Source: Brevundimonas mediterranea (GTDB lineage Bacteria > Pseudomonadota > Alphaproteobacteria > Caulobacterales > Caulobacteraceae). Taken from it: a DNA stretch of 64,000 bases. Below the pieces are notes generated by a model. That model saw only the letters and a program-made list of their open reading frames with translations. It did not search any database and was not told where the DNA came from. The DNA is taken from NCBI RefSeq assembly GCF_011064825.1, contig NZ_CP048751.1:682001-746000 (forward strand), given 5' to 3'. Shown here piece after piece: positions 1-64,000 of the stretch. Both the position numbers and the translations under genes were made by a program. The first letter of the stretch is position 1, and each line of letters begins with the position of its first letter.

Positions 1-789
1 GGGCCGACGGGCCGGCTGGCGGGCGGCGGGACGAGGCGTGGGCCGCGCCTGGGGCGCTGTCGCGACGGCGGGCGTGGGCGAAGGCGTTGCGGCGGCGGGC
101 TGGGCCACAGGCTGTGCGGCCGGGGTCGCGGCGGGCGGCGGCGTCGCGGCTTCGGCGGCGGCGGCGCGGGCGGCCATCTGCTGGGCCTGGAACCGGGCGG
201 CCAGTTTCTCGGTCAGTTCCTTGGCCTGGGGCGCCGTCATCTGGGCCATGATGGCGGCCAGGGTGCGCGGACGCATGGCGGCGGCGACGGGCAGGCGGAC
301 CCGATCCTCCAGGCTGGCCATGACCGGCGCGGCCTCCTTGGGGCGCATGGCGGAATAGACCTGGACCAGCCGATCGATCTCGGCCTTCTCGCGCTCGTCG
401 ACCTGGCCCAGCATCTGTTTCATCTCGGCCTTCAGCGCCGCTAGGGCCTGAACCTTGGCGTCCAGTTTCTGCTCGGCGGCGACCATCAGCGGCAGGGTGG
501 TCGCGAAATCCTGGTCGCGCGCGTCCAGTTCGGTGCGGCGCTGCGACAGCGACTGGATGATCTTCAACTCGGCCGGCGAAATGCCCGCCTGCTGGGCCAG
601 TTGTTCGGGCGACAGGGCGCAGGTGCCGGGCAGGGCCGGCTTGGCCGGGGCGCCGGCGGCGGCCGGCGCCTCTTCCGCCCAGGCCTTGGCGCCCTCGAAC
701 AGGCCGGGCGCGACGCCGACGGCGCGCACCGCGACAACCCCGCCAATGGCGACGGCGATCAGGGGCAGAAGGCGGGGTATGCGAGCCAT
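1..789 (-). CDS. MotE-like flagellar protein, C-terminally truncated by the window edge
   Basis: This frame starts with ATG at 789 and stays open to base 1, giving about 263 codons with no stop, so the 3' end lies outside the window. It begins with a hydrophobic segment (MARIPRLLPLIAVAIGG), a probable membrane anchor or uncleaved signal. A helical, coiled-coil-like stretch follows (about residues 70-140) with a segment resembling the MgtE N-terminal fold (YSAMRPKEAAPVMASL). The C-terminal tail is rich in Ala, Pro and Arg. This layout fits MotE-type proteins, which assist the flagellar stator in alphaproteobacteria. It lies last in the fliL-fliM operon, 16 bases after the DUF6468-like gene. 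The family call rests on architecture and context only. Confidence 0.7.
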   Translation of the reverse strand, partial: MARIPRLLPLIAVAIGGVVAVRAVGVAPGLFEGAKAWAEEAPAAAGAPAKPALPGTCALSPEQLAQQAGISPAELKIIQSLSQRRTELDARDQDFATTLPLMVAAEQKLDAKVQALAALKAEMKQMLGQVDEREKAEIDRLVQVYSAMRPKEAAPVMASLEDRVRLPVAAAMRPRTLAAIMAQMTAPQAKELTEKLAARFQAQQMAARAAAAEAATPPPAATPAAQPVAQPAAATPSPTPAVATAPQARPTPRPAARQPARRP

Positions 790-805
790 GAATGGGGTTC
801 CGAAC

Positions 806-1396
806 TCAGGCGGCGAACAGATCGTCGTCGAGATTACGACGCGCGGCGTTGAGGCTTTGTTTGGCGGAATGGTTAGCGGAGCCGACGGAGGTCAGGGCCT
901 GGACGATGGCGGCGACGTTGTCGCGCCCCGCCGGCGCCCCGGCTCGCGACGTCGCGGCGGGGCCGGACATGCCCTGAATGCGCTGGGCCAGGGCGGCCAT
1001 GCGCCGGGCGCGCTCGTCATCATCATTGACCACGGCGGCGGGCGAAGGCGCGGACGCGACCGGCCGAACGATTTCGGGGCGCGGGGCCGTCTCTTCCTGT
1101 TGCAGCCGCAGCGGCGCCGCGACGGGGGCGCGGGCGATCAGGGCTTCCAGCTGTTGCTTCACCTCGCGCGCCTTGATGATGCGGTCGTGCAGCAGGTCCG
1201 TCTCCTGGCCCGAGGCGCGCAGGGTCGCCAGGGCGGCCTCGGCGCGACCGGCGGCGGCGTTCAGTTCCGTCACCGCCTGGGCGAAGGCGACCTGCCCGGT
1301 GCGTAGGGCCGACAGCTTGCGTTCCAGCTTGATCCCGTAGCCCACCGCCGCGACGAGCAGCAGCATCAGCACCGCATCCATGATCATGCCGGTCAT
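806..1396 (-). CDS. Single-pass membrane protein of the fliLM operon (DUF6468-like)
   Basis: The 196-residue product has one N-terminal membrane helix (about residues 4-21, MIMDAVLMLLLVAAVGYGI). A charged helical region (25-90) follows, then a Pro/Ala-rich linker and a short conserved-looking C-terminus ending in DDDLFAA. This resembles DUF6468 proteins found beside fliM in alphaproteobacteria. From memory, Caulobacter has a bitopic flagellar positioning protein, PflI, at this operon position; orthology is an inference. The start ATG overlaps the fliM stop by one base (TGATG), implying translational coupling. A role in flagellar placement or motor assembly is likely, but no enzymatic motif is visible. 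Confidence 0.7.
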   Translation of the reverse strand: MTGMIMDAVLMLLLVAAVGYGIKLERKLSALRTGQVAFAQAVTELNAAAGRAEAALATLRASGQETDLLHDRIIKAREVKQQLEALIARAPVAAPLRLQQEETAPRPEIVRPVASAPSPAAVVNDDDERARRMAALAQRIQGMSGPAATSRAGAPAGRDNVAAIVQALTSVGSANHSAKQSLNAARRNLDDDLFAA

Positions 1397-2436
1397 CAGC
1401 GGGGTCCTCTTATGCGGGCGGCGATTTCCGGGTTCACCGGGCCTTCGATGCGGACGGCGATATGCTGACCCTTGCGGCCCATTCGCCCAGTCGTCAGGGG
1501 GATGGCGCCGGCGCGGATCGAGACTTCCGAATCCGGCGTGGCGTTCAGCATCATCGTATCGCCGACCTTCAGGTTCAGCACGGTGGACAGGGGCATCATC
1601 TGCTCGTCCAGAACGGCGCGCACCTCAGTCTCGGTCGTCCAGAGCTCGGTGGCCAAGTGGCCTTCCCAGATGTTGTCGCGGCCGAACTTCTCGCCCATGA
1701 ACTGCTGCAGCAGCATTTTCCGGATCGGTTCCAGCGTCGCATAGGGCAGAAGAAGCTCGATTCGCCCGCCGCGGTCTTCCATGTCGATGCGAAGCTTGAT
1801 CAGGATGGCGGCGTTGGCTGGCCGGGCGATGGCGGCGAAGCGCGGATTGGTCTCCAGCCGGTCCAGGTTGAAGGTGACGGGCGTCAGGGGTTCGAAGGCC
1901 AGGCGGGCGTCGTTCAGCACCACCTCCACCATCCGCTGCACCAGCACCCGTTCGATCGTGGTGTAGGGGCGCCCCTCGATCCGCAGCGCCGCCGTGCCCC
2001 GACGACCGCCCAGCAGCACGTCGACGATCGAATAGATCAGATTGGAATCGACCGTCAGCAGACCATAGTTGTCCAGCTCCTCGGCGCGGAAGACCGCCAG
2101 GATCGCCGGCAGCGGGATCGAGTTCAGATAGTCGCCGAAGCGGATCGACGAAATATTGTCCAGCGACACCTCGACGTTGTCCGAGGTGAAGTTCCGCAGC
2201 GAGGTCGTCATCAACCGCACCAGGCGGTCGAACACGATCTCCAGCATCGGCAGGCGTTCGTAGGAGACGAGCGCCGAATTGATGATGGCGCGTATGCCGG
2301 ACTTTTCCGAACCGTCGTCGTCGCCCAGGTCGAAGCCCAGCAGGCTGTCGATCTCGTCCTGGTTCAGGACGCGTTCGGACAGGGCGTCCGCCGGATCGCC
2401 CATGCCGCCGAAGGAATCGAGCGCCGTATCGGTCAT
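1396..2436 (-). CDS. fliM: Flagellar motor switch protein FliM
   Basis: FliM forms the C-ring of the flagellar motor with FliG and FliN and binds phosphorylated CheY to switch rotation. The 346-residue product has the usual length. Near the N-terminus (about residues 26-36) it carries the CheY-P-binding motif NQDEIDSLLGF. The central CheC-like domain (about 55-240) and the C-terminal SpoA/FliN-like domain (about 255-340) follow. It starts 2 bases after the fliL stop and overlaps the next gene by one base, so fliL, fliM and the two downstream genes form one operon read leftwards. Confidence 0.97.
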   Translation of the reverse strand: MTDTALDSFGGMGDPADALSERVLNQDEIDSLLGFDLGDDDGSEKSGIRAIINSALVSYERLPMLEIVFDRLVRLMTTSLRNFTSDNVEVSLDNISSIRFGDYLNSIPLPAILAVFRAEELDNYGLLTVDSNLIYSIVDVLLGGRRGTAALRIEGRPYTTIERVLVQRMVEVVLNDARLAFEPLTPVTFNLDRLETNPRFAAIARPANAAILIKLRIDMEDRGGRIELLLPYATLEPIRKMLLQQFMGEKFGRDNIWEGHLATELWTTETEVRAVLDEQMMPLSTVLNLKVGDTMMLNATPDSEVSIRAGAIPLTTGRMGRKGQHIAVRIEGPVNPEIAARIRGPR

Positions 2437-2438
2437 GC

Positions 2439-3116
2439 CTACTGCACCAGCATTTCTTCGATCAGGACCGCGTCCACCTTGCCGGGCGCCGCGACCAGAT
2501 TGACGCGGCGCAGAATCTCCGCCCGAAGCTGGTAGGTGCCGGCCGAGCCGCTCAGATCCTCGGGACGCAGTTCGCGCACGAAGCCGGTGAACATGTCCTG
2601 CAGGCGCGGCATCTCGGACTGAAGATGCGTCGCCACCTCGGCGTCGTGCATCTCCAGCGTCAGCTTCAGCTTCAGGAAGGTCGGCCGGCCGTCGGCCGAC
2701 TGGATGTTCATGACCATGTCCGGCAGGGTGTAGAAGGTGACGCCGTCAGGCCCTTCGCTGATCTTGCCCAGAGCCGGATCGGCTTCGCCGCCTTCGGCGG
2801 GCGCGCCGTGTCCGCCGCCTTCGGCCTTCTTCTCTTCCTTGCCGTGACCGCCCTTTTCCTCAGCCTTCTCCTCGCCGTGACCTGCGGCGGCGGCTTCCTC
2901 GCCATGGGCCTCGGCCGGCTTGGGCTTCATCAGGAAGAAGGCCGCCGCGCCGCCGCCGCCCAGGACCAGCAGGGCCACGGGCGCGATGATGAACAGCATC
3001 GGCAGCTTCTTTTTCTTGGGCGCGCCCTCTTCGCCCTCGGCCGCGTCCGCATCGACCGACTTGTCGGCGGGCGCATCGGCGTTCGGGTCGCCCTTCTTCT
3101 TGCCAAACTTGAACAT
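2439..3116 (-). CDS. fliL: Flagellar basal body-associated protein FliL
   Basis: FliL is an inner-membrane protein around the stator that supports torque. The 225-residue product has a charged cytoplasmic N-terminus (FGKKKGDPNADAP), one membrane helix at about residues 39-62 (LPMLFIIAPVALLVLGGGG) and a linker rich in His, Glu, Gly and Lys (about 70-120). The periplasmic FliL domain extends to the C-terminus (ADGRPTFLKLKLTLEM onward). The linker is unusually long and repetitive (GHGEEKAEEKGGHGKEEKK). It is the first gene of the leftward operon, and a CtrA-like box lies about 45 bases upstream of the start. Confidence 0.95.
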   Translation of the reverse strand: MFKFGKKKGDPNADAPADKSVDADAAEGEEGAPKKKKLPMLFIIAPVALLVLGGGGAAAFFLMKPKPAEAHGEEAAAAGHGEEKAEEKGGHGKEEKKAEGGGHGAPAEGGEADPALGKISEGPDGVTFYTLPDMVMNIQSADGRPTFLKLKLTLEMHDAEVATHLQSEMPRLQDMFTGFVRELRPEDLSGSAGTYQLRAEILRRVNLVAAPGKVDAVLIEEMLVQ

Positions 3117-3159
3117 GCGCTCGCCCCGGAGAATCTCATGGGGAGGATCGGCCCGGCTT

Positions 3160-3177
3160 GGTTAACGCGACGTTTAC
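3160..3177 (-). promoter_or_regulatory. Candidate CtrA-binding box of the fliL operon
   Basis: On the minus strand the sequence reads TAAA-N7-TTAACC. The CtrA consensus is TTAA-N7-TTAAC, so the second half is perfect and the first has one mismatch. It lies about 44-60 bases upstream of the fliL start, where a cell-cycle promoter would be. In Caulobacter the fliLM promoter is CtrA-dependent, so position and sequence agree. Binding is inferred, not shown. Confidence 0.6.
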
Positions 3178-3250
3178 AAACGGCAGTTTTTGCCGGGCGT
3201 CACCGGCCTCCCGCCCCCTCAAACCGCCATTCCTGCTGGATTAACCCTGT

Positions 3251-3266
3251 TGGCACGGTCGTTGCG
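3251..3266 (+). promoter_or_regulatory. Sigma-54 promoter of the flgF operon
   Basis: The sequence TTGGCACGGTCGTTGC contains the -24 GG (3252-3253) and -12 GC (3264-3265) elements with the correct spacing. It is a close match to TGGCAC-N5-TTGC. Transcription would start near 3277, just upstream of the Shine-Dalgarno sequence of flgF. Rod and hook genes of Caulobacter relatives are sigma-54/FlbD dependent, which supports the call. Confidence 0.85.
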
Positions 3267-3294
3267 AGGGAGGAATCGAAGGAGCACGCCACTC

Positions 3295-4035
3295 GTGGAA
3301 AACGCCGCCTATATCGGATTGTCCCGTCAGATGACGCTGCGCCGCGAACTCGACATCGTGGCCAACAACGTCGCCAACGCCGACACCACCGGATTCAAGG
3401 TCGAACAGCTGATGGTCGGGACGGAAGTGGGCCAGCGCGCCCGCAACGACTCCATCCGCCCCTCGGCCAGCTTCGTGCTGGACAACGGCGTGGGCCGCGA
3501 CTTCGGCCAGGGCTCTATGTCCGAGACCGGCCGCCCCCTCGACTTCGCCATCGCCGGCGAGGGCGCCTTCTTCACCGTTCGAGACGGCGCGGCCGGCGAG
3601 GCCTACACCCGCGACGGCGCCTTCACCATGGATCCGGAAGGCCGGCTGACCACCAAACAGGGTCAGGCCGTGCTGGGCGGCGGGGCGGAGATCGTGCTGG
3701 ACCCGGCCCTCGGCGCCCCCTCCGTCGGCGCAGACGGCACCATCACCCAGAGCGGCCAGATCACCGGGCGCCTGTCGGTCGTCCGCTTCGACACGCTCGG
3801 CGTGCTCGAAAAGGGCGGTGACGGCCTCTATCGCAACGGCTCGAACGTCCAGCCGGTCGAGGCCAACGACGTCCAGATCCATCAGGGATCTCTGGAAGCG
3901 TCGAACGTCAATTCGCTGACCGAAATCACCAATCTCATCGAGATCAGCCGGGCCTACGAAAGCATCACCCGAATGATCGAGAACACCAATGACCTGAGCC
4001 GTCGCGCCGTCGAGCGCCTCGGCAAGGCCGCTTAA
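3295..4035 (+). CDS. flgF: Flagellar basal-body rod protein FlgF
   Basis: FlgF is a proximal rod subunit of the flagellar basal body and is exported by the flagellar type III system. The 246-residue product has the N-terminal flagellar rod motif (ELDIVANNVANADTTGFK), the central D1 region and the C-terminal helix typical of rod and hook proteins (EISRAYESITRMIENTN). The GTG at 3295 is chosen as start because GAAGGAG (3278-3284) lies 10 bases upstream and the sigma-54 promoter ends near 3266. An upstream ATG at 3190 lies before that promoter. It is first in the flgF-flgG-flgA-flgH operon. Confidence 0.95.
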   Translation: MENAAYIGLSRQMTLRRELDIVANNVANADTTGFKVEQLMVGTEVGQRARNDSIRPSASFVLDNGVGRDFGQGSMSETGRPLDFAIAGEGAFFTVRDGAAGEAYTRDGAFTMDPEGRLTTKQGQAVLGGGAEIVLDPALGAPSVGADGTITQSGQITGRLSVVRFDTLGVLEKGGDGLYRNGSNVQPVEANDVQIHQGSLEASNVNSLTEITNLIEISRAYESITRMIENTNDLSRRAVERLGKAA

Positions 4036-4049
4036 GGGAGAGCCGGACA

Positions 4050-4838
4050 ATGCAAGCGCTCAGAACCGCAGCCTCGGGCATGGCCGCCCAACAGCTGAAC
4101 GTGGAGGTCATCTCCAACAACATCGCCAACATGAACACGGTGGGCTTCAAGAAGCAGCGCGCCGAGTTCCAGGACCTGCTGTACCAGAACGTCGAACGGA
4201 TGGGCGCGCAGTCGTCCAGCCAGGGCACCGTCGTTCCGACCGGCATCCAGATCGGCGCGGGCGTCAAGGCCGGCGCCGTCTATCGCGTCACCGAACAGGG
4301 CACGCCGGCCCAGACCGGCAACGATTATGACATGGCCATCGACGGAAAGGGCTATTTCCAGATCACCCTGCCCTCGGGCGAGATCGGCTACACCCGCGCC
4401 GGCAACCTGCAGGTCAACCAGGAAGGCCAGATCGTCACCGACGACGGCTATGCGCTGCAACCGGCCGTCACCATCCCGCAGGACGCGACCGACGTCACCA
4501 TCTCCAAATCGGGTCTGGTCCAGGTGACCCAGGCCGGCCAGACCGCGCCGACGACGGTCGGCCAGATCGAACTCGCGACCTTCTTCAACGAAGCCGGTCT
4601 CGAGGCCATCGGCGACAACCTGCTGCTGGAAACGGCCGCTTCGGGCGCCGCCAACATCGGCACGCCGGGCAGCCCGGGCTTCGGAAAGATCCTGCAAGGC
4701 TACACTGAAGCCTCCAACGTCGACTCCGTGGCCGAGATCAGCGCCCTGATCATCGCTCAACGGGCCTACGAGATGAACTCCAAGGTCATCTCGACCGCCG
4801 ACAACATGCTGTCGGTGACCGCTCAGGTGAAAAGCTAA
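4050..4838 (+). CDS. flgG: Flagellar basal-body rod protein FlgG
   Basis: FlgG is the distal rod subunit that links the proximal rod to the hook. The 262-residue product has family length. It shows the N-terminal helix (MQALRTAASGMAAQQLNVEV), the rod motif NNIANMNTVGFKK and the C-terminal motif QRAYEMNSKVISTADNML. A GGGAGA ribosome site precedes the ATG, 14 bases after the flgF stop. It is paralogous to FlgF, and the longer distal region (about residues 50-80) matches FlgG. Confidence 0.97.
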   Translation: MQALRTAASGMAAQQLNVEVISNNIANMNTVGFKKQRAEFQDLLYQNVERMGAQSSSQGTVVPTGIQIGAGVKAGAVYRVTEQGTPAQTGNDYDMAIDGKGYFQITLPSGEIGYTRAGNLQVNQEGQIVTDDGYALQPAVTIPQDATDVTISKSGLVQVTQAGQTAPTTVGQIELATFFNEAGLEAIGDNLLLETAASGAANIGTPGSPGFGKILQGYTEASNVDSVAEISALIIAQRAYEMNSKVISTADNMLSVTAQVKS

Positions 4839-4841
4839 GCC

Positions 4842-5453
4842 ATGACCCGTATCCGTCGCGCCCTGGTTCTCGCCGCCGCCCTCGCCGCCGTTTCCAGCGC
4901 CGCATGGGCCGGACCGGTTTCGCTGAAGTCCAATCCTGTCGATGACGACGGCCGCGTCACCCTGGGCGACATCTTCGACGGCGCCGGCGCCGCCGCCGAA
5001 GTGGTCGTGGCACAGCGGGTCGGCCCGTCGGTGGTGATCGAGGCCGGCCAGCTTCAGGCCCAGGCCCGCCAGGCCGGTCTGGACTGGACCAATCCCAATG
5101 GTCTGCGGCGCGTCGCCGTCCGCCGATCGACCGGTCCGGTTTCAGCCGCCGCCGCCCAAACAGACCTGCAGGCCTCTGCGCCCCAGAACCGTCCCGTCTA
5201 TCGTCCGGCCGGCGGCGGACAGCAGGTCATCGCCCGCAACGACATGGTGCGCGTCACCTATCAGGTCGGCGGCGTGAACCTGAGCATCATGGGCAAGGCC
5301 ATGCGCAACGCCGCGCTGGGCGAGCCCGTCGCCGTCCTCAACACCGCCTCCAACCGCGTCATCGACGCCGTCGCGTCCGGTCCGGGCCAGGCTGTCGCCG
5401 GCCCCGCCGCCGACAGGGTCCGCGCCAATCCTCAACAGTTCGCCGCCCGCTAG
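4842..5453 (+). CDS. flgA: Flagellar P-ring assembly chaperone FlgA
   Basis: FlgA is a periplasmic chaperone needed for assembly of the FlgI P-ring around the rod. The 203-residue product starts with a Sec signal peptide ([20 protein letters not shown]). A low-complexity middle follows, then the C-terminal SAF-type domain (about 115-195) with the conserved stretch IARNDMVRVTYQVGGVNLSI. It begins three bases after the flgG stop, implying coupled translation within the rod and ring operon. Confidence 0.9.
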   Translation: MTRIRRALVLAAALAAVSSAAWAGPVSLKSNPVDDDGRVTLGDIFDGAGAAAEVVVAQRVGPSVVIEAGQLQAQARQAGLDWTNPNGLRRVAVRRSTGPVSAAAAQTDLQASAPQNRPVYRPAGGGQQVIARNDMVRVTYQVGGVNLSIMGKAMRNAALGEPVAVLNTASNRVIDAVASGPGQAVAGPAADRVRANPQQFAAR

Positions 5454-5464
5454 GGGAATCCGTC

Positions 5465-6205
5465 ATGCGCAAGATCCTGATCGTCGCCGCCGTCTCCGCC
5501 GCCGCCTCGCTCGGCGCCTGCTCCACCGCCATCGAGGCCGTGCGTGGCCCGGAACTGGCCCCCATCGGCTATCCGGCCGCGCTTGTGCCGGCGCAACAGG
5601 CCTATATGGCCGACCCCAGTCTGCGTCAGGAAGCGACCCCCGCCAGCGCCAACAGCCTGTGGCGCGTCGGCGCCCGCACCTTCTTCGGCGATCAGCGCGC
5701 GCGTCACATCGGCGACATCCTGACGGTCAGGATCGATATCGACGACCGGGCCCAGACCCAGAACTCGACCCAGAGGGCGCGCTCGAACACCTCCGCGAAC
5801 GGAGTCTCCAACTTCTTCGGCCTGGAGAGCAGCCTGGGCCGCGTCTTCCCCGGCGGCTTCGACCCGGCCAACATGGTCGGGCTGGAAGGAAAGACCAACG
5901 CCGCCGGTTCTGGTTCGGTCAACCGCTCGGAAAAGGTCTCCCTGACCGTCGCCGCGGTGGTCACCGACGTCCTCGCCAATGGCAACCTGGTGATTCAGGG
6001 TCGGCAGGAAGTGCGCACCAATCGCGAAGTCCGCGAACTGACCGTCGCCGGCATCGTGCGACCCGAGGACATCTCGTCGGCCAATTCGATCAATCACACC
6101 CAGATCGCCGAGGCCCGCATCTCCTACGGCGGTCGTGGCGACATCAGCCGGATGCAGGCGACGCCGGCCGCCCAGAGCCTGGTGGAGCGGTTCAGCCCGT
6201 TCTGA
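5465..6205 (+). CDS. flgH: Flagellar L-ring lipoprotein FlgH
   Basis: FlgH forms the L-ring in the outer membrane. The 246-residue product has a lipoprotein signal with a lipobox at LGACS (Cys about residue 19). The family core follows, including GDILTVRIDIDDRAQ and the C-terminal REVRELTVAGIVRPEDIS and NSINHTQIAEARISYGG motifs. AGGGGAATCC precedes the ATG by 4-5 bases. It closes the flgFGAH operon, and no flgI or flgJ follows within the window. Confidence 0.95.
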   Translation: MRKILIVAAVSAAASLGACSTAIEAVRGPELAPIGYPAALVPAQQAYMADPSLRQEATPASANSLWRVGARTFFGDQRARHIGDILTVRIDIDDRAQTQNSTQRARSNTSANGVSNFFGLESSLGRVFPGGFDPANMVGLEGKTNAAGSGSVNRSEKVSLTVAAVVTDVLANGNLVIQGRQEVRTNREVRELTVAGIVRPEDISSANSINHTQIAEARISYGGRGDISRMQATPAAQSLVERFSPF

Positions 6206-6303
6206 TCCACTGATGCCGCTCGGCCACAGGACGACGGCGGCTCAAGCGGAGCCGTGAACCCTTGATGCGTAACCGCGTTTGTTCGTCAGACGCGAGTATT
6301 CAC

Positions 6304-6774
6304 ATGTTCAAGGTTCTGATCCCCGCCGCCGCCGCTGTCGCCCTGGTCGCCTTCGCCGCCAGGACGCAACCGCTCGACGCCTTCCCACCCGTCGAGACGC
6401 CGACGATGAGCTGGCATCTGAGCCATGAAGGCGCGATGGCCAAGCTGGCCTACGGGGTCGAGAACTCGGACCAACTGGCCCTGATGGTCACCTGTTCCCC
6501 CGGCGACGCCGCCGCCGTGGTCTATGGCGACGTCCAGCCGGATACGCCGCGTCTGATCGCGGCCTCTCACGGCCCTGCGCCCCTGGATCCCATGAGCGGC
6601 GGAGACGCGACGGAAACCCGCCTCTCCCTGCAGGACGCCAGCCTGACGGGGCTGGCTTCGCGCGGCGCGATGCGCGTGCAGGGCGACTCCGGGCGGTTCG
6701 TCCTGAAGGCCGGCCCGGATGAGCGCCGGATGATCGCGGGCTTCCTTTCCTATTGCGGATCGTCGCGCGCTTGA
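6304..6774 (+). CDS. Small secreted protein, first of three tandem relatives
   Basis: Function unknown. From the ATG at 6304 the product is 156 residues. It has a hydrophobic N-terminal segment (MFKVLIPAAAAVALVAFAA), likely a signal peptide, then a mature part with two cysteines (VTCSPG and SYCGSS near the C-terminus). The segment MAKLAYGVENSDQLALMVTC closely parallels NTLAYGVANSDEVKLKLFC in the gene at 7298. The start is uncertain: an in-frame ATG at 6265 lies 13 bases after a GGAG, while 6304 gives the cleaner signal peptide. It follows flgH in the same direction after about 100 bases. Confidence 0.65.
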   Translation: MFKVLIPAAAAVALVAFAARTQPLDAFPPVETPTMSWHLSHEGAMAKLAYGVENSDQLALMVTCSPGDAAAVVYGDVQPDTPRLIAASHGPAPLDPMSGGDATETRLSLQDASLTGLASRGAMRVQGDSGRFVLKAGPDERRMIAGFLSYCGSSRA

Positions 6775-6824
6775 CGAAATGGGTGGAGACGCCATTTCGC
6801 GTCGCCATCAGCGGGGGCTGATCC

Positions 6825-7286
6825 ATGAACCTTGTTCTCGCGGTCGCTCTGGCGGCGGGCCTGCAGGCGGCCGCCCAGCCGCCTTCACCCCCCTTGGCCT
6901 GGACCTGGACCCTTTACGAGAGCGAAGGCCCTGTCGTTCTGGCCAATGAGGTGACCGACACCCCGGCGCTCAGGGCCACGCTGCAGTGTGCGCCCCGATC
7001 CAACGTCGCGACCGTCACTCTCTACGACACCGACGCCAGGTCCGCGCCGGAGACCCAGCCCGGCTTCGCCCGACTGACGTCCGGTGCGGCTTCGACCACC
7101 AGCGCGGCGCGAATCGGGCGCGGCGGAAGGCTGGAGGTCACGCTGCGCACCGATCATCCCCTGTTCGCGGCCTTTGTCGGCTCCGGCGACATGGCGATCA
7201 TGACGGGCGACCGGACCGGGGCGGTTAAGGTCGAACGCCCCCATCTTGCCAAGCTTCGCCGCTTCGCGGATCGTTGCGCCGGATAG
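6825..7286 (+). CDS. Small secreted protein, second of three tandem relatives
   Basis: Function unknown. The 153-residue product has an N-terminal signal peptide (MNLVLAVALAAGLQAAAQ). The mature part opens LAWTWTLYESEGPVVLANE and has two cysteines (TLQCAP and the C-terminal DRCAG). Length, cysteine positions and overall layout match the genes on either side, but this copy is more diverged. A role in the envelope or periplasm is likely. Nothing ties it to the flagellum beyond location. Confidence 0.65.
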   Translation: MNLVLAVALAAGLQAAAQPPSPPLAWTWTLYESEGPVVLANEVTDTPALRATLQCAPRSNVATVTLYDTDARSAPETQPGFARLTSGAASTTSAARIGRGGRLEVTLRTDHPLFAAFVGSGDMAIMTGDRTGAVKVERPHLAKLRRFADRCAG

Positions 7287-7297
7287 GAACACCGATC

Positions 7298-7795
7298 ATG
7301 CGTCTGCTGAAGCCCTTGTCGTCCCTGCTCGCCCTGTCGGCCCTGGCCGCCTGCGCCACGCCGGCGCCGGTCTCGACCTCCATGGCGGACGCCGGAGCCC
7401 CGGCGCCGACGCCGAACTATGACTGGCTCCTCAACCAGGAGGCCCGGGAAAACACCCTGGCCTACGGCGTCGCCAACAGCGACGAGGTGAAGCTGAAACT
7501 GTTCTGCGGCTCCGGCTCCGGCGCGCTGGAGCTGGCCGCCGTCCTGGAGAAGCCGTCGCGGCAGCTTCATCTGGAATCCGGCGGCGACACCGAAAACTAT
7601 CCGGCCACCTCCGAAGACGCCGGCGTCACCGACGGCCACTACGCCGAGGCCAAGGCCCGCACGCGCGATCCGGTCTTCCAGCGCTTTCGCCGTCTGGGCT
7701 GGATCGCGGTCTGGGATGGCGACCGGCGGCGGACCTACGCCGCCCACCCCCAGACGCGCGCCGACATCGAACGCTTCTTCGTCGCCTGCGACTGA
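7298..7795 (+). CDS. Small lipoprotein, third of three tandem relatives
   Basis: Function unknown. The ATG at 7298 gives 165 residues and a lipoprotein signal (MRLLKPLSSLLALSALAACA, lipobox ALAAC). An AGGA lies about 11 bases upstream. An earlier TTG at 7274 would overlap the previous gene and spoil the signal. The mature region includes NTLAYGVANSDEVKLKLFC and a C-terminal cysteine (FFVACD), as in the first relative at 6304. It is probably an outer- or inner-membrane-anchored periplasmic protein. Confidence 0.7.
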   Translation: MRLLKPLSSLLALSALAACATPAPVSTSMADAGAPAPTPNYDWLLNQEARENTLAYGVANSDEVKLKLFCGSGSGALELAAVLEKPSRQLHLESGGDTENYPATSEDAGVTDGHYAEAKARTRDPVFQRFRRLGWIAVWDGDRRRTYAAHPQTRADIERFFVACD

Positions 7796-7858
7796 TCCCG
7801 ACGGCTTGACGCGCCCCGCCGGCTCGGCTTGCCTGTACGGGCTGTTCTGGAGGGCGTC

Positions 7859-9652
7859 ATGAAGATCTCTTACCTGGCCGTCGCGGCCCTGCTCGCCGCG
7901 GGGTCGCCGGCGGCGGCCATGGCGCAAGCCTCGGCGACGCCGGCCCCCGCCGCCCTCGCCCCCAGTCCGGCTGACGCCGCCCTCGACGCCCTGATCGTCG
8001 ATTACGAGGCCTATCTGAAGTCGATCGACCCCTTCGCCGCCAGCAGCGAGGGCGACGTCGAGGCCATGGGCCGGGTTCCCGACCTGTCGCGCAGCTTCGA
8101 ACTGGCCCAGCGCGCGCCGCTGGAGGCCTTCGTCGCCCGGCTCGGGGCCATCGACCCGGCAAGTCTTTCCCACGCCGGCGGCGTCAACCACGCCTTCCTG
8201 CTCTACACCCTGAACCGCAGCCTCGAGGGGCTTGATTACGACACCTCGCGCCTGGCCTTCGACAGCGAGGGCGGCCCTGGAACCTGGGCCCTCTATATCG
8301 GCGGAAGCACCCGCCTGAACTCCGTCGCCGAGGCCGAGGCCTATATCCGCCGCATCCGGGGCTTCGGACACATCTACGCCCAGACCACCGACAACGCCCG
8401 GCGTGGCCTGGCCACCGGCCTGGTCCAGGCCCGTTCCGTGACCGAGAGCGCCCTGGCCGGGGCGCGCAACGACGTGGCGATCACGCCCGACGCCGAGCCC
8501 CTGCTGAAACCCTTGTCCACCCTGCCCCCGACCGTGTCCCAGGCGGACAGGGATCGTCTGACGGCCCAGGCGGCGGCGGCCGTGGGACAGGCCATCGTCC
8601 CGGCTCGCCAGGCCTGGCTGAGCTTCCTCGAGACCGAATACCTGCCCAAGGCCCCGGTCGAACCGGGTCTGGGAAACCGCCCCGGCGGCAAGGCAATGTA
8701 CGCCTATCTGGTGCGGGGCCACACCACCACCGACCTGACGCCGGACCAGATCCACCAGATCGGCCTGTCCGAGGTCGCCCGCATCCGCGCCCGCATGGAT
8801 GTGGAGATGAAGGCGTCCGGCTGGACCGGCGACTTCGCCGGCTTCCTGAACTTCCTGCGCACCGATCCCCAGTTCTACGCCCCGACGCGCGAGGCCCTGA
8901 TCGAGAAGGCGTCGGAGATGGCCAAGCGCGCGGACGGCGGCCTGCCCGCCCTGTTCGCCACCCTGCCCCGCCTGCCCTACGACGTGCAGCCGGTCCCGCC
9001 GCAGATCGAGGACAACTACACCACCGGCCGCTACAACGGCGGTTCGATGCAGAACGGCGTCGCCGGCCATTATGTGGTCAATACGTCGAAGCTGAACCAG
9101 CGCCCCCTGTACGAACTGCCGGCCCTGACCCTGCACGAGGCGGTCCCCGGCCACCACATCCAGATCGCCCTGCAGCAGGAGGCCGAGGGCCAGCCCTATT
9201 TCCGTCGTCAGGCCAATGTCAGCGCCTTCACCGAGGGCTGGGGCCTGTACGCCGAATATCTGGGCGAGGAGATGGGCTTCTACCGCACGCCCTATGAACG
9301 GTTCGGCCGCCTGTCCTATGAGATGTGGCGCGCCTGTCGCCTGGTGGCCGACACCGGCCTGCACTGGATGGGCTGGACCGAGGAACAGGCCCGCGCCTGT
9401 TTCCGCGACAACTCGGCCCTGGCGCCCCACAATATCGAGACCGAGCTTCAGCGCTACATCGGCTGGCCGGGCCAGGCCACGGCCTACAAGATCGGCGAGA
9501 TCCGCCTGCGCGAGATCCGCGCCCGCGCCGAGCGCGAACTGGGGTCGAAGTTCAACATCCGCACCTTCCACGACGCCCTGCTGACCGAAGGGCCGCTGCC
9601 GCTGGCCCTGCTGGACCGGCGGATGGATGCCTGGATCGCGGAGGAGAAATAG
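7859..9652 (+). CDS. DUF885 family secreted metallopeptidase-like protein
   Basis: The 597-residue product has a signal peptide (MKISYLAVAALLAAGSPAAA) and one long DUF885 domain (about 45-590). A zinc-binding-like motif LHEAVPGHHIQ lies near residue 426, with downstream Glu residues in FTEGWGLYAEYLGEEMGFY. DUF885 proteins belong to the gluzincin-type metallopeptidase group and are predicted to be periplasmic carboxypeptidase-like enzymes; the substrate is unknown. The ATG at 7859 is chosen because GGAGGG lies four bases upstream. An in-frame upstream start at 7829 would disrupt the signal peptide. Confidence 0.9.
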   Translation: MKISYLAVAALLAAGSPAAAMAQASATPAPAALAPSPADAALDALIVDYEAYLKSIDPFAASSEGDVEAMGRVPDLSRSFELAQRAPLEAFVARLGAIDPASLSHAGGVNHAFLLYTLNRSLEGLDYDTSRLAFDSEGGPGTWALYIGGSTRLNSVAEAEAYIRRIRGFGHIYAQTTDNARRGLATGLVQARSVTESALAGARNDVAITPDAEPLLKPLSTLPPTVSQADRDRLTAQAAAAVGQAIVPARQAWLSFLETEYLPKAPVEPGLGNRPGGKAMYAYLVRGHTTTDLTPDQIHQIGLSEVARIRARMDVEMKASGWTGDFAGFLNFLRTDPQFYAPTREALIEKASEMAKRADGGLPALFATLPRLPYDVQPVPPQIEDNYTTGRYNGGSMQNGVAGHYVVNTSKLNQRPLYELPALTLHEAVPGHHIQIALQQEAEGQPYFRRQANVSAFTEGWGLYAEYLGEEMGFYRTPYERFGRLSYEMWRACRLVADTGLHWMGWTEEQARACFRDNSALAPHNIETELQRYIGWPGQATAYKIGEIRLREIRARAERELGSKFNIRTFHDALLTEGPLPLALLDRRMDAWIAEEK

Positions 9653-9655
9653 GAC

Positions 9656-9803
9656 CTTCCCCCGCTCGCGGGGGAAGTGTCAGGCCGTGGCGCGCAGCGA
9701 CACGCCTGACGATGGGGGAAGTCTTCTGTTCAAACGAGACTCCCTTCTCCGACCCTAGTCCGCTGCGCGGACGCCGGGCCACCTCTCCCGCAAGCGGGAG
9801 AGG
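9656..9803. repeat. REP-like intergenic element with two strong hairpins
   Basis: Between two convergent genes lie two perfect dyads: CTTCCCCCGC / GCGGGGGAAG (9656-9665, 9668-9677) and CCTCTCCCGC / GCGGGAGAGG (9782-9791, 9794-9803). About 100 bases between them contain smaller dyads (GTCCGCTGCGCGGAC). The style matches the elements near 44163, 45553 and 54209. It probably also acts as a two-way terminator for the genes on each side. Confidence 0.7.
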
Positions 9804-9806
9804 GTC

Positions 9807-10805
9807 TCAAGCCCACCCCGGAACCGGCAGGCCCTTCGATGTCAGGAATTCCGGATTGAACAGCTTCGACGCATAACGCGACCCCGGATCGCACAGGCAG
9901 GTGACGATGGTCTTGCCCGGCCCGATCTCGCGCGCCAGCCGCACGGCGCCGGCGATGTTCACCCCGGCCGATCCGCCCAGCGACAGGCCTTCGTACTTCA
10001 CCAGATCGAACAGGATCGGCAGGAACTCGGCGTCCTCGATCCGATAGGCGTGGTCGGGTTTGAAGCCTTCCAGATTGCCGGTGATCCGCGCCACCCCGAT
10101 CCCTTCGGTGATCGACGAGCCCTCGCCCGTCATCTCGCCCTTGGTGTACCAGTTGAACAGGGCCGCGCCGGCGGGGTCGGCCAGGGCGATGGTCACCTCG
10201 GGCTTCTTCTCGCGCAGATAGGCGGCGACGCCCGAGATGGTGCCGCCCGAGCCCACGGCCGAGACGAAGGCGTCGATCTTGCCGCCCGTCTGCTCCCAGA
10301 TCTCCGGCGCGGTCGTCGTATAATGGGCGTCGCGGTTGGCGGTGTTGTCGAACTGGTTGGCCCAGATCGCCCCGGCCTCTTCGCTCTCGTTCAGTTCAGA
10401 CGCCAGACGGCCCGAATAATGGACGAAATGATTGGGACTGGAGAAGGGGGCGGCGTCCACCTCGACCAGGCGCGCGCCCAGCGACCGGATGGCCGACTTC
10501 TTCTCTTCCGACTGGGTGCGCGGCATGACGATGACCACCGGATGACCCAGAGCCGCCCCGACCAGGGCCAGGCCGATGCCGGTGTTCCCCGCCGTGCCCT
10601 CGACGATGGTCCCGCCGGGCTTCAGCGCGCCGGACGCCCGCGCGCCCTGGACGATCGACAGGGCGGCGCGGTCCTTGATCGAGCCGCCGGGGTTCATGAA
10701 CTCGGCCTTGCCCAGGATTTCGCAGCCCGTCTCGTCGGACAGGCGGTTCAGGCGGACCAGCGGCGTATGGCCGATCAGGTCGATGACGGACGGTGTGACG
10801 GACAC
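9807..10805 (-). CDS. cysK: Cysteine synthase A (O-acetylserine sulfhydrylase)
   Basis: A PLP enzyme that makes cysteine from O-acetylserine and sulfide. The 332-residue product has the PLP-lysine motif GGSIKDRAAL (about residue 44), the substrate loop EGTAGNTGIGLALVG and the glycine-rich phosphate loop VGSGGTISGV. It reads from a GTG at 10805 and lies 36 bases after cysH, at the end of the leftward cys cluster. This places it directly downstream of the sulfide-forming enzymes. It ends beside the REP-like element. Confidence 0.95.
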   Translation of the reverse strand: MSVTPSVIDLIGHTPLVRLNRLSDETGCEILGKAEFMNPGGSIKDRAALSIVQGARASGALKPGGTIVEGTAGNTGIGLALVGAALGHPVVIVMPRTQSEEKKSAIRSLGARLVEVDAAPFSSPNHFVHYSGRLASELNESEEAGAIWANQFDNTANRDAHYTTTAPEIWEQTGGKIDAFVSAVGSGGTISGVAAYLREKKPEVTIALADPAGAALFNWYTKGEMTGEGSSITEGIGVARITGNLEGFKPDHAYRIEDAEFLPILFDLVKYEGLSLGGSAGVNIAGAVRLAREIGPGKTIVTCLCDPGSRYASKLFNPEFLTSKGLPVPGWA

Positions 10806-10841
10806 GTTTCAGCTTTCAGGCGAGGTCGAACGGGAGGGGGA

Positions 10842-11921
10842 TCAGGCGGCGACCTGACGCTTGCCTAGGTGGATGCCGCACTCGACCTTGTCCATCCCCG
10901 GCCAGCGTCCGGCGCGCGCCTCTTCGTCGTCCTGAACCGCGCGCGTGCACGGCCAGCAGCCGATGGAGCGATAGCCCTGCTCGACCAGCGGGTGGCGCGG
11001 CAGGTCGTGCGCCTCCAGCCAGGCCTCGACGTCCTCGGCGTCCCAGTCGGCCAGCGGATTGATCCGCAGCACCCCGTCCAGCACCTCGAACGGCTTCAGC
11101 GCCGCCCGCGTCGCGGCCTGGTAGCGTTTGCGCCCGGTGATGACGGCGTTGAACCCAACGGTGGCGTGGGCCAGCGGCCGCACCTTCCTCAGGTCGCAGC
11201 AGGCGTCGGCGTCGGTCCGCCAAAGGTCGTTGCGCGCGTCCAGGGTCGCCTTCTCGTTCGCATCCGGCGTCACCAGCCGGACGTCGGTCAGGCCCAGGGC
11301 CTTGGTCAGTTGGATGCGATAGGACAGGGTCTGGAGGAAATGCTGGCCCGTCTCCAGGAAGACCACCGGCACGTCCCGGTCCGTCTCGGCCACGATGTGC
11401 AGCAGGGCCGCCGATTCCGCCCCGAACGAGGATATGGCGCCGACGCGCAGGCCCAGGGCCGGATCCAGCGCCGCCTTCAGGATCTCCGACGCATCCTTGC
11501 CCGCCGTCTCGCGGTTCAGCCGGTCGGCCAGGGCTTGCAGATCAGGGTCGTTCGACGCCGCCCGCCGCCTCTGCCAGATGGTCGGCGCCGGATCGACCGC
11601 CGGCTGGTACGACCCGCTGAAGGCCTGATCCATCCGCGCCCAGGCCGCCGTGTCCACGCCCGGCGCCAGCTCCACCGCGTCAAAGCCCGATCGCCGCAGG
11701 TGCCGCGCCTGGTCCGGCAAGACCTTGCCCGCCGCGATCAGCCGCCCGGCATAGCCCCGCTCGCGCAACACCGCCGCCAGCGAAAAGCCGCGCCCGTCGC
11801 GAAAGGCGTCGAACTTCAGCACCAGGACGTCGGTCGCGGCGGCGGCCGTCTCGACCTCCTCCAGCGGCGTGGTGACCGACAGCCGCGGTCCGTTCTGAAC
11901 CCCTTCAAGCGTTTGCAGCAT
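10842..11921 (-). CDS. cysH: Phosphoadenylyl/adenylyl-sulfate reductase fused to a DUF934 domain
   Basis: Reduces activated sulfate (APS or PAPS) to sulfite with thioredoxin. The N-terminal part (to about residue 115) looks like DUF934, a small domain often encoded separately beside cysI. The C-terminal part is the reductase, with AISSFGAESA at the nucleotide loop. The cysteine pattern ACCDL, then GCWPC and ECGIH is that of the [4Fe-4S] APS-type enzyme. The ATG at 11921 is preferred, giving 359 residues and a 17-base overlap with cysI. In-frame ATGs at 11933 and 11966 would lengthen the overlap, so the start is uncertain. Confidence 0.9.
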   Translation of the reverse strand: MLQTLEGVQNGPRLSVTTPLEEVETAAAATDVLVLKFDAFRDGRGFSLAAVLRERGYAGRLIAAGKVLPDQARHLRRSGFDAVELAPGVDTAAWARMDQAFSGSYQPAVDPAPTIWQRRRAASNDPDLQALADRLNRETAGKDASEILKAALDPALGLRVGAISSFGAESAALLHIVAETDRDVPVVFLETGQHFLQTLSYRIQLTKALGLTDVRLVTPDANEKATLDARNDLWRTDADACCDLRKVRPLAHATVGFNAVITGRKRYQAATRAALKPFEVLDGVLRINPLADWDAEDVEAWLEAHDLPRHPLVEQGYRSIGCWPCTRAVQDDEEARAGRWPGMDKVECGIHLGKRQVAA

Positions 11922-13575
11922 CGAGCGTCTCATAGATGGCGTCGCGGAAGGGATCGGGTCCGACACGGCGCACCGTGTCGATGAACCGCTCGCCCTCGGC
12001 GCGGATTTGCAGATAGCGATCCAGGGTCCGCTGTATGGCGGGCGCGACCTCGTCCGCCGGCAGGCTCTTGCCGACGATGTCGCCCAGGGACGCCTGTTCG
12101 TCGGGCGAACCGCCGACGGTGATCTGGTAGTATTCCTCGCCCTTCCGGTCGACGCCCAGCACGCCGATGTGGCCGACGTGGTGGTGGCCGCAGGCGTTGA
12201 TGCACCCGCTCATATTGATCCGGACCGGCCCCAGCCGCTCCTGATAGTCCATGTCGGCCAGCCGCTTCGACAGGGCCTGGGCGACCGGAATCGACCGGGC
12301 GTTGGCCAGGCTGCAATAGTCCAGCCCCGGGCAGGCGATCACGTCGGTCGCCAGGTCGGCGTTGGCGGTCGCCAGTCCCGCCGCGTGCAGCGCCCGCCAC
12401 AGCCTCGGCACATCGTCCAGCTTCACATGCGGCAGGACCAGATTCTGCTCATAGGCGGCGCGCAGTTCGTCGAAACCGTATCGCTCGGCCAGATCCGCCA
12501 CCGCGTCCATCTGGTCCGCCGTGATGTCGCCCGGCACCCCGCCGACCGGTTTCAGCGACACCACCACCGAGGCGTAGCCCGCCTGGCGATGACGCCGCAC
12601 ATTGTTCCTTGCAAACCGGGCGAAGTCCGGATCGGCCAGCAGAGCGCGGTCGAACGGCGCGCTGGCCTTGGGCAGATCCTCGAACGGCGGCGGGGCGAAA
12701 TAGGCCTTGATCCGCTCGGCCTCGTCTTCCGGGATCCGCAGATCTTCGTGGCGCAGGGTGGCGTAATGCTTGTCCACCTCCTCGCGGAAGGCCTCCAGCC
12801 CCACCGAAGCGACCAGGATCTTGATCCGCGCCTTATGGATATTGTCGCGCCGCCCCAGCAGGTTCCAGGCTCGCAGGATGGCGGTCAGATAGGCCAGCAG
12901 ATCCGCCGCCGGCACGCTTGATGCGATCTCCTGCCCGATATGAGGCAGACGCCCCTGCCCCCCGCCGACGAAGACGCGGAAGGCGGTCCCTCCATCCTCG
13001 CCGCGCACGATCTGCAGCCCCACATCATGGGTGCGGATCGCCGCCCGATCCTTCTCGGCCCCGATCACCGCGATCTTGAACTTGCGCGGCAGGAAGCTGA
13101 ACTCCGGGTGGATCGTCGACCACTGGCGGATGATCTCGCACCAGGGGCGCGGATCCTCGATCTCGTCGTCGGCGGCGCCGGCGAAGACATCGGTCGTGGT
13201 GTTGCGGATGCAGTTGCCCGAGGTCTGGATGGCGTGCATCTCGACCTCGGCCAGGTCGCTCAGGATCGCCGGCAGGTCGGTCAAGGCCGGCCAGTTGTAC
13301 TGGATGTTCGTCCGCGTGGTGAAATGGCCGTAGCCCTTGTCATAGGTGCGGGCGATATGGGCCAGCTGGCGCATCTGCCGGCTGTTGAACGTCCCATAGG
13401 GAATGGCGACCCGCAGCATATAGGCGTGCAGTTGCAGATAGACCCCGTTCATCAGCCGCAGCGGCTTGAACTCGTCCTCGGTCAGGGCGCCCGACGCACG
13501 ACGCGCCACCTGGTCGGAAAACTCCTCGACCCGTTCACGCACCAGGGCGTGGTCGAACTCGTCATAACGATACAT
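11905..13575 (-). CDS. cysI: Sulfite reductase hemoprotein (nitrite/sulfite reductase family)
   Basis: Six-electron reduction of sulfite to sulfide using siroheme and a [4Fe-4S] cluster. The 556-residue product shows the duplicated ferredoxin-like halves. The cluster and siroheme ligands are at CPGLDYC and SGCINACGHHHVGH in the C-terminal half, and YGHFTTRTNIQYNW is the conserved N-terminal substrate-side motif. No flavoprotein CysJ partner is adjacent, so the electron donor is probably ferredoxin or another reductase. The start overlaps the end of the DUF2849 gene by one base. Confidence 0.93.
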   Translation of the reverse strand: MYRYDEFDHALVRERVEEFSDQVARRASGALTEDEFKPLRLMNGVYLQLHAYMLRVAIPYGTFNSRQMRQLAHIARTYDKGYGHFTTRTNIQYNWPALTDLPAILSDLAEVEMHAIQTSGNCIRNTTTDVFAGAADDEIEDPRPWCEIIRQWSTIHPEFSFLPRKFKIAVIGAEKDRAAIRTHDVGLQIVRGEDGGTAFRVFVGGGQGRLPHIGQEIASSVPAADLLAYLTAILRAWNLLGRRDNIHKARIKILVASVGLEAFREEVDKHYATLRHEDLRIPEDEAERIKAYFAPPPFEDLPKASAPFDRALLADPDFARFARNNVRRHRQAGYASVVVSLKPVGGVPGDITADQMDAVADLAERYGFDELRAAYEQNLVLPHVKLDDVPRLWRALHAAGLATANADLATDVIACPGLDYCSLANARSIPVAQALSKRLADMDYQERLGPVRINMSGCINACGHHHVGHIGVLGVDRKGEEYYQITVGGSPDEQASLGDIVGKSLPADEVAPAIQRTLDRYLQIRAEGERFIDTVRRVGPDPFRDAIYETLDAANA

Positions 13576-13850
13576 CAGGCGGACTCCCGCACCAGGCTGC
13601 TGCCCACGGTCGGCCCGGTCGCGCGGATCCGCTCCTTCAGCCGGTCCCGGCCCGAGGGCGTGCGGTCCTGCACCTCGACTAGATAGGGATTGACGAAGAT
13701 GTCCGGTCGCCCGGCGACCTCGGCCAACACGATCTCGGCCGTGGCGTCATCCAGGGTCGAGGCCTGGTCGAGGCCCTCCACCGGCTGATTGTCCACGCCC
13801 GCATAGATGACCCGGCCGTCCGACAGGCGGTTGGCGGTCACGATCTTCAC
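13575..13850 (-). CDS. DUF2849 domain protein
   Basis: A 91-residue protein covered by DUF2849 (MKIVTANRLSDGRVIYAG at the N-terminus). The family is commonly encoded between siroheme synthase and sulfite reductase in alphaproteobacteria, as here. It overlaps cysG upstream by four bases (ATGA style) and cysI downstream by one, so all three are translationally coupled. Function is unproven; a helper role for sulfite reductase is inferred from this fixed context. No catalytic motif is visible. Confidence 0.85.
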   Translation of the reverse strand: MKIVTANRLSDGRVIYAGVDNQPVEGLDQASTLDDATAEIVLAEVAGRPDIFVNPYLVEVQDRTPSGRDRLKERIRATGPTVGSSLVRESA

Positions 13851-15232
13851 GCCGCGACCTCCGCCCGCACGTCCAGCTGGGCCGCCGAGAACGCCGCCGT
13901 CTCGCCGACAAACAGCAGGGCCGGCCCGCTCAGGTCGGCGCCGCGCACCAGGGCGCCCAGCCCGTCCAGACGGCCGGTCAGAACCCGTTCGTCCGGCCGG
14001 CTGCCGTTCTCGACGATGGCCACCGGGGTCGAGCCCAGACGGCCCGCCGCCATCAGCTTGGCCGCCGTCTCCTCGGCCCGGTCCACCCCCATATAGATGG
14101 CCAGGGTATGACTGGGCCCAGCCAGTCGGGTCCAGTCGGCGTCGACGCCGCCAGGCTTGGCCTGGGCCGTCACGAAGGTCACGGCCTGGGCGTGGTCGCG
14201 GTGGGTCAGCGGAATCCCCGCCGAGGCCGCGCAGGCTAGGGCCGCCGTCACGCCCGGCACGACGAAGACCGGCACGCCCGCCGCCCGCATCGCCTCCAGC
14301 TCCTCGCCGCCGCGCCCGAAGACGAAGGGATCGCCGCCCTTCAGCCGCACGACCCGATGGCCCGCCTTGGCCTCCGCGATCATCAGGGCCTCGATCTGGT
14401 CCTGGGGCACCGAATGTTCGCCGCGCGCCTTGCCGACATACAGGCGTTTGGCGTCGCGCCGCGCCCGCTCCAGCACGGCGTCCGGCACCAGGCGGTCGTG
14501 AATAATGACGTCGGCGTCCTGCAGCACCCGAAGCGCCTTCAGGGTCAGCAGCTCCGGGTCGCCCGGCCCCGCCCCGACTATGTGGACCACGCCCTGTTCC
14601 GGCGCAGCCGAATTCAGCAGACGCAGCATCTCGCGCCGCGCCTCAGCCGTGCGGCCTGCCGCCGCCAGATCGGCCGCCGGTCCCCGGAAGGCCTTCTCCC
14701 AGAACCGACGCCTAGCCATGAAGTCGGGCACATTGGTCTTGACCGTGTCGCGCAACTCGCGCGCCAGCCGGGCCACATTGGCCAGACCCGCCGGCAGCAC
14801 GCCCTCGATCCGCGAGCGCACGTCGCGCGCCAGAATGGGCGCCGATCCGCCGGTGGCGACCCCGATCACCACCTCATCCCGGTCAATCAGGGCCGGGGTC
14901 TGGAAGTCGCTCAGATGGGGCTTGTCCACCACATTGACCTGGGCCCCCGCCCCCCGCGCCAGGGCGCCCAGCCGCGTCAGCTCATCCGCATCATCCAGCG
15001 CCATGAAGACCAGCCGCGCACCCGCCAGATCGTCGGCCTCCGGCGTCCGCAGCACCGGCTCCGGCGCCGTCAACGGCGTCTCCATCTTCGGCGGCGCGCC
15101 GTCGGGCGCGAACCACAGCAGCTCGGCCGGCGTGTTCAGAAACAGTCGCAGCTTGGCCAGGGCGGGCTCGCCGCCGCCTATGATCACGATCTTGGCGGCC
15201 TCAAGCGGAATGGAGGCGAGAAATACACGCAT
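13847..15232 (-). CDS. cysG: Siroheme synthase CysG (dehydrogenase/ferrochelatase plus methyltransferase)
   Basis: A bifunctional enzyme converting uroporphyrinogen III to siroheme, the cofactor of the CysI encoded two genes downstream. Residues 1 to about 205 form the precorrin-2 dehydrogenase/ferrochelatase domain (NAD-binding AKIVIIGGGEPALAKLRLF). Residues about 215-455 form the SAM uroporphyrinogen methyltransferase domain (VHIVGAGPGDPELLTLKAL and VRLKGGDPFVFGRGGEE). The ATG at 15232 gives 461 residues beginning MRVFLASIPL. An upstream in-frame start at 15382 would run into the divergent LysR gene. Confidence 0.93.
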   Translation of the reverse strand: MRVFLASIPLEAAKIVIIGGGEPALAKLRLFLNTPAELLWFAPDGAPPKMETPLTAPEPVLRTPEADDLAGARLVFMALDDADELTRLGALARGAGAQVNVVDKPHLSDFQTPALIDRDEVVIGVATGGSAPILARDVRSRIEGVLPAGLANVARLARELRDTVKTNVPDFMARRRFWEKAFRGPAADLAAAGRTAEARREMLRLLNSAAPEQGVVHIVGAGPGDPELLTLKALRVLQDADVIIHDRLVPDAVLERARRDAKRLYVGKARGEHSVPQDQIEALMIAEAKAGHRVVRLKGGDPFVFGRGGEELEAMRAAGVPVFVVPGVTAALACAASAGIPLTHRDHAQAVTFVTAQAKPGGVDADWTRLAGPSHTLAIYMGVDRAEETAAKLMAAGRLGSTPVAIVENGSRPDERVLTGRLDGLGALVRGADLSGPALLFVGETAAFSAAQLDVRAEVAA

Positions 15233-15356
15233 CGTCTTGCTTTCAGGGCCGTCATCAGGGGAAGAAGGGACGACGGCAGGATGCGAACCATCGGCTTCCC
15301 CGCCCAGACCCGCAAACCAGATTGCCTTTGTCGCGCTGATAGGATTTCTAACGGCG

Positions 15357-16286
15357 ATGGCCCGTTCCCTGCTCCCGCTCAACGCCCTCCGCGCCTTCGA
15401 GGCCGCCGCGCGTCACCTGAACTTCTCGCGCGCCGCCGACGAACTGTCGGTCACGCCGGGCGCCGTCAGCCAGCAGATCCGCCTGCTCGAGGACATCGTC
15501 GGCGGCCCCCTGTTCGTGCGCGAGGCGCGCGGGCTGCAGCTGACCGACCTGGGCCGATCCTCCGTCCCCCTGCTGCGCGAGGGATTCGAGCGGCTGATGG
15601 ACGCCTCGGCCCTGCTGCGCGAACCGCCGCGCCGCAAACAGGTGTCGATCAGCATCGCCCCCGGCTTCGCCTCCAAATGGCTGATGCCGCGGATGGACGA
15701 CTTCCACGCCGCCCATCCCGAGATCGAGCTGTGGATCTCCGCCGACATGGAGCCGGCCGACCTGACCGAGGGCAAGGTGGACCTGGCCGTCCGCTATGGT
15801 CCCGGCGACTATCCCGGCCTTACTGTGGACCGGTTGATGACCGAGACGGTCCTGCCCGTCTGCGCCCCGTCGCTGATGGACGGCGAACATGCGATCCGCA
15901 AACCCGCCGACCTGGTGCGCCACATTCTGCTGCACGACATGTCCAACGACGGCGACCCCAGCCGCCCCGACTGGGCCATGTGGCTGAAGGCGCGCGGCGT
16001 GCGCCACCCCGACCCGCGCCGCGGTTCGCGCTTCAACCAGTCCAGCCTGCTGATCGAGGCCGCCGTCTCCGGCCGCGGCGTCGCCCTGGCCAAACGCACC
16101 CTGGCCCAGGCGGACCTGGCCTCGGGCCGTCTAGTCGCCCCCTTCCCGGACGGCTCGGAAGCGGTCGGCTTCGCCTATTCCGTCGTCCAGCCCCGCGACC
16201 GCCCCCCCTCGCCCAGCGCCACCGCCTTCGTCGCCTGGCTGAAGCGGCAGGCGGTCGATCACGACAATACGATGGGTCAGCTTTAG
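15357..16286 (+). CDS. LysR-type transcriptional regulator (GcvA-like)
   Basis: The 309-residue product has an N-terminal winged helix-turn-helix (about residues 8-66: FSRAADELSVTPGAVSQQIR) and a C-terminal LysR substrate-binding domain (about 95-298). LysR regulators often control the divergent neighbour. Here cysG and the sulfur operon start 124 bases away, so control of siroheme or sulfite reduction is plausible but unproven. The N-terminal sequence LPLNALRAFEAAARHLNFSR is typical of the GcvA subgroup. Confidence 0.88.
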   Translation: MARSLLPLNALRAFEAAARHLNFSRAADELSVTPGAVSQQIRLLEDIVGGPLFVREARGLQLTDLGRSSVPLLREGFERLMDASALLREPPRRKQVSISIAPGFASKWLMPRMDDFHAAHPEIELWISADMEPADLTEGKVDLAVRYGPGDYPGLTVDRLMTETVLPVCAPSLMDGEHAIRKPADLVRHILLHDMSNDGDPSRPDWAMWLKARGVRHPDPRRGSRFNQSSLLIEAAVSGRGVALAKRTLAQADLASGRLVAPFPDGSEAVGFAYSVVQPRDRPPSPSATAFVAWLKRQAVDHDNTMGQL

Positions 16287-16336
16287 GTCGCCGCAAACCT
16301 TGACTCCGGCGGCGGCCGGACCGACACGACCGCCCC

Positions 16337-17638
<1,302 letters not shown>

Positions 17639-17649
17639 TCTTCAGTATT

Positions 17650-17668
17650 GAAAATCGCACCGATTTTC
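17650..17668. promoter_or_regulatory. Palindromic operator of the Phd/RelE-type operon
   Basis: A perfect inverted repeat GAAAATCG-CAC-CGATTTTC ends 13 bases before the antitoxin ATG. Its A/T-rich arms stand out from the surroundings. Phd/YefM antitoxins bind such palindromes to repress their own operon, so this is the likely autoregulatory operator and overlaps the probable promoter. Confidence 0.7.
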
Positions 17669-17681
17669 GTACTCTATCACT

Positions 17682-17927
17682 ATGCAACGGGTCGAAGCCT
17701 CTGTCGCGGTCAGCGTCTCTGACCTGAAGAAGAGCCCCAGCGCCGTCATGGACGACGCGGCGGGCCAGACCGTGGCCGTGCTGAACCACAATCGGGTCAT
17801 GGCCTATATGGTCCCCGCCGCCGCCTACGAGGCGATGGTCGAACGCCTGGACGATCTGGCGCTGATCGAGACCATCCGCCAGCGGCAGGACGAGACGCCG
17901 GTGCGCGTCTCGCTCGATGCCCTTTGA
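17682..17927 (+). CDS. Type II antitoxin, Phd/YefM family
   Basis: An 81-residue protein with the N-terminal Phd/YefM DNA-binding fold (VAVSVSDLKKSPSAVMDDAA; VAVLNHNRVMAYMVP) and a C-terminal toxin-neutralising helix. It overlaps the toxin gene by 11 bases, the usual antitoxin-first arrangement. It should dimerise, bind the palindrome just upstream and block the RelE-like toxin. Confidence 0.9.
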   Translation: MQRVEASVAVSVSDLKKSPSAVMDDAAGQTVAVLNHNRVMAYMVPAAAYEAMVERLDDLALIETIRQRQDETPVRVSLDAL

Positions 17928-18204
17928 TCTTCAGTTCCTCCCCTCCGCGCTGAAGGAGTGGGAGAAACTGGGCGCGCCGGTTCGGGCCCAGTTCAAGACG
18001 AAGCTGGCCGAGAGGCTGGAATATCCGCGTGTTCCGAAGGATGCGCTTCACGGGATGCGCGATCACTACAAGATCAAGCTGCGCGACGCCGGATATCGGC
18101 TGGTCTATCGGGTCGAGGACGCAATCGTCACGGTGACCGTCGTCGCGGTGGGCAGACGCGACCGCAGCCAGGTGTATCGGGACGCGGCGCGTCGGCACGA
18201 ATGA
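17917..18204 (+). CDS. Type II toxin, RelE/ParE family
   Basis: A 95-residue RelE-fold protein: LQFLPSALKEWEKLGAPVR at the N-terminus, then LHGMRDHYKIKLRDAGYRLVYRVED and VTVVAVGRRDRSQVYRDA. The conserved Lys, Arg and Tyr positions are those of RelE-type ribosome-dependent mRNA interferases. The stop overlaps the next ATG (ATGA), tying a DNA glycosylase gene to the toxin-antitoxin operon. Confidence 0.9.
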   Translation: MPFDLQFLPSALKEWEKLGAPVRAQFKTKLAERLEYPRVPKDALHGMRDHYKIKLRDAGYRLVYRVEDAIVTVTVVAVGRRDRSQVYRDAARRHE

Positions 18205-18704
18205 CCAAACACGCCTTCTCCCCCGTCGTCGATGCAGACGCCTGCCTGCTGATCCTCGGCAGCCTGCCCGGCGACGCCTCGCTGAAGGCGGCCCAATACT
18301 ACGCCCACCCGCGCAACGGCTTCTGGCCCTTGATCGGCGGCGTGCTGGACGAGCCCCTGACCGCCCTGCCCTACCCCGACCGCCTGGACCGGTTGAAGGC
18401 GTGCGGCGTCGGCCTGTGGGACGTGATCGCCTCGGCCCAACGTTCCGGCAGTCTGGACGCGGCGATCAAGTCGCCCGAGGCGGCCGATCTTCGCGGACTG
18501 ATCCAGAGCCTGCCGAAACTGCGCGCCGTGGCCTTCAACGGCGGCCTGGCGGCCAAGCTGGGAAGACGGATCCTCGCCGACCTCGACGGCGTGACCCTGA
18601 TCGATCTGCCGTCCTCCAGCCCCGCCCATGCAATATCCTTGTCGGCAAAGGCGGCGAACTGGGCCATACTGGGTGACTTTCTCCCGGATAAGCCTGCCGC
18701 CTGA
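18201..18704 (+). CDS. Uracil-DNA glycosylase superfamily protein (deoxyinosine/Mug-like)
   Basis: A 167-residue base-excision repair glycosylase. The motif [20 protein letters not shown] with [11 protein letters not shown] resembles the hypoxanthine (deoxyinosine) DNA glycosylase branch of the uracil-DNA glycosylase superfamily. The C-terminal LPSSSPAHA is the second catalytic segment. The ATG overlaps the upstream toxin stop by four bases, and the stop overlaps the purU start by one, so translation is coupled on both sides. Substrate preference is inferred from motifs. Confidence 0.85.
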
Positions 18705-19546
18705 TGATCCTGACCCTTTCCTGCCCCGACCGCCACGGCATCGTCGCGGCCGTGTCCGCCTTCCTGCTGGAGCGGGACGCCAATATCTCGGACGCCCAAC
18801 AGTTCGGCGACGCCTCCAGCGCCACCTTCTTCATGCGGGTGGTGTTCGAACCGGCCGACGGCGACGCCCTGGCCGCCATCCACGCCGCCTTCACGCCGCT
18901 TGCCGACCGTTTCGCCATGGACTGGACCCTGCGAGGACCGGAGCCGCGCAAGGTGATGATCCTGACGTCCAAATTCGATCACTGTCTGGCGGACCTGCTG
19001 TACCGCTGGCGGATCGACGAACTGCCGATGGAGGTGACGGCCGTGGTCTCCAACCACCCCCGCGAAATGATCGGCCATGTCGATCTGGGCGACCTGCTTT
19101 TCCACCATCTGCCGGTCAGCGCCGCCGACAAGCCGGCGCAGGAGGCGGAACTGCTGCGCCTGATCGAATCCACCGGCACGGAACTGGTCGTTCTGGCGCG
19201 CTACATGCAGATCCTGTCCGACGATCTCAGCCGCCGGCTGGAGGGACGCTGCATCAATATCCACCACTCCTTCCTGCCCGGCTTCAAGGGCGCCCGCCCC
19301 TATCACCAGGCCCATGCGCGCGGGGTGAAGGTGATCGGCGCCACCGCCCACTATGTCACGCCCGACCTAGACGAAGGCCCTATCATCGAACAGGATGTAG
19401 AGCGGATCAGCCACCGCGACACGCCGGAAGATTTGATCCGTAAAGGTCGTGATATCGAACGTCGAGTTCTGGCCCGCGCGGTGCGACGCCATCTGGAAGA
19501 TCGCGTTTTGCTGCACGGCACAAAGACGGTCGTGTTCGAAGACTGA
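18704..19546 (+). CDS. purU: Formyltetrahydrofolate deformylase
   Basis: Hydrolyses 10-formyl-THF to formate and THF. It supplies formate to PurT (encoded at 44334) and balances the folate pool. The 280-residue product has an N-terminal ACT domain ([20 protein letters not shown], residues 1-80) and a formyltransferase-like catalytic domain with [20 protein letters not shown] and [13 protein letters not shown]. It starts on the last base of the upstream glycosylase stop (TGATG). Confidence 0.95.
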
Positions 19547-19652
19547 ACGGTCAAGCTGCGCTATCTTGTCGCGCGACACGCATCCTTTAGGTCATGCCGA
19601 ACGTAACCTTGTCGTGACCGCAACAAAGCGGGCCAATAGGGAACGAAACTCC

Positions 19653-20282
19653 ATGACCAATATTCGCACGCTCATGCTCGTCGCCGTATCCGGCGGGGCG
19701 CTGATGGCGCTCGGCGCCTGCAACAACAACGAAACCACCACGCCCGCAGACTCCACCGCCATGGCCCCGGCCGAAGGCGCGGCCATGGCCCCGATGGCGG
19801 CCGATCCCATGGTGGGCGGCGCGGCCATGAGCCCGAACGAGACCATCGTCGCCAATGCGTCCAAGGCCTCGAACCTGTCCACCCTGGTCGCCGCCGTTCA
19901 GGCCGCCGGCCTGGTCGAGACGCTTCAGGGCCCAGGCCCCTTCACCGTCTTCGCCCCCGACAACGCCGCCTTTGACAAGATTCCCGAGGCCACCCGCACC
20001 GCCCTGATGCAACCGGCCATGAAGGCCGATCTGACCAAGATCCTGACCTATCATGTGGTCGCCGGCCGTCTGACCGCCGCCGACATCGCCAGCCAGGCCC
20101 AGGCCAACGGCGGGACCGCGACCCTGGAGACGGTTCAGGGCGAGGAACTGAAGGTCGCGGCCGGTCCGAACGACACCTGGGTCATCACCGACGCCAAGGG
20201 CGGCAAGTCCACCATCACCCAGGCCGACGTGGCCCAGTCGAACGGCGTGGTCCACGTCGTCGATGCGGTTCTGATGCCGTAA
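19653..20282 (+). CDS. Fasciclin-domain lipoprotein
   Basis: A 209-residue product with a lipoprotein signal (MLVAVSGGALMALGAC; lipobox ALGAC) and a Met/Ala/Pro-rich linker with repeated AMAP motifs. One fasciclin domain (about 70-209) follows, with GPGPFTVFAPDNAAFDKIP and YHVVAGRLT, ending VVHVVDAVLMP. Such proteins are surface or periplasmic adhesion modules. The ATG at 19653 has AGGGAAC about 9 bases upstream. A strong terminator follows about 120 bases downstream. Confidence 0.92.
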   Translation: MTNIRTLMLVAVSGGALMALGACNNNETTTPADSTAMAPAEGAAMAPMAADPMVGGAAMSPNETIVANASKASNLSTLVAAVQAAGLVETLQGPGPFTVFAPDNAAFDKIPEATRTALMQPAMKADLTKILTYHVVAGRLTAADIASQAQANGGTATLETVQGEELKVAAGPNDTWVITDAKGGKSTITQADVAQSNGVVHVVDAVLMP

Positions 20283-20400
20283 AAAATAATTACAGTCCGG
20301 TCGGAACGGGCTGAAACCAAATCTCGCGCGCCGTGTTCTTCAGGGGCGCGAGACGCACAGTACGCCGGGTGAGACATCCCCCAACGTCCCCGGCAAAAAG

Positions 20401-20434
20401 AAAGGGCCGCACTTTCCCCCGGGTGCGGCCCTTT
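20401..20434. terminator. Bidirectional intrinsic terminator
   Basis: A perfect 12-bp stem AAAGGGCCGCAC / GTGCGGCCCTTT (20401-20412, 20423-20434) with a 10-base loop lies between two convergent genes. A-runs on the left and T-rich ends on the right can serve transcription from both sides. Confidence 0.85.
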
Positions 20435-20466
20435 CGAATTCTCAAACCCGCCCTTAGGCCGGGTGT

Positions 20467-20790
20467 CTACTCCCCGGCGCGAATCTGCTCGCGCGCGATG
20501 GAGGCCAGTTCGTCGATCTTGGAGCGAATCTCGCCTTCCGACACCGACAGGCCCGAGGCCTTGAAGTCGCCGGCGACCTTGCGGAACACGTCCTCGTCGC
20601 CGGGCTGCTCCATGTCGGCGCGCACGATGGCCGCCGCGTACTGGTCGCTGCTTTCAGCCGACAGGCCCATCTTCTCGGCCGCCCACAGGCCCAACATCTT
20701 GTTGCGCCGGGCGATGGCCTTGAATTCCTGCTCCTGATCGAGGGCGAACTTGGCCTCGTAGCCTTTTTCCCGATCGTCGAAGGTCGTCAT
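20467..20790 (-). CDS. DUF1476 protein, ATPase inhibitor zeta subunit-like
   Basis: A 107-residue, highly charged helical protein beginning [20 protein letters not shown], the DUF1476 signature. In Paracoccus the DUF1476 protein is the zeta subunit that inhibits the F1Fo-ATPase. It is conserved throughout alphaproteobacteria, usually divergent from purC as here. The ATG at 20790 is chosen by homology; the longer open frame to 20922 lacks family features. Confidence 0.9.
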
Positions 20791-20937
20791 GTCGCTCAGC
20801 ATAGCTCCGAACGCCCCGCTAACCTCGGGGCAAGCGCCGTCTATAGCCCGACCGCGCCTGAACGCAACATGACTTCCGTCGCATCCCCTCCTCCTCCCTC
20901 CCGCATTCCGGTTTCGCCTCATTTGTATCGGAGGCCG

Positions 20938-20962
20938 CGTTCGGCTAAGGAGTCGCCGAACG
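20938..20962 (+). other. Hairpin in the purC leader
   Basis: The 285-base divergent gap before purC contains a perfect 8-bp stem CGTTCGGC / GCCGAACG around TAAGGAGTC. It may be part of the 5' leader of the purC-purS operon. I could not match the region to a known riboswitch class, and the AAGGAG in the loop has no following open frame of note. Confidence 0.3.
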
Positions 20963-21075
20963 AGATTGACTGCCCGAACGATTCCGAAACGCGCCGCCAG
21001 GACCGGGTCTTCCCCTTTCCATCATGGCCGCGCGATTTTTGTTTTTGGAGGGCGCCCGTAGGCCGGGACCGGAAT

Positions 21076-21834
21076 ATGAACAGCAAGCGCAAGAAGATTT
21101 ACGAAGGCAAGGCCAAGATCCTGTACGAAGGACCCGAGCCCGGCACCCTGATCCAGTACTTCAAGGACGACGCCACCGCGTTCAACGCGCAGAAGAAGGC
21201 GGTCCTCGAAGGCAAGGGCGTGGTCAACAACCAGATCAGCGAATTCATCATGTCGCGCCTGAACGGCATCGGCGTGACCAACCACTTCATCAAGCGCCTG
21301 AACCTGCGCGAGCAGCTGATCCGCGAAGTCGAGATCATTCCGCTGGAAGTCGTCTGCCGCAACATCGTCGCCGGCTCGATGAGCCAGCGTCTGGGCATCG
21401 AGGAAGGCACCCCCCTGCCCCGCTCGATCATCGAATTCTACTACAAGAAGGACGAGCTCAACGACCCGATGGTCACCGAAGAGCATATCACCGCCTTCAA
21501 CTGGGCCTCGACCCAGGAACTGGATGACATCCTGGCCATGACGGTGCGGGTGAACGACTATCTGTCGGGCATGTTCGGCGCCGTCGGCATCACCCTGGTC
21601 GACTTCAAGATCGAGTTCGGCCGCATCTGGGAAAACGACTTCAGCCGCGTCATCCTGGCCGACGAAATCAGCCCGGACAGCTGCCGCCTGTGGGACGCCA
21701 CGACCGGCGAGAAGATGGACAAGGACCGCTTCCGCCGCGATCTGGGCAATGTCATCGAAAGCTACACCGAAGTCGCGCGTCGACTGGGCATCATGAAGGG
21801 CATGCCGACGGTGATTCAGGGAGGGCTGCACTAG
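21076..21834 (+). CDS. purC: Phosphoribosylaminoimidazole-succinocarboxamide synthase
   Basis: Adds aspartate to CAIR with ATP to make SAICAR. The 252-residue product has the N-terminal [17 protein letters not shown]-binding segment, [17 protein letters not shown] and the [10 protein letters not shown] / [14 protein letters not shown] motifs. The ATG at 21076 yields [14 protein letters not shown], the standard family start. The stop overlaps the purS start by one base. Confidence 0.97.
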
Positions 21835-22070
21835 TGGCTAAGGTCAAGGTTCACGTCTTCCTCAAGCCCGGCGTCCTGGACGTCCAGGGCAAGGCCGTCG
21901 AAGGCGCCCTGCAGGGTCTGGGCTGGACCGGCGTGTCGAACGCCCGCGTCGGCAAGCTGATCGAGTTCGACCTCGACGGCGTTGCAGACCCCCAGGCCGA
22001 GGCCAAGAAGATGTGCGAGCAACTGCTCGCCAACACGGTGATCGAAGGCTACCGCATCGAGGCGGCGTAA
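21834..22070 (+). CDS. purS: Phosphoribosylformylglycinamidine synthase subunit PurS
   Basis: A small subunit of the three-part FGAM synthase with PurQ (25426) and PurL (30831). The 78-residue product starts with GTG at 21834, sharing a base with the purC stop (TAGTG). It shows the family stretch AKVKVHVFLKPGVLDVQGKA and ends IEGYRIEAA. The presence of purS matches the short PurL encoded downstream, although the three subunit genes are split by unrelated genes here. Confidence 0.95.
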   Translation: MAKVKVHVFLKPGVLDVQGKAVEGALQGLGWTGVSNARVGKLIEFDLDGVADPQAEAKKMCEQLLANTVIEGYRIEAA

Positions 22071-22080
22071 AGCCGCCGCC

Positions 22081-23244
22081 TCATCGGCACAGATAGTCCC
22101 GCGTCAGCGGCACGGCCTCCGGCCGCTTCGTCAGCTGAAGCTGGAACACCATCTGGCCCAGTTCGCGAAAGGCGACCTCGCTGACCGCGAGATAGAATTC
22201 CCACATCCGGCAGAACCGCTCGTCGTACATGGCCCGGGCCTCGTCGCGGCGGGCCAGGAAACGCGTGCGCCACGCCCTCAGCGTCTCGGCGTAGTGCAGG
22301 CGCAACACCTCCATGTCCGTGACCCACAGGCCGGCGCGCTCGATGGCGGGCAGCACCTCGGACAGGGCGGGGATATAGCCGCCGGGGAAGACGTATTTGC
22401 GGATCCACGGCTGGGTGCGGCTGGGCGGCCCCTTGCGGCCGATGGAATGGATCACCGCCACCCCGTCGTCAGTCAGCAGCCGCGCGACCGTATCGAAATA
22501 CGCCTGATAGTTCGGCGCGCCCACGTGTTCGAACATGCCGACGGAAACGATCCGGTCGAACGGCTCGTTCAGGTCGCGATAGTCCTGCAGCCGGAAATCG
22601 GCTTTGTCGGCCAGCCCCCGCTCGGCCGCCCGCGCATTGGCGGTGCGGTGCTATTCCGTCGACAGGGTGACGCCGGTGACATGCGCGCCCGCCTCGGCCA
22701 GCGACAGGCCCAGACCGCCCCAGCCGCAACCGATGTCCAGCGCCCTCTGGCCCGGCGACAGCACCAGCTTGTCGATCAGCCGCCGCTTCTTGGCGACCTG
22801 CGCCTGCTCCAGCGTCGCCTCGGGCGTCTCGAAATAGGCGCAGGAATACTGCAGGTCGGCGTCCAGGAAGAGGCGGTAGAAGTCCACCGTCAGGTCATAG
22901 TGGTGATGTACGTTCGCCCGGGCGTGGGCGCGGTCGTTGGCCTGTTCGATCGCCCGGCGCAGACGCCAGCCCGGGCCCAGACGTCGCGACGTCTTGGCCA
23001 GTTGGGAGGCGGCGAGCGCCAGGAAGTCATAGATGGACCCGCCCTCGATCCGAAGCGCGCCGGCCATATAGGCCTCGCCCAGTTTCAGCTCGGGGTTCGA
23101 ACCGATCGCCAGCGCCGTCCGCGCGTCGTCGATGACGACGGTCAGTTCCGGCGTTCCGGGACCAGCCGTCAGCGTGCGGCCGCCAGGAAGCCGGACGGCG
23201 ATCGACCGTGTCCGGAACGTCCTGTCGATCAGGGACTGAAGCAT
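22081..23244 (-). pseudogene. Cyclopropane-fatty-acyl-phospholipid synthase, interrupted by an in-frame amber codon
   Basis: The frame from ATG 23244 encodes the N-terminal half of a Cfa-type SAM methyltransferase (SAM motif LDIGCGWGGLGLSLAEAGAH) up to VTGVTLSTE. It then meets TAG at 22653-22651. The same frame continues without another stop to TGA at 22083-22081, encoding the rest of the enzyme (RIVSVGMFEHVGAPNYQAYF, IRKYVFPGGYIP). Family members have Gln after STE, so CAG has become TAG. The full length of about 387 codons is normal. It is a recent pseudogene, a readthrough case or a base-call error. It is convergent with purS. Confidence 0.88.
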
Positions 23245-23358
23245 CCGACCCGCCTTGGCTTGACCGCATCTGCATTACAGCTAGTGACAGAATGTCGCAG
23301 TGCAACGCCCCGGCGCCCGACGCCGTTTAACTGGCGATCACGAAACGGAGAGACGTCG

Positions 23359-23838
23359 ATGACCTTCACCCTCACATCCCGGGATATTCAGGACGGCGGC
23401 GTCCTGCCCGACGCCCAGGTTCACGCCAAGGGGAACACTTCGCCGCACCTCGCCTGGTCAGGCGCGCCCGAGGGGACCAGGAGCTACGCCGTCACCTGCT
23501 ATGACCCCGACGCCCCGACCGGTTCCGGCTTCTGGCACTGGACCGTGGCCAACATCCCCGCCGATGTGACCGAACTCGCAACCGGCGCCGGCTCGCCCGG
23601 CGGCCATCTGCCGCTCAGCGCCGTCCAGGGGCGCACCGACTACGGCAAGGCCGGCTTCGGCGGCGCCGCTCCGCCCCCCGGCCACGGTCCGCACCGCTAT
23701 ATCTTCACCGTCTTCGCCGTGGACGTGGACCGGCTGGACGTGACCGCCGACGATTCCGGCGCCGTCTTCGGTTTCAACCTGCATTTCCACACCCTGACCA
23801 AGACCTCGATCACGGCGACCTACGAAAACCGCGGCTGA
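23359..23838 (+). CDS. PEBP-family protein (YbhB/YbcL type)
   Basis: A 159-residue phosphatidylethanolamine-binding-protein fold. Ligand-site motifs are visible: SPHLAWSGAPEGTRSYAV, CYDPDAPTGSGFWHWTVANI and the C-terminal GPHRYIFTVFAVD. Bacterial YbhB/YbcL proteins are small soluble proteins of unclear function. The ATG at 23359 lies just after an ACGGAGAG ribosome site. It is divergent from the broken cfa gene. Confidence 0.92.
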   Translation: MTFTLTSRDIQDGGVLPDAQVHAKGNTSPHLAWSGAPEGTRSYAVTCYDPDAPTGSGFWHWTVANIPADVTELATGAGSPGGHLPLSAVQGRTDYGKAGFGGAAPPPGHGPHRYIFTVFAVDVDRLDVTADDSGAVFGFNLHFHTLTKTSITATYENRG

Positions 23839-23909
23839 GGCGTTGATCCAAGGAGGAGGCTCCTTATGTTGCATCGCAATATTCCCCTCCCCCTTTACGG
23901 ATAGCTTTC

Positions 23910-25136
23910 ATGGCCGCTGGCGGCGCCGTCGTCGATTCCGACGTCACCAACGAACCCATGACCGCCGGACGGGTGGCTCTGGTGCTGGTCGCCCTGGCCA
24001 TGGGCGGCTTCGCCATCGGCGTGACCGAGTTCGCGGCCATGAGCATCCTGCCCGACTTCGCCGCCGGCCTGAGCGTCGACGCCCCGGCCGCCGGCCATGT
24101 CATCAGCGCCTACGCCGCCGGCGTCGTGGTCGGCGCGCCGATTCTGGCCGTGCTGGGCGCACGCAGCCCGCGCTGGCTGCTGCTGATCGGCTTCATGGCC
24201 CTGTTCGCCGTCGGCAACGGCCTGTCGGCCCTGGCGCCGACCTATGAATGGATGCTGGTCTTCCGCTTCCTCAGCGGCATGCCGCACGGCGCCTATTTCG
24301 GCGTGGCGGCCCTGGTCGCAGCGTCGGTCGTGCCGCTGCATCTCCGCACCCGGGCCGTCTCGACCGTCCTGATGGGTCTGACGGTCGCCACGGTCATCGG
24401 CGTGCCCTTCGCCAATATGATCAGCCACGCTTTCGGCTGGCGCTGGACCTTCGCCATCGTCAGCGTCCTGGCGGTGACCACCATGGGTCTGGTCGCCCTG
24501 TTCGCCCCGCGCGACCCGGCCCATCCGGACGCCAGTCCCGTGCGCGAACTGGGCGCCCTGAAGCGGAGCCAGGTCTGGCTGACCCTGGGCGTCGGCGCCG
24601 TCGGCTTCGGGGGCATGTTCGCCGTCTACGCCTATCTGGCATCGACCCTTCAGGCCGTGACCGGCGTGGGGCCGGAAATCATGCCCTGGGTCTTCGCCGT
24701 CTTCGGCGTCGGCATGTTCCTGGGCAATATCCTGGGGGCCTGGGCCGCCGACCGGGTCGGCTTCCCGGCGGCGGGCGGCCTTCTGCTGTGGAGCGCCGCG
24801 GCCCTGGCCCTCTATCCCTTCGCCGCCCCGCACCTGTGGGCCGTCATGATCGTCGTCTTCCTGATCGGCGGCGGCGGCGGCCTGGGCTCGGTGCTGCAGA
24901 CCCGGCTGATGGACGTCGCCGGCGACGCCCAGACCCTGGCCGCCGCCCTGAACCACTCGGCCTTCAATACCGCCAACGCCATCGGCCCCCTGCTGGGCGG
25001 CATGGCCATCGCGGCCGGCTACGGCTGGACCTCGACCGGCTGGGTCGGCGTCGGGCTGTCGCTGGGCGGCTTCGCGATCTTCGTGGCGGCGTGGGCGGAG
25101 GGACGGAGACGCGCCGCGTCCAAGCGTTTGGCGTAA
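23910..25136 (+). CDS. MFS transporter, DHA1/AraJ-like efflux family
   Basis: A 408-residue protein with about 12 hydrophobic membrane segments. The opening segment ALVLVALAMGGFAIGVTEF and the loop FRFLSGMPHGAYFGV are typical of the AraJ / chloramphenicol / purine-nucleoside efflux group of the major facilitator superfamily. It should export small molecules by proton antiport; the substrate cannot be read from sequence. The N-terminus of about 18 residues before the first helix is polar, and an ATG further in (23958) is possible. Confidence 0.88.
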   Translation: MAAGGAVVDSDVTNEPMTAGRVALVLVALAMGGFAIGVTEFAAMSILPDFAAGLSVDAPAAGHVISAYAAGVVVGAPILAVLGARSPRWLLLIGFMALFAVGNGLSALAPTYEWMLVFRFLSGMPHGAYFGVAALVAASVVPLHLRTRAVSTVLMGLTVATVIGVPFANMISHAFGWRWTFAIVSVLAVTTMGLVALFAPRDPAHPDASPVRELGALKRSQVWLTLGVGAVGFGGMFAVYAYLASTLQAVTGVGPEIMPWVFAVFGVGMFLGNILGAWAADRVGFPAAGGLLLWSAAALALYPFAAPHLWAVMIVVFLIGGGGGLGSVLQTRLMDVAGDAQTLAAALNHSAFNTANAIGPLLGGMAIAAGYGWTSTGWVGVGLSLGGFAIFVAAWAEGRRRAASKRLA

Positions 25137-25161
25137 CCACAGTTTATGGTAGTATGAACTC

Positions 25162-25392
25162 ATGGCCGACGTCACCAACGACCTCATCTACGAAGTGCTG
25201 AAGTCCATGCAGACACGCCTGGACCGGATCGACGGCAATGTCGCCGGCGTGAGAGGCGAACTTCAGGCCATGCGCCTCCACCTCAACGGCCTGAACCAGG
25301 ACGTCTCCAACCTGTATCAGATTGTCGATCGTCAGGACGCCCGCCTCGGCCGGATCGAGACCCGCCTCGGACTTCTTGAACCCGCGCACTGA
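25162..25392 (+). CDS. Small coiled-coil protein of unknown function
   Basis: A 76-residue, hydrophilic and strongly helical product. It has heptad-like spacing of Leu/Ile/Val (LKSMQTRLDRIDGNVAGVRG; LYQIVDRQDARLGRIETRLG). No catalytic motif or membrane segment is visible. It lies between the MFS gene and purQ in the same direction, with AT-rich sequence (TTTATGGTAGTATG) just upstream that may be its promoter. Resembles short coiled-coil proteins annotated as hypothetical in proteobacteria. Confidence 0.6.
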   Translation: MADVTNDLIYEVLKSMQTRLDRIDGNVAGVRGELQAMRLHLNGLNQDVSNLYQIVDRQDARLGRIETRLGLLEPAH

Positions 25393-25425
25393 CATTTCCC
25401 GAAAACGGTGCTAGAGGCCCGCGCC

Positions 25426-26088
25426 ATGAGCGCAGCCGTCATCGTCTTCCCCGGTTCCAACTGTGATCGCGACTGCAAGGTCGCCGTCGAACGCTCCACT
25501 GGCGAGCCCGTCTCCATGGTCTGGCACGCCGAGACCGAACTGCCTTCGGGCCTGGACCTGATCGTCATTCCCGGCGGCTTCTCTTACGGCGACTATCTGC
25601 GCTGCGGCGCCATGGCGGCCCAGTCGCCGGTGATGCAGGCGGTCAAGAAGGCCGCAGACGACGGCGTCGCCGTGGTCGGCATCTGCAACGGCTTCCAGAT
25701 CCTGTGCGAGGCCGGCATGCTGCCCGGCGCCCTGCTGCGCAACAAGGGGCTGAAATACGTCTGCAAGCCCATCGCCCTGACTGTCTCCAACGGCCAGACC
25801 CGCTTCACCGCCGGCTATCAGGGCCAGCGCGAGGTGGTCATGACCCAGGGCAACGGCGACGGAAACTTCTTCGCAGACGCTGAGACCCTGGCCCGGATCG
25901 AGGGCGAGGGCCAGGTGGTCTTCCGCTACGTCGAGAACCCGAACGGCTCGGTCAACGACATCGCCGGCATCCAGAATGCGAGCGGCAATGTGCTCGGCAT
26001 GATGCCCCACCCCGACCGCGCCTTCGAGGCCGAACTGGGCTCCGCCGACGGCGCCGTGCTGTTCCAGAGCATTTACGCGGCGGCTTGA
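25426..26088 (+). CDS. purQ: Phosphoribosylformylglycinamidine synthase subunit PurQ
   Basis: The glutaminase subunit of FGAM synthase, delivering ammonia to PurL. The 220-residue class I amidotransferase has the nucleophile elbow [11 protein letters not shown] and the catalytic His in [30 protein letters not shown] is the PurQ N-terminal signature. The ATG at 25426 ([12 protein letters not shown]) is preferred over 25408 by homology. Confidence 0.96.
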
Positions 26089-26119
26089 CGGCAATCTGTC
26101 GTTGAGGCGAAGTAGCGCA

Positions 26120-26971
26120 ATGCTTCGCTCCATCTCCGCCGTCCTGTTCCTTTGCCTGTCATCCTCTGCAGCCTGGGCTCAAGAGGCCTCGCAGCCCCCC
26201 GCGCCGGGTGATTCCGCACGGGAGGATTGGACCTTGGCGCGTCTTCCCGAGCACGACGCCGTGGTGGCTGCCATTGGTTTTACGTCCGGCCTCAATCTCA
26301 TCGCGAGGTGTCAGGGCGGCGTGTACGATCTGATGATCAACGGCCTGCCGGACGCGCCCAAGAATCAGCCGACACGAGAGCTGGGGATTCAGGTCGGCGA
26401 TGAAGGCGAATCAAAAACGACAGTCTGGACGGTAGGATCGCAGCGAACGATGGCGTTCAGTCGCATCCCCGCCCTGGTCGCGCGGGACCTGGCTGAAGGC
26501 GGAAAGCTGCAGGTCGTGATTCCGGCTGACCGCCCGGGTGGTCCGCGCACCCGCTACGTCATGGATGTAGAGCCCTCCAGCCAGGCCATCGCCGAAACCC
26601 TGACGGCCTGCGGCCGCCCTGTCATCGACCCGCGCGAGGAGCGTGCAGATCAGATCGAAGGCAACGGCCAGGACGGGCTGCCCGCCGCCGTGATGTGGCG
26701 GACCATGCCTCGCCCCACCTTTCCGGAATCGGTCAGGGGCCGAAGCCCCCGCATGGGCTATGTCGTGCTTTCGTGCGTCGCCGAGGACGACGGCGGCCTG
26801 ACCGAGTGCGTGACGGAGAGCGAGCAACCGCCCGGCTACCATCTGGGCTTGGCGGTTCAAAGATCTCTTCCGCGCGCGCGCCTGAAGCTGACGGACGAAG
26901 CCGCGGCCAGCGGGCGGCCTTTGGCAGGCCGCCTGATCGTGTTCAGCGTGAACTTCATAATGGAAAACTGA
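26120..26971 (+). CDS. Secreted protein with a TonB-C-like C-terminal domain
   Basis: A 283-residue product with a signal peptide (MLRSISAVLFLCLSSSAAWA). A middle region has two cysteines (LIARCQGG, LTACGRPV). The C-terminal segment of about 85 residues (RPTFPESVRGRSPRMGYVVL, SCVAEDDGGLTECVTESEQP) resembles the TonB C-terminal fold. There is no N-terminal transmembrane and Pro-rich TonB layout, so it is not a classical energy transducer. The middle region (DAVVAAIGFTSGLNLIARCQ) loosely echoes the small secreted proteins at 6.3-7.8 kb. Function unknown. Confidence 0.65.
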   Translation: MLRSISAVLFLCLSSSAAWAQEASQPPAPGDSAREDWTLARLPEHDAVVAAIGFTSGLNLIARCQGGVYDLMINGLPDAPKNQPTRELGIQVGDEGESKTTVWTVGSQRTMAFSRIPALVARDLAEGGKLQVVIPADRPGGPRTRYVMDVEPSSQAIAETLTACGRPVIDPREERADQIEGNGQDGLPAAVMWRTMPRPTFPESVRGRSPRMGYVVLSCVAEDDGGLTECVTESEQPPGYHLGLAVQRSLPRARLKLTDEAAASGRPLAGRLIVFSVNFIMEN

Positions 26972-26987
26972 CGGATCTTCGGCCCGG

Positions 26988-28065
26988 TCAGGTCCCCAGC
27001 TTCGGCGTCGCCCCGCCCCCGGCGTCGATGGCGTCGAACAGGGCGCGGATCAGCCCTCGCTCTTCCTCGGTGATCTCGGGCTTCCAGACGTCGAAGATCA
27101 ATATCGTCCGGTCTTGGTCGCTGTCGTTCCAGGCCTCATGCTCGATCGTGTCGTCGAACGCCCAGGCCTTGCCTTCCTCCCACTGACGCAGGTCCGACCC
27201 CACCCGGAACCAGGATCCCGGCGGCGCCACAAGCGGCAGGTGGCAGATGAGACGGGTGTTGATCAGGCCGTGATGCGGCGGGATGCGCGCGCGCCGCCAG
27301 TTTCGAGAACAGGATCGACGGCGACCGCCCGGGAATGATGCTCAGCGGCGCGGCCTCCAGCGCCTTGAGCGTCTGCGGGCACCGCGCGGCGACCTCGGGA
27401 ACCACCGCGCCGTCCTTCCACAGGAAGACCGCGCTCCAGGAGGGGTTTTCCAGCATCCCCGCCTGTCCGCTGCGCGGTCGGTTCGAACGGTCCTCGACAT
27501 AGGGTGCGAACAGGGCGGGTTCCGCCAGAACCGCCTCCAGTTCGGCGCGGATGGCGGGCGCCGCCGCCTCGATCTCCGCCAGCCAGGGCGTATCGGCGCG
27601 GGGCTGGAACTGGACCTGCGGCAGGCCCGGAAACAGATAGAATTTCGGCTGCTGGTGATACAGTGGCTTGCGCCCGGTCAGCAGGTCGAGCGACAGGGCG
27701 AACCGCGCGCTGGACTGGGCTTCGTCAAATCCGCGCGCCTTGATCCCGGCCAGAAGCTCCTCCTCGAACCGGCGCCTCATGTCCGCCAGCGCCTGTTGCA
27801 CCCGCCGCAACTCGCCCTTCAGTTCGGGATCTGCGCCGCGCTGTTGCGCACTCGCCAAGGCCGCGCCGTAAAAGCTCGAGGCGGACCGCGCATCGCCCCG
27901 GGCGGCCAGGGCGTCGCCCTTGAGAATGGCCCCCAGGACATTGCGTCCATCGACACCCAGCACCCGCTCCGCCGCCGCGAGCGCCGCGTCGGAATCTCCG
28001 CCCGCTCTAGCGGACAGGGCGTGCTGAAGAAGGGTCTCCAGAGCGACAGGGGCGTCTGCGTTCAT
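26988..28065 (-). pseudogene. Aspartyl/asparaginyl beta-hydroxylase with N-terminal TPR-like region, frameshifted
   Basis: From ATG 28065 the frame encodes a TPR-like helical N-terminus (about 1-110) and the beginning of an Asp/Asn beta-hydroxylase domain, up to SILFSKLA. The frame then goes off and would end about 60 residues later at 27136. From about 27290 the coherent protein continues in another frame: ARIPPHHGLINTRLICHLPL, then RQWEEGKAWAFDDTIEHEAW, ending at 26988. Between them 11 bases stand where 12 are needed (27285-27297). A single G deletion in a GGC/GCG run explains the break. The reconstructed His-containing motifs are otherwise intact. Confidence 0.85.
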
Positions 28066-28117
28066 GCGCTGCATGAACGACGATCATCGAACCGCCGTCA
28101 AGCAGACAGGGACGCGC

Positions 28118-28300
28118 TCACTCCGGGCGCGCCGCCTGTCCGTTCTCCAGGTCTTCGTCCTCGTCGGCCGTGACCACGCCGCCCGGATCGCGTTGGGCGG
28201 CCAATTCGCGGGCGCCGACGCCCTGACCGTGTTCGATGGCGAGATTGGCTTCGACCTCGTTGGTTTCGAAGATGGGTGTTTCGTCGTCGCGGTCAGCCAT
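28118..28300 (-). CDS. Small acidic hypothetical protein
   Basis: A 60-residue product, rich in Asp/Glu, beginning MADRDDETPIFETNEVEANL and ending in DEDEDLENGQAARPE. The ATG at 28300 is chosen because GGAG stands six bases upstream, which excludes the longer open frame to 28420. No domain is recognised. Two comparable small acidic or hydrophilic genes sit at 29660-30054 in the same orientation. Confidence 0.5.
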   Translation of the reverse strand: MADRDDETPIFETNEVEANLAIEHGQGVGARELAAQRDPGGVVTADEDEDLENGQAARPE

Positions 28301-28355
28301 GGTCATCTCCAGTTCGTGTGGGCTTGAACAACCGACCACACGACAGGCGGTTCCT

Positions 28356-28748
28356 CTAGCGCCCCAGGAAGGGGTCCAGACTGGCGCGCGACAAGGGACG
28401 AAAGACCAGGAACCGCCCATCGACCGTCAGGGTCACCTCGTGCGCCTGCGGCCGCTGCAGCAGCGCCGGATCGTCCAGCGACACGGCGCGACCCGAAGCA
28501 ATATGTCGCGCGTCCAGGGCGGGCGTGATCGGCCTGCCGTTCGCCGCGGCCAGGGCCGACAGAAAGCGGCGCACCTCCAACGCCTGCTGCTCGGGCGTCA
28601 GCGCCTGGCGAACGCGCGCCCAGGCGTCCTGCGACGGCTGGGTGAGAACGACGGTCGCTCCACTTGTCTGGGCGTGGCCCACGCCTGCGACGGCCGATGC
28701 GGCCATGGCGGTCAGGCAGAAAATCCAGCGTCCGGCGGCGTTCGTCAT
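28356..28748 (-). CDS. Secreted hypothetical protein
   Basis: A 130-residue product with a signal peptide (WIFCLTAMAASAVAGVGHAQ). The mature part has helical QDAWARVRQALTPEQQALEV and a C-terminal half that may form strands (EVTLTVDGRFLVFRPLSR). No known domain is recognised. The ATG at 28748 places the hydrophobic stretch correctly. It is divergent from the membrane protein gene at 28872. Confidence 0.6.
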   Translation of the reverse strand: MTNAAGRWIFCLTAMAASAVAGVGHAQTSGATVVLTQPSQDAWARVRQALTPEQQALEVRRFLSALAAANGRPITPALDARHIASGRAVSLDDPALLQRPQAHEVTLTVDGRFLVFRPLSRASLDPFLGR

Positions 28749-28871
28749 GCCCGATGACAAGCAGCACAGAGGGCGTGGCGCAGGCAAGCTTCACTTTTCA
28801 CGTTGCAACGGTGAACCTTACCACCGTCCGGCGCGTACATTCCACCTGAACACCGTCGTATCGGAATCCGC

Positions 28872-29663
28872 ATGTCCTCGATCCTTCGTCCCACGCCCGC
28901 CCAGCGGACCCGCCGACTGGTGGTGCTGGCCGCCGCCGTCTTCGCCATCGTGGTCCCGCTGGTCCAGAACCTGGCTGGCCTGGGCCTGACCCAGGCCGAG
29001 TTCGCTGCGGATGGAAACAGCACCTTGCGGGTCGCCGGCTACGCCTTCTCGATCTGGGGCCTGATCTATCTGGGCGTCCTGGCCTACGCCGTCCGCCAGG
29101 TCCTGCCCCAGACCGGCGAGAGCCCTCTGATCAACCGGATGGGCTGGCCGTCGGCCGTGGCCTTCTTCGGCATCGGCATGTGGATCGTCGTCGCCGCCCT
29201 GAACCTGAAGGCGGCCAGCGTCATCGTCATCTTCGCTTCGTTGATCGCCCTGCTCGCGCCGCTGGTGGCCTATTCGGGCTCCATACGCGCGCTCAGCCGA
29301 ACGGATCGCGACCGACTGCTGCTGGTCTGGCCCCTGGCGGCGCTCGCGGGCTGGCTGACAGTGGCCGCGCCGCTGAACCTGATCACCACCCTGACCGCCT
29401 TCGAGGCCCTGTCGACGGCGTTGTCGCCAAGCGCCTGGGCCATCCTGGCCATCATCGTGACCACCGGCGTCGCCCTGGCGGTGACCGCCAGCCTGCGGAC
29501 CCTCGCCTATCCCCTGCCCACAGCCTGGGGCCTGCTGGGCGCCTTCGTCGCCGAACAGACCGACAAGCCCGCCGTCGCCTTCACCGCCCTGGCCGGCGCC
29601 ATCGTCCTGCTGGTCGGCGGGGTGCTGCTGGCCTTCCGGCTGAAGCCGGGGGTCGAGCGTTAG
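28872..29663 (+). CDS. Multi-pass membrane protein, TspO/MBR-like
   Basis: A 263-residue protein with about seven hydrophobic segments. The stretch YAFSIWGLIYLGVLAYAVRQ is typical of larger tryptophan-rich sensory protein (TspO/MBR)-like proteins of alphaproteobacteria. The standard TspO length is about 160 residues, so this belongs to the longer variant. Its role is unclear (porphyrin or stress-related signalling in true TspO). It overlaps the convergent gene at 29660 by four bases. Confidence 0.7.
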   Translation: MSSILRPTPAQRTRRLVVLAAAVFAIVVPLVQNLAGLGLTQAEFAADGNSTLRVAGYAFSIWGLIYLGVLAYAVRQVLPQTGESPLINRMGWPSAVAFFGIGMWIVVAALNLKAASVIVIFASLIALLAPLVAYSGSIRALSRTDRDRLLLVWPLAALAGWLTVAAPLNLITTLTAFEALSTALSPSAWAILAIIVTTGVALAVTASLRTLAYPLPTAWGLLGAFVAEQTDKPAVAFTALAGAIVLLVGGVLLAFRLKPGVER

Positions 29664-29911
29664 GGCTTCTTGCCGGGCGTCACGGGCGTATCAATCGCCG
29701 CATCTTCCCCGGCGCCGACGTCAAAGGCGCCGGCCTCCTGAAAGCCGACGCTGCCGATTCCGGTCGCCTGTCCGGTCAGCCGCTGCCGACGGCTGATCAT
29801 CGCCTGCTCGGGCGCGGCCTTGTCCATCTCGCGCGTCATGGCGGGATCATTGGACCGATCCATCTGCTGGCCGGTGGCCGGCGTGACCTTTGTCGAGGGG
29901 GTGGAGGACAT
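29660..29911 (-). CDS. Small hydrophilic hypothetical protein
   Basis: An 83-residue, polar and probably disordered product (MSSTPSTKVTPATGQQMDRS; C-terminus VTPGKKP). No domain is recognised. Its ATG overlaps the stop of the upstream small gene at 29911 (TGATG), supporting a real two-gene unit. Confidence 0.5.
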   Translation of the reverse strand: MSSTPSTKVTPATGQQMDRSNDPAMTREMDKAAPEQAMISRRQRLTGQATGIGSVGFQEAGAFDVGAGEDAAIDTPVTPGKKP

Positions 29912-30054
29912 CAGATGCCCTCCCCCTCGTCTTTGACTTCGGCTTCGTTCTGGGCCTGCTCGGCCATGGCCGAGGCGCCGGCGTCGTCGGCCGCAATCTC
30001 GGGCAAGTCTTCATCTTCAGGGGTCGCGGCGGGGTCGATGGGGGTGTCGGTCAT
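29911..30054 (-). CDS. Very small acidic protein
   Basis: A 47-codon frame (MTDTPIDPAATPEDEDLPEI..., ending in KDEGEGI). About a third of its residues are Asp or Glu. A GGAG lies about 8 bases upstream of the ATG, and the stop overlaps the next start by one base. Function unknown; no membrane segment or metal motif is seen. Confidence 0.5.
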   Translation of the reverse strand: MTDTPIDPAATPEDEDLPEIAADDAGASAMAEQAQNEAEVKDEGEGI

Positions 30055-30113
30055 GGTGAACTCCGTGTTGCTACACACGAAATGACGCCCAGCCTCTGGA
30101 CGTTCCCCCCTAC

Positions 30114-30503
30114 TCAGATCGTGATCGCCACGTCCGTCTTCGAAAAGTCTTCGCCCTTGAACAGCAGGGGCTCGCTGCTGCTCAGGCTCAGCGCATAGGC
30201 GAAACAGTCGCCATAGTTCAGCCGCGCCGGACGCCGCCCCTTGCCGAACCGCACCATGGCCTCGCAGGCGATCCGCATCTGCGCCTGATCGACCGGGACC
30301 AGATCCAGCCGGTACTCCTGTTCAAGACGATCCAGCACGGGCCGGGCGTCCACGCCGAGCCGGGACGTCAGCACCGCCGCCAGTTCCGCCCAGGTCGCGA
30401 CACTGACCCGGCGCGTCGTCGCCGAACGGATCCGTTCGTCGAACGCGGCCGCTTCCGGCTCTCTCAGAACAATGGCGACGAAGGCCGAGGTGTCGACGAC
30501 CAT
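30114..30503 (-). CDS. vapC: VapC-type PIN-domain toxin
   Basis: A 129-residue PIN-domain ribonuclease. Acidic residues lie at [17 protein letters not shown] (Asp4), in the central WAELAA and in RLNYGDCFAYALS. These match the Mg-binding set of VapC toxins, which cleave tRNA or rRNA. It starts at the last base of the antitoxin stop, giving tight coupling. Confidence 0.93.
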   Translation of the reverse strand: MVVDTSAFVAIVLREPEAAAFDERIRSATTRRVSVATWAELAAVLTSRLGVDARPVLDRLEQEYRLDLVPVDQAQMRIACEAMVRFGKGRRPARLNYGDCFAYALSLSSSEPLLFKGEDFSKTDVAITI

Positions 30504-30763
30504 CAGCGCGGCAGACCGTGCTCGTCGTACATTTCGTCGTCGACTTCCTGAAGAGAGCGACCGTCGCCGGGCGGCAGGGTCCGCAGATAGGCGAACAAGG
30601 CCTCGCGCTTGCTCGCCCGCTCCGCCGCGCCCTCTTCGGCGGTCAGTTCCTTCCAGGTCTTGTCCAGGGCGATGTCGATGGCCTCGGTCAGACTGACCCC
30701 CAGCCGCTCGGCGACGGCGCGCGCCTTGCGCTCCGTCTCGGCGCGCTTGATGCTGAGGCCCAT
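30503..30763 (-). CDS. vapB: VapB-type antitoxin (Rv0623/PSK family)
   Basis: An 86-residue protein with a ribbon-helix-helix-like N-terminus ([35 protein letters not shown]) as in the VapB group that pairs with PIN toxins. The C-terminal acidic part should wrap the toxin. The ATG at 30763 is chosen because MGLSIK is the family start; the longer frame to 30832 crosses the operator region. Confidence 0.9.
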
Positions 30764-30791
30764 TCTAGAACTCCCAAAATACTGTCTAGAA
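30763..30791. promoter_or_regulatory. Candidate VapBC operator with paired TCTAGAA sites
   Basis: TTCTAGAA (30763-30770, a perfect 8-bp palindrome) and TCTAGAA (30785-30791) stand 22 bases apart, overlapping the vapB start codon. XbaI-type TCTAGA is rare in such G+C-rich DNA. Paired ribbon-helix-helix sites at the promoter are typical of VapB autoregulation. The site also lies about 40 bases upstream of purL on the other strand. Confidence 0.55.
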
Positions 30792-30830
30792 TATAGCCTA
30801 TCGGCCCATCTGCGGCTAGAAGCCCCGCCC

Positions 30831-33043
<2,213 letters not shown>

Positions 33044-33047
<4 letters not shown>

Positions 33048-33397
33048 TCCGCGCCGCCCCGCCGATCGCGCTGCTCCTCGTGCTAGGGGCCTGCGACGGC
33101 GGCGGCGATCCGGTGCAGCAGGCGCTGCGTGAAGCGTCGGCCGCCAACCAGGCGGCTGCGACCCGCACCACGGCCGAAATGCAGGCGGCGGCCCAGACCG
33201 CGGATCAGACTGCGGATCAGGCCTATGTCGCCAAGATGATCGCCAACCACGAAAGCGCCGTCGCCACGGCCCGGGTCGCTCTGCGCGACAGCCGCGATCC
33301 GGAAATCCGGCGCATGGCCCAGAGCGTCGTGGATGCCCAGACGCGCGAGATCGCCGAGCTGAAGGCCTGGGCGCCGACCGTCGCTCCGGCGAACTGA
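33044..33397 (+). CDS. DUF305-like lipoprotein
   Basis: A 117-residue product with a short lipoprotein signal ([15 protein letters not shown], lipobox LGAC). A Gln/Ala/Thr-rich linker with a QTADQTADQ repeat follows. The C-terminal helical segment [20 protein letters not shown] resembles DUF305, whose members carry a Met/His pattern and are periplasmic, sometimes copper-related. Here only one His follows MIANHE, so metal binding is uncertain. It is coupled to purL through ATGA. Confidence 0.7.
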
Positions 33398-33399
33398 GC

Positions 33400-33903
33400 A
33401 TGGCTAAGGGATCCTATCTCGGCGGCGGAAAACGGGCGGGTTCCCCCAAAGCCAAAGCGACGCCGACTGGACGCTCTCGGGAGCGGACGCCGGAGCGGCC
33501 TGTCGGACGCTCGCAGTCCAAGCCTTCACAGATCACCAGAGACGAACTGAAACACTTCGCCTTTCGTGATCGATCCAAGGAGGCGTTCCTGGATGAGCTC
33601 GACCCTCTGCTCCGTGCCTGTTTCAAGAGCGGCTTCACCAGGCCCAACGAGGTCGCCGGCCTGCTGAACAAGGCGGGAAAGAAAACCGCCTGCGGCCAAC
33701 CGTGGACGCCTCACCTTGTCTGGGGTCTTCAACGCTTTCTGTTCGAGCGGCGCGAAAAGAAGAGGGCGTCTCAAACGGCTCCAGCGGCGCCGTCGGCCCC
33801 TGTTTCGAAGCCCGCGACCTCAAGCCAACGCGCGAAGGATCTGGCCGCTGAAGACATGGCGCGACTGCTGGGCGCCATCGACAGGACGTCGCCTTCTCGT
33901 TGA
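33400..33903 (+). CDS. Hypothetical basic protein
   Basis: A 167-residue product with a disordered, Arg/Lys/Pro-rich N-terminus (about 1-45). A compact central region follows (SGFTRPNEVAGLLNKAGKKT, then ACGQPWTPHLVWGLQRFLFE), then an Ala/Pro-rich tail. The central motif recalls the short 'LN..G..T..G..W' helix-turn segment seen in serine recombinases, but no catalytic domain is present. Composition is somewhat less G+C-rich than its neighbours. Function unknown. Confidence 0.5.
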   Translation: MAKGSYLGGGKRAGSPKAKATPTGRSRERTPERPVGRSQSKPSQITRDELKHFAFRDRSKEAFLDELDPLLRACFKSGFTRPNEVAGLLNKAGKKTACGQPWTPHLVWGLQRFLFERREKKRASQTAPAAPSAPVSKPATSSQRAKDLAAEDMARLLGAIDRTSPSR

Positions 33904-34000
33904 CGTCGTGCTGGTCCACTATGCTTCATGAACGCACGCACCAGATCGAGCGTTTACGGACCCGCGCCTGGCTGACGGGCGATTTGCATAGGAGCGTCTT

Positions 34001-35389
34001 ATGGACGCGACGACGGCCGACACCATCTTCCGCCCCGCCATACCGCCTCGACGGACGGGCAAGCCCCTGTCGCTGCTGCCCTTCCTCTGGATCAGTTGGC
34101 GCGACCCCCTCCGTATGTGGTCCGAGCGGCACTTCACCGAGCCGCAACTGCACGGCAACAGCGCCTTCGGCGAGATCCTGGTGGTCAGCCACCCCGAGGG
34201 CGTCCGCCACGTCCTGACCGAGAACGCCGCCAACTATGAAAAGGGCGACCTGCAACGCCGCGTCCTGGGGCCCATGCTGGCCGAGGGCCTGCTGCTGACC
34301 GAGGGCGACGTCTGGCGCCGCGCCCGCCGCATCCTGGCCCCCCTGTTCACCCCGGCCAAGATGGCGACCCTGAACGCCCGCATGGCCGAGGTCTGCCAGG
34401 CCCGCGTCGCCGGCTGGTCCCTGTCGCCGCGCGGGCGGGTGCTGGACATCGACTCCGAAATGTCCGGCCTGACCTTCGACATCCTGTCCGCCACCATGTT
34501 CTCGGACGAGTTGGGCGGCGAGGCGCGCGGCTTCGAGCGCGCCCTGAACCAGTTCCTGGCCAATGGCGCCCGCATTGATCCGCTGGACGTCCTGGGCGCG
34601 CCGGACTGGGCCCCGCGCCTGGGCCGCCTGGCCAGTTTCCGCTCGGCCCGCTTCTTCGAACAGCGCGTCACCAAACTGGTCGAGGCCCGCCGCGCCCGCA
34701 TCGAATCCGGCGACGCCCCGCCCGAGGACCTGCTCAGCGCCCTGCTGCTGGCCCGCGACGAGAACGGCGGCCCCGGCTTGAGCGACGAAGAGGTCGCCGC
34801 CAACATCCTGACCTTCATCCTGGCGGGGCACGAGACCACGGCCCGCGCCCTGGGCTGGACCCTGCACCTGCTGTCGCGCCAGCCCGAATACCTGGCCCGC
34901 CTGCAAACCGAGGCCGACGCCTTCGACGTCTCCGACCCCAAATGGGCCGACGCCCTGCCCTGGACCCGCGCCGTTCTGGACGAGACCATGCGCCTGTTCC
35001 CGCCCGCCCCGACCATGGCCCGCAAGGCCCTGGCCGACGACGAGATCGGCGGCCAGCCGATCAAGGCCGGCGCCACCGTCATCATCTCGCCGTGGATCCT
35101 GCAGCGCCACAGCCTGCTGTGGGACGACCCCGACGCCTTCAGGCCGGAACGCTTCCTGCCGCAGAACCGCAAGTCCATCGACCGCTACGCCTACATCCCC
35201 TTCAGCGCCGGTCCCCGCGTCTGCATCGGCGCCGCCTTCGCCATCCAGGAGGCGGTGATCGCCCTGGCCTCCATCCTGCGCGCCGCCGAGATCGAGCCCG
35301 TCACGATGATCGAACCCCGGCCGGTGCATCAGATCACCCTTCGCAGCCGCGAGGCGATGCGGTTGCGGCTGCGGGCGCGCAGACGCTGA
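34001..35389 (+). CDS. Cytochrome P450
   Basis: A 462-residue soluble P450 monooxygenase. The I-helix motif is ILAGHETTARALGW, the K-helix is DETMRLFPPAPT (ExxR) and the heme loop is PFSAGPRVCIGAAFA with the axial Cys. No redox partner gene is adjacent. The substrate is unknown, though it resembles CYP families acting on fatty or hydrophobic compounds. The ATG at 34001 follows TAGGAGCG by six bases. Confidence 0.95.
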   Translation: MDATTADTIFRPAIPPRRTGKPLSLLPFLWISWRDPLRMWSERHFTEPQLHGNSAFGEILVVSHPEGVRHVLTENAANYEKGDLQRRVLGPMLAEGLLLTEGDVWRRARRILAPLFTPAKMATLNARMAEVCQARVAGWSLSPRGRVLDIDSEMSGLTFDILSATMFSDELGGEARGFERALNQFLANGARIDPLDVLGAPDWAPRLGRLASFRSARFFEQRVTKLVEARRARIESGDAPPEDLLSALLLARDENGGPGLSDEEVAANILTFILAGHETTARALGWTLHLLSRQPEYLARLQTEADAFDVSDPKWADALPWTRAVLDETMRLFPPAPTMARKALADDEIGGQPIKAGATVIISPWILQRHSLLWDDPDAFRPERFLPQNRKSIDRYAYIPFSAGPRVCIGAAFAIQEAVIALASILRAAEIEPVTMIEPRPVHQITLRSREAMRLRLRARRR

Positions 35390-35547
35390 CGATTTCGGCG
35401 ACGGATTTCCCGACCTGGAGCGTTTGACAGTCGGTCTCGCCGATCAGGCGAGCCCTCGCTGGCTAATTATCTCCGGGGATCATCGCGCTGCGCACCGCCA
35501 TTCTGCTGCCTCCGGGCTCGCTCTTCTCCGAGGCCCGCCCCAACTCC

Positions 35548-36567
35548 ATGGAGACGGTCGTGCGCACTCTCGCCCTCTTCAACGGAGACGCAGACACGCG
35601 AATTTTCTGCCTGGAGGGCGCCCTGGATCATAATGCGCCGGGCATGGTGACCACCCTGCCGCGCCGCAATACACAGCAAGGTCTCATCGACGCCTTGCGC
35701 GATTTCGGGCCGGATCTGATCGAACACCACCAGCAGGTGAAACAGGCCCTGTCCGTATCGTCACGCTTCCCCCAGGCCGTCCATGTTCTTTATCGGCATA
35801 ATGCGCTGAAGCCTGCGCGCCATCGGATCGACCGTTGGCGCTACGCGGCCCGATATGGCCGAATGGACGGCTTCATCTTCGTCAGCGCCGCCGAGCGGAA
35901 CGCCTTCGCCCGCACCTATCCCCGCCTGGCCGACCGCGCCTACGCCCTGCCCAACCCCATCGACGCGGCCGCCTGGTTCGCCTCACCCGACGACCGGCAG
36001 CGGGTGATCGCCTTCGCCGGTCGGGCCATGCCGGAGAAGGGTCTGGACGTCCTGTGCGCCGCCCTGCCCGCCGTACTCGACGCCCACCCCGACTGGCGTG
36101 CGGTGCTGATGCTGAACGACTGGGACAGGCACGCCGCCTGGGCCGGGCCCCACCTCGCCCCGCTTGAGCGATACGGCGCCCGGGTCGCCGTCCTGCATTC
36201 GGCGCCGCTGTCGGAGGTGCGCGACATCATGAAGACCGCCGCCATCGCCCTGACCCCCTCGGTCTGGGACGAACCCTTCGGCCTGACGGCGGTCGAGGCC
36301 CATGCGGCGGGCGCGGCCCTGATCTCGTCCGGCCGGGGCGGCCTGCGCGAGGCCAGCGGCGACCACGCCCTCTATGTCGACGAGATCACGCCCGAAAGCC
36401 TGGCCGAGGCGATGGAGCGCCTGATCCGCAACCCGGATGAACGCACAGCCCTGGCCCGCGCCGGACAGCGTCATGTGATGGACGTCCACTCACCCCGACA
36501 ACGGTCCGCCGAACTGAAGCAGATCCGCAAGGCGGTCGTCCTGTCGGGACGTCGCCTCGCCGCCTGA
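35548..36567 (+). CDS. Glycosyltransferase family 4-like protein, true start unclear
   Basis: From the first ATG (35548) the product is 339 residues. It has a GT-B C-terminal domain with FAGRAMPEKGLDVLCAAL, TPSVWDEPFGLTAVEAHAAG and a donor-site Glu. The open frame extends upstream to 35467, and the extra residues (ALRTAILLPPGSLFSEARPN) look like the first beta-strand of the family. No ATG, GTG or TTG is available there. Translation may begin at a rare ATC or ATT near 35479, or the original start codon may be mutated or misread. It probably builds a surface polysaccharide. Confidence 0.8.
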   Translation: METVVRTLALFNGDADTRIFCLEGALDHNAPGMVTTLPRRNTQQGLIDALRDFGPDLIEHHQQVKQALSVSSRFPQAVHVLYRHNALKPARHRIDRWRYAARYGRMDGFIFVSAAERNAFARTYPRLADRAYALPNPIDAAAWFASPDDRQRVIAFAGRAMPEKGLDVLCAALPAVLDAHPDWRAVLMLNDWDRHAAWAGPHLAPLERYGARVAVLHSAPLSEVRDIMKTAAIALTPSVWDEPFGLTAVEAHAAGAALISSGRGGLREASGDHALYVDEITPESLAEAMERLIRNPDERTALARAGQRHVMDVHSPRQRSAELKQIRKAVVLSGRRLAA

Positions 36568-36665
36568 CGCCCAAGGCGGCGTGCCGAGCCCCGGCGGATG
36601 CGGATACGGCTGGAAAATCTGTCACATCGCGGCGATAGAGCCGGGCTCCAGTTCGGGGATTTTCG

Positions 36666-38231
36666 ATGACCACGCTCGCCCTCTCCCGCCGGTCCATGCT
36701 CGCCGCCTTCGGGGGCGGCCTGGCCCTGTCGAACACCGGCCCCGCCCTGGCCCAGGCCGTCTTCGACGTGAACCCCTTCCGGCTGGGCGTGACCGCAGGC
36801 GACCCCCTGCCTGACGGCTTCGTCATCTGGACGCGTCTGGCCCCCGACCCTGTCGCCTACGGCTCGGGCATGCCCAAGGCGCCCGTCGCAGTGAAATGGG
36901 AAGTCGCCGCCGACCGCGGCTTCAACACCGTTGTCCGGTCCGGCGAGGCGGTCGCCCGGCCCGAACTGGGTCACTCCGTCCATGTCGAGGTCGAGGGACT
37001 GGAGCCCGCCCGCCTCTATTTCTACCGCTTCCAGTGCGGGACCGAGCGCAGCGGCGTCGGCCGCGCCAAGACCGCCCCCCTGGCCGGCGACGCCGTCTCG
37101 GCCGTCCGCTTCGGCGTCGCCGGCTGCCAGGCCTATGAGAGCGGCTACTACACCGCCCACCGCAAGATGGCGGAAGAGGATCTGGATTTCATCTTCTGCT
37201 ACGGCGACTACATCTACGAAGGCCGGGGCAACCCGATCTACCAGTCGGGTTCAGGCCCGCAGGACAACACCCGCGTCCACCTGGGCGGCGAGATCTACAG
37301 CCTCGACGACTATCGCCGCCGCTACTCCCAGTACACGATGGACACGGATCTTCAGGCCTCGCGCGCCTCGGCGGCCTGGTTCTGCACCTATGACGACCAT
37401 GAGGTCGACAACAACTGGGTCGGCGACATCGATCAGGACGGCGCGCCGCCTGAAGTCTTCCTGCTGCGTCGCGCCGCCGCCATGCAGGCCTTCTACGAAT
37501 TCATGCCGATGCGGAAGTCGGCCTTCCCGCGCGGCGCGGGCATGCAGGCCTATCGCCGGGCCCAGTACGGCGACCTGCTGGACATCGCCTTCCTCGACAC
37601 CCGCCAGTACCGCACGGACCAGCCCTGCGGCGACCGCTACAACGCCACCTGCCCCGGCATAGAGGCGACGACGGCCCAGGTGCTGGGCGACGCCCAGGAG
37701 GCCTGGCTGCTGACCAATCTCGACCGCTCGAAGGCGCGCTGGAAAGCCCTGGCCCAGCAGGTCATGATGATGGACCTGAACCGCAACACCTCGGGCGGCC
37801 AAGGGGTCAACACCGACAGCTGGGCCGGCTATCGCGTGCCCCGCAACCGCCTGCTGCGCCACATCCGCGACCGCCGCATCGACAATGTCGTGGTCCTGAC
37901 CGGCGACGAGCATCAGAACTACGCCGGCGGCCTGTGGCTGGACGGCAGCCAGCCCGAGGGCGCCCCCATCGCCGTCGAATTCGTCGGCACCTCGATCAGC
38001 TCCGGCGGCGACGGCTCGGACCGCGGCTCCGACTACGACCGCTTCCTCTCGGCCAATCCCCAGCTGAAGTTCCGCAACACCCAGCGCGGCTATCTGATCT
38101 GCGAGGCGACCCCGAACCTCTGGACCACCCAGTTCAAGGTCCTGGACAAGGTCTCGACCCGCTCCGGCGCGCTGACGACCCGTCAGACCTTCGCGGTCGA
38201 GGCGGGCTCGAACACCCTGACCACGGCGTGA
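36666..38231 (+). CDS. phoD: PhoD-family alkaline phosphatase/phosphodiesterase
   Basis: A 521-residue secreted metallophosphatase. It has a twin-arginine signal (LSRRSMLAAFGGGLALSNTG), an N-terminal PhoD beta-sandwich (FRLGVTAGDPLPDGFVIWTR) and a catalytic domain with FCYGDYIYEGRG, DDHEVDNNWVG and VLTGDEHQNYAGG metal-site motifs. PhoD enzymes use Ca and Fe to release phosphate from mono- and diesters. It is exported folded by Tat. No Pho box was identified. Confidence 0.93.
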   Translation: MTTLALSRRSMLAAFGGGLALSNTGPALAQAVFDVNPFRLGVTAGDPLPDGFVIWTRLAPDPVAYGSGMPKAPVAVKWEVAADRGFNTVVRSGEAVARPELGHSVHVEVEGLEPARLYFYRFQCGTERSGVGRAKTAPLAGDAVSAVRFGVAGCQAYESGYYTAHRKMAEEDLDFIFCYGDYIYEGRGNPIYQSGSGPQDNTRVHLGGEIYSLDDYRRRYSQYTMDTDLQASRASAAWFCTYDDHEVDNNWVGDIDQDGAPPEVFLLRRAAAMQAFYEFMPMRKSAFPRGAGMQAYRRAQYGDLLDIAFLDTRQYRTDQPCGDRYNATCPGIEATTAQVLGDAQEAWLLTNLDRSKARWKALAQQVMMMDLNRNTSGGQGVNTDSWAGYRVPRNRLLRHIRDRRIDNVVVLTGDEHQNYAGGLWLDGSQPEGAPIAVEFVGTSISSGGDGSDRGSDYDRFLSANPQLKFRNTQRGYLICEATPNLWTTQFKVLDKVSTRSGALTTRQTFAVEAGSNTLTTA

Positions 38232-38239
38232 TGACCTCG

Positions 38240-38283
38240 CATAGGCTGTAGCCTATGGACAGGATATAGCCTCGAGGCTATAT
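38240..38283. promoter_or_regulatory. Two palindromic operators of the HigBA operon
   Basis: Operator 1 is CATAGGCT-GT-AGCCTATG (38240-38257). Operator 2 is the perfect 20-bp palindrome ATATAGCCTCGAGGCTATAT (38264-38283). They share the half-site AGSCTAT and end six bases before the toxin ATG. This is a textbook autoregulatory arrangement for a HigA-type repressor. Confidence 0.8.
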
Positions 38284-38289
38284 AAAGAC

Positions 38290-38646
38290 ATGCCATGGGC
38301 CGTCAGCAACCATGATGACTTCGACCCGGAGTTCGACGCCCTCCCCGTCGAAGTCCAAGACGAGCTTCTGGCGATGACGGCGCTCCTGGAAATCTATGGA
38401 CCGGGTCTGGGCCGACCCCACGCCGACACCCTGACCGGGTCAAGGCACGCCAACATGAAGGAACTTCGGTTCAAGGCGGCGGACGGGGTCTGGCGGGTGG
38501 CGTTCGCATTCGATCCGGCGCGGCAGGCGATCCTGCTGGTGGCCGGCGACAAGGCGGGCGTGGCCCAGAAACGGTTCTACAAGGGGCTGATCGCCAAGGC
38601 GGACAGCCGGTTCACCAGCCATTTGAAGGCGTTGAAGGAGACATAG
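38290..38646 (+). CDS. HigB-like toxin (phage Gp49-like / RelE superfamily)
   Basis: A 118-residue toxin of the RelE-superfamily Gp49-like group. It shows LLEIYGPGLGRPHADTLTGS, the typical MKELRFKAADGVWRVAFAFD and AILLVAGDKAGVAQKRFYKG. Such toxins cut mRNA on the ribosome. The toxin gene precedes the antitoxin, the reversed order typical of HigBA loci. Confidence 0.9.
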   Translation: MPWAVSNHDDFDPEFDALPVEVQDELLAMTALLEIYGPGLGRPHADTLTGSRHANMKELRFKAADGVWRVAFAFDPARQAILLVAGDKAGVAQKRFYKGLIAKADSRFTSHLKALKET

Positions 38647-38647
38647 G

Positions 38648-38968
38648 ATGGGTCGCACGCGCGAAGAGATCATGGCTGCGCTGCCCGAGGCCCGCCGGGC
38701 GCGCATCAACGCCCGCGCCGCCGAACTCGTGGGCGAAGTGGAAGGCCTGAAGGCGTTGCGCGAGCTGGCCGAACGCAGCCAGGAGCAGATCGCTCAGGCG
38801 CTTGGAGTCAAACAGCCTTCGGTGCTCAAGATGGAACGCCAGGCCGATCTCTATCTGTCCACCCTGCGCCGGTTCGTCGAAGCGGCCGGCGGAACCCTTG
38901 AACTGCGCGTCGAACTGCCTGGAAAGGGCGTCCTGCACCTCACAGGCATGGGCGACATCACCCACTGA
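38648..38968 (+). CDS. HigA-like antitoxin, XRE helix-turn-helix family
   Basis: A 106-residue protein with a helical N-terminus and an XRE-type helix-turn-helix (LAERSQEQIAQALGVKQPSV). A short beta C-terminus follows (GGTLELRVELPGKGVLHLTG). It starts one base after the toxin stop. It should bind the two palindromes upstream of the operon and neutralise the toxin. Confidence 0.9.
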   Translation: MGRTREEIMAALPEARRARINARAAELVGEVEGLKALRELAERSQEQIAQALGVKQPSVLKMERQADLYLSTLRRFVEAAGGTLELRVELPGKGVLHLTGMGDITH

Positions 38969-39017
38969 GTAAGGATCCGCCTCGCCCAGGAGAGTGCGGC
39001 GACTTCTCCCTTGCAGA

Positions 39018-39839
39018 TTAGAGAACCGGCACCGCCTGGCTCAACCGTCCGCCGACCCGGATCGGCTCGACCCGCGTCGCCAGCCCGGTCTTGTCGTCGG
39101 TTTCGACAAACACGCCGCACACCGTCGCCGGACCGGACGCCGGCATGTAGCGCCCGCCCGAGATCCGGGTGGTGAAGCGGCGCAGCGGCTCTTCCTTCTC
39201 GTTGCCGATGACGCTGTCATAGTCGCAGCAGCCGCCGGCGTCGGTCTGATAGGCCGTGCCGCCGGGCAGGATCTGGCAGTCGGCGGTCGGGACGTGGGTA
39301 TGGGTGCCGACCACCAGCGAGGCGCGGCCGTCGCAGAAATGGCCCATGGCCATCTTCTCGCTGGTCGCCTCGCAGTGCATGTCCACGATCACCGCATCGG
39401 CCACGGCCCCCAGGGGCGCGGCCGCCAGCTCGCGTTCGACGGCGCCGAACGGATCGTCCATCGGGTCCATATGCACCCGGCCAAGCACATTCATCACCAG
39501 GACGGTGCGGCCCGAATGGGTCTCGAACAGATTGGCCCCGGCGCCCGGCGCATCCATCAGGCGCGGATAGTTGGCCGGCCGGATCAGCCGCGGCTCGCGC
39601 ACGATATAGGTCAGGGCCTCGCGCTGATCCCACGAGTGGTTGCCCAGGGTCAGGCAGTCGGCGCCCGCCATGAACAGCTCGCGCGCCGTATTCTCGGTGA
39701 TGCCGAAACCGCCCGCAGCGTTCTCCGCATTCACCACCACGAAGTCCAGCTTCAGGTCGCGCTTCAGGCCCGGAAGATGATCGCTGATCCCGTCACGGCC
39801 GGACTTGCCGATGACGTCGCCGAAGAAGGCCAGTCTCAT
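39018..39839 (-). CDS. YmdB-family metallophosphoesterase
   Basis: A 273-residue protein of the YmdB family (2',3'-cAMP phosphodiesterase in Bacillus). Metal-site motifs are MRLAFFGDVIGKSGR, VVNAENAAGG, TLGNHSWDQ and VGTHTHVPTAD. Its ATG overlaps the stop of the upstream vapC by four bases, so it belongs to the vapBC transcript. The cellular role in alphaproteobacteria is not established. Confidence 0.93.
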   Translation of the reverse strand: MRLAFFGDVIGKSGRDGISDHLPGLKRDLKLDFVVVNAENAAGGFGITENTARELFMAGADCLTLGNHSWDQREALTYIVREPRLIRPANYPRLMDAPGAGANLFETHSGRTVLVMNVLGRVHMDPMDDPFGAVERELAAAPLGAVADAVIVDMHCEATSEKMAMGHFCDGRASLVVGTHTHVPTADCQILPGGTAYQTDAGGCCDYDSVIGNEKEEPLRRFTTRISGGRYMPASGPATVCGVFVETDDKTGLATRVEPIRVGGRLSQAVPVL

Positions 39840-40258
39840 TCGTGTACGCCTTTACTAGGATCCGACCAGTGCTCGACCCTGAGGCCGGCTACACGCTCGA
39901 ATTCGCCGATGTTGCGGGTGACCACGGTCAGTCCCTGGCTGCGGGCGTGGCCCGCGATCTGATAATCATAGGGTCCAATGGGCCGCCCTTGGCGCTCCAG
40001 CACGGCGCGGATTTCCGCCGTGTGGCGCGCGGCGTCCTCATCGAACGGAAGAATTTCCAGACGCGCCAGAAACGCCTCCAGCAAATCGCGTCGGCGCGGG
40101 TCGGCCAGCTTGTTCGGGCCGACCGCCAATTCCATGACGACCACCGTCGAAACATGCAACGGCGCCTGTTCGCTCTTCAGACGATCATTCAGCGCAGCGC
40201 TGCGGCCCCGCAGAATTTCGATACAGATGCTGGTGTCCAGCATGAAGCCGGTCACCAC
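39836..40258 (-). CDS. vapC: VapC-type PIN-domain toxin (second locus)
   Basis: A 140-residue PIN toxin: MLDTSICIEILRGRS at the N-terminus, TVVVMELAVG, and GPYDYQIAGHARSQGLTVVT, which contains the C-terminal acidic site. The start lies among GTG 40258, GTG 40255 and ATG 40243; all overlap or abut the antitoxin stop, and GGAGGAG in the antitoxin end serves as ribosome site. It is unrelated in detail to the VapC at 30114. Confidence 0.92.
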   Translation of the reverse strand: MVTGFMLDTSICIEILRGRSAALNDRLKSEQAPLHVSTVVVMELAVGPNKLADPRRRDLLEAFLARLEILPFDEDAARHTAEIRAVLERQGRPIGPYDYQIAGHARSQGLTVVTRNIGEFERVAGLRVEHWSDPSKGVHE

Positions 40259-40485
40259 TCCTCCCGCTTCTGCATCTCAGGCTGATCCCGATCCGGCCAG
40301 TCTGGAATGCCGGGCCGGTCGAAGAAGTCATCCCACAGGGCGTTGACCGGCACCAGGCGCAGGCTCTTGCCCTCTTTGATGACGCGCAGCTCTTTCACGT
40401 CATCCGGAAAGGCGGCCGCCTTGGGCAGGCGCACAGCCTGCGAGCGGTTCGACTTGAAGACTGTGGCTTTCAGCGGCGGGCTCAT
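40252..40485 (-). CDS. vapB: VapB-type antitoxin (AbrB/SpoVT fold)
   Basis: A 77-residue protein with an AbrB-like swapped-hairpin N-terminus (KATVFKSNRSQAVRLPKAAA) and a C-terminal Asp/Pro/Trp-rich toxin-binding tail (FFDRPGIPDWPDRDQPEMQK). It overlaps vapC by about seven bases. The AbrB-type fold differs from the ribbon-helix-helix antitoxin of the other vapBC locus, so the two loci were acquired separately. Confidence 0.92.
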   Translation of the reverse strand: MSPPLKATVFKSNRSQAVRLPKAAAFPDDVKELRVIKEGKSLRLVPVNALWDDFFDRPGIPDWPDRDQPEMQKREEW

Positions 40486-40516
40486 GAGTTCGCTATCGGC
40501 CCGACTAACGTATATG

Positions 40517-41074
40517 TCAATGGGATATGCCGAAATCCCGATACCCCGCCTCGGTCAGCACCCCGTGCAGCCGCATGTCGTGCGCCTCCAGGCTCAGCGC
40601 CTCGACCGCCTGTCCCGCATAGGCGAAGCCGACCCGGATCACCTCGGGCCGCGCCGCAAAGGTGCGGTCGTAAAACCCGCCGCCCTGCCCCAGCCGTCCG
40701 CCGACCGCATCGAACGCCAGCAGTGGCGTCAGGATCAGATCCGGCTCCAACACCTCGGCCAGCGGCAGGGGCGCGGGGCAACCTGCGGCGTCCATCTCCA
40801 GCGGCTCGCCCGGCGACCAGGCGCGAAAGATCATCGGCGCATCCCGTTCCAGCACCACCGGCAGGCACAGCCGCCGCCCCGCAGCCTCCAGCGCCACGGC
40901 CAGGGCCTCAGCGTCCAGTTCGGACCCCATGGCGCTGTACAGGGCCACCACCTGCCCCGGCGGCAGGGCCTCGGCATGGTCGGCGGCGCGCCGGGCGGCC
41001 ATCGGATCGGCCTCGGCCAGAGCCTTTCGCCGCGCGCGGGCGGCCGCCCGGAGTTCATGCTTCTCAAGGGTCAT
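40517..41074 (-). CDS. 5-formyltetrahydrofolate cyclo-ligase
   Basis: Converts 5-formyl-THF to 5,10-methenyl-THF with ATP, rescuing folate for purine synthesis. The 185-residue product has the ligase motifs LVALYSAMGSE-like VVALYSAMGSELD, LTPLLAFDAVGGRLGQGGGF and YDRTF. It lies downstream of the 6S RNA gene, the conserved zapA-ssrS-fau (ygfA) order of proteobacteria. Confidence 0.94.
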   Translation of the reverse strand: MTLEKHELRAAARARRKALAEADPMAARRAADHAEALPPGQVVALYSAMGSELDAEALAVALEAAGRRLCLPVVLERDAPMIFRAWSPGEPLEMDAAGCPAPLPLAEVLEPDLILTPLLAFDAVGGRLGQGGGFYDRTFAARPEVIRVGFAYAGQAVEALSLEAHDMRLHGVLTEAGYRDFGISH

Positions 41075-41135
41075 GCCGCGGGCTTACACGCCCCATCCGG
41101 TTCCGCACAGAGACCATGCCCCTCGCATGCCGGAC

Positions 41136-41227
41136 TCGCTCAAACAGCGAGCGACCGCGTCGCGAGCGGTAGCGACAAAAATCGCTGAAGCAGCGAGCCG
41201 CCGCGCGGCGAGCGATAGCGCAAAAAA
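41136..41227. repeat. Tandem pair of 46-bp hairpin-rich repeats
   Basis: Two adjacent imperfect copies (41136-41181 and 41182-41227) share the pattern TCGCT-AA-CAGCGAGC, CCGCG, GCGAGCG, TAGCG and end in an A-run. Each contains short dyads such as CGCTGAAGCAGCG. They lie between the 3' end of 6S RNA and the 5-FCL gene. On the minus strand the A-runs become T-runs after G+C-rich stems, so they may act as terminators or processing sites. Confidence 0.7.
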
Positions 41228-41236
41228 GAGAGAGGT

Positions 41237-41406
41237 TGGCGGCGCCGCAAGAACCGTGAAGGGCGTTTAAATCCTCTCGAACCTGGGTAGCCAGGTGGGC
41301 TCCATATGCCCAGGCCCTCGAGCCCGGACAGGGACAGATCCCTTTGAGTGAATTAAGGTCGCGAGGAAATGTATGCCTTCGACGAGGGCCGCAGCAGGAC
41401 CCGCCA
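41237..41406 (-). ncRNA. ssrS: 6S RNA
   Basis: 6S RNA mimics an open promoter and sequesters housekeeping RNA polymerase. On the minus strand the 5' end TGGCGG (41406-41401) pairs with CCGCCA at the 3' end (41242-41237), closing the long rod. Family-typical stretches are CATTTCCTCGCGACC, GAGGGCCTGGGCATATGGAG and CACGGTTCTTGCGGCGC near the 3' end. A T-run (CTCTTTTTTG) follows at 41229-41221. Gene order zapA-ssrS-fau is conserved across proteobacteria. Exact ends are approximate. Confidence 0.87.
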
Positions 41407-41465
41407 TCAAACAAGATAGGCGCTGCGCCCCGCCTTCTCAAGCGCCGTGATCAGATCGACCGTGA

Positions 41466-41786
41466 TCAGATAGATTGGGCGATCTTCTCGATCCGCGCGG
41501 CCACGGCGTTCAGCGCCTCGGCCACCCCGTCGCTGGTCGGCGGCGCGGCGGCTGTCTGCGGCGCAGGACCCCCGCCCCCGTTCAGGCGCGCCTCGTGCAA
41601 TTCGTCCGACAGGATCAGGGCCGACATCAGGAACAGCCGCAGGTCCCCCACATGACCCACGTCCTGGGCCACCTGGCGCACCTGATTGTCGAATTGTTTG
41701 GCCAGGATGCGGACCCGCTCCTCCTGCCCGTCGGCGCAGCCCACCGCATAGGGTCGGCCGTTCACCTCCACCGTCACCGTCGCCAT
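41466..41786 (-). CDS. zapA: Cell division protein ZapA
   Basis: ZapA bundles FtsZ filaments at midcell. The 106-residue product has the ZapA N-terminus (VTVEVNGRPYAVGCADGQEE), the following helix RILAKQFDNQVRQVAQDVGH and a coiled-coil C-terminus. A Gly/Pro/Ala insert (GGGGPAPQTAAAPP) separates the two parts. It is coupled to the upstream DUF4164-like gene by a one-base overlap. Confidence 0.92.
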   Translation of the reverse strand: MATVTVEVNGRPYAVGCADGQEERVRILAKQFDNQVRQVAQDVGHVGDLRLFLMSALILSDELHEARLNGGGGPAPQTAAAPPTSDGVAEALNAVAARIEKIAQSI

Positions 41787-42064
41787 CAGCGGGCCTCGCT
41801 TTCGGTCTCTTCGTCGTCCTGATCCAGCACCTCGCGCACGGCGGCGGCCGCCCGGGCCAGGGCCTGCGACGCCTCGCGCCCGGCCACCTCCAGCTCGGCC
41901 ACCCGCGCCGCATCCGCCCCGTTCCCGGCTCGGGGCGCGAACAGGTCGTCGTCGGCGATCGCCGGCGCGGAGGCCGGGCGAGCCTTCAGCTCCAGGATCT
42001 TGCGTTCAAGTTCGGCCAGGGCCCGGTCGATACGGGCCCGTGCGGCCGTGGTGGCGTCTGCCAT
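41786..42064 (-). CDS. DUF4164-like coiled-coil protein
   Basis: A 92-residue helical protein: ARIDRALAELERKILELKAR, then a short Ala/Pro linker and a second helix (AARVAELEVAGREASQALAR). It resembles DUF4164 proteins encoded beside zapA in Caulobacterales and may assist division-ring function. The ATG at 42064 follows GGAG by seven bases; the stop overlaps the zapA start. Confidence 0.7.
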   Translation of the reverse strand: MADATTAARARIDRALAELERKILELKARPASAPAIADDDLFAPRAGNGADAARVAELEVAGREASQALARAAAAVREVLDQDDEETESEAR

Positions 42065-42160
42065 CGGTCGCTCCTTGTAAATTCCGTATAGAACCCGAGG
42101 ACGCGCCGGGGTAAAGCGGCGCGCCCCTGAATTTCCGCTTCCGCCGAAAGGTCTTCCCTC

Positions 42161-44152
42161 GTGACCGACGTCAAATCCGCCCCCAAGGCCACGCCCCAGC
42201 AGATGGCCAACGCCATCCGCGTCCTCGCCATGGACGGCGTCGAACAGGCCAAGTCGGGCCACCCCGGCATGCCCATGGGCATGGCCGACGTCGCCACGGT
42301 GCTGTTTTCGAAGTTTCTGAAGTTCGACGCCAGCCGCCCCGACTGGGCCGACCGCGACCGCTTCATCCTGTCGGCGGGCCACGGCTCGATGCTGATCTAC
42401 GCCCTGCTGCACCTGACCGGCTACAAGGCCGCGACTAAGGAAGAACTGTCCAACTTCCGCCAGTGGGGCTCCAGGACCGCCGGTCACCCGGAATACGGCC
42501 ACATGCCCGGCGTCGAGGTCACCACCGGCCCCCTGGGCCAGGGCCTGGCCACCTCGGTCGGCTTTGCGATGGCCGAGCGTCACCTCGCCGCCAAATACGG
42601 CGAGGACCTGGTCGACCACCGCACCTGGGTCGTCGCCGGCGACGGCTGCCTGATGGAAGGCGTCAGCCAAGAAGCCATCGCCCTGGCCGGCCGCTACAAG
42701 CTGAACAAGCTGACCGTCCTGTGGGACGACAACGAGATCACCATCGACGGCAAGGTCTCCCTGTCCGACACGACCGACCAGAAGGCCCGCTTCAAGGCCG
42801 CCGGCTGGGCGGTGAAGGCCATCGACGGCCATGACATGGACGCGATCAAGTCCGCTCTCAAATGGGCGACCCGCCAGGACAAGCCGACCCTGATCGCCTG
42901 CAAGACCAAGATCGGCAAGGGCGCCGCCACCATGGAAGGCAGCCACAAGACCCACGGCGCCGCCCTGGGCGCCGCCGAGATCGCCGCCACCCGCCTGGGC
43001 CTGGCCTGGGATCACGAACCCTTCGACATCCCCCAGACCATCGCCGACGCCTGGGCCAAGGTCGGGCGTCGCGGCGCCAAGGACCGCAAGAAGTGGGAGG
43101 CCCGCCTCGCCGCCTCCGGTCAGGCCGCCGACTTCACCCGCGCCATGAAGGGCGACCTGCCCGAGGGCGCCTTCGACGCCCTGAACGCCAAGATCGCCGA
43201 ACTGATCGAGACCCAGCCCGCCCAGGCCACGCGCCAGTCCTCGGGCGCCGCCCTGGACCAGGTCTTCGCCGCCATCCCCGAACTGATCGGCGGCTCGGCC
43301 GACCTGACCGGTTCGAACAACACCTTCGTCGCCGGCACCCCCATCCTGGACGCCCCGTCCTATGAGGGCCGCTACGTCAACTGGGGCATCCGCGAGTTTG
43401 GCATGGCCGCGGCCATGAACGGCCTGGCCCTGCACGGCGGGGTCATCCCCTACGGCGGCACCTTCATGGTCTTCTCGGACTACAGCCGCCCGGCCATCCG
43501 TCTGGGCGCCCTGATGGGGGTCCGCGCCATCCACGTCCTGACCCACGACTCCATCGGCCTGGGCGAGGACGGCCCCACCCACCAGCCGGTCGAACACCTG
43601 GCCGCCCTGCGCGCCATCCCCAACCTTCTGGTCTTCCGCCCCGCCGACACGGTCGAGGCCATGGAATGCTGGAAGATCGCGCTGGAGACCAAGACCGCCC
43701 CCTCGGCCATGGCCCTGTCGCGCCAGAAGACCCCGGCCGTCCGCACCGTCGCGGGCACGGAAAACCTGTCCGCCAAGGGCGCCTATGAGATCAAGCCCGC
43801 GTCGGGCGAGGCCAAGGCCACCCTGTTCGGCACCGGCACGGAACTGGCCCTGGCCCTGAAGGCCGCCGAAACCCTCGAGGCCGAAGGCGTCCCGACCCGC
43901 GTCGTCTCCGTCCCCTGTGTCGAACTGTTCGAACAACAGGACGCCGCCTACCGCGCCTCGGTCATCGGCCGCGGCACGATCCGCGTCGCCGTCGAGGCCG
44001 CCATCAAACAGGGCTGGGAAGGCTTCATCGGCGAAGACGGCGCCTTCATCGGCATGACCGGCTTCGGCGCCTCGGCCCCCGCCGAAGTCCTCTACGACAA
44101 GTTCGGCATCACCGCCGACGCGGTGGTCGCGGCGGTCAAGGCCCGGCTCTAA
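42161..44152 (+). CDS. tkt: Transketolase
   Basis: A thiamine-diphosphate enzyme of the pentose phosphate pathway, producing precursors for PRPP and purines. The 663-residue product shows the N-terminal [17 protein letters not shown], the ThDP motif [16 protein letters not shown]...DDNEIT and the transketolase signature [20 protein letters not shown]. It starts with a GTG at 42161. It is divergent from the zapA operon and ends before a REP-like element. Confidence 0.97.
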
Positions 44153-44162
44153 CCCCTCTCAC

Positions 44163-44317
44163 CTCCCTCTCCCTCTGCGGGAGAGGGAGACCGCGCACGG
44201 CGGCGAAGCCGTCGTCCTGGCGCGGTCGGGCGAGGGGTCGCACCGACCGCAAAAGTCCAACATCCACCGACCCCTCATCCGGCCCTCCGGGCCACCTTCT
44301 CCCGCAGGGGGAGAAGG
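44163..44317. repeat. REP-like intergenic element with two hairpins
   Basis: CTCCCTCTCCC / GGGAGAGGGAG (44163-44173, 44179-44189) and CCTTCTCCC / GGGAGAAGG (44295-44303, 44309-44317) bracket about 100 bases with smaller dyads (GGCCCTCCGGGCC). The layout is the same as at 9656-9803. It follows tkt directly and likely ends its transcript. Confidence 0.7.
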
Positions 44318-44333
44318 GACGTTGGAGCAGACG

Positions 44334-45545
44334 ATGAATCTCGGCACCCCCCTCTCCGACACCGCCATCCGCGTCATGCTCCTCGGCTCGGGCGAACTGG
44401 GCAAGGAGGTCGCCATTGAGCTTCAGCGGCTCGGCGTCGAGGTGATCGCCGTTGATCGCTATCCCAACGCCCCCGCCATGCAGGTCGCGCATCGCAGTCA
44501 CGTCATCCCGATGACCGATCCCCAGGTGCTGAACGGCGTCATCCTGGCCGAGGCCCCGCACATCATCGTGCCCGAGATCGAGGCCATCGCCACCGAGGTC
44601 CTGGCCGATATCGAGGCCGCCGGCCTCGCCGTCGTCATCCCCACCGCCCGCGCCGTGCAACTGACCATGAACCGCGAGGGCATCCGCCGCCTCGCCGCCG
44701 AAGAGCTGGGCCTGCCCACCAGCCCCTACGCCTTCGCCGGTTCGGCCGAGGAACTGGCCGCCGGCGCCGAGACCGTCGGCTACCCCTGTTTCGTCAAGCC
44801 GGTCATGTCCTCGTCCGGCAAGGGGCAGTCCTTCGTCGAAAGCCGCGACGAAATCGCCGACGCCTGGACCTATGCTCAGGATAGCGGCCGTGTCGCCGGC
44901 GCCCGCGTCATCGTCGAGGGCCGCATCGACTTCGATTTCGAGATCACCCTGCTGACCGTCCGCTCGCGCGCCGCCGACGGCTCGACCCGCACCGACTTCT
45001 GCGCCCCCATCGGCCACCGCCAGGTCAAGGGCGACTATGTCGAGAGCTGGCAACCCCAGGCCATGACCCCCGCCGCCCTCGCCGCCGCGCAGGACATCGC
45101 CGGCAAGGTCACGGACGCCCTCGGCGGCCCAGACAACAAGGGATGGGGCGTCTTCGGCGTCGAACTCTTCATCAAGGGCGACCAGGTCTGGTTCTCCGAG
45201 GTCTCGCCCCGCCCCCACGACACCGGCCTCGTCACCCTGGCCAGCCAGACGATGAGCGAGTTCGCCCTCCACGCCCGCGCCATCCTGGGCCTGCCCGTGG
45301 ACGTCACCCAGCGCGAGCCCGCCGCCAGCGCCGTCATCTACGGCGGCATGGAGGCGCAAGGCGTCGCTTTCGAAGGCGTCGCCGAAGCCCTGTCCGTCCC
45401 GACCGCCGACCTGCGCCTTTTCGGCAAACCCGAAGCCTTCGAGCGCCGCCGCATGGGCGTCGCTGTCGCCCGCGGCGCCGACACGGACCAGGCCCGCGAA
45501 CGGGCGCGCGAGGCGGCGGGATGCGTGAAGGTGGTGCGGGGCTGA
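44334..45545 (+). CDS. purT: Formate-dependent phosphoribosylglycinamide formyltransferase
   Basis: PurT makes formyl-GAR from GAR, formate and ATP, an alternative to folate-dependent PurN. The 403-residue ATP-grasp enzyme has [20 protein letters not shown], the ATP-grasp core [16 protein letters not shown] and the C-terminal [14 protein letters not shown]. The ATG at 44334 follows GGAG by seven bases; an upstream in-frame TTG at 44322 overlaps that site. PurU (18704) can supply its formate. Confidence 0.96.
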
Positions 45546-45552
45546 CCTCACC

Positions 45553-45675
45553 GCCCCCTCCGTCACGGCGCTCTGCGCCGCGCCACCTCCCCCAAGGGGG
45601 GAGGAATGCGAACACCAAAATCCTCCCCCCCTGGGGGAGGTGGATCGCCGGCGAAGCCGGCGAGACGGAGGGGGC
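45553..45675. repeat. Head-to-head pair of REP-like elements (nested inverted repeat)
   Basis: Outer arms GCCCCCTCCGTC (45553-45564) and GACGGAGGGGGC (45664-45675) are perfect complements, as are inner arms CCACCTCCCCC (45583-45593) and GGGGGAGGTGG (45633-45643). Between the outer and inner arms lie small hairpins (GGCGCTCTGCGCC; CGCCGGCGAAGCCGGCG). This is a BIME-like structure immediately after the purT stop. Confidence 0.75.
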
Positions 45676-47361
<1,686 letters not shown>

Positions 47362-47370
47362 GCGGTGGCC

Positions 47371-48405
47371 TCAGATCAGGGCTGGTTCGCCGGCCCGATC
47401 CAGCGCCTTGGCGAAGACGGTGGGCAAGGCGACCCGCGCCGCGTCCAGCCCCAGCCACTGATAGTCGCCGGCCGGCCTGACATGGGCGACCCGCACCGTC
47501 AGGGTCAGGCTGAAATGGGTGAAGACATGCTCGACCGCCCCCGCCTCGCGCCAGTCGGCCGCGACCGGCGGCGTCGGATCGGGCGCGGCGCTCCAATCGC
47601 TGGTGGGCAGCCCCAGCATCCCGCCCAGCAACCCCTTGTCCGGCCGCCGCTCCAGCGCCACCTGTCCGTCGGGATCGATCATGACGAAGGCCACCCCCCG
47701 ACGATGTGGACGCTCCGCCTTCTTGAGTTTTACCGGAAACCGCTCCGGCGCTCCGCTCGCCAGTCCCAGACACTGGTCCGCCGCCGGACACTGGCCGCAC
47801 AGCGGCGAGTTGGGCCGACACACCGTCGCCCCCAGATCCATCAGCGCCTGAGCCCAATCGCCCGGCCGCTCGTCCGTCACGAACAGCCCCGCCAACCGCC
47901 TCAACTCGGGCCCCGCCGCCGGAACCGGGGTCTCGACCGCGAACAGCCGCGCCATGACCCGCTCGACATTGCCGTCCACCACATTGGCCGGGCGATCAAA
48001 GGCGATGGCCGCCACGGCCGCGGCCGTATAGGCGCCCACCCCCGGCAGGGCCAGCAAGCCCGCCTCCGTATCCGGAAACACGCCCCCATGCTCGCCCGCC
48101 ACCGCCCGGGCGCAGGCCAGCAGATTGCGAGCCCGGGCGTAGTAGCCCAGCCCCGCCCAGGCGGCCATCACCTCGCCGTCCTCGGCCCCCGCCAGGTCCG
48201 ACACCGTCGGCCAGCGGGCGGTGAAGCTCTGGAAATACGGCGTCGCATGCGGCGTCGTGGTCTGCTGCAGCATCACCTCCGACAGCCAGACCCGATAGGG
48301 ATCGGTCCGCGCCTCCGCCCCCGGCGGCGCGCGCCACGCCAGACTGCGCGCATGCCGGTCGTACCAGGCCAGCAATTCGGAACGGATCAGAGAGACGTCG
48401 AGCAT
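47371..48405 (-). CDS. mutY: A/G-specific adenine glycosylase
   Basis: Removes A mispaired with 8-oxo-G. The 344-residue product has the helix-hairpin-helix LPGVGAYTAAAVAAIAF with catalytic Asp in NVVDGNVERV, and the catalytic Glu in YRVWLSEVMLQQT. The [4Fe-4S] cysteines are CRPNSPLCGQCPAADQC. The C-terminal NUDIX-like domain (about 225-340) recognises 8-oxo-G. It is convergent with ccrM and divergent from dciA. Confidence 0.95.
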   Translation of the reverse strand: MLDVSLIRSELLAWYDRHARSLAWRAPPGAEARTDPYRVWLSEVMLQQTTTPHATPYFQSFTARWPTVSDLAGAEDGEVMAAWAGLGYYARARNLLACARAVAGEHGGVFPDTEAGLLALPGVGAYTAAAVAAIAFDRPANVVDGNVERVMARLFAVETPVPAAGPELRRLAGLFVTDERPGDWAQALMDLGATVCRPNSPLCGQCPAADQCLGLASGAPERFPVKLKKAERPHRRGVAFVMIDPDGQVALERRPDKGLLGGMLGLPTSDWSAAPDPTPPVAADWREAGAVEHVFTHFSLTLTVRVAHVRPAGDYQWLGLDAARVALPTVFAKALDRAGEPALI

Positions 48406-48426
48406 GAGATGGCGCTATATAGGCCC

Positions 48427-48978
48427 ATGCGCCGCCCGCTGCCCACAGACGCCGAGGTCCGCGAGATCCTGTCGCGCCGCCGCACCCGCCCGGCGCCGCG
48501 CCCGGCCCCGCGCGCCGGCAAGGCCCTGACGCCGCTGATCAAGAAACTGGACGAGAAGTTCGGCCGCGGCGCCGGCGCGCTGGAGCCCCGCTGGCGCGAG
48601 ATCGTCGGCGACCGCCTGGCCCGCGTCACCCGCCCCCAGAAACTGACCAAGGGCAAGGCCGGCCAGCCCGGCGTGCTCGAGCTGCGCGTCGCCGGCGCCG
48701 CAGCCCTTCTGGTCCAGCATCAGTCCGAAGACATCCTGGCCCGCGTGAACCTGTTCCTCGGCGCCGGTTCAGTCGATCGCCTCCGCATCGCCCAGGGCCC
48801 GGTCAAACCCCTGACCGAGGCCGCCGCCCGCCCCAAGCGCGCCGCCAAGCCCCCGCCCCTGGCCGCCGAGGCCGAGGCCGATCTGGCCGCCTCCATCGCC
48901 GACGTTCCCGACGAACTCCGCGCCGCCCTGGCCCGCCTGGGCCGCGCCACCCTGTCACGCTCGAACGACCGCGATTGA
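48427..48978 (+). CDS. dciA: DciA-family replicative helicase loader (DUF721)
   Basis: DciA loads the DnaB helicase in bacteria lacking DnaC. The 183-residue product has a basic, Pro/Arg-rich N-terminus, then the DUF721 domain (LEPRWREIVGDRLARVTRPQ; GVLELRVAGAAALLVQHQSE). An Ala/Pro-rich C-terminal tail follows. It is divergent from mutY and precedes the dsbA-like genes. Confidence 0.88.
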   Translation: MRRPLPTDAEVREILSRRRTRPAPRPAPRAGKALTPLIKKLDEKFGRGAGALEPRWREIVGDRLARVTRPQKLTKGKAGQPGVLELRVAGAAALLVQHQSEDILARVNLFLGAGSVDRLRIAQGPVKPLTEAAARPKRAAKPPPLAAEAEADLAASIADVPDELRAALARLGRATLSRSNDRD

Positions 48979-49073
48979 CAAATCTTCGCCGCACCTGTTC
49001 TCGAATGATCAAGGTTGCGCTGTTCCCCGGGAATCGCGCGATCATCCGGCAACGCTCCGACCAAGGAAGTCCA

Positions 49074-49721
49074 ATGGCCAATTTCGAAACCCGTTTCGCC
49101 CGCATGAGCCGCCGTGCGGCCATCACCGGCGCCGCCATGGCGACCATGGCCCTGGCCGCCTGCGGCGCCGGCGGCTCCAAGGGCGCGGCCGAGGGCGACA
49201 TGGGCCTGGGCGCGGCGGAAGGCGCCAAGGTCACCGTGGTCGAATACGCCTCCGTCACCTGCCCCCACTGCGCCGTGTGGCAGGCCAAGACCTGGCCGGC
49301 GTTCAAGGCCAAGTACGTCGACACCAACAAGGTCCGCTACATCTTCCGCGAACTGCCGACCCCGCCGGTCGACGCCGCCACCGCCGGCTTCCTGGTCGCC
49401 CGCTGCGCCGGTCCGGACAAGTATTTCGACGTCATCCACCAGCTGATGGCCACCCAGCAGGAAATGCTGACCTCGTCGCCGCGCGACTGGCTGCTGCGCA
49501 CGGCCCAGGCCGCCGGCCTGTCCGAGCAGCAGTTCAACGACTGCGTCACCGACAAGGAGGCCGTCGCCGCCATGGAGAAGCGCGTCCAGTTCGCCCAGGC
49601 CCAGGGCGTGACCGGCACCCCGGCCTTCTACGTCAACGACACCCAGGTCATCACCCCCGGCGGCGAAGGCGCAAGCCTGGCCGACCTGTCGACGGCCATC
49701 GACGCCGAACTGGCGAAATAA
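49074..49721 (+). CDS. DsbA-like thiol-disulfide oxidoreductase, lipoprotein type
   Basis: A 215-residue secreted protein. A twin-arginine-like start (MSRRAAITGAAMATMALAAC) includes a lipobox-like LAAC. The thioredoxin fold has the active site CPHC (VVEYASVTCPHCAVWQAKTW), a helical insertion, and cis-Pro at VTGTPAFYVND. It is a BdbD/DsbA-type enzyme that makes or rearranges envelope disulfides. It is three bases upstream of a second DsbA-like gene. Confidence 0.88.
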   Translation: MANFETRFARMSRRAAITGAAMATMALAACGAGGSKGAAEGDMGLGAAEGAKVTVVEYASVTCPHCAVWQAKTWPAFKAKYVDTNKVRYIFRELPTPPVDAATAGFLVARCAGPDKYFDVIHQLMATQQEMLTSSPRDWLLRTAQAAGLSEQQFNDCVTDKEAVAAMEKRVQFAQAQGVTGTPAFYVNDTQVITPGGEGASLADLSTAIDAELAK

Positions 49722-49724
49722 GCC

Positions 49725-50327
49725 ATGATCCGGCGCGCCGTCCTCACCCTCGCCCTCCTGACCGCCACACTGGCGGGGCCGGCCTTCGCCGCCGAGCCCC
49801 CGCCGCCCGTGACGGCCCAGGATCATGTGCTGGGTCGGGCCGACGCGCCGGTGACGGTGATCGAATACGCCAGCTTCACCTGCTCGCACTGCGCCGACTT
49901 CCACAACGACGTTCTGCCGGCCTTCAAGGCCCGCTATATCGACACGGGCAAGGTCCGGCTGGTCCATCGCAACCTGCCGACCGCCCCGGCCAATGTCGCC
50001 GCCGCTGCTGCGGCCGTGGCCATCTGCGCCGCGCCCGGCCGCTATTTCGACGTGGCCGAGGTCTTCATGCGCGACCAGGCCAATCTGCGCACCACCGGCG
50101 CCAAGCCCTGGTTCGACGCCGGCCTGGCCGCCAGCGGCAAGACGCGCGAACAGATCGAGACCTGCCTCGGCGATCCCGCGACCGGCGCCGCGCTCCAGGC
50201 CCAGATCGAAGGCGCGCAGGAGGCCGGCGTGGCGGGCACCCCCAGCTTCTTCGTCAACGGCAAGCCCGTCGCCGACCACTCGCTGGAGGCCCTGTCGGCC
50301 GCCGTCGATCCGCTGCTGCGCCGGTAA
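49725..50327 (+). CDS. DsbA-like thiol-disulfide oxidoreductase, signal-peptide type
   Basis: A 200-residue periplasmic protein with signal peptide MIRRAVLTLALLTATLAG. The active site is CSHC (VIEYASFTCSHCADFHNDVL) and the cis-Pro loop is VAGTPSFFVNGKP. It is clearly a paralogue of the preceding gene. The active-site dipeptide differs (SH instead of PH), suggesting a different redox potential. The smc gene starts 12 bases after its stop. Confidence 0.9.
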   Translation: MIRRAVLTLALLTATLAGPAFAAEPPPPVTAQDHVLGRADAPVTVIEYASFTCSHCADFHNDVLPAFKARYIDTGKVRLVHRNLPTAPANVAAAAAAVAICAAPGRYFDVAEVFMRDQANLRTTGAKPWFDAGLAASGKTREQIETCLGDPATGAALQAQIEGAQEAGVAGTPSFFVNGKPVADHSLEALSAAVDPLLRR

Positions 50328-50339
50328 CCGCCAGGACCG

Positions 50340-53300
50340 ATGCAATTCCAGCGCCTCCGGCTCGTCGGCTTCAAGTCGTTCGTCGATCCGGCGGAAGTGC
50401 ACATCGAATCCGGCCTGACCGGCGTCGTCGGCCCCAACGGCTGCGGCAAGTCCAACGTCCTTGAAAGCCTGCGCTGGGTCATGGGCGCCAACTCGGCCAA
50501 GGCCATGCGCGGCCAAGGCATGGACGACGTCATCTTCGCCGGCGCCGCCGGCCGCCCGCCGCGCAGTCACGCCGAAGTCAGCCTGACCATCGACAACGCC
50601 CAGCGCCGCGCCCCCCAGCCCTTCACCGACAGCCCGGTGCTGGAGGTGTCGCGCCGCATCGACCGGGGCCAGGGCTCGACCTACCGGATCAACGGCAAGG
50701 AGGTGCGCGCCCGCGACGTCCAGCTGCTGTTCGCCGACGCCTCGACCGGCGCCAACTCCCCCGCTCTGGTCCGCCAGGGCCAGATCTCGGAACTGATCGC
50801 CGCCAAACCCCAGAACCGCCGCCGCATCCTGGAAGAGGCGGGCGGCGTCGCCGGCCTGCACACCCGCCGCCACGAGGCCGAACTGCGCCTGAAGGCGGCC
50901 GAGACCAATCTGGAACGCCTTGACGACATCGGCCGCGAGCTGGAGACGGCGCTGAACCGGCTGAGGCGCGAAGCCCGCCAGGCCGAGAAGTACAAGAAGA
51001 TCTCCGCCGAAATCCGCGCCCTTCAGTCGGCGCTCCTCTACGTCCGCTGGAACGACGCCAGACTGGCGGCCGAGACCGCCGCCGAGGAACTGCGCGCCGC
51101 CGACCGCGCGGTGGCGGAAACGACGACCGCCGCCGCCGCCGCCCAGACCGCCGCCCTCGCCGCCCAAGAGGCGCTGAAGCCGGCGCGGGAGGAGGACGCC
51201 GTCGCCTCCGCCCTGCTGCACCGAGCCAGCCTGGAGCGCGACCGGCTCGACATGGCCGAACAGGCCGCCCGCGCCGAGGTGGACCGTCTCAAGGCCGAGG
51301 CCGCCCGCATCGCCGCCGACGCCGAGCGCGAGACCAATATGGCCGCCGACGCCCGGCGCGAACTGGACCGGCTGGACCAGGAACTGACCCGGCTCCAGGC
51401 CGAGATCGCCGCCGCCCCCGAACGCGGCCCCGAACTCGACAAGGCCCTGGCCGCCGCCGAAGAGGCCCGCAAGGCCGCCGACGCCGAGGTCGAACGCCTG
51501 GCCGCCGCCCTCGCCGCCGTCGAGGCCCGCGCCAATGCCGAGGCCGCCCGCCGCCGAGACGCCGAGACCCGCCTCACCCGCGTCGCCGCCCAGCGGGATC
51601 AGGCGCAGCGCGAACGCGACGCCCTGGGCCCGCTGGAAACGCCCGAGCTGGAGTCCGCCCGTCAGGCGCTGGAGACGGCCCAGACCGAACTGTCCGCCGC
51701 CCGCGAAGCCGTCGAGGCCGCTGAGGCCAAACGCGGCGACCTCGCCCGCGCCGAGCAAGAGGCCCGCACCGCCGCCCGGGCCGCCGAGGACCGGTTGGGC
51801 CGGCTCCAGACCGAGGCGCGCGGCCTGGCCCAGCTGCTGGTCGGCGGCAAGCGCGACCATCCCCCCGCCCTCGACAAGGTCCGCGCCGACCGGGGCTACG
51901 AGGCCGCCCTGGCCGCCGCCCTGGGCGAAGACCTCGACGCGGCCCTGGACGCCCGCGCCGCCGCCTACTGGGGCGGGGCCGATCCCCACCCGCCGGTCTG
52001 GCCCGCGGGGGTGGAGCCCCTGTCCGACCACGTCCAGGCGCCCGAGCAGTTGGCCGCCCGCCTGGTTCTGTGCGGCGTCGCCCCTCGCGCCCAGGCGGCC
52101 TATCTCGCTCGCACCCTGCCCGTCGGCGCCCGTCTGGCCACGCCCGAGGGCGACCTCTATCGCTGGGACGGTTTCGTCAGCCGCGCCGAGGCGCCCCGCC
52201 CCGCCGCAGTCCGTCTGGCCCAGCGCACCCGCCTGGCCGAGCTGGAAACCGAGATCGACAAGGGCAAGCCGGCGCTCGAACAGGCCCAGGCCCAGCAGAA
52301 GGGGGCGGCCGAGGCCTTCCGCGCCGCCGAGGAGGCGGTGAAGACCGCCCGCCTCAAACCCTTCGCCCTCGACAAGGCCGTGACCGCCGCCCGCGACCGC
52401 GTCGAAAGCCTGACCCGCGACCAGACCCGCCGCGAGGCCCGCGCCCAGGCTCTGGATGAGGCCCTGGCGCGTCTGGCGGCCGAGGTGGCCGAGGCCGAAG
52501 CCGCTCTGGCCGCCGCACAGACGGTCGAGGCCCCGTCCGAGACCCTGTCCGGCCTGCGGGACGATCTGACCGCCGCCCGCGCCGCCGCCGACGCCGCCCG
52601 CATCGCCGCCCAGACCGCCCGGTCGGACCGGGACGCCGAGGCCCGCGACCGCCAGGGCCGCGAACAACGCCTGGGCGGCCTGACCCGCGCCCGCGACGGC
52701 TGGATCGCCCGGTCCAAGGACAGCGGCGCCCGGGTCGCCGCCCTGACCACGGACGCCGAGCGAACCTCCGCACAGCTGAAACAGGCCGAGGTCGCGCCCC
52801 AGGGTTTCGCGGAACAGCGCACCAGGCTGCTCGACACCCTGACCGCCGCCGAACAGCGCAAACAGGCCTCGTCCGACGCCATGGCCACGGCCGAGACTGC
52901 TGCAAGCGAGGCTGATCGCGCCGCCCGCGCCGCCGACGCCGCCGCCTCCCAGGCCCGCGAAGCCCGCGCCGGTCTCGCCGCCCGCGCCGAGGCCGCGGCC
53001 GAGAAGCTGACCGAGGCCGAGACCACCGTCCGCGAAACCGCCCAGATGTCGCCGGAAGACCTGGCCCGCAAGCTGACCGACGAGGCCGTAGCCCGCCCGC
53101 CCGACGCCGCCGGGGCCGAGAGCCTGCTGTACGGGCTGGAGCGCGAACGCGAGGCCCTGGGCGCCGTCAACCTGCGGGCCGAGGACGAGGCGACCGAATA
53201 CGGCGACCGACTGAACAGCATGAAGTCGGAACGGATCGACCTGACCCAGGCCATCGCCAAGCTGCGCGACGGCATCGACGAACTGAACGCCGAGGGCCGC

Positions 53301-53777
53301 GAACGGCTGGTCGCCGCCTTCGACGTCATCAACGCCAATTTCAAGGCCCTGTTCGAGGCCCTGTTCGACGGCGGCCAGGCCGAGCTGAAACTGGTCGAGA
53401 GCGACGATCCGCTGGAGGCGGGCCTGGAGATCTACGCCTGCCCGCCCGGCAAGCGGCTGTCGGTCATGAGCCTGATGTCGGGCGGCGAACAGGCCCTGAC
53501 GGCGGCCGCCCTGATCTTCGGCGTCTTCCTGGCCAACCCCGCCCCCGTCTGCGTGCTGGACGAGGTGGACGCCCCGCTGGACGACGCCAACGTCGACCGG
53601 TTCTGCAAGATGTTGCACGAGATGCGCTCGCGCACGGACACCCGCTTCATCGTCATCACCCACAACCCCGTCACCATGAGCCGCATGGACCGCCTGTACG
53701 GCGTCACCATGCCCGAGCGCGGCATGAGCCAGCTGGTCAGCGTGGACCTGCACCAGGCGGAGAAACTGGTCGCATGA
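50340..53777 (+). CDS. smc: Chromosome segregation protein SMC
   Basis: An SMC ATPase that loops and segregates the chromosome with ScpA and ScpB. The 1145-residue product has Walker [18 protein letters not shown] near residue 30, long Ala/Glu/Arg-rich coiled coils (about 165-460 and 610-950) and a hinge (about 475-600). The C-terminal signature [14 protein letters not shown] and Walker [20 protein letters not shown] follow. It is coupled to the next gene by a four-base overlap. Confidence 0.97.
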
Positions 53778-54199
53778 TCCCCCTGCTGCTGGCCTTCCTG
53801 CTGACTGGAGCAGATCCTGAACTGGTCCCGACCGGCGTCGGCCGTTTCGCCGTCTATGCCGATGTCGCCTCCATCGAACGCACGGGCGACGTGGCCCATA
53901 TGCGCGAGCTTCAGGTCACGGAGGCCGGGTTCAAGGTCGGGGACGTGACCTATGTCGGCGGCTGGTCGCGCTGGGCCTTCGATTGCCGCGCCGGCACGGC
54001 GGACCGGCTCGACTTCGCGTCCTTGAAAGCCGACAGAACCGAAGGCCCGGCGACGCCCGACCCCGCCCCGCCCTATGAAGCCGCGCCGGGCGGAGACGCG
54101 GCGGAACTGATGGCCGTGGCGTGCGGGGAGGCTGCTGCTCGCGAGACCCTCAGGCTGGACGAAGCGATCCTTCAGGGTCAAGCCGCGCTGAAGGATTGA
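53774..54199 (+). CDS. Small secreted hypothetical protein (surface-adhesin E-like)
   Basis: A 141-residue product with a short hydrophobic N-terminus ([15 protein letters not shown]). A compact region of likely beta-strands follows ([30 protein letters not shown]), recalling the small surface-adhesin E-type domain. Two cysteines (FDCRAG, VACGEA) may pair. The ATG overlaps the smc stop. Its last 16 bases recur almost exactly at 54658-54673, beyond the DUF559 unit. Confidence 0.6.
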
Positions 54200-54673
54200 C
54201 CCCTTGCCTCTCCCTCCCCTTCAGGGGAGGGTGGTCGAGCGCAGCGAGACCGGGTGGGGGCGGCCCAGAATGGCCAGGATTGCCAAGGCCAGAGCCATGC
54301 GAAAATCCATGAGCCCGCCGGAAGCGCGGCTTTGGCTGTCGCTGCGTCGCCTGCGCGCACAGGGCTTTCACTTTCGACGCCAGCACCCCCTGCTTGGCTA
54401 TTATCTCGACTTCGTCTGCCTCTCGCGAGGACTGGTGGTTGAAGTCGATGGCGGTTCGCACGAGGGGCGCAGCGACTGGGATCGACGACGCGACGACGCC
54501 CTGTTGCAGGTGGGGTTGAAGACGCTTCGCATCCCGGCCGTCGATGTCAGGGATCGCCTGACAGATGTTGTGGACTTCATCTTACGCGAGCTTGAGGCGG
54601 CCGCCCCCACCCGGCCGCTGCGCGGCCCCCCTCCCCGGGACGGGGAGGGAGACTAAGGCGCTGAAGGACTGAC
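54185..54673. mobile_element. Candidate mobile unit: DUF559 gene within inverted repeats and flanking direct repeats
   Basis: The unit is bordered by GCGCTGAAGGATTGAC (54185-54200) and GCGCTGAAGGACTGAC (54658-54673), a 15/16 direct repeat. Inside are inverted ends: outer TCTCCCTCCCC (54209-54219) and GGGGAGGGAGA (54642-54652), inner CCGGGTGGGGGCGGCC (54250-54265) and its exact complement (54599-54614). Each end forms its own hairpin. This looks like a REP-type doublet carrying a nuclease gene and inserted with target duplication. Mobility is inferred. Confidence 0.5.
54270..54656 (+). CDS. DUF559 domain endonuclease-like protein
   Basis: A 128-residue protein of DUF559, related to very-short-patch-repair-type endonucleases of the PD-(D/E)XK class. 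FHFRRQHPLLGYYLDFVCLS has the first acidic residue (D in YLDF), VVEVDGGSHEGR the E-x-D motif, and TLRIPAVDVRDRLTDVVDFI the conserved C-terminal segment. The ATG at 54270 gives MARIAKARAMRKSMSPPEAR; the frame upstream to 54204 is repeat sequence. The last 15 or so residues are encoded by the right-hand repeat. Confidence 0.82.
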   Translation: MARIAKARAMRKSMSPPEARLWLSLRRLRAQGFHFRRQHPLLGYYLDFVCLSRGLVVEVDGGSHEGRSDWDRRRDDALLQVGLKTLRIPAVDVRDRLTDVVDFILRELEAAAPTRPLRGPPPRDGEGD

Positions 54674-55774
54674 GGCCCGCTCCTCAACCTGCGGCCATTC
54701 CAGCCGGTCGCGCGGCAGGGCTTCACGGCATTCGTCGCGCATGAAGGCCATCAGCTTCTCGCGGATTTCGCAGCGCAGGTCGAAGGCGACGCCGGCGGAG
54801 CGGGCGCTGGCCAGGCAGCGGACCTGAAGCACTCGTGCGGTGATGTCGGTCACCTGCATCACCTGGACATCGCCGTCCCACAGCTTGGACGCCTTGACGA
54901 TCCCCTCGAACGCCGTGCGCAGCCGGTCGATCGGGGCTTCGTAATCGACGTAGAAGAAGGCCGAGCCGATCAGGCGGGCGTTCTCTCGCGTCCAGTTCTG
55001 GAACGGCGTCGAGATGAAGTAGGACAGGGGCAGGACCATCCGCCGCCAGTCCCACAGCTTGACCACCACATAGGTTGCGGTGATCTCCTCGACATTGCCC
55101 CACTCGTTCTCGACGATGACGGCGTCGTCCAGGCGGATCGGCTGGGTCAGGGCGATCTGGATGCCCGCGACCATGTTCGTCAGGATCGGCTGCAGGGCCA
55201 GACCGGCGATGATGCCGACCACGCCCGCCGAGGCCAGCAGGCTGACGCCCCACTGGCGGAAGCCGGCGATGGTCATCAGGGCCAGGCCCACGGTGACGAT
55301 GAACAGGATCACCTTGGCCACCCGTTGCAGGATGCGGGTCTGGGTCAGGTGTTTGCGGGCGAGCAGATTGTCCTCGACGGCGATATTGTACCGCTTCAGG
55401 TGCATCACCGACCACATGTCCAGCAGGCCCGAGGCCAGCCAGCCCAGGGTCAGGACGAACAGGAAACGCAGCACTTCGCGGATGTCGGCCGACGGCGCGG
55501 GATCCATTGGCGAGACGGTCACGCCGATGCCGATGCCGATCAGGATCATCATGACCCGCAGCTTCTTGCGCGCCCGCTCGACCACGCCGCGCCAGAAGAC
55601 GTCGCGGTTCTTCACCACCCGCCGCAGGATCATGAAGACGATCTTGTGCGCCACCCATCCGCCTGCGACGAAGCCGGCCGTCACCAGCACGATCACGGCC
55701 CATTCGGGCAGCCAGTCGAACCGGCGCCACAGGTCATGAATCTGGCGGGTCAGGGCGGTGATTTCAGGAGGCAT
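54653..55774 (-). CDS. Mechanosensitive ion channel, MscS family
   Basis: A 373-residue membrane protein with four or five hydrophobic helices. The MscS core follows: pore-lining GVSLLASAGVVGIIAGLALQ, then QPILTNMVAGIQIALTQPIR and the beta-domain VIVENEWGNVEEITATYVVV. It releases solutes on osmotic downshock. The start is taken at ATG 55774; ATG 55789 is also possible, and neither has a strong ribosome site. Its stop overlaps the DUF559 stop on the opposite strand. Confidence 0.92.
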   Translation of the reverse strand: MPPEITALTRQIHDLWRRFDWLPEWAVIVLVTAGFVAGGWVAHKIVFMILRRVVKNRDVFWRGVVERARKKLRVMMILIGIGIGVTVSPMDPAPSADIREVLRFLFVLTLGWLASGLLDMWSVMHLKRYNIAVEDNLLARKHLTQTRILQRVAKVILFIVTVGLALMTIAGFRQWGVSLLASAGVVGIIAGLALQPILTNMVAGIQIALTQPIRLDDAVIVENEWGNVEEITATYVVVKLWDWRRMVLPLSYFISTPFQNWTRENARLIGSAFFYVDYEAPIDRLRTAFEGIVKASKLWDGDVQVMQVTDITARVLQVRCLASARSAGVAFDLRCEIREKLMAFMRDECREALPRDRLEWPQVEERAVSPSAP

Positions 55775-55829
55775 GCGTAAGGGACGCATTGACGCCGAAT
55801 GGGTTCCCGCAAAGCTTGGCGAACGGGGT

Positions 55830-56918
55830 TCAGCCCCTCGCCGTCTTCTCCACCAGATCGGCCAGGCGCTGCGCCGCATCGGGGATGGCGACCGAACGCG
55901 CCGCCGCCGACATGGCCGCCAGACGCCCCGGGTCGGACAGCAGTCCCTCCAGCGTCACCGTCAGGCCCTGAACCGTCAGATCATCCTCCAGCACCATCTC
56001 CGCCGCCCCGGCGTCGACCAGGGCCTTGGCGTTCAGGCGCTGGTGGTCGTCCATGGCGATCTTCAGCGGAATCAGCACCGACGGCAGGGCCGCGACGGCC
56101 AGTTCGGCGCAGGTCGAGGCGCCCGAACGGCCGACGACCAGATGCGCCTTGGACAGACGCTCGGCCATGTCGCGGAAGAAGGGCGCGACCTCGGCCTCGA
56201 TCCCGGCCTCCAGATAGATCTGACGCGCGGTCTCCAGCGTCTCGGGCCGCGACTGCTGCTGCACCTTCAGACGACGGCGCAGGGCTTCCGGCAGGGCGGC
56301 CAGGGCGCGGGGCGTGGTCTCCGACAGGATGCGCGCCCCCTGGCTGCCGCCCGTCACCAGCACCTGGATGGGGCCGCCGTCGACCGGGGCCGCATAGGCG
56401 CGGTCGAACAGGGCGCGGATCTCGCTCCGCACCGGCGAGCCGACGACGTGCGACCGGCCCTGCACCCTGGCCGGCGCCCGCTCCAGCGTCGGGAAGGACG
56501 AGGCCACTTCGCCGACATAGGGGGCCAGGATGCGGTTGGTGCGGCCCAGGACGGCGTTCTGTTCGTGAATCACGGTCGGCCGCTGCGACGTCACCGCCGC
56601 CACCAGGGCCGGCGCCGACGGATAGCCGCCGAAGCCCACCACCACGTCCGCCCCCAGCCGATCGAAGGCCGCGCGCGCCTGCATCACCCCCTTGAAGATT
56701 TGAACCCCCGCCTTGATCAGGCCCAGCGGACCCGAGCCGGTCGCCGCATCCAGGGCCAGACGTTCCTCGGCCGGGAAGGCGTGGGCGTATTGCTCGCCGC
56801 GATGATCGGTCGCCAGCACCACGCGCCAGCCGCGCGCGGCCAGTTCACGCGCCAGGGCCTCGGCCGGGAACATGTGGCCGCCGGTGCCGCCGGCGGCGAC
56901 GACGCAGAGCTGGGTCAT
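55830..56918 (-). CDS. murG: UDP-N-acetylglucosamine transferase MurG
   Basis: Adds GlcNAc to lipid I to form lipid II at the inner membrane. The 362-residue GT-B protein has the N-terminal glycine loop VVAAGGTGGHMFPAEALA, VVGFGGYPSAPALVAA, VIHEQNAVLGRTNR and the donor site VVGRSGASTCAELAVAALPS. It stands apart from the rest of the mur/fts cluster, which is not visible here; an isolated position is unusual but the gene looks intact. Confidence 0.96.
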   Translation of the reverse strand: MTQLCVVAAGGTGGHMFPAEALARELAARGWRVVLATDHRGEQYAHAFPAEERLALDAATGSGPLGLIKAGVQIFKGVMQARAAFDRLGADVVVGFGGYPSAPALVAAVTSQRPTVIHEQNAVLGRTNRILAPYVGEVASSFPTLERAPARVQGRSHVVGSPVRSEIRALFDRAYAAPVDGGPIQVLVTGGSQGARILSETTPRALAALPEALRRRLKVQQQSRPETLETARQIYLEAGIEAEVAPFFRDMAERLSKAHLVVGRSGASTCAELAVAALPSVLIPLKIAMDDHQRLNAKALVDAGAAEMVLEDDLTVQGLTVTLEGLLSDPGRLAAMSAAARSVAIPDAAQRLADLVEKTARG

Positions 56919-56990
56919 GGGTGCGGTCTCCGAAAAACACCGTCTGAATAGTCTGAAACCCGGACGACAGGGAGCGGGATCACCGACGCT

Positions 56991-57389
56991 CTAGCGCGCC
57001 AGAACGATCTCGCAGCCCGGCGCGATCACGGCCTGAAGGGCGCCCGGCTTCTCGATCCGCACGGTCGCCCGCCGCACCCGCCGGTCCTCCAGACAGGCCC
57101 GCGCCAGCCGTTCGGCGAAGGTCTCGACCAGGCCCACATGGCCCTCGGCGGCGATGGCGCGCGCCGCATTGGCCACGGTCTCGTAGTTGATGGTGTCGCC
57201 CAGCCGTTCGATCGGCCGCGGCTCCAGCTCCAGCGTCACATCGATCACCAGCCGCTGCAGCCGCCCCTGCTCGTGGTCATAGACCCCGATCCCGGCCTCG
57301 ACCTCCAGCCCGCGCACGAAGACGCTCAGCCGTTCGAAACGCAGCGGCTCGTCCGCCGGAAACGGCGTCACCTGAGAGGACTGGACCAC
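56991..57389 (-). CDS. folB: Dihydroneopterin aldolase
   Basis: Makes 6-hydroxymethyl-dihydropterin in folate synthesis. The 132-residue product matches FolB: VRGLEVEAGIGVYDHEQGRL with the conserved Tyr and Glu, INYETVANAARAIAAEGHVG and LVETFAERLARACL with the catalytic Glu region. The C-terminal Lys motif is VRIEKPGAL. It lies three bases after the pteridine reductase-like gene. Confidence 0.93.
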   Translation of the reverse strand: MVQSSQVTPFPADEPLRFERLSVFVRGLEVEAGIGVYDHEQGRLQRLVIDVTLELEPRPIERLGDTINYETVANAARAIAAEGHVGLVETFAERLARACLEDRRVRRATVRIEKPGALQAVIAPGCEIVLAR

Positions 57390-57392
57390 GCG

Positions 57393-58169
57393 CTACTCCT
57401 GGATGTCGGGGGTGCGCCAGGCCAGGTGCTGGCCCCCGTCGACGGCGATCATCTGGCCCGTGACCATCCGCGCGTCAATGAGCCACAGCACGGCCTCGGC
57501 CACCGCCTGCGGGCTGCCGGGCGTCTGCAACAGGGTGCCGCGCGCCTCGGCGGCGAATTCCTCGGGGGTCTGGTGGATCGACGGCAGGGTCGGCCCCGGC
57601 CCCACGGCATTGACCCGGATGCCCGGCGCCAGGGCCTGGGCCAGGGTCCGGGTCGCCCACCACAGGCCGTTGCGCGACAGGCTGTAGGAGAAGAAGCGCG
57701 GATCCGGCTTCAGCACCTTCTGATCCAGCAGATTGATGATCACGCCTTCCACGGCCTGGGCCGCGAAGGCCTCGGCCAGCACCAGGGGCGCCCGCAGATT
57801 GGTCTCGATATGCCGGTCCCAGCTGTCGCGCGTCAGGCCGCCGACCCGGTCGTCCTCGAACACCGAGGCGTTGTTGACCAGCACCGTCAAAGGCCCCAGC
57901 GCCTCGACCGCCGCCGGAACCAGCGCCCGCACCTTGGCCTCGTCCGTCAGGTCCGCCTGCAACAGACACGCGCGCCGCCCGAGGCCCGCGATCTCGTCGG
58001 CCAGGGTCCGGGCGTCCTCGCCCGACGCATGATGATGAATCGCCACGTCGAAGCCCGCCCGCGCCAGGGTCAGGCAGATCTCCCGCCCGATCCGCCGCGC
58101 CGCGCCCGTGACCAGGGCGACGCCCCGCGCCGGGGCGACGCCGGCGGGCGCCGCCGGGACTTCAGTCAA
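57393..58169 (-). CDS. Pteridine reductase-like short-chain dehydrogenase (FolM type)
   Basis: A 258-residue SDR, likely a dihydrofolate or dihydromonapterin reductase. The cofactor loop is VALVTGAARRIGREICL (TGx3RxG, NADPH type), with LVNNASVFEDD. The catalytic site follows the PTR1 pattern Asp149-Tyr162-x3-residue166, but residue 166 is Arg (SYSLSRNGLW; codon at 57674-57672) instead of Lys. It starts with TTG at 58169, overlapping the small upstream ORF. It is coupled to folB, which supports a folate role. Confidence 0.87.
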   Translation of the reverse strand: MTEVPAAPAGVAPARGVALVTGAARRIGREICLTLARAGFDVAIHHHASGEDARTLADEIAGLGRRACLLQADLTDEAKVRALVPAAVEALGPLTVLVNNASVFEDDRVGGLTRDSWDRHIETNLRAPLVLAEAFAAQAVEGVIINLLDQKVLKPDPRFFSYSLSRNGLWWATRTLAQALAPGIRVNAVGPGPTLPSIHQTPEEFAAEARGTLLQTPGSPQAVAEAVLWLIDARMVTGQMIAVDGGQHLAWRTPDIQE

Positions 58170-58242
58170 CCCGACCGAACTCGAAGACGTTGAACGCCGC
58201 GATGACGGCGACGAAGCCGAAGATGATGCCGAGAGCCAGCAT
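58162..58242 (-). CDS. 26-residue membrane microprotein
   Basis: An ATG at 58242 with AGGAGCATCC just upstream reads MLALGIIFGFVAVIAAFNVF and then EFGRVD. It is one hydrophobic helix with a short polar tail. Its stop overlaps the TTG start of the pteridine reductase gene by eight bases. The strong ribosome site and the clean helix favour a real gene, possibly serving to couple translation into folM. No homologue is known to me. Confidence 0.5.
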   Translation of the reverse strand: MLALGIIFGFVAVIAAFNVFEFGRVD

Positions 58243-58462
58243 GGGATGCTCCTGTGTCTGATCTTCGATTAGAGCGGTCCGGGGCGCGGTTCAAGCGGGG
58301 GCGGGTTTGGGGGGCGATGAATAGCTCGGCGACGTCAGTAATTGACGGCTGCCATAGGCCAACAGTCTACAAGGCTAGTTTGATTAAGGTTTCCTAGACA
58401 CCGACAGGTTGTTGCCCCTATCTGGAAACTGAAAAAGCGGACATTGATGCCTTGGGGGGCAA

Positions 58463-60922
58463 ATGACGATCGATATCAGCCGTCTCGCGAGCGACCTGAA
58501 GCCCGAGCGCACCGTTTTGCTTTTCGGCTCCGGCTCTTCAATTCCATCCCTCGTGCCCGGCGTGAAGGAGTTGCAGGAGGCCTTGCAGTCAAAATTCGGC
58601 GTTGCAAGCACCTATAGCCTAGCTGAACAAACGGAAATTATCGAAATTCAGAAGAATGACCGTCGCCCCCTTATCGAGTTTCTCAGAAGCCTTATAGAAA
58701 ACAAGAGACCGACGGGAGGGATTTTAAACTTACCATTATTCACATGGAAGAGCATATTCACGACCAATTATGACAAGCTAATCGAAATAAGCTACAATCG
58801 TCGGTCGCGTCCCTATGTGGCGTACTCGTCGAATTTTGATTTCGGGCGAGAACGCCCGGCAGATTCTACGCAGATTTTTAAGCTGCACGGCACCATCGAC
58901 AAGGATGTCGTCGATGGGGATCGGTCACGAATAATCCTTACGTCGAGCGACTACGACCTCACAGAAGAATACCGTGAAAACCTATTCGACCGGTTTAAGT
59001 CTGACGTAGGCGAAGGCGATCTACTCGTGATCGGCCACTCTCTGGCTGATCCTGACATCAAGGAAGTGGTGGAGAGAGCCGCGCGTATCCGGCAAAAGGC
59101 CGGTGGCCAAGGAGCAATCACGGTTCTTTCTTATTCGCCCGACGCCAATCTCGCTTCTATCTTGGAACGCAAGGGAATTACGGTCTGCTTCGGTGGGCTG
59201 GACGATCTCTTCGCCGCTCTCTCGAAACGAGTTGCACCGGACCTTTTGGTCGCGTCAACATCATCGTCGGACCCGCTGGACATTGTCTCTTCGCTTCGCC
59301 CTGCGACCGTCGATGTGCGGCATTCGCTGGAGATTGGGCGCCCAAACGTCGCTGCCATGTTTAATGGTTGGTCTGCGTCCTATCCCGACGTGAAAGCGGG
59401 TCTCACCTTTGAACGGGTTGTCGCGAGCGACGCGGCCAAGGCGCTCGCCAACAGGAAGCATCAGATAGTCACGATTCTTGGGCCGAGCGGCGTTGGGAAG
59501 ACTACCGCAGCCAGGCAGGCGCTGACAATCTTGTCCGGCCAAGGGGTATTCTGCTGGGAACATAAAACGGACCAGCAGCTATCGGCAAAAGATTGGCGAA
59601 AAGTCGCAGGGATACTTGAAAAGGAGGGCAAGCAGGGTTGCCTCCTGATTGATGATGCCCATTCCGAACTGACCGAGATTAACGATCTGATCGATTATCT
59701 TGTTACGGATAAGGTGACGGTTCTGTCGCTCATTCTGACGTCGTCGAAGAACCAGTGGTACCCTCGAGTGAAGACACCAGGATTTCACAATCGATCACGC
59801 GAATACCAGTTTAATCGAATCAACGAAATTGAGGTTGATCGACTCCTCGACCTGCTAGACCGGGTTCCTGAAATCAGCCGTCTCGTCGGTGATGCGTTCA
59901 CTGGGTTCACGAGAAGCGAGAGAAAGCAGAGACTTATAAGTCGCTGCGATGCCGACATGTTCGTGTGTCTGAAGAACATATTCTCTTCCGACCAGTTCGA
60001 CAGCATCGTGCTCAAGGAATACGCAGATCTCTCGCGGGAAGCCCAAGATGTGTACCGAGCCGTAGCGGCGATGGAGAGTGCTGGCGTTCGTGTCCATCGG
60101 CAGCTGGTTATCCGGCTATTGGGCATTCCGTCTATGTCGATTGCTCCAACGCTCGCCGGACTGCAGGACATCGTACATGAGTACACCGTCAACCAAAGAG
60201 AAGGCGTGTACGGTTGGCGCGGAAGACATCGCGTGATCATGAATATCATTGCCGAGCACAAATATTATAGCGTCGACAAGAGGTACGACCTATTCGAGCG
60301 TGTGATCGATAATCTTTCGCCCAGCTACGACATTGAGGTTCGAACGATTAACGAACTCTGCAATGTCGACACCGGTCTGTCCACAATACCGGATAAGCGC
60401 CGCCAGAATGCATTGCTGCGCAAGATGATGTCGGTTGCGCCTCATGAACGCGTACCCCGTCACCGACTGATCCGCAATTTGATCTCGCTGGACGACTATG
60501 ACGCCGCTTCTACGGAAATCCGCGTATTCGACGCAGATTTCCGTCTGGACGGTCCGACGACCCGGTATTCAATTGATCTGCAGGTCGCCCGCGCGACCAA
60601 GACGGCTGGCATACTCGATGAAGATCGCATCGCGATCCTTCAAAAAGCCTGCGAAGCTGCGGCGGCAGCCGCGTCTCGGTTCAAAGACAATAAGGCCGTC
60701 ATCGGCGCATATTGCGAGGCGGCGCTACATTTGGCTCGTCTAGGAGGAGACAGGCAGTTCTTCGATGACGCTATCAGAGCCTTGCGTGCTGCAGAACTAA
60801 AGACAGGGGATCGCCACATCACTTCGATGATTTCGCGCTTCGAAAATATGATTTCTCGGTTAGACGTTGAAATTCCTGATGGCGAAGACTTGGATGATGT
60901 GGTGCCGGAGATCGTCGATTAG
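58463..60922 (+). CDS. SIR2-STAND NTPase, probable anti-phage defence protein
   Basis: An 819-residue protein. Residues 1-255 form a SIR2-like NAD-hydrolase domain: LLFGSGSSIPSLVPG (20-34), FTTNYDKLIE (99-108), FKLHGTIDKD with His142, and VIGHSLADPDIKEVV (189-203). A STAND-type NTPase follows with Walker A ILGPSGVGKTTAARQ (338-351) and Walker B GCLLIDDAHSE (392-402). About 400 C-terminal residues are helical and likely sense the trigger. This is the plan of SIR2-containing Avs/DSR defence proteins, which deplete NAD+ on phage infection. The gene has visibly lower G+C than its neighbours, indicating transfer. No partner gene is adjacent. Confidence 0.87.
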   Translation: MTIDISRLASDLKPERTVLLFGSGSSIPSLVPGVKELQEALQSKFGVASTYSLAEQTEIIEIQKNDRRPLIEFLRSLIENKRPTGGILNLPLFTWKSIFTTNYDKLIEISYNRRSRPYVAYSSNFDFGRERPADSTQIFKLHGTIDKDVVDGDRSRIILTSSDYDLTEEYRENLFDRFKSDVGEGDLLVIGHSLADPDIKEVVERAARIRQKAGGQGAITVLSYSPDANLASILERKGITVCFGGLDDLFAALSKRVAPDLLVASTSSSDPLDIVSSLRPATVDVRHSLEIGRPNVAAMFNGWSASYPDVKAGLTFERVVASDAAKALANRKHQIVTILGPSGVGKTTAARQALTILSGQGVFCWEHKTDQQLSAKDWRKVAGILEKEGKQGCLLIDDAHSELTEINDLIDYLVTDKVTVLSLILTSSKNQWYPRVKTPGFHNRSREYQFNRINEIEVDRLLDLLDRVPEISRLVGDAFTGFTRSERKQRLISRCDADMFVCLKNIFSSDQFDSIVLKEYADLSREAQDVYRAVAAMESAGVRVHRQLVIRLLGIPSMSIAPTLAGLQDIVHEYTVNQREGVYGWRGRHRVIMNIIAEHKYYSVDKRYDLFERVIDNLSPSYDIEVRTINELCNVDTGLSTIPDKRRQNALLRKMMSVAPHERVPRHRLIRNLISLDDYDAASTEIRVFDADFRLDGPTTRYSIDLQVARATKTAGILDEDRIAILQKACEAAAAAASRFKDNKAVIGAYCEAALHLARLGGDRQFFDDAIRALRAAELKTGDRHITSMISRFENMISRLDVEIPDGEDLDDVVPEIVD

Positions 60923-61199
60923 CGTGATACTTGTTTGGCTATCGGGCGAACTCGGTGATGAGGAGCATCACAATTACAGACTTGGTCCATCCACAGACCG
61001 CTGGCTGGTTCGAAGCGCATTGCTGGGCGCAGCAAAACGTTTTTGCTCCCCCAAAGGGTCAGCATTCCGACCAAGCGCCAACTTCCGCTCCATGGCGTGA
61101 CGGCACCTAGTCCACGCTGCAGCCCCCCTCCCCTTCCCTCCCGCCCCCAAAGATGATCGAACATCCCGCCACACACCACGGCCGGGGGCGGATACATCG

Positions 61200-61670
61200 A
61201 TGAACTGGCGTCAGCGCGTCGAACCCTTCACCCGCCCCGTCTTCTTCGCCTGGTCGCGGCTGTCGCGGGGCAAGACGCTGGGCGTGCGGGCCGTGGCGGT
61301 GGATGCGGACGGGCGGGTGGCGATGGTCCGGCACACCTATCTGGCGGGCTGGTGGCTGCCGGGCGGCGGGGTGGACCGGGGCGAGACCACCCATGAGGCC
61401 GTGGTGCGCGAGCTGCGCGAGGAGACCGGGCTGATCGCGCGGGCGGCGCCGCGCCTGGTCTCGCTGCATGCCAACGAGCGGTTCTTTCCCGGCGATCATG
61501 TCGCCGTCTTCGTCATCGACGCCTTCGACCGGGGCGAACGCACCAGCCACGGCGAGATCGCCGAGGTCGGCTGGTTCGCGCCCGACGCCCTGCCCGCCGA
61601 CGTCAACCGGGGCTGTCGCGCGCGGCTGGCCGAATGGTTCGACGGCGTACAAATCGATACAAATTGGTGA
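61200..61670 (+). CDS. NUDIX hydrolase
   Basis: A 156-residue NUDIX protein with the full Nudix box from GGVDRGETTHEAVV to RELREETGLI (about residues 58-80), which binds Mg and cleaves nucleoside diphosphate-X compounds. RAVAVDADGRVAMVRHTYLA starts the domain. The substrate is unknown. A GGGGGCGGAT stretch lies upstream of the ATG. High G+C resumes here after the SIR2 gene and a 277-base gap. Confidence 0.9.
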   Translation: MNWRQRVEPFTRPVFFAWSRLSRGKTLGVRAVAVDADGRVAMVRHTYLAGWWLPGGGVDRGETTHEAVVRELREETGLIARAAPRLVSLHANERFFPGDHVAVFVIDAFDRGERTSHGEIAEVGWFAPDALPADVNRGCRARLAEWFDGVQIDTNW

Positions 61671-61722
61671 GGCGGACCGGACGGCGCACGGCGTTATTCT
61701 GAGGGTCACGAAAGGACGTATC

Positions 61723-62577
61723 ATGCCCGTCTCCCGCCGCGCCGCCCTGCTGGGCCTGACCCTCTCAACCCTGGCTGGCCCGGCCCTGGCGCAGCGCCGC
61801 CTGGGGCGCCGACGCGACCAAGCCGGCGGCAGCGCGGCGGCCCCCGTCCACACCTGGGCCTTCGGCCCCGACCCGCTCCAGGCCTATGACGTCTATGCGG
61901 ACCATGGTTCCGGACCGATCCTGGTGTTCGTCCACGGCGGCGGCTGGTCGCGCGGCGAGCGGGCGATGGTCAGCGAACTGCCCGCCTACGCCCAACGGCA
62001 CGGCCTGACCCTGGCCTCGACCAGCTATCGTCTGGTTCCCGCCGTCAGCGCCCGCGAATCGGCCATGGACGTCGCCGCCGCCGTCGCCGATCTGAAACGC
62101 CGCCTGCCGGGTCGCCCCCTCTATCTGCTAGGCCATTCGGCCGGCGCCCATCTGGCCGCCCTGGTCGGGATCGACCCCGACTATCTGGGAGCGGTCGGGC
62201 TGAAGCCGTCTGATCTGGCGGGGGTCATCCTGCTGGACGGGGCGGGCTATGACGCCACCGCCCCGCGCGGCGACGACCGGATCGATCAGTGGCTGGGCCA
62301 GACCTATGACCAGGCTTTCGGCGACCAGGCGGCCGCCCTGTCGCCGACATTGCGCGTCCGCCCCGGCGTCGCCTATCCGCCCTTCCTGATCTTCCACGTC
62401 GCGCGGCGTCAGGATTCGGCCGTCCAGAGCCGCGACCTGGCCCAGGCCCTGACCCGCGCCGGCGGCCGGGCCGAGGTCGTCGCCGCCCCTGACGACAGCC
62501 ACATGACCATCAACCGCGGCTTCGGCGTCGCCGGCGACCCCGAGGGCGAACGCGCCGCCCGCTTCATCTCGGGCTAA
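61723..62577 (+). CDS. Secreted alpha/beta hydrolase (carboxylesterase-like)
   Basis: A 284-residue product with a Tat-like signal (VSRRAALLGLTLSTLAGPAL). The esterase fold has an oxyanion loop FVHGGGWSRGE, nucleophile elbow LLGHSAGAHLAALVG (Ser), an acid region and catalytic His in PDDSHMTINRGFG. It fits the BD-FAE / carboxylesterase group. The ATG at 61723 follows AAAGGACG; a longer open frame upstream overlaps the NUDIX gene and lacks the signal. Confidence 0.9.
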   Translation: MPVSRRAALLGLTLSTLAGPALAQRRLGRRRDQAGGSAAAPVHTWAFGPDPLQAYDVYADHGSGPILVFVHGGGWSRGERAMVSELPAYAQRHGLTLASTSYRLVPAVSARESAMDVAAAVADLKRRLPGRPLYLLGHSAGAHLAALVGIDPDYLGAVGLKPSDLAGVILLDGAGYDATAPRGDDRIDQWLGQTYDQAFGDQAAALSPTLRVRPGVAYPPFLIFHVARRQDSAVQSRDLAQALTRAGGRAEVVAAPDDSHMTINRGFGVAGDPEGERAARFISG

Positions 62578-62608
62578 CAAACGGCCGAGGGCATGCTAGC
62601 CAGAGGCC

Positions 62609-63055
62609 ATGAACCCCTCCCTGATCGCCATCCTCGTCGTCGTCCTGGCCGGGGGCGCCACCGCCCTGCAGGCGCCGACCAACGCCAAGCTGGCCACGGC
62701 CGTCGCCTCGCCGGTCAACGCCGCCTTCATCTCCTTCGCCGTGGGCACGACCGTGCTGGGGATCGTCGCCGCCCTGATGCAGACCCGGCCCGACATGGCC
62801 GCCGCCCGCGCCCTGCCCTGGTACGCCTGGCTGGGCGGGGTGTACGGCGCCTGTTTCGTGGTCGCCGCCGCCTGGGGCGTACCGCGCCTGGGCGTGGCCA
62901 TGACCATCACCCTGATGGTCGGCGGCCAGCTTCTGCTCAGCCTGATCCTCGACCATTTCGGCGCCCTGGGCGTGCCGCGCCAGCCGCTGAACCTGGGCCG
63001 GATCGCCGGGGTGGGGCTTGTTCTCGCCGGCGTCCTTCTGGTTCGCCGGTCTTGA
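62609..63055 (+). CDS. DMT-superfamily membrane protein (YdcZ/DUF606)
   Basis: A 148-residue protein with five hydrophobic helices: IAILVVVLAGGATALQAPTN, NAAFISFAVGTTVLGIVAAL, the WYAWLGGVYGACFVVAAAWG pair and a C-terminal GVGLVLAGVLLVRR. It matches the small DUF606/YdcZ group of the drug/metabolite transporter superfamily, which probably acts as dimers. The substrate is unknown. Confidence 0.88.
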   Translation: MNPSLIAILVVVLAGGATALQAPTNAKLATAVASPVNAAFISFAVGTTVLGIVAALMQTRPDMAAARALPWYAWLGGVYGACFVVAAAWGVPRLGVAMTITLMVGGQLLLSLILDHFGALGVPRQPLNLGRIAGVGLVLAGVLLVRRS

Positions 63056-63071
63056 GCCTATATCCCCCCGG

Positions 63072-64000
63072 ATGACCGAGGAGACGCTCGATTCCAACCT
63101 GAAGGCCGCCGCCCTGATCGCCGACGAGGCGCGCCGGGCCCCCGACAAGCCGGGCGTCTATCGCATGTATGGCGAGGACGGGTCCTGCCTCTATGTCGGC
63201 AAGGCCAAGTCGCTGAAGAAGCGGATCGTCCAGTACGCCCAGGGTCGGTTCCACACCCAGCGCATCGGCCTGATGGTGGCCCAGACCCGGTCGATGGAGC
63301 TGGTCGTCACGGCGTCAGAGACCGAGGCCCTGCTGCTGGAATCCAACTTCATCAAGAAGCTGAAGCCGCGCTTCAACGTCCTGCTGCGCGACGACAAGTC
63401 CTTCGCCGAGCTGATGATCCGCAGCGACCATCGCGCCCCCCAGGTGAAGAAGCATCGCGGCGCCCACACCACGCCGGGCCACTATTTCGGCCCCTTCGCC
63501 TCGACCTGGGCGGTCAACCGGACCCTGAACACCCTGCAGAAGGCCTTCTTGCTGCGCTCCTGTTCCGACAGCGTCTACGAGACCCGGACGCGGCCCTGCA
63601 TGCTGCACCAGATCAAGCGCTGCTCGGCCCCCTGCACCGGCCTGATCAGCCTGGAGGACTATGGCGAACTGGTCACCGAGGCCGAACAGTTCCTGCGCGG
63701 CAAGTCCCGCGCCGTCATCGGTCGCCTGTCGCAGGAGATGCAGGCGGCGTCGGACGCCATGGACTTCGAACAGGCCGCCCGCGTCCGCGACCGCATCCGC
63801 GCCCTGTCCGCCATCTCGATGGAGAACTCCGTCAGCGCCGACAGCGTGGCCGAGGGCGACGTCTTCGCCCTGCACAGCGACGGCGGCCAGGCCTGCGTCC
63901 AGGTCTTCTTCTATCGCGCCGGCCAGAACTGGGGCGGCCGCGCCTATTTCCCGCGTGTGGACAAGACTGACACCGACCCGGAGATCCTGGCCGCCTTTCT
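63072..64000 (+). CDS. uvrC: Excinuclease ABC subunit C, truncated by the window edge
   Basis: UvrC makes both incisions in nucleotide-excision repair. The visible 309 residues start MTEETLDSNLKAAAL and contain the GIY-YIG nuclease domain (KPGVYRMYGEDGSCLYVGKA, with KSLKKRIVQY and the Glu at TEALLLESNFIKKLKPRFN). The Cys-rich link region (RPCMLHQIKRCSAPC) and the UVR motif (AMDFEQAARVRDRIRALS) follow. The frame is open to the end of the window; the RNase H-like and helix-hairpin-helix parts lie outside. Confidence 0.95.
   Translation, partial: MTEETLDSNLKAAALIADEARRAPDKPGVYRMYGEDGSCLYVGKAKSLKKRIVQYAQGRFHTQRIGLMVAQTRSMELVVTASETEALLLESNFIKKLKPRFNVLLRDDKSFAELMIRSDHRAPQVKKHRGAHTTPGHYFGPFASTWAVNRTLNTLQKAFLLRSCSDSVYETRTRPCMLHQIKRCSAPCTGLISLEDYGELVTEAEQFLRGKSRAVIGRLSQEMQAASDAMDFEQAARVRDRIRALSAISMENSVSADSVAEGDVFALHSDGGQACVQVFFYRAGQNWGGRAYFPRVDKTDTDPEILAAF

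Follow-up and report, generated by a model that had tools for sequence, protein, structure and literature searches.

A candidate Avs5-type SIR2-STAND immune protein encoded alone in a variable-cargo site of Brevundimonas mediterranea

The window, by which we mean the whole 64,000-nucleotide stretch of Brevundimonas mediterranea DNA that was analysed, contains at 58463..60922 (+) a gene consisting of one intact open frame that starts with ATG and, stop included, encodes a protein of 819 residues. A SIR2 effector domain is assigned to residues 1-250 (58463..59212, +) and is followed by a STAND P-loop NTPase (residues 315-440; 59405..59782, +), a helical segment past the NTPase (residues 441-514; 59783..60004, +) and a putative sensor (residues 515-800; 60005..60862, +). 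A sequence-only reading of this DNA had described an 819-residue protein with SIR2 motifs and Walker A and B, and each of these was located: GSGSS at residues 22-26, TTNYD at 100-104, KLHG at 140-143, GHSLADPDI at 191-199, GPSGVGKT at 340-347 (Walker A, 59480-59503) and LLIDDAH at 394-400 (Walker B, 59642-59656). In Pfam, the protein scored above the cut-offs of SIR2_2 (PF13289, 83.8 bits against 24.5), nSTAND_NTPase5 (PF25199, 46 against 34) and nSTAND3 (PF20720, 29.3 against 27.2); judged by these models, the SIR2 and STAND assignments lie far above chance. Of the two catalytic residues proposed earlier, N103 and H142, the histidine (58886-58888) was right, whereas the asparagine is N102 (58766-58768). 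N102, H142, K346 and D397 are kept in 46/46 aligned family members, an alignment made of the window protein and 45 of its 120 best-listed relatives. The window's own genome gave one match to the gene, a promoter scan found 1 site compared to 1.8 in shuffled sequence, and a terminator scan found 4 compared to 3.0.

The AlphaFold2 model of the protein has a mean pLDDT of 84.6 and a pTM of 0.78 and is predicted to be all-helical beyond residue 587, which bears out the helical C-terminus expected from sequence. Viewed by eye in the model, residues 515-800 read as a winged-helix-like part followed by helical repeats, and it is these predicted helices, together with conservation within the family, that mark the segment as a putative sensor. 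No repeat family gave a significant Pfam match in the C-terminus (TPR_19, E 0.59).

The gene is the sole gene in its insert, as the sequence-only reading had it when it described a single-gene SIR2-STAND system. The insert occupies 58300..61121 (2.8 kb, delimited by comparison to L062, the closest relative) and lies between an SDR-family gene at 57393..58169 (-), which is conserved in the genus, and a NUDIX-like gene at 61200..61670 (+), its family named from a reading of the sequence. When the locus was compared by blastn to 14 same-genus loci, homology ended at 58252-58300 and restarted at position 61122 at the earliest (never in L069), and no alignment longer than 60 bases was found between the flanks in any of the 14. 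The wider comparison used 32 loci from 40 same-genus relatives, leaving out G001, G005, G007, G023, G024, G026, G031 and G999, in which only a fragment or an SDR match of 41-43% was found. Intact homologues in all close relatives, with host-like composition and no phage phenotype, had been named beforehand as grounds for doubt; tblastn of the SIR2-STAND gene gave no match in 32/32 of these syntenic loci.

Both flanks were present in 24/32 loci, and a match to the NUDIX-like gene was missing in the other 8. In the 24, the distance between the SDR and NUDIX genes was less than 300 bp in 10 (near-empty sites), 0.8-3.6 kb in 12 (filled sites) and in between in 2 (523 and 572 bp). All 12 filled sites were inspected in translation, and seven proteins from five of them were run through PADLOC and Pfam. 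One site (L063) holds a Septu-like ATPase-nuclease pair (PtuA 604.6, PDC-M01A 659.9 and PDC-M01B 334.5 bits), and another (L070) holds a BamHI-type endonuclease with an N4/N6 methyltransferase. A third (L065, 4904-6649, -) encodes a 582-residue protein with a GHKL/HSP90-like ATPase, partial matches to type II endonuclease models (60.4 bits) and a weak, Shedu-like match to the SduA C-terminus that falls below the Pfam cut-off; this protein is possibly a single-gene defence system. The 830-residue cargo protein of the closest relative (L062, 5496-7985, +) had no Pfam or PADLOC match, and L068 carries a sulfotransferase. The cargo of L066, L075, L077 and L084 looks metabolic from its sequence (a TonB-type receptor, arsenic genes and a stress protein), and L064, L067 and L081 read as filled sites with no clear gene. 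We regard the site (window 58255-61200) as a variable-cargo site; besides the window, 2/12 filled sites carry clear defence genes and one more a possible one. Site-specific integration was considered and set aside, since no convincing terminal repeats were found at the insert and no integrase was read in it; we infer that cargo is exchanged when the conserved flanks recombine.

A search of 5.8 billion proteins, with 8000 candidates scored, returned 402 proteins at E<=1e-3. The relatives described here are the best 120 of these 402, and the remaining 282 need not share the clade. One of the 120 is the window protein itself; the other 119 have 789-838 residues and 48-62% identity at 95-100% query coverage, and their named sources include Bradyrhizobium, Methylobacterium, Burkholderia, Pseudomonas, Shinella and others. 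Presence is patchy. Among 61 genomes near the window, a full-length copy was found in the window's own genome only, with four other matches to SIR2 residues alone. The same was seen in 385 same-class genomes (at most 2 candidates scored per genome), where eight other matches were partial, the fullest of them (G293) covering residues 30-203 at 32% and 267-634 at 20% identity. No match was found in the 50,697 phage records searched. Of 116 plasmid records with a match, only three aligned across more than 80% of the query; two are Pseudomonas plasmids almost identical to each other, with 47.5% identity to the query, and the third is from Vibrio, with 22.6% identity over 87%. At the DNA level, blastn of the gene against plasmids gave nothing beyond 184 bases at 67.9% in two Pseudomonas plasmids. 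A non-exhaustive search with a few short peptide patterns located two close relatives in viral contigs and two in genome contigs.

The contexts of five relatives are all mobile or mobile-like. L022 lies beside a phage repressor gene and transposition genes, the latter interpreted as MuA and MuB, and on this reading sits in a Mu-like prophage; L023 has replication genes on one side and integrases on the other, with genes for terminase, major head and portal after them. On a Profundibacterium contig (L007) with a plasmid replication initiator and a relaxase, the relative comes directly after a type II methyltransferase-endonuclease pair, which scored 799.8 and 348.9 bits, and a Tn3 transposase lies downstream. 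L006 (Paracoccus) is found alongside plasmid mobilisation and ParA-like genes, and L010 adjoins a tyrosine integrase on a conjugative Pseudomonas plasmid. Since L022 and L023 were found in a collection of viruses and L010 in one of plasmids, only L006 and L007, found in general genome contigs, count as unbiased here. In the Pseudomonas plasmids L010 and L095, the family gene beside the tyrosine integrase is annotated as three coding pieces, so this copy may be broken.

The gene is A+T-rich compared to its neighbours, as the sequence-only reading had claimed: its GC is 0.53 and its GC3 0.60, compared to 0.66-0.73 and 0.88-0.93 in six neighbouring genes, and GC is 54-56% in the three 1-kb bins spanning 58-61 kb, compared to 61-78% in the other 61 bins. 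All five of the relatives whose contexts are described above (5/5) are likewise poorer in GC than their own surroundings, and low GC is partly a family trait. AT-richness alone therefore neither dates a transfer nor identifies its source, which weakens composition as proof of recent transfer; absence from 32/32 syntenic loci is stronger evidence for transfer than composition.

To place the protein among described systems, the whole model was compared to the PDB with Foldseek. EfAvs5 (PDB 9jap) gave the lowest E-value, though the superposition was loose, and the AVAST5 filament protein (PDB 9nc9) was found at rank 7; because the best E-value of the whole model belongs to EfAvs5, we call the type Avs5-like. 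Like EfAvs5, and at a similar chain length, the window protein combines a SIR2 domain, an nSTAND NTPase and a helical C-terminus in a single polypeptide, and it has the features of Avs5 in the broad sense: an N-terminal SIR2 domain with GxGxS, TTNxD and HG motifs, a central nSTAND NTPase with Walker A/B, a helical C-terminus in the AF2 model and a whole-chain fold like that of solved Avs5. The two differ in that identity is about 20% and the C-terminal sensor is not alignable, and EfAvs5 relatives have HING and GNGKS where the window family has KLHG and GVGKT. As a sequence reference for EfAvs5 we used L024 and its relatives; L024 is encoded on an E. coli plasmid and shares 97.4% identity with the 9jap chain over 454 residues. 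A full-length profile comparison of the window family with this set gave 99.4% probability over 477 columns and ended at residue 514. With both families cut there, hhalign gave 99.4% over 470 columns for the N-terminal halves and 0.2% for the C-terminal halves, compared to 0.1-0.8% in five column-shuffled controls and 0.2% in the reversed control. By profile comparison, residues 1-514, including the helical segment past the NTPase, thus appear homologous to the EfAvs5 relatives, and from residue 515 onward no sequence relation is detectable. The claim that the sensor has no obvious match to a described Avs type must therefore be divided: it does not hold for the type, which is Avs5-like, but it does hold for the sequence of the C-terminal sensor as compared to the EfAvs5 relatives. 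Since that sensor is not detectably related in sequence to theirs, a new trigger is possible.

Published Avs5 proteins fall into four described clades, three of them tested, with EfAvs5 as clade 3, and the clades are 18-21% identical to one another (PMC12931631); the window protein and L024 have a global identity of 21%. Our sequence comparison to published Avs5 is to the EfAvs5 clade, with PaAvs5 and other clades set against it by description. In a tree of 50 sequences, rooted at the midpoint and with some long branches, a branch with 100/100 support separates 26 window-family members, another separates 20 EfAvs5 relatives, and four rows are ungrouped. We file the protein as a probable Avs5-type SIR2-STAND of a separate clade, outside the EfAvs5 clade. 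A literature search, mostly open-access and largely at title level, found no description of the window clade. In the same midpoint-rooted tree, SIR2 proteins of 1048 and 1047 residues from a Vibrio plasmid (L011) and a Psychrobacter plasmid (L012) group nearest to the window family; no NCBIfam model spans them fully.

The NCBIfam model for Avs5, NF041814, scored 17.8 bits against a cut-off of 1000, on SIR2 residues only, and PADLOC gave separate matches to the SIR2 and NTPase parts with none spanning the whole protein. Across the family, NF041814 and PADLOC PDLC02170, which serve for comparison with the AVAST5 filament protein and PaAvs5-1 to -3, match the SIR2 residues alone. The control protein, EfAvs5-like L024, also had no NCBIfam match at E<=1e-3 and no PADLOC Avs5 match at E<=0.01. 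Failing the Avs5 models therefore says little, because these models represent only a portion of the proteins called Avs5. Surveys that rely on the two curated models, which overlook this clade as well as an EfAvs5-like protein, may undercount SIR2-STAND immunity. L024 and L025, both EfAvs5-like and from E. coli plasmids, alike lack an NCBIfam or a PADLOC Avs5 match and are annotated only as SIR2 family proteins. NF041814 had no hit above its cut-off in sets of 200, 48, 1, 78 and 368 genomes, the sets of 48, 1 and 78 presumably being unintended classes. A PDB sequence search with the family and EfAvs5 profiles did not return 9nc9 among matches at E<=10, in a copy of the database that may omit the chain.

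Other SIR2 proteins were also compared. DSR1/DSR2 likewise begin with a SIR2 NADase attached to a large sensor, and their Foldseek E-values start at 3.1e-10; they differ in that Dsr1 and Dsr2 models score 19.1 and 15.2 bits on SIR2 residues only, NF041819 scores 14.2 against 1400, and structural alignments to full-length DSR2 chains take in 306-356 of 819 residues. With no full-length match to DSR models, this assignment was rejected. ThsA (Thoeris), KomC and SIR2-HerA share the SIR2 NADase domain, and KomC is the closest solved SIR2 domain. Thoeris and KomC are multi-gene systems, and ThsA has a C-terminal STALD/SLOG domain and a TIR partner gene. Thoeris was rejected, as the ThsA model covers residues 7-206 only and no second gene was seen in the insert. 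SIR2-HerA is likewise a multi-gene system (PMC11559045), and it or Nezha was rejected because no HerA gene is adjacent, the neighbours being the SDR and NUDIX-like genes. Human SAMD9 matches the fold over much of the chain, with a TM of 0.46 of the model compared to 0.28 for EfAvs5; in contrast to the window protein it is eukaryotic, and identity is 11-12%. PaAvs5 is likewise SAMD9-like, according to PMC12931631.

Within the window family, identity was 0.558 for residues 515-800 (0.613 for 515-600) compared to 0.540 for the SIR2 domain, whereas in the EfAvs5 relatives it was 0.536 for the C-terminus compared to 0.639 for SIR2. The subsets had mean pairwise identities of 0.52 (15 sequences) and 0.55 (10), with eight draws each that possibly overlap, and were taken from the top listed matches of each search, which are non-random samples. 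A wider band (0.52 and 0.43, the EfAvs5 set being more divergent) gave the same contrast, with C-terminus/SIR2 values of 0.555/0.537 and 0.429/0.520. As measured in these alignments, the putative sensor of the window clade is as conserved as the effector; the C-terminal domain of Avs5 homologs is described as poorly conserved in PMC12931631. Effector swapping was sought with the C-terminal 400 residues as query in proteins of 220-700 aa. Among the best 120 of 214 matches no alternative effector was seen; 119 of them start inside family sequence, and contig ends may have truncated many of these. The remaining protein, P0248, is chimera-like, its N-terminus being unrelated. Sensor and effector thus seem to stay together. 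We tentatively suggest that the family may be a large, undescribed SIR2-STAND subfamily of proteobacterial chromosomes, prophages and plasmids, in which an Avs5 chassis carries its own sensor, conserved like the effector. Such a sensor would imply a trigger that phages cannot readily alter, be it a phage feature that does not vary or a host condition upset by infection.

With its domains, conserved catalytic residues, Avs5 fold match, mobile relatives, patchy presence and site, the protein is quite probably a single-gene Avs5-type immune protein that acts by abortive infection. Phage defence, NADase activity, a filament, a phage trigger and cell arrest are what we infer by analogy with PaAvs5-1 and EfAvs5, on which the expected ligand binding, assembly and NAD+ hydrolysis rest. 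EfAvs5 is reportedly a filament. At rest, the C-terminal helical part would keep the STAND NTPase and the SIR2 domain inactive; a phage-derived or phage-induced ligand would then bind the C-terminal part, and the nucleotide-bound NTPase would drive assembly, which probably yields a filament like that of EfAvs5. The assembled SIR2 domains would hydrolyse NAD+ through N102/H142, and with the loss of NAD+ both growth and phage replication would stop. For PaAvs5-1, PMC12931631 reports NAD+ loss after infection and a requirement for N110, Walker A and the C-terminal helices, and PMC12700824 describes Avs5 filaments as built from dimeric blocks, with filament formation apparently a prerequisite for activity. 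The gene itself would travel on prophages and plasmids and is found here in a chromosomal variable-cargo site. The mobile contexts of its relatives and this site make the earlier suggestion of a horizontally moving phage-defence candidate probably correct.

The protein might instead be a plain member of published Avs5, for example of the fourth clade of PMC12931631, with the same kind of trigger such as JADA. It has the same three-part architecture and a matching fold, and JADA, a jumbo-phage protein, is reported in that paper to be sensed by three divergent Avs5 clades. We consider this rather unlikely, given a C-terminal sequence not detectably related to the EfAvs5 relatives, a separate clade with full branch support, and an HG motif in 46/46 aligned members where published Avs5 have NG or HG at about 1:1 (PMC12931631). 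A sensor conserved like its effector would also suit a protein that monitors the internal state of the cell through a host-derived ligand (a nucleotide, NAD+ or a stress signal) instead of a phage protein. Such a role seems improbable for a gene that is patchy and carried across many genera (best 120 of 402), and those Avs proteins whose trigger is known respond to phage proteins (PMC12931631).

The mobile contexts could also suggest that the protein guards its own prophage or plasmid, by superinfection exclusion or plasmid competition, with rival mobile elements and not lytic phages as the trigger. Relatives adjoin a Mu-like prophage repressor and the integrases of another prophage and of a plasmid; in the window, however, the gene is a chromosomal single-gene insert with no recognised phage or plasmid genes, and we give this explanation little credence. 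That the gene is degraded or inactive foreign DNA without function in its host is very improbable: its composition is foreign and one plasmid copy elsewhere is annotated in pieces, but the frame in the window is intact and all catalytic residues are conserved.

If the Avs5-type protein does carry its own conserved sensor, it would contrast with the better-known, variable Avs sensors and, on a known effector chassis, would provide a testable case for a fixed trigger that phages share. The SDR-NUDIX site, in turn, may offer a cheap way toward further compact defence genes in the genus. A short frame for a 26-residue hydrophobic peptide (window 58162-58242, -) overlaps the start of the SDR gene, and its DNA is partly alike in three relatives.
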